The translations under genes were made by a program, and so were the position numbers. Positions 1-12,400 of a stretch of DNA of 12,400 nucleotides are shown one piece after another. The notes under the pieces are model-generated. The model was not told where the DNA came from. It did no database searches and saw only the letters and a list, made by a program, of their open reading frames with translations. This DNA comes from an uncultured Mesorhizobium sp. (GTDB lineage: Bacteria; Pseudomonadota; Alphaproteobacteria; Rhizobiales; Rhizobiaceae): NCBI GenBank assembly GCA_950071955.1, contig CATMOC010000050.1, positions 1 to 12,400 of the forward strand, read 5' to 3'. Positions within the stretch are counted from its first letter, which is position 1; the number at the start of each line of letters is the position of its first letter.

Positions 1-130
1 AAGTCCGTACCGTGTCTACCTCGCCAAAGGCGACGTGTACCGCAAACCAGATGGCGAGATTCAGCATGGCGCCCACCACGGCGGCGGTCACCGCCGACAA
101 CGCCGCGCCGGACCGTTCGACGCGTCTCTG
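1..130 (-). pseudogene. Chromate transporter (ChrA/CHR family) fragment, 5'-truncated
   Basis: Read on the minus strand, this stretch encodes a peptide including AVTAAVVGAMLNLAIWFAVH followed by VAFGEVDTVRT. It closely resembles the conserved late transmembrane segment of the C-terminal half of ChrA-type chromate efflux proteins (family pattern ITAAVVGxxLNLAxWFAxHxxFxEV). The frame is open to the left edge. To the right, recognisable similarity fades around 130 and the frame meets TAG at 176-178. A full-length ChrA would need several hundred more N-terminal residues, but that DNA is occupied by the phosphotransferase gene and proC. The fragment is therefore read as a broken or truncated gene. 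An internal ATG at 65-67 could start only a stub. The identity comes from remembered family patterns rather than an alignment, and the part left of the window is unseen. Confidence 0.5.
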
Positions 131-183
131 GGCGCTGAGGCAGCGGCAGGACGAAATGCTGCACGGCAATGCAGGCTAACACC

Positions 184-735
184 ATGCCCGGGCGTGTCGT
201 CCTTCTCAACGGGTTGGGCAGCGCCGGCAAGAGTTCGATCGCCAAGGCGCTGCAGGCGATTGCCACGACACCCTTCCTGAACGTGCAGATGGACGCCTTC
301 CTGGACATGCTGCCGGAGGCGCTACAGGATCATCCCGAGACCTTTCGATACCGGACCGTGACCGAGGACGGGCACAGCGCCGTCGCCATCGAAACGGGTC
401 CGCTGGGCGCTCGCCTGCTGCGAGGAATGCGTGAGGCGGTCGCGGCGATGGCACGCGCAGGCAACGATCTCATCGTCGACGACGTGCTGATCGGAGAGAG
501 CGACGACGTCTATCGCCAACTCCTCGAGGGAGTGACATTTCATGCCGTCGGCGTCTTTGCTCCGCTCGAGGTGCTGGAAGCACGCGAAAGCGCACGCGGC
601 GACCGGCTTCCCGGGCTTGCCCGCTGGCAGTTCGGCCGAGTTCACCGCGACATGCAGTACGATCTCAAGGTGGATACCTCGACCGCCTCCACCATGGAGT
701 GCGCCTTGGCCATCAAGGATCGCCTCGGGCTTTAG
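184..735 (+). CDS. Chloramphenicol phosphotransferase-like P-loop kinase
   Basis: This 183-residue protein matches the CPT family (Streptomyces venezuelae chloramphenicol 3-O-phosphotransferase, about 178 residues) along its whole length. It has an LNG start followed by a P-loop, GLGSAGKSS (residues 10-18). An Asp sits at residue 37 in MDAFLDMLP, where CPT has its catalytic Asp37. It also has a VDDVLIG strand (98-104), the basic ESARGDRLPG segment (135-144) and a closing YDLKVDTSTAS..ECA block. The start at 184 places MPGRVVLLNG like family members. An in-frame ATG at 169 would add five residues, and neither has a strong Shine-Dalgarno sequence. CPT phosphorylates the primary hydroxyl of chloramphenicol with ATP, but many proteobacterial homologues have no proven substrate, so resistance is only a possibility. 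It stands alone and converges on proC, with 22 bp between them. Confidence 0.85.
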   Translation: MPGRVVLLNGLGSAGKSSIAKALQAIATTPFLNVQMDAFLDMLPEALQDHPETFRYRTVTEDGHSAVAIETGPLGARLLRGMREAVAAMARAGNDLIVDDVLIGESDDVYRQLLEGVTFHAVGVFAPLEVLEARESARGDRLPGLARWQFGRVHRDMQYDLKVDTSTASTMECALAIKDRLGL

Positions 736-757
736 CCCCGCCAGGGGACCCAGTGCG

Positions 758-1573
758 TCAGCTCTTGCCCAACTCTTCACCGCGCGCACGAGCGGCTTCC
801 ACGGCATCCGCCACCAGCGACTTCAGGCGATCCCCGCCCATCAGCACGCCGAGTGCCGCCGCCGTCGTACCGTTGGGGCTGGTCACCTGCTCGCGAAGCC
901 GTCCCGGTTCCTCGCCGCTTTCGCGGGCAAGGCTGGCGGCACCGTAGACCGTATGCATGGCGAGCAATTTCGCCACCTCCGCCGGCAGCCCCGCCTTCTC
1001 TCCGGCCGCCGCAAGGCATTCGATGAAGTGGAAAACGTAGGCCGGACCGGAGCCCGAAACCGCGGTGACCGCATCCATCAGCCTTTCGTCGTCGATCTCT
1101 GCGACCTCGCCGCTCGCCGACAGGAGTTCGGAGACGAATGCCTTTGTCTCGGCCGAGACGCTGCCATTGGCGTAGACGACCATCATCCCCTTGCCGATCG
1201 CAGCGGGCGTGTTCGGCATGCAGCGGATGATCGGGACGTCGCTTCCGAGCAGGCTTTCGAGTGCCGCCACGCCGGTCCCGGCGGCGATGCTGACGAAGGC
1301 GGCCTTGTCCGTGAAGCGACGATAGGCGGGAACGACGTCCCGCATCATCTGCGGCTTCACCGCGAAGATCACCACGGTCGGATCAATGCCGGCGGGAACG
1401 TCGTCGGCGGAAGCGGCGACGGCGACGCCGAGCTTCGCGGCGCGCTCGCGCAGCGCCTCGTTCGGCTCGATCGCGAAGACCTCGCCGGGTACCAGCTTGC
1501 CGGAACGCACCCATCCGTCCAGCATGGCGAAGCCCATGTTGCCGCAGCCGACCAGAAGCAGTTTGACGCTCAT
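758..1573 (-). CDS. proC: Pyrroline-5-carboxylate reductase
   Basis: This cytosolic enzyme carries out the last step of proline synthesis, reducing 1-pyrroline-5-carboxylate to L-proline with NAD(P)H. The 271-residue product has the usual length. Visible motifs are the Rossmann dinucleotide loop GCGNMG (9-14), AVKPQ (71-75), RCMPNTP (117-123), the dimer/active-site signature SGSGPAY (173-179) and the C-terminal TSPNGTTAAAL (231-241). The start at 1573 is chosen because GGAG lies at the right distance upstream and residue 1 directly precedes the first Rossmann strand. The longer reading from 1606 adds 11 residues with no conservation. The polymerase gene ends 58 bp upstream on the same strand, so read-through from the polysaccharide genes is possible. 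No functional link to them is expected. This is a housekeeping gene. Confidence 0.95.
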   Translation of the reverse strand: MSVKLLLVGCGNMGFAMLDGWVRSGKLVPGEVFAIEPNEALRERAAKLGVAVAASADDVPAGIDPTVVIFAVKPQMMRDVVPAYRRFTDKAAFVSIAAGTGVAALESLLGSDVPIIRCMPNTPAAIGKGMMVVYANGSVSAETKAFVSELLSASGEVAEIDDERLMDAVTAVSGSGPAYVFHFIECLAAAGEKAGLPAEVAKLLAMHTVYGAASLARESGEEPGRLREQVTSPNGTTAAALGVLMGGDRLKSLVADAVEAARARGEELGKS

Positions 1574-1631
1574 GATTGCTTTCTCCGTTCGATGGCGGGT
1601 TAGCACCCGAACCGAAGGCAGCGCAACGGCG

Positions 1632-2951
1632 TCAGTCGGGGACCTTCCGGTGAACCGGGAACCGCGCCACGAATCTGAGGCCGAACGCCGAAAGCACGAG
1701 GAAGAGCCAGACCGGGTCGGCCCTTCGAAAGAAGAAGCTCTCGAGGAACGCGTTCAGCGAGGTGAAGATCAGGATCATCATGAACAGGTCGGCGAGGAAC
1801 ACGTTCTCCCTCCGGTGGCTGACGCGCAGGAAATCCACCATCGGCACCACGAGGAAGGTCATGACCGCCACGACGAGCGCGGGCAGGCCCATGAGAACGG
1901 CGATATCGAGATAGCCGTTGTGGCCGTGCACGATGTTGCGGATATCCCAGCTGCGGTCGAACGGCTGATCCTGGTTGAGGAGGAGCGGCGTTCCCCAGAA
2001 GCTCTCGTAGCCGTATCCGAACCATGGGCGGTTCGCCAGCATGTCGAGTGAAAAGCTCCAGAGCGCGGTCCGGCCCGTGTAGGTCAAGCCGGGCGAGAGC
2101 TGCTGGGACAATTCCCACAGCGGGCGTGAGATCACGATGCCGACGGTGGCGACGGCGGACAGTATCAAAGCGACGGCGAAGATGACCGGGACGAGCCGGC
2201 GCATACCGAAGATGCTCGGACCCATCACCATGACGATCGCCAGTGGCACGATCCCCGCCGTCGTCTTCGACCCGGTGTTCGACAGGAAGTACAGGGCGGT
2301 GACGAAGAGGATGAACCCCGACCGGCGTCTGCCGCGGCGAAAAAGATAGAGTCCGGCGAAAGACAGGGCCGCCATCACCGGGCCGGCTACGTTTTTGTGC
2401 GAAAACAGTCCCCGCCAGAGACCGGCGTGCTGCGGTTCGGCGGAAGCCGACGTGTGGATGGCGATGCCCGGATAGAGGAAGAGGCCGGCATAGCAGAGAA
2501 CCACGACCAGGATTCCCGCGACTCCCAATACGGTAGAGAATGAGTCGGCGTCGCGCGGAACGGTCAGCACCGCGGCAACGGTGATGATGCCGATGAAGGT
2601 GAAGAGGGCGGTTCGAAAGGCCCCCATCGGGTCCGTCGCGTTGAGCACCGAGAGCATGAAGAAGGCCATCATCAGCAGCCACCAGGGGCTGAGGAGGGAC
2701 GTCAGCACGCGCCGGTCCACGAAGGCGAAGAGGCTGAAGACGGCCGCGGCGCCGAGGGCGCTGAACCCGATCTGGTTGACGATGTCGCCACCCGCCGCTT
2801 CAGGGCCGGCAGGATCGAACGGTCGGAAGGAAATCATGATGATCGCGAACAGGATGGTGGCGATCACCGTCGCTACGGTGCGCCGCGAAATCCGCGAGGC
2901 GATCGCCGCCGCGTCAGTTCTTTTCAGCGTGGCGGTATTGTTCATTCGCAT
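1632..2951 (-). CDS. O-antigen ligase/ExoQ-like polysaccharide polymerase (Wzy type)
   Basis: This 439-residue inner-membrane protein has about ten to eleven hydrophobic segments. It fits the O-antigen ligase/polymerase superfamily (Wzy_C domain; rhizobial ExoQ and WaaL relatives). Diagnostic elements are GLWRGLFSHKN (177-187), SNTGSKTT (224-231), TGRTALW (292-298), FGYGYESFW (311-319) and GHNGYLDI (343-350) at the large periplasmic loop. Its likely role is joining undecaprenyl-linked repeat units in the periplasm. Sequence alone does not separate a polymerase from a ligase, but the surrounding EPS-type genes favour polymerase. The start is ATG 2951 or ATG 2945; both lie inside the upstream glycosyltransferase frame, which ends at 2914. 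That gives an overlap of 38 or 32 bp and suggests coupled translation. The first 25 residues are basic and precede the first membrane segment. Confidence 0.85.
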   Translation of the reverse strand: MRMNNTATLKRTDAAAIASRISRRTVATVIATILFAIIMISFRPFDPAGPEAAGGDIVNQIGFSALGAAAVFSLFAFVDRRVLTSLLSPWWLLMMAFFMLSVLNATDPMGAFRTALFTFIGIITVAAVLTVPRDADSFSTVLGVAGILVVVLCYAGLFLYPGIAIHTSASAEPQHAGLWRGLFSHKNVAGPVMAALSFAGLYLFRRGRRRSGFILFVTALYFLSNTGSKTTAGIVPLAIVMVMGPSIFGMRRLVPVIFAVALILSAVATVGIVISRPLWELSQQLSPGLTYTGRTALWSFSLDMLANRPWFGYGYESFWGTPLLLNQDQPFDRSWDIRNIVHGHNGYLDIAVLMGLPALVVAVMTFLVVPMVDFLRVSHRRENVFLADLFMMILIFTSLNAFLESFFFRRADPVWLFLVLSAFGLRFVARFPVHRKVPD

Positions 2952-3912
2952 AGCCGAATTCGGCCAGGATCCGGCCGAGCGCCACGTGGACGGGATAGAG
3001 TGCTGCCGACATCGAACCGGTGCGTAGAAGACTGGCGGTTGCCCTGAGCGGTGACGCCGCCAGCAGCGCGAGGCTCTTCGCCGCCACTCGCAGAGACCCG
3101 AAAGGGCTGCCGGCGCGCTTTCTCTTTTCCACCAGTGTCGAGATCACCCCGTTGCGGAGCGAGCGCGAGCGGATCCATTCGTTTTCGAGCCGTCTGTCGG
3201 GGATCGTCTCCACCACCACCGCTTCCGCGCACCAGCCGAGATTGAAGCCCTTGGTCGCGGCGCGGCTCAGGAAATCGGAATCGCCGCCGCCCATGAAATT
3301 GAACAGAGGATCGAGGAAGGGGCGAGGCATGGCATCCAGCACGCGTTTCGAAACGAGAAGATTGCCGGAGGAGTAGAGGGCATCGACGCGGCCCGTTTCG
3401 CCGTAGGGCGGCGAGAAGACGGGGTGGTTGCGCCAGTGATCGCTGTCGGGGCGCGCGAATTCCGGCACCTGCGGACCGCCGACGATGTCGGCGTCCAGGC
3501 TTTCTGCTGCCGCGCACATTCGTTCGAGCCAGTCGTGGCGGGCGATCTCGTCATCGTCGATCACCTGCACGTAGCGCAGATTGGGGAACTCCGAGAGCGC
3601 GGTCGACCAGCCGGCATTGTAGGCGCAGCAGTTGCCGCGCTCGTGGGCGATGATGAGGACGCCCCTCACTGTTCCGTTTTCGAACAGCGGTGCGGCGGCA
3701 TCGGCTCCGGCGTGCCGTTCTGCGTCATTCTCCATGACCACGAGCGCGAACTTGCGTGCCGTCGCCTGTGCCATCACGGATTCGATCGTTGCGAGAAGCT
3801 GCTCGGGTCGCTTGTAGGTGGGCAAGGTGACTGCGATCTCGATGGAATCGCGCGAAAGCCCGGGAGACCGGGCTACGACCGTGATGTTCTCGGAACTGGA
3901 GATCGGCGGCAT
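2914..3912 (-). CDS. Family 2 (GT-A fold) glycosyltransferase
   Basis: This 332-residue cytosolic or membrane-associated transferase most likely adds one sugar to the lipid-linked repeat unit. The N-terminal GT2 domain shows AVTLPTYKRPEQLLATIESV (27-46), the acidic metal/nucleotide-sugar site VIDDDE (117-122) and the GGGDSDFLSRA acceptor-side loop (208-218), which replaces the more usual ED pair. The C-terminal third is rich in Arg/Ala/Leu (about 245-315), with a weakly hydrophobic stretch at 278-295 that may touch the membrane but is not a clear transmembrane helix. Neither donor nor acceptor can be predicted. It is the first gene of a minus-strand pair with the polymerase and is divergent from the GT-B gene across a 176-bp region. 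The start at 3912 is preceded by AGGTG. A 7-bp inverted repeat lies 13 bases before the start codon. Confidence 0.85.
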   Translation of the reverse strand: MPPISSSENITVVARSPGLSRDSIEIAVTLPTYKRPEQLLATIESVMAQATARKFALVVMENDAERHAGADAAAPLFENGTVRGVLIIAHERGNCCAYNAGWSTALSEFPNLRYVQVIDDDEIARHDWLERMCAAAESLDADIVGGPQVPEFARPDSDHWRNHPVFSPPYGETGRVDALYSSGNLLVSKRVLDAMPRPFLDPLFNFMGGGDSDFLSRAATKGFNLGWCAEAVVVETIPDRRLENEWIRSRSLRNGVISTLVEKRKRAGSPFGSLRVAAKSLALLAASPLRATASLLRTGSMSAALYPVHVALGRILAEFGYANEQYRHAEKN

Positions 3913-3925
3913 CTGGGCACCTGGC

Positions 3926-3948
3926 TGCGCTTGGCTCCATAAAGCGCA
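3926..3948 (-). promoter_or_regulatory. Inverted repeat in the glycosyltransferase leader
   Basis: A perfect 7-bp inverted repeat, TGCGCTT (3926-3932) and AAGCGCA (3942-3948), is separated by 9 bases. It ends 13 bases upstream of the GT2 start codon on the minus strand. In RNA it would form a hairpin just upstream of the ribosome-binding site. In DNA it could be an operator. Short repeats like this also arise by chance in GC-rich DNA, so the assignment is tentative. Confidence 0.3.
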
Positions 3949-3955
3949 TCCCCTG

Positions 3956-3970
3956 TTAAGACATGGTTAA
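3956..3970. promoter_or_regulatory. Perfect CtrA-type binding site (TTAA-N7-TTAA)
   Basis: TTAA at 3956-3959, seven bases, then TTAA at 3967-3970, give an exact match to the alphaproteobacterial CtrA consensus TTAA-N7-TTAA. It lies in the 176-bp divergent region, 43 bp before the GT2 start and 118 bp before the GT-B start, so it could serve either gene. TTAA is rare in DNA of this composition, which makes a chance pair at exactly this spacing less likely. CtrA binding itself is inferred. Confidence 0.55.
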
Positions 3971-4025
3971 GCAATGGAGGAAGAAGGCGGACAGGCGAGC
4001 CGCGAATCCGGTTCCTGCGGCATGG

Positions 4026-4042
4026 CGATTGCGTGGCTTAAG
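4026..4042 (+). promoter_or_regulatory. Partial copy of the GCGTGGCTTAA promoter motif
   Basis: GCGTGGCTTAA at 4031-4041 is identical over 11 bases to 8442-8452, just upstream of the GumC-like gene. Over the 17-base alignment (4026-4042 against 8437-8453) 13 positions agree. It lies 47 bp before the start of the GT-B glycosyltransferase, on the same strand. The function is unknown; a shared regulator site or promoter element for the polysaccharide genes is the natural reading. Confidence 0.4.
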
Positions 4043-4088
4043 CAAGATTTCACAGCGTCACGCTATCGGAAGACATCAGGTAACCGAC

Positions 4089-5261
4089 ATGCATCTCATC
4101 TTCGTCACATCGCTCGTCCCCGACGGGGAACCCGGGACCGGATACGAGATCGCCAGCGCGGCGATCATCGCCGCTCTGCGCCGTGCGGGTGCGCGTGTCA
4201 CGATCCTCGGCTACTCGTGGCCGGGCAGGCCGCCGTCCGATCCGGAGAACACCGTTTCGCTCGGAGAGATCAACGTCCGCACGGAAGGTGCCCCGGCGCT
4301 TCAGAAGGCGAAATGGTTGGCGGAAGCGCTGATGTCGGGCGTGACCTTCGCATCCGCAAAGCTGAGAGCGACGAACGAAGCGGACGTTCGTAGCGCGCTC
4401 CAGCGGGTCGGTCCCTTCGACGCCTATGTCATCAACGGCGTGCAACTGGTGGGCGCGTTCGAGACCCTGTTCTCGGACAAGCCCTCGATCTTCATCGCCC
4501 ACAATGTCGAGCACCGTTCCGCCGCGGAGAACGCCGAGGCCGTCCAGGACATCGTGCAGCGCATACTGTTCACGCGCGAGGCACGCTTGCTCAGGCAGAT
4601 CGAGGCGCGGCTTTGCCATCGATCCAGCTTCACCTTCACGCTCGCCGAGGAAGACCGTGCCGCCCTCGGCGTGGCCAGCGAGGATCGTTCGGCGGCGCTT
4701 CCGCTCGTGACCCGGCCGTTCGTTGAGGAAATGCTGGCCAGCCGCGAGATCGCCTGCGACGCCGCTCTCATCGGAACGTGGAGCTGGCAGCCGAACCGCA
4801 TCGGCCTGGAATGGTTTTTGCGGGAGGTGACACCCTGGCTCCCGAGAAACTTCCGGACGCAGGTGGCGGGACACATACCGGCGGGGCTGAAAGCCCCGTA
4901 TGGCGTCGAATTTATCGGGCGGGTGGAGGATGCGAAGGCATTCGTCCGGGGCGCGGCGGTGCTGCCGCTGATCGCACAGGCGGGCACGGGCGTCCAGCTA
5001 AAGACAATCGAGGCGTTCGAGCTCGGCCTGCCCTGCATCGCGACGTCGCGCTCGCTGCGAGGCATCAGCTATCTTCCCGCCAATTGCCGCGTTGTGGACG
5101 ATCCGTCGGCGTTCGCGGCAGCGCTCGCGGAGGCGGCGTCGGAGAGAATGCCGGACGTCGACGGACGCCAGTTCCACCAGGCGCAACTGCGCGCGCTTGA
5201 CGAAAAGATCGTTCTGGGTCTTTCCAAGCTCGCCTCTACCCGCGGAAAGGCCGCGGCATGA
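4089..5261 (+). CDS. GT-B fold glycosyltransferase (GT4-like)
   Basis: This 390-residue transferase is expected to add a sugar to the growing lipid-linked unit on the cytoplasmic face. The N-terminal Rossmann domain starts MHLIFVTSLVPDGEPGTGYEI (1-21) and includes FIAHNVEHR (135-143). The second domain has GTWSWQPNRIGLEWFL (229-244), typical of GT4-like proteins, and the donor-binding GTGVQLKTIEAFELGLPCIATS block (299-320) containing the E-x7-type acidic positions. The start is set at 4089. The longer frame from 3963 begins inside the CtrA-type box and adds 42 residues with no family character. Upstream pairing is modest (AGGT eleven bases before the ATG). The stop shares an ATGA with the next gene, so the two are translationally coupled. 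Sugar specificity cannot be read from the sequence. Confidence 0.85.
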   Translation: MHLIFVTSLVPDGEPGTGYEIASAAIIAALRRAGARVTILGYSWPGRPPSDPENTVSLGEINVRTEGAPALQKAKWLAEALMSGVTFASAKLRATNEADVRSALQRVGPFDAYVINGVQLVGAFETLFSDKPSIFIAHNVEHRSAAENAEAVQDIVQRILFTREARLLRQIEARLCHRSSFTFTLAEEDRAALGVASEDRSAALPLVTRPFVEEMLASREIACDAALIGTWSWQPNRIGLEWFLREVTPWLPRNFRTQVAGHIPAGLKAPYGVEFIGRVEDAKAFVRGAAVLPLIAQAGTGVQLKTIEAFELGLPCIATSRSLRGISYLPANCRVVDDPSAFAAALAEAASERMPDVDGRQFHQAQLRALDEKIVLGLSKLASTRGKAAA

Positions 5262-6040
5262 ATATTCAGAGCGTCCGGCACCTCAGCTCTCCTGTCGCGG
5301 AAACGCGGCCGACGCGGAACATCCTCGGCGTCGATGTCGCACCTCTTTCCTGGAGCGAAGCGATCGACGTTCTGGAGCGCCGCATGAGGGAGCGGCGGTT
5401 CACGAAGGTCGGGTTCCTCAACGCCCATGCCGCCAATTCGGCGTCCGCCGATCCCGCATACGCAGCGGCGATGCAGGACTTTATGGTGCTGCCCGACGGC
5501 GTCGGCGTCGACATGGCATCGCGCATGCTGTACGGCGCCAACTTTCCCGCAAACCTCAATGGCACCGATCTTGTCCCGGCCTTCCTGAAGGCGCTCGCAA
5601 CGCCGGTAAGGGTCGGCCTCCTGGGCACATCGCGCCGCAACGTCGAAGTCGCAGCGGAAAACCTCCGGGCGATGCTGCCCCAGCACGAGATCATCGTCGT
5701 CAGCGACGGCTTCTTCTCCGACCGCGAGGAGAGCGGCATCCTCGAACGGCTCAGGCAACTGCGCCCCGACGTCCTGCTGGTGGCGATGGGTGTTCCGCGC
5801 CAGGAATTGTGGATGGACCGGAACCTGACGGATCAGCACTGCACGCTAGCCTTCGCGGTCGGCGCCTTGCTGGATTTCATGAGCGGAGCGGTGCCTCGCG
5901 CGCCTACCTGGATCAGGCGGTCGCGGCTCGAATGGCTTTTCCGCCTTATCCTGGAGCCGTCGCGCCTCTGGAGGCGGTACATGATCGGGAATCCCGTGTT
6001 CCTCATCAGGATCGTGCGGCAATTGCTGCTCGGAAGGTGA
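5258..6040 (+). CDS. WecG/TagA/CpsF family glycosyltransferase (GT26)
   Basis: This 260-residue protein belongs to the family that transfers an N-acetyl-hexosamine, or its uronic acid, onto a polyprenyl-diphosphate-linked sugar. Examples are WecG (ManNAcA) and TagA (ManNAc). Recognisable elements are FLNAHAANSA (53-62), LPDGVGV (78-84), NGTDLVPAFL (101-110), GLLGTSRRNVE (120-130), VAMGVPRQELWM (175-186) and FAVGALLDFMSGAVPRAP (199-216). The C-terminal LEWLFRLILEPSRLWRRY appendage (224-241) is rich in Arg and aromatics; in this family it contributes to membrane attachment. NGTD replaces the more usual xGxD (e.g. AGSD). The start overlaps the previous stop by 4 bp (ATGA). The third gene of the operon follows 13 bp downstream. 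In this pathway it probably makes the second or third glycosidic bond of the repeat. Confidence 0.92.
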   Translation: MNIQSVRHLSSPVAETRPTRNILGVDVAPLSWSEAIDVLERRMRERRFTKVGFLNAHAANSASADPAYAAAMQDFMVLPDGVGVDMASRMLYGANFPANLNGTDLVPAFLKALATPVRVGLLGTSRRNVEVAAENLRAMLPQHEIIVVSDGFFSDREESGILERLRQLRPDVLLVAMGVPRQELWMDRNLTDQHCTLAFAVGALLDFMSGAVPRAPTWIRRSRLEWLFRLILEPSRLWRRYMIGNPVFLIRIVRQLLLGR

Positions 6041-6053
6041 GGGGGCGGTGAAC

Positions 6054-6968
6054 ATGATCGTCCGCCCATCCGATGCGCCCCGGGACGTGCAGTCCGTCGG
6101 GAGTTCCTCCATCGTGACGGCGAGCTATGCGCCGGATTTCGAACGCTGCAAGCTGCTTTGCGAAACCATCGACCGGCACGTCACCGGCTTCTCCAGGCAC
6201 TACATCCTCGTGGAACATTCGGACGTGCCGCTGTTCCGCCAGCTCGAATCGGCGAAGCGGATCGTGATCGACGAGCGCGATCTGCTGCCGCGCTGGCTGC
6301 GCTCGTTCCAGGATCCCACCAGCCTCTTCCGGCGCCGGATCTGGCTCAGTACGCGCACCATGCCGCTCCGCGGCTGGCACGTGCAACAGCTTCGGCGGAT
6401 CGGAATCGCCATGCACGCGCAGGAGGACGGCCTCGTCTACTGCGATTCCGACGTCGTCATCCTCAAGGACTTCGACTGTTCGGTCTTCTGGCGCGACGGC
6501 GACCTGAGGCTGTTCCGCCGCGAAAACGCCGTACCGGACGATCCGGACAGCGAACAGAACCAATGGTCCCGTCATGCGGGCCAAATCCTCGGCATCGAGG
6601 CGCCGGCGTTTTCCCCGCACGACTACATCGCGACCCTGATCGCCTGGCGCCGGGATGCCATCATCGGCATGTGCGAGAGGATCGAGCAGATGAGCGGCCG
6701 CCATTGGGTGGAAGCCATCGGCTCGGCCCGCAAATTCTCCGAATGCATGATCTACGGCCGCTATGCCGACGAAGTGCTCGAAGGCCGGGGCCACTTCTCC
6801 ACGCAGGAGGAACTCTGCAGGATCTACTGGCGGGGTCCGGCTCTCTCCGACGAGAACTTCCGCGCCTTCGTCGACGGCATGTCGCCGCAGCAGGTGGCGA
6901 TCGGGCTCCAATCCTTCATCGGGATGGACATCGGCCGGGTGAGACGGTTGGTCGCCGAAGCGAACTGA
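6054..6968 (+). CDS. DUF6492 family putative glycosyltransferase
   Basis: This protein of about 304 residues has the layout of DUF6492, a family of uncharacterised proteins often found in polysaccharide clusters. It opens with SIVTASYAPDFERCKLLCETI and then HYILVEHSDVPLF, a GT-A-like first half. It then has LVYCDSDVVILKDFD (about 127-141), in which DSD resembles the DxD metal/nucleotide-sugar site of GT-A transferases, and FSECMIYGRYADEVL (about 228-242) carrying a conserved Glu. The function is inferred as a glycosyltransferase or related sugar-modifying enzyme. ATG 6054 is preferred, with a GAGGGGGCGG stretch before it; GTG 6048 is an alternative. It is the last gene of the plus-strand trio. 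It converges on the flippase gene with 45 bp between the stops and no clear terminator there. Confidence 0.75.
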   Translation: MIVRPSDAPRDVQSVGSSSIVTASYAPDFERCKLLCETIDRHVTGFSRHYILVEHSDVPLFRQLESAKRIVIDERDLLPRWLRSFQDPTSLFRRRIWLSTRTMPLRGWHVQQLRRIGIAMHAQEDGLVYCDSDVVILKDFDCSVFWRDGDLRLFRRENAVPDDPDSEQNQWSRHAGQILGIEAPAFSPHDYIATLIAWRRDAIIGMCERIEQMSGRHWVEAIGSARKFSECMIYGRYADEVLEGRGHFSTQEELCRIYWRGPALSDENFRAFVDGMSPQQVAIGLQSFIGMDIGRVRRLVAEAN

Positions 6969-7013
6969 AGCCTTCCCCGATCTGTCGCATCCTCTGCCGC
7001 GAGAGCCGACCCC

Positions 7014-8309
7014 TCAGAACCGCTTCGCCGGCATTTTCATGGCCGAATAGGTCAGGGCGGCGGAGGCGAGATAGAGCGCAAGGAACGCCAGGTTCAGCAT
7101 GACGAGCATCTGGCTCGTGTCGCGCGACCAGAAGAGCAGCGAGGCGAGAAACAGTCCCTTCATCCCGGCCAGGAGGGTCAGGTTTAGCGACCGCAAGAGG
7201 GTCTGGCCGCGCGCGAAGAGGAGTTCCGCCTGGTATTCGACGAGGTTGCGCAGACCCGGAACGCAGAGCACCAGGATGAGCATCGGGGCGGCCTCGGCGA
7301 CGTTTCGGCCGAGCAGATTGGGGAAGAAGTAGAGAAGCCCCGCCAGCCCCAGAAGCCCCAGGGTCGAAATCACGAACACGCCGGCCTCGATGCCCAGGCG
7401 TAACTTGAGGCTGCCGAGCATGTCGCGGGCGCGCATCATCTTCTGGATGAGCATCATCGTGAACGTGCGGATCGGGATCGCCGTCAGATCCACCAGCCGC
7501 ATGATGATTGCGTAGATGCCCGCAAGCTGCGGTCCGCCGATCGCCAGCACCAGGAGCTTGTCCAGTTCCATCTGGAGATAGAACACGACGTCGGCGGCCG
7601 CCACGTAAAGCGCATCCGGCAGCCTGCGGAAGTACAGAGGTATCCTGATGCGAATGCGGCGACGGGGATAGAAGAAGGCCGCCGCCACCAGCAGCGCCGT
7701 CGCGTTGGCGGCGAGGTAGTACAGCAGCCAGTTGTCGAGCCCCGGCGTCGGCGAGAACGAGAAAATCACCGCGGCCACAGCGCGCAGGAAGGTTGCCAGG
7801 ATCGCCAGCGTCGCCGCACGGCCGAACCGGTTCATCCCATTGTTGACTATGAGCGTCACCTCGATCGGGCGCCAGAAGAGGGTCTCGGCGACGATGACGA
7901 GAGCGAAGGCAGTCAGCGCCATCTCGCCGGAGAAGAAGATGGCGTAGGTCATCCAGCTGGCTGCCGCCAGCACCGGGAGCGAGAGCAACGACATCAGGAT
8001 GAAGCCGCCGGTGAAGACGCCGAGGAGAAGCGGCTTGACCGTCGCTATCCGGTAGAGAGGCGAAATGAAGCCGAACCCCAGGATTCGCGACAGCATCACG
8101 CCCGCCGCCGAAGCGGTTGCGAAGAGGCCGAACTCGGCGATCGTGAGGGTATTCGCCAGCGCGACGAAGTAGAACAGCGAGAAGACGAGGCGGCCGGCCG
8201 TGCCGGTGATCGCGGCGGCGTAGTCGCGCAGCACGGTGGACCTCGCCAGCGCGAAATCCACTATACGGTTCAGCCTGTTCGTGCGCGGAAGCCCGCCCAC
8301 CCATGTCAT
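7014..8309 (-). CDS. Wzx-type polysaccharide flippase (MOP superfamily)
   Basis: This hydrophobic protein (431 residues from this start) has about twelve membrane segments in two bundles, separated by the basic loop YPRRRIRIRIPLYFRRLP. It resembles Wzx/RfbX O-antigen and EPS flippases, which move undecaprenyl-diphosphate-linked repeat units to the periplasmic face. Supporting features are the N-terminal GRLVFSLFYFVALANTLTIAEFGLFATASA segment and the central LQMELDKLLVLAIGGPQLAGIYAII segment, the usual re-entry pattern of the family. ATG 8309 is chosen because AGGA lies 8 bases upstream. It also leaves the repeated TAAC boxes and the 17-bp motif in non-coding DNA. ATG 8414 (AAAAGG before it) or GTG 8432 would add 35 or 41 poorly family-like residues. 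Substrate specificity is not predictable. Confidence 0.82.
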   Translation of the reverse strand: MTWVGGLPRTNRLNRIVDFALARSTVLRDYAAAITGTAGRLVFSLFYFVALANTLTIAEFGLFATASAAGVMLSRILGFGFISPLYRIATVKPLLLGVFTGGFILMSLLSLPVLAAASWMTYAIFFSGEMALTAFALVIVAETLFWRPIEVTLIVNNGMNRFGRAATLAILATFLRAVAAVIFSFSPTPGLDNWLLYYLAANATALLVAAAFFYPRRRIRIRIPLYFRRLPDALYVAAADVVFYLQMELDKLLVLAIGGPQLAGIYAIIMRLVDLTAIPIRTFTMMLIQKMMRARDMLGSLKLRLGIEAGVFVISTLGLLGLAGLLYFFPNLLGRNVAEAAPMLILVLCVPGLRNLVEYQAELLFARGQTLLRSLNLTLLAGMKGLFLASLLFWSRDTSQMLVMLNLAFLALYLASAALTYSAMKMPAKRF

Positions 8310-8336
8310 CAGCGGGGTCCTGGCGATGATCGTTCG

Positions 8337-8353
8337 GTTGAGGCACGCTAACG
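8337..8353 (-). promoter_or_regulatory. 17-bp promoter motif, copy facing the flippase gene
   Basis: On the minus strand this reads CGTTAGCGTGCCTCAAC and agrees at 14 of 17 positions with CTTTAGCGTGGCTTAAC at 8437-8453 on the plus strand. The pair is therefore an inverted repeat with one copy directed at each divergent gene. This copy ends 27 bp before the flippase start. A second CGCTAACG (plus strand) lies at 8402-8409, besides the one inside this copy at 8346-8353. The regulator is unknown. Confidence 0.45.
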
Positions 8354-8360
8354 GGGAAAT

Positions 8361-8419
8361 CTTAACGGCCCGTTCGGCGGAGCGGTCGAATTTCAACCGA
8401 TCGCTAACGCTCATTAACC
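8361..8419. promoter_or_regulatory. Cluster of TTAAC/CTAAC boxes in the divergent promoter region
   Basis: The region between the flippase start and the GumC-like gene holds several short related boxes: CTTAACG at 8361-8367, GCTAACG at 8403-8409 and ATTAACC at 8413-8419. These add to the two outer 17-bp copies. TTAAC is also the preferred right half of CtrA sites, but none of these three has a good TTAA partner at the N7 distance. The outer copy at 8438-8452 has an imperfect one (TTTA-N7-TTAA). The boxes could be operator half-sites. No convincing -35/-10 pair was recognised. Confidence 0.35.
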
Positions 8420-8436
8420 TTTTGTTTTCCACGTCT

Positions 8437-8453
8437 CTTTAGCGTGGCTTAAC
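8437..8453 (+). promoter_or_regulatory. 17-bp promoter motif, copy facing the GumC-like gene
   Basis: CTTTAGCGTGGCTTAAC is the partner of the inverted copy at 8337-8353, and 11 of its bases recur exactly at 4031-4041. It contains TTTA-N7-TTAA, one base from a CtrA consensus. It ends two bases before ATG 8456, leaving no room for a ribosome-binding site there, which favours a later start (8507) for the GumC-like gene. Confidence 0.45.
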
Positions 8454-8506
8454 GAATGGCGCCCAGACCCGGTCGTCGCGTCACAGCGTTGAAGAACCTG
8501 CGGAAC

Positions 8507-11245
8507 ATGTCGGAATCAGAAAGCCGCGACCTGCCAGAGAGAAAGGGCTCGCTCCTCAGTCTCGTGAGCGCACGCTCGCGGGAACGCGGCGATTCGGCTG
8601 GGCCGGAAAGCCGGGAAGCCGAACCGGTCGACTGGAAGAGCTATGCGGCGGAGCGGCACCGTCTCGCCCGATCCCGCCGCGAGGCGGCCAAGAGCCCGCT
8701 TCTCGCCGCCCTGTCGAAGGAGCCGATCACGACGAAGGACGATGACGTACCCTTCCGGGAGCAGGAACGGGAACTTCGCGATATCTTCGAAAGTGAGGAT
8801 CGCCCCGCGTCCGAGGTCGCGCGGCCGCAGGCTCGCTCGCAGGCGCCCGAAATAGCCGCCGCCTCTACCGCCCGGCGGTCTCAGGGTCCGGACACGGAGT
8901 TCGAACCCAGAGACCGCGAGCGGCATGCGCGGGCGTCGAATTCCGCGTCGGACGGCGACGGCGATTGGCGGCCGCTCATCGATCCACTCAAGGTAATGGG
9001 CGGAGTTTGGAAGTCCCGCTATCTGATCGTAGGCGCGGCAATCGCTGGAGCGGTCATTGCCGCCTTGCTGGCAATCTCCACTCCCAAGAAATACACTGCT
9101 GGGGCCGAATTGCTGATCGACCCGCGTCAGCTCCAGATCGTCGGTAACGAAGTCACCGGCGGAGGAGGGTTGTCGACCGAAGCCACGCTGGCGATCGTCG
9201 AAAACCAGGTGCGCGTGCTGACGTCCGGCTCCGTGCTGAGCACGGTTGTCGACAAGCTGGGACTGGCAAGCGATCCCGAGTTCAACGGGACCGAAGAAAG
9301 CGCGATCGGACGCTATATTCCGAACATCCGGAAAATTCTCTTCTCGGGCGGAGACACCGCCGATCCTTCGATCCTCCGCAAGGCGCTGGCTGTGGAAACG
9401 CTCGCCAAGTCTCTGGAGGTGCAGCGCGGCGGCAGAACCTTCGTCGTCGAGATTTACGTGGAAACCGAATCACCGGAAAAATCGGCACTGATCGCCAATA
9501 CCCTGACGGAAGTGTTCCTTGAGGCCTACGGGGCGATCCAGTCACGTACCGTCGGCCGGGCATCCGACGAACTGACTCAGCGCCTCGCGGAACTGCGCCG
9601 GAGCGTCGAGGAAGCCGAGCGGAAGGTCGAAACGTTCAAGTCCGAGAACGACATCGTCGATGCGCAAGGCCGGCTCATCTCCGACGACGAGATCGTCAAG
9701 CTCAACGACCAGCTTGGGATCGCACGGGCAAGGACGCTGGAGCTTCAGGCAAGGGCGGATTCGACGCGCGACCTCACCGTCGACGCCATTCTCGCCGGCA
9801 ATCTGCCGGAGCAGATGAGCTCTCCCGTGCTTACCGAGATGCGATCGCAGTATTCACTGCTTCGCCAGGAGGCTGACCGGGTCTCGGCGCGCCTCGGCCC
9901 GCGCCACCCCGAGCGGGTCGCTATCGAGGAGCAGGTCGGGGCGGCGCGCGGGCGCATCGAACAGGAACTCCGCCTCGTCGCGTCCTCCATCCAGGTGGAA
10001 CTGCGCCGCGCGGTCCAGCTCGAACAGGAACTCGCAGCCCGGCTCGCCCAGTTGAAGGCCCGTCAGGCCAATCTCAGCGGCGAACTGGTCACCCTGCGCG
10101 AACTGGAACGCGAGGCCTCGGCCAAGCGCGCCGTCTACGAGGCGTTTCTCCTCAGGGCCCGCGAAACCGGCGAGCAGAAGGACATGAACACCGCCAACGT
10201 CAGCGTCATCTCGGCGGCGATGCCGCCGCTGCAGCCGTCGAGCATGTCGCGCGCCTCGATGACCATCTTCGGCGCGTTCCTCGGTCTCGGGCTCGGCCTG
10301 ATGTTCGGCATCGGCCGCGGCACGTTCGACAGCCTGCGGGACGACGTGCGTTCGCAGGGGGGGGCGCGGGGATCGCGCAGAGACGACACGCCCGCGCCCC
10401 AGCCACCGCAGGGACGGGCTGCCGCCGCCGCCCCTGTCCCCGATCATGAACAGGTTCCGGGTTCGCCCGCGCCGCAGCCGGACATGCAACCGTTCGGCGA
10501 AGCAAGCGTCGGCGCGTACCGGAGTACCGGAATACCGAGTGAAGCGTACGAGGAAAACCAGGCCGGTGAATCGGCCACCACCGCCGAGGAGGCAAGAATG
10601 TATCACACGAAGCCGCAGAATCCGTGGGCTCCCGCCCAGCAGGCTGACCACCCGTCCGCCCCGCAGGGCTACGCGCCGAGCCATCAGGCCGGTCCCGCTT
10701 GGCACGACCGGCGGCATTATGCCCCGGACGCCTACGGGCAGAGCGGTCAGCAGCCGGACTATCCGGCGCATCAGTACCAGCCCTACGGAACACCGCCGGC
10801 ATACGCGCAGGCTCCGTTCCAACCCTATCCGCAGCCGGTCGCCCATCCCTCAGGTTATGGCGACGACAGGAGTCAGGCGGGCTATCCGGGCCACGGAGCC
10901 TATCCTTCCATGCCCATGGGATACGGACAGGCGCCCGTAGCGGGTCCATACTGGCAGCCCGCCCCGCAGGGCGCTCCCGGGGGCTACGGATATCCCGGCG
11001 CAGACCCGCGGCAGGGATTCGGCCCCGCTCCCTACGCGCAGGGAGGCTACAACCCGATGCCCTATCCGCGTCCCTCGCTCGAAGAGGTGCCTGCCCAGCG
11101 GGAAGCGGCTGCCGCGCAGAATGAGAGCAGACAGGCGGCAAGCGCCGACAGCACCGCTATCAACGAGATACGCGAAAGCCTGCGCGAATTCCGCGAGGCG
11201 CTGCGCGAACTGGCCGAGAACAGGGGACGCAGGCGCTTCCTCTGA
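8507..11245 (+). CDS. GumC/Wzc-like polysaccharide co-polymerase without kinase domain
   Basis: This inner-membrane protein of 912 residues is expected to control chain length and export of the polysaccharide. Numbering from the alternative ATG 8456 (929 residues), its order is as follows. First is a charged, probably disordered cytoplasmic N-terminus (1-180). Then come TM1 [19 protein letters not shown] (189-207), a Wzz-type periplasmic domain beginning [11 protein letters not shown], and long coiled coils (about 365-400 and 460-565). The Wzz hinge [14 protein letters not shown] (587-600) leads into TM2 (602-620). A Pro/Tyr/Gly/Gln-rich tail (about 645-870) and a charged C-terminal helix (901-929) finish the protein. 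GumC/ExoP/Wzc proteins often carry or pair with a BY-kinase, but no Walker motifs follow TM2 here. ATG 8507 is preferred because the 8456 ATG directly abuts the 17-bp promoter motif. Neither start has a strong ribosome-binding site. Confidence 0.85.
10357..10364 (+). repeat. Run of eight G residues inside the GumC-like gene
   Basis: A homopolymer of eight G lies in codons 634-637 (numbering from ATG 8456), just after TM2. Adding one G would bring a TGA into frame at 10447-10449, removing the tail. Losing one G would shift into a frame that stays open to about 10940 and encodes an Arg-rich peptide. The frame as given is supported by the coherent tail and the conserved-looking C-terminal helix. 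Confidence 0.7.
10388..11065 (+). other. Low-complexity Tyr/Pro/Gly/Gln-rich tail region of the GumC-like protein
   Basis: About 225 residues are dominated by Pro, Gln, Ala, Gly and Tyr, with some 21 tyrosines between residues 688 and 870. They recur in short units such as GYG, PYPQP, AYPS, GYGQAP and PYAQGGY. No exact DNA tandem repeat was seen, so the similarity is at peptide level. The composition recalls disordered cytoplasmic linkers and tyrosine clusters of BY-kinases, but no kinase is present. A roughly 30-residue charged helix, beginning [20 protein letters not shown], follows at 11156-11242. Confidence 0.8.
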
Positions 11246-11247
11246 GT

Positions 11248-11264
11248 CCGAAAGACCCTTTCGG
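11248..11264 (+). terminator. Terminator-like hairpin after the GumC-like gene
   Basis: CCGAAAG (11248-11254) and CTTTCGG (11258-11264) form a perfect 7-bp stem with a 3-base loop, two bases past the TGA stop. It is followed by GTTTAC rather than a long T run, so termination may be partial. It separates the polysaccharide gene from folD, whose start is 94 bp further on. Confidence 0.5.
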
Positions 11265-11358
11265 GTTTACGGCACCGGACGGCGCATTGTCGCGCTTATC
11301 GCGGGACGAAATGTCGGATAAGGCTCCCCGCATTCCAATAGAGTACGGGGAGTTTCGC

Positions 11359-12258
11359 ATGGCGGACGTGATCGACGGAAAGAAAGTCGCCGAAGAGGTC
11401 CTGGCTTCGGTCAAGCAGGAAGCGGACAAGCTCATCGCCGAGACCGGCGTCACGCCGGGGATCGCCGTCGTCATTGTCGGCGAGGATCCGGCAAGTCAAG
11501 TCTACGTCAATTCCAAGTCGCGCAAGGCCAAGGAGTGTGGCTTCCACTCCGTCAAGCACACGCTCGCGGAAGACACGTCCGAGGCCGACCTGCTGGCGCT
11601 GATCGGCAAGCTCAACGACGATCCGGAGATACACGGCATCTTGGTGCAACTGCCGCTGCCGAGACATATCGATTCCGGCCGCGTCATTCAGACGATCTCG
11701 CCCGACAAGGACGTCGACGGGTTCCACTTCATCAATGTCGGCAAGCTCGGCACTGGCGAAACCGCCTCGGCCTTCGTGCCCTGCACGCCGGCCGGCTCGA
11801 TGCTGCTCGTCGAACGGGTGCGCGGGCGCGATCTTTCTGGCCTCAGCGCCGTCGTCGTGGGACGCTCCAACATCGTCGGCAAGCCGATGGCGAACCTCTT
11901 GCTCGCCGCCAACTGCACTGTAACGATCGCGCACAGCCGCACGAAAGACCTTCCGGGGCTCTGCCGTACCGCCGACATCCTGGTCGCGGCGGTCGGTCGG
12001 CCGGAGATGGTCAAGGGCGACTGGGTGAAGCCCGGCGCCACCGTCATCGACGTCGGCATCAACCGGATCGAAGCTCCCGAGCGCGGAGAGGGCAAGACGC
12101 GGCTCGTCGGCGACGTCGAGTTCGCGGAAGCCGAGAAGGTCGCGGGTGCCATCACGCCGGTACCAGGCGGCGTCGGGCCGATGACAATCGCCATGCTCAT
12201 GGCCAACACGCTGGTATCGGCATGCCGCAGGGCCGGCAGGGAGCCGCCGCGTTTCTGA
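11359..12258 (+). CDS. folD: Bifunctional 5,10-methylene-THF dehydrogenase / methenyl-THF cyclohydrolase
   Basis: This cytosolic enzyme interconverts 5,10-methylene-, methenyl- and 10-formyl-tetrahydrofolate, supplying one-carbon units and NADPH. The 299-residue protein shows the catalytic-region [14 protein letters not shown] (Tyr and Lys of the active site, about 50-63), [13 protein letters not shown] (about 95-107), [17 protein letters not shown], the dinucleotide-binding [17 protein letters not shown], and the signature [20 protein letters not shown] near the end. All key family motifs are intact. The start at 11359 has GGGGAG at seven bases and gives the normal N-terminus [14 protein letters not shown]. 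The longer frame from 11287 is rejected. It is a housekeeping gene with no obvious functional tie to the polysaccharide genes. The upstream hairpin and the 113-bp gap suggest its own promoter. Confidence 0.96.
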
Positions 12259-12319
12259 ACCCGAGGGCGGCGGGCGGCATCCTTTGCCCCGCGCGCCAGT
12301 TCCTGTAGAAACGACATCC

Positions 12320-12400
12320 ATGTCCGATACCGCACTGCCTGTACGACAGTTCGCCTTCTTGCTCGTCGACAAGTTCTCGATGTTCTCCCTGTCGGCGGCG
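12320..12400 (+). CDS. GlxA-family AraC-type transcriptional regulator (N-terminus only)
   Basis: Only 27 codons are visible before the right edge. They read MSDTALPVRQFAFLLVDKFS followed by MFSLSAA. This matches the start of GlxA-type regulators (DJ-1/PfpI-like amidotransferase domain followed by an AraC helix-turn-helix), whose first strand is typically VRQFAFLLVDxFSMxSLxxAIEPLR. The rest, including the DNA-binding domain, is outside the window. It starts 61 bp after folD with no strong ribosome-binding site. Identity rests on a short stretch and is therefore moderate. Its target cannot be inferred. Confidence 0.65.
   Translation, partial: MSDTALPVRQFAFLLVDKFSMFSLSAA

Follow-up and report, generated by a model that had tools for sequence, protein, structure and literature searches.

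Wzc carries its tyrosines in a cluster at the C-terminal end. GumC of Xanthomonas, like the protein described here, belongs to a kinase-less type of polysaccharide co-polymerase (PCP); to our knowledge, neither a long tail nor conserved ends are known in GumC. Kinase-less co-polymerases have mostly been described through what is missing from them. CapA-CapB, EpsV-EcpK, and HfsA-HfsB, as presented in passages of PMC12004946, each pair a co-polymerase with a stand-alone kinase or pseudokinase, and in the PCP-2b pairs covered by those passages the last 27 to 29 residues of the co-polymerase bind the separate kinase or pseudokinase. In PssP2 of Rhizobium leguminosarum, the cytoplasmic part is said, in a portion of PMC4182512, to retain a kinase-like fold. 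Here, we describe a kinase-less co-polymerase for which the main finding is the conservation of a C-terminal helix and two N-terminal boxes, not the tyrosines of its tail.

We analyzed a stretch of 12,400 nucleotides (the window), present as contig 50 in a draft genome of 3.97 Mb that comprises 611 contigs and is 70% complete. The Wzz/GumC-type PCP gene occupies positions 8456 to 11245 of the plus strand and was recognized from a Wzz domain, a near-cut-off GNVR match, and homologues of 911 to 912 aa. Read from its first start, the open reading frame (ORF) encodes 929 aa; the probable start is the ATG at 8507, because homologues P0001 and P0002 have 911 and 912 aa, respectively. The closest proteins are from Aquibium sp. 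LZ166 (98% identity) and A. oceanicum (83%). Pfam matches identify genes for a Wzy_C protein (1632 to 2951, minus strand), a family-2 glycosyltransferase (GT2; 2914 to 3912, minus), a group-1-type glycosyltransferase (GT4; 3963 to 5261, plus), a WecG-type transferase (5258 to 6040, plus), and a DUF6492 protein (6048 to 6968, plus). A membrane protein gene with no Pfam match (7014 to 8432, minus) is read as the putative flippase of the cluster, and the region from 1632 to 8432, whose genes are also carried by relatives, is by its predicted content a Wzx/Wzy-type cluster. The gene order opens with proC, on the minus strand ahead of the Wzy_C gene. On the other side, folD (11287 to 12258, plus; ORF and Pfam), the customary downstream neighbor in relatives, begins within about 115 bases of the PCP gene stop.

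The predicted protein has two hydrophobic segments by hydropathy (residues 190 to 208 and 602 to 620) that flank a periplasmic domain, with about 170 residues ahead of TM1 and about 310 past TM2. The Wzz domain (8987 to 9259, plus; 34 bits against a Pfam cut-off of 25.5) includes TM1 at about 9023 to 9079, and a GNVR-like domain (10094 to 10318, plus; E = 3.5e-6, 27.3 bits, just below the Pfam cut-off of 27.7) includes TM2 at about 10259 to 10315. The best Foldseek matches were Wzc chains (E = 1.3e-10), although with low TM-scores of 0.24 and 0.31, and a profile match to Wzc sequences reached E = 2.5e-8. The ExoP-type family model TIGR01005 scored 161.5 bits against a cut-off of 411.7, and its match stops at residue 604. 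The Wzz domain, the two membrane segments, and the predicted Wzc-like periplasmic fold mark the window protein as a PCP-2-type co-polymerase. The initial annotation had stated that a kinase is missing after TM2, and we agree: Pfam returned no kinase or AAA domain in the window protein, and NCBIfam kinase models matched only its PCP part, far under cut-off. A Walker A pattern is absent from the near copies P0001 and P0002 and occurs as an isolated pattern match in three of the best 120 homologues (P0061, P0089, and P0114). There is also no sign of a kinase hidden by a frameshift, a concern raised with the same annotation, as folD follows the gene and the best 120 homologues have no kinase in precomputed Pfam assignments.

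Counted from residue 646, the tail comprises 284 residues (21 Tyr, 47 Pro, 48 Ala, 29 Gly, and 28 Gln) and terminates in a charged helix of 30 residues, so the early description of a low-complexity, tyrosine-rich tail followed by a charged helix was accurate. Composition, alignment, and AlphaFold2 define a disordered Pro/Ala/Gly/Gln/Tyr-rich linker (10319 to 11152, plus) of variable length and sequence, and alignment, profile, and AlphaFold2 define a conserved C-terminal heptad helix, IxEIRxSLREFRxAVRxLxExRxRRR (11153 to 11242, plus). In the AlphaFold2 model (912-aa numbering), pLDDT is below 50 for nearly all of residues 620 to 877 and 78 to 93 in the three ten-residue blocks of the helix (881 to 910). 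A homologue search scored 7,993 proteins, 813 of them at E ≤ 0.001, and the best 120 of these were aligned with the window protein. The modal-residue fraction per block was 0.54 to 0.90 in the core, 0.18 to 0.34 in the linker, and 0.70 and 0.65 in the last two blocks. The terminal 30 residues align in 118 of the best 120 homologues; the exceptions are P0010, a partial sequence without the tail, and P0035, whose end is unrelated. A strict regular expression for the helix was matched by 108 of the 118, the other ten having substitutions such as Ala for Arg11. Over 120 helix rows (the window protein and 119 homologues, the unrelated end of P0035 included), L10 is found in 119, R7 in 116, and R14 and A16 in 113 each. 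Linker length in the same 118 homologues ranges from 58 to 343 residues (median, 235.5). The idea that the tail is non-conserved filler thus fits the linker, which varies widely in length and tyrosine content, but not the terminal helix.

In a deeper sample of 16 stretches with co-polymerases that had no helix match, 14 finish in a candidate helix chosen by eye (G066 and G094 lack one). The hydrophobic heptad a/d pattern of the window helix and of 12 of these 14 candidate segments was matched by 0 to 1.2% of 2,000 shuffles each. A possibly non-conserved third segment, amphipathic in character, was also scored in several Mesorhizobium linkers and set aside. We considered and rejected mimicry of a PopZ client helix: comparison of the helix with PSMEEILASIRRII, the PopZ-type N-terminal motif, gave a position-specific score of -5.2 bits. 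In the comparison on the same ORFs, eight helices from co-polymerase loci scored 2.8 to 50.4 and the median ORF maximum was -14.5; the matches that came next in the helix search did not include PopZ.

At the other end of the protein are two cytoplasmic boxes that are conserved in both full-length and core-less proteins (the latter described below). Box 1 (R..SLLSL; 8507 to 8566, plus) spans residues 1 to 20, and box 2 (8633 to 8704, plus) is a 13-residue motif within about residues 43 to 66. Block fractions are 0.53 and 0.60 in the boxes, versus 0.21 to 0.34 in the blocks that separate the two or follow them as far as residue 140. AlphaFold2 gave box 2 a pLDDT of 81 to 84 and box 1 a low value in the full-length protein, and predicted box 1 as a helix in a soluble form of 188 residues. 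Packing of the boxes on the terminal helix was discarded as an idea, since AlphaFold2 placed them as separate helices in the one soluble form modeled (pTM, 0.24). In the deeper sample, SLL occurs within the first 110 residues in 9 of the 16 stretches.

Both ends are specific to this gene in the genomes searched. Among 121 genomes of the family, 25 matched the helix model (E = 5e-17 to 7e-4), once per genome except for a second, weak match in G102, and in 24 of these the flank that was fetched includes folD. Across 146 genomes of the genus of G089, which is Mesorhizobium going by its protein P0122, the helix is present in 140. In ten genomes searched with a limit of E = 10, no other gene shared the helix consistently, and the runner-up match had E = 0.086. 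The box model was run on 12 genomes and found the PCP gene in 10 (E = 2.7e-35 to 1.3e-5); in the other two, G163 (without the gene) and G123 (box 2 lost), its matches were at E = 0.012 or worse. Outside the PCP gene the boxes had no consistent match in the 12 genomes (next best, E = 0.012), and strong matches to box 2 occurred only at that gene. In the six Mesorhizobium genomes without the helix, no trace of the gene was found within 1.5 kb of folD; proC or a WecG gene adjoins folD instead, and these genomes form two groups on the folD tree.

The most informative proteins are those that have lost the periplasmic core. Twenty of the best helix matches in Mesorhizobium sit in frames of less than 400 residues, and all 20 loci were fetched. 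Thirteen encode soluble proteins of 188 to 363 residues in which a linker joins box 1 and box 2 to the helix, with no membrane segment by hydropathy. Three (G147, G265, and G165) encode a two-segment membrane hairpin without a periplasmic domain, again with both boxes and a helix, here 2 to 3 residues shorter, in one frame. In 16 Mesorhizobium genomes, then, the core is gone and both boxes and the helix remain in one frame. Of the remaining short cases, G150 and G208 lie at contig ends, G204 has the helix without the boxes, and G199 has boxes and helix in different frames. Outside the genus, G123 retains box 1 and the helix without the core, and its box 2 is gone. Three of the soluble proteins (G238, G089, and G260) retain the end of the GNVR part and are therefore not bare modules; G238 has a weak GNVR/ExoP remnant, and P0122 of G089 has GNVR in its precomputed Pfam list. 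None of nine core-less proteins reached a Pfam cut-off and none of five an NCBIfam cut-off.

Database proteins give the same picture. Of 81 screened, 20 passed a strict test for both boxes and the helix (P0127, at E = 2.3, was excluded, and many others were partial or from very short contigs), and 19 of these 20 have 188 to 363 residues and no membrane segment. Many core-less database entries, from Mesorhizobium strains, are annotated as hypothetical proteins. Among the best literature matches, mainly open access, no title or abstract opening concerned the tail or the core-less forms. As far as libraries and searches show, the core-less forms make up a small-protein family that has gone undescribed.

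We propose that the window protein is a kinase-less PCP whose cytoplasmic ends probably form an autonomous adaptor module able to work also without the co-polymerase. The module would consist of box 1 and box 2 ahead of TM1 and the heptad helix past TM2, the latter carried on a long disordered P/Y-rich tether that would set its reach. Each ring subunit would contribute one module, whose three flexibly tethered docking pieces would project into the cytoplasm at the place taken by the kinase in PCP-2a proteins, and the helix may dock through coiled-coil pairing. As part of the intact protein, the module would link the PCP ring in the membrane with a partner that is either cytoplasmic or membrane-associated; in lineages without the polymer cluster, it would persist as a small protein, either soluble or on a two-helix membrane hairpin. 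We infer that the ends bind a partner and that this partner sits outside the polysaccharide locus: that the module survives where the polymer genes are gone speaks for a partner from outside the polymer pathway and suggests that the conserved ends serve a separate job besides polymer building. We lean somewhat toward a broader version, in which the co-polymerase carries an independent regulatory or scaffolding module with a partner in a core cell process and has shed its core about nine times; such a partner would account for the shedding of the enzyme part and the retention of the two ends in one frame.

The alternative with the most in its favor, although unlikely, is that cluster loss left the core-less proteins behind as decaying relics and that the helix serves only polysaccharide assembly, for example by holding a PCP octamer together, as the heptad helices of eight subunits could associate with one another. 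Core loss does accompany cluster loss. All six cluster genes are present in 16 of the 18 full-length loci that were read farther upstream (G209 has five and, where its stretch ends, a piece of Wzy; G146 lacks all six); G245 was identified as full length by blastp. None of the 21 short loci has a polymer cluster within the fetched stretch, some of these stretches being ended by contig ends, and scraps remain as Wzy pieces in G179 and G218 and a GT4 gene in G123. The loss of the whole gene from 6 of 146 genomes and the eroded look of G204 and G199 also fit decay. However, the PCP N-terminus faces the flippase gene, so a single deletion that spared the N-terminal boxes could not have caused both losses. 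In the soluble cases, the N-terminus was spared between at least two deletions, one of the cluster and one of the core, which relics do not readily explain; the hairpin cases have no proC nearby, so their history may differ.

How often this happened was estimated from a folD tree with 91 rows. These comprise 58 Mesorhizobium loci of full length (out of 120, 60 were fetched, two of which yielded no folD), 20 short loci, 6 without the gene, and 7 others. Presence or absence of the core changes 10 times on this tree, which represents one gene, has weak support at 34 of 88 inner branches, and counts changes and not their direction; full length was assumed to be ancestral because outgroups have it. 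The starred branches alone force six changes for the soluble group, and a single clade for the 13 soluble Mesorhizobium rows was rejected (p-AU = 0.0002; 90 rows, with the long-branched G084 removed). The middles of the core-less proteins also differ in their affinities. Those of G189, G230, and G179 match full-length tails best, and those of G226 and G221 match each other and then full-length tails. The sets G238/G089/G260 and G236/G266/G187/G190 and the hairpin pair G147/G265 match best within themselves, and G218 and G123 have weak matches only. By our own grouping, the core would have been shed about nine times: in G123, the hairpin clade, G226/G221, G230, G189, G238/G089/G260, G179, G218, and G236/G266/G187/G190. 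The ends share one frame in 9 of 11 events (the failures being G204 and G199; P = 0.0014 against an expectation of 1/3), or in 9 of 13 when two complete losses are counted as failures (P = 0.009), counts that omit G150 and G208 at contig ends. This agreement in frame weighs against decay.

Substitution patterns bear on the same choice. Helix, boxes, and middle had dN/dS values of 0.16, 0.63, and 0.63 in G238/G089/G260; 0, 0.11, and 1.24 in G226/G221; 0.16, 0.29, and 0.81 in G236/G266/G187/G190; and 0.34, 0.24, and 0.58 in G147/G265/G165, all from few changes and with pairs inside sets not independent. Within the first set, the pair G238/G089 gave 1.49 for the boxes (four nonsynonymous changes and one synonymous) and 0.39 for the middle, with one nonsynonymous and no synonymous change in the helix; within the last, G147/G265 gave 0.42 for the boxes, 0.70 for the middle, and 0 for the helix. 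Six full-length pairs gave 0 to 0.23 for the boxes, 0.16 to 0.28 for the rest, and 0 to 0.60 for the helix, in which one of the six pairs had no changes. From these values the helix appears to be constrained in core-less forms, contrary to what relics would show, and the boxes appear to be constrained yet looser in core-less than in full-length proteins, a loosening that relics would predict. Between the core-less proteins P0145 and P0170, the ends are more identical (helix, 27 of 32 residues; N-terminus, 32 of 39) than the middle (171 of 255), again as expected of a maintained module and not of a relic.

Linker composition invites another explanation, in which condensate formation or polar clustering is driven by the P/Y-rich linker and only tuned by the conserved ends. 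The linker is disordered and rich in P, Y, G, and Q, and among the 118 homologues with an aligned helix its tyrosine content has a median of 5.4% (range, 0 to 9.2%), versus 1.1% in the PCP core; it is at least 2.5% in 108 and below 2.5% in 10. Tyr fills some linker columns in up to 95 of 119 rows of a gappy, low-complexity alignment, which may reflect a choice of the aligner or could be real conservation. Tyr enrichment is thus typical in the predicted proteins, and its amount is not fixed. We nevertheless regard this explanation as improbable, because the linker is what changes most in length and composition while the ends stay. It is possible that the tail acts as a scaffold or localizing segment, as the initial annotation also offered.

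The emphasis of that annotation on the tyrosines is not supported: linkers below 2.5% Tyr occur, linkers of only 58 residues still end in the helix, and the helix persists in core-less forms whose middles hold 0 to 11 Tyr. The tyrosines of the window protein are scattered over the linker, with none in the last 30 residues, and form no C-terminal cluster. Pfam found no kinase-fold partner gene among ten window proteins scanned, although a very diverged pseudokinase could escape such a scan. In the closed genome G001, a check for an orphan BY-kinase gave no TIGR01007 match at cut-off; the best match is a 278-aa frame that is presumably MinD, because a MinE-like frame adjoins it. In the kinase check of the nearest closed genome, a 718-aa ExoP-like protein had a weak AAA_31 end. 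Three other genomes of the same genus (G002, G003, and G004) have ExoP-type kinases in 798-aa frames, so that a kinase acting in trans is possible there.

Docking of the terminal helix on a stand-alone BY pseudokinase, in the manner of the last 27 to 29 residues of CapA, EpsV, and HfsA, is very improbable: the place and length of the peptide agree with the mechanism given in passages of PMC12004946, but the window has no such gene and G001 none over cut-off, the helix is set off from TM2 by some 280 linker residues, and the core-less forms would be left unexplained. The first suggestion, that assembly is controlled by phosphorylation of the Tyr-rich tail through a BY-kinase from another locus, is barely credible despite the Tyr-enriched linkers and the kinases of G002, G003, and G004, given a window without kinase genes, the result for G001, and tyrosines that are spread along the linker, vary in number, and fall to zero in some core-less forms.

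The adaptor reading, if true, would add a small-protein family that is new and contains no described domain. Natural deletions have split the parts of this protein much as mutagenesis would, and selection seems to retain the inner ends once the polymer has been abandoned, which raises a testable question about the cytoplasmic contacts of kinase-less co-polymerases. The core-less proteins, at 188 to 363 residues, offer small baits for the partner in Mesorhizobium strains.

Compared with Wzc/ExoP (PCP-2a), the window protein shares Wzz and GNVR-like parts, two membrane segments, and a Wzx/Wzy-type locus, and it matches Wzc chains in sequence and fold. It differs in having no kinase, in tyrosines scattered through a disordered linker, and in its extra conserved ends. 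With PssP2, as portrayed in part of PMC4182512, it has in common a rhizobial origin, the absence of kinase motifs, and a long cytoplasmic part, which is a kinase-like fold there and a disordered linker with a helix here. CapA, EpsV, and HfsA, as far as the passages of PMC12004946 describe them, are likewise kinase-less co-polymerases with a C-terminal peptide of about 30 residues, functional in those systems. The window locus differs from them in having no stand-alone partner and in placing the peptide far from the membrane on a linker, and here the peptide and the N-terminal boxes persist without the co-polymerase core.

A gene for a DUF6492 protein (6048-6968 in the window) was present upstream in 17 of the 18 full-length co-polymerase loci examined. 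In the 1.5 kb fetched downstream of the loci L117 and L179 (genome G198) and of L128 (G166), no folD was detected, in contrast to the usual arrangement with folD downstream; the co-polymerases there are full-length, with the helix present. Adjoining proC in the window is a PF07931, chloramphenicol-phosphotransferase-like gene (169-735), which looks like an ordinary member of a small-kinase family.

The other genes of the polysaccharide cluster were not seen at the loci L177 (G146) and L041:9230-11056 (G114), although each has a co-polymerase near proC, with both the polysaccharide co-polymerase (PCP) core and the C-terminal helix. Hairpin relatives of the co-polymerase, in which the periplasmic domain is absent and two membrane helices are left while the boxes and helix are retained, were identified at L059:6079-7044 (G147), L060:291-1268 (G265), and L061:5117-6067 (G165).

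The linkers of Mesorhizobium and G123 proteins share a recurring short segment that is basic and amphipathic, for example GRIGALISRLRKAMSRK, and that could contact the membrane (examples of such linkers are in L052:5155-6162, L054:5558-6121, and L020:1501-2475). In Mesorhizobium sp. C264A, a 551-residue co-polymerase without the tail and a separate 192-residue tail-and-helix protein (P0169 and P0197) are encoded on contigs of equal length, and this pair perhaps reflects a split gene or a frame break.

The 721-residue frame at L203:1428-3590 (G089) is a paralogous co-polymerase with an N-terminal SSLLSL stretch that resembles box 1 (R..SLLSL). The other co-polymerase of the genome that holds the window, at L202 (G000:C13), is ExoP-like and lies near an open reading frame that resembles a sugar-phosphate transferase.
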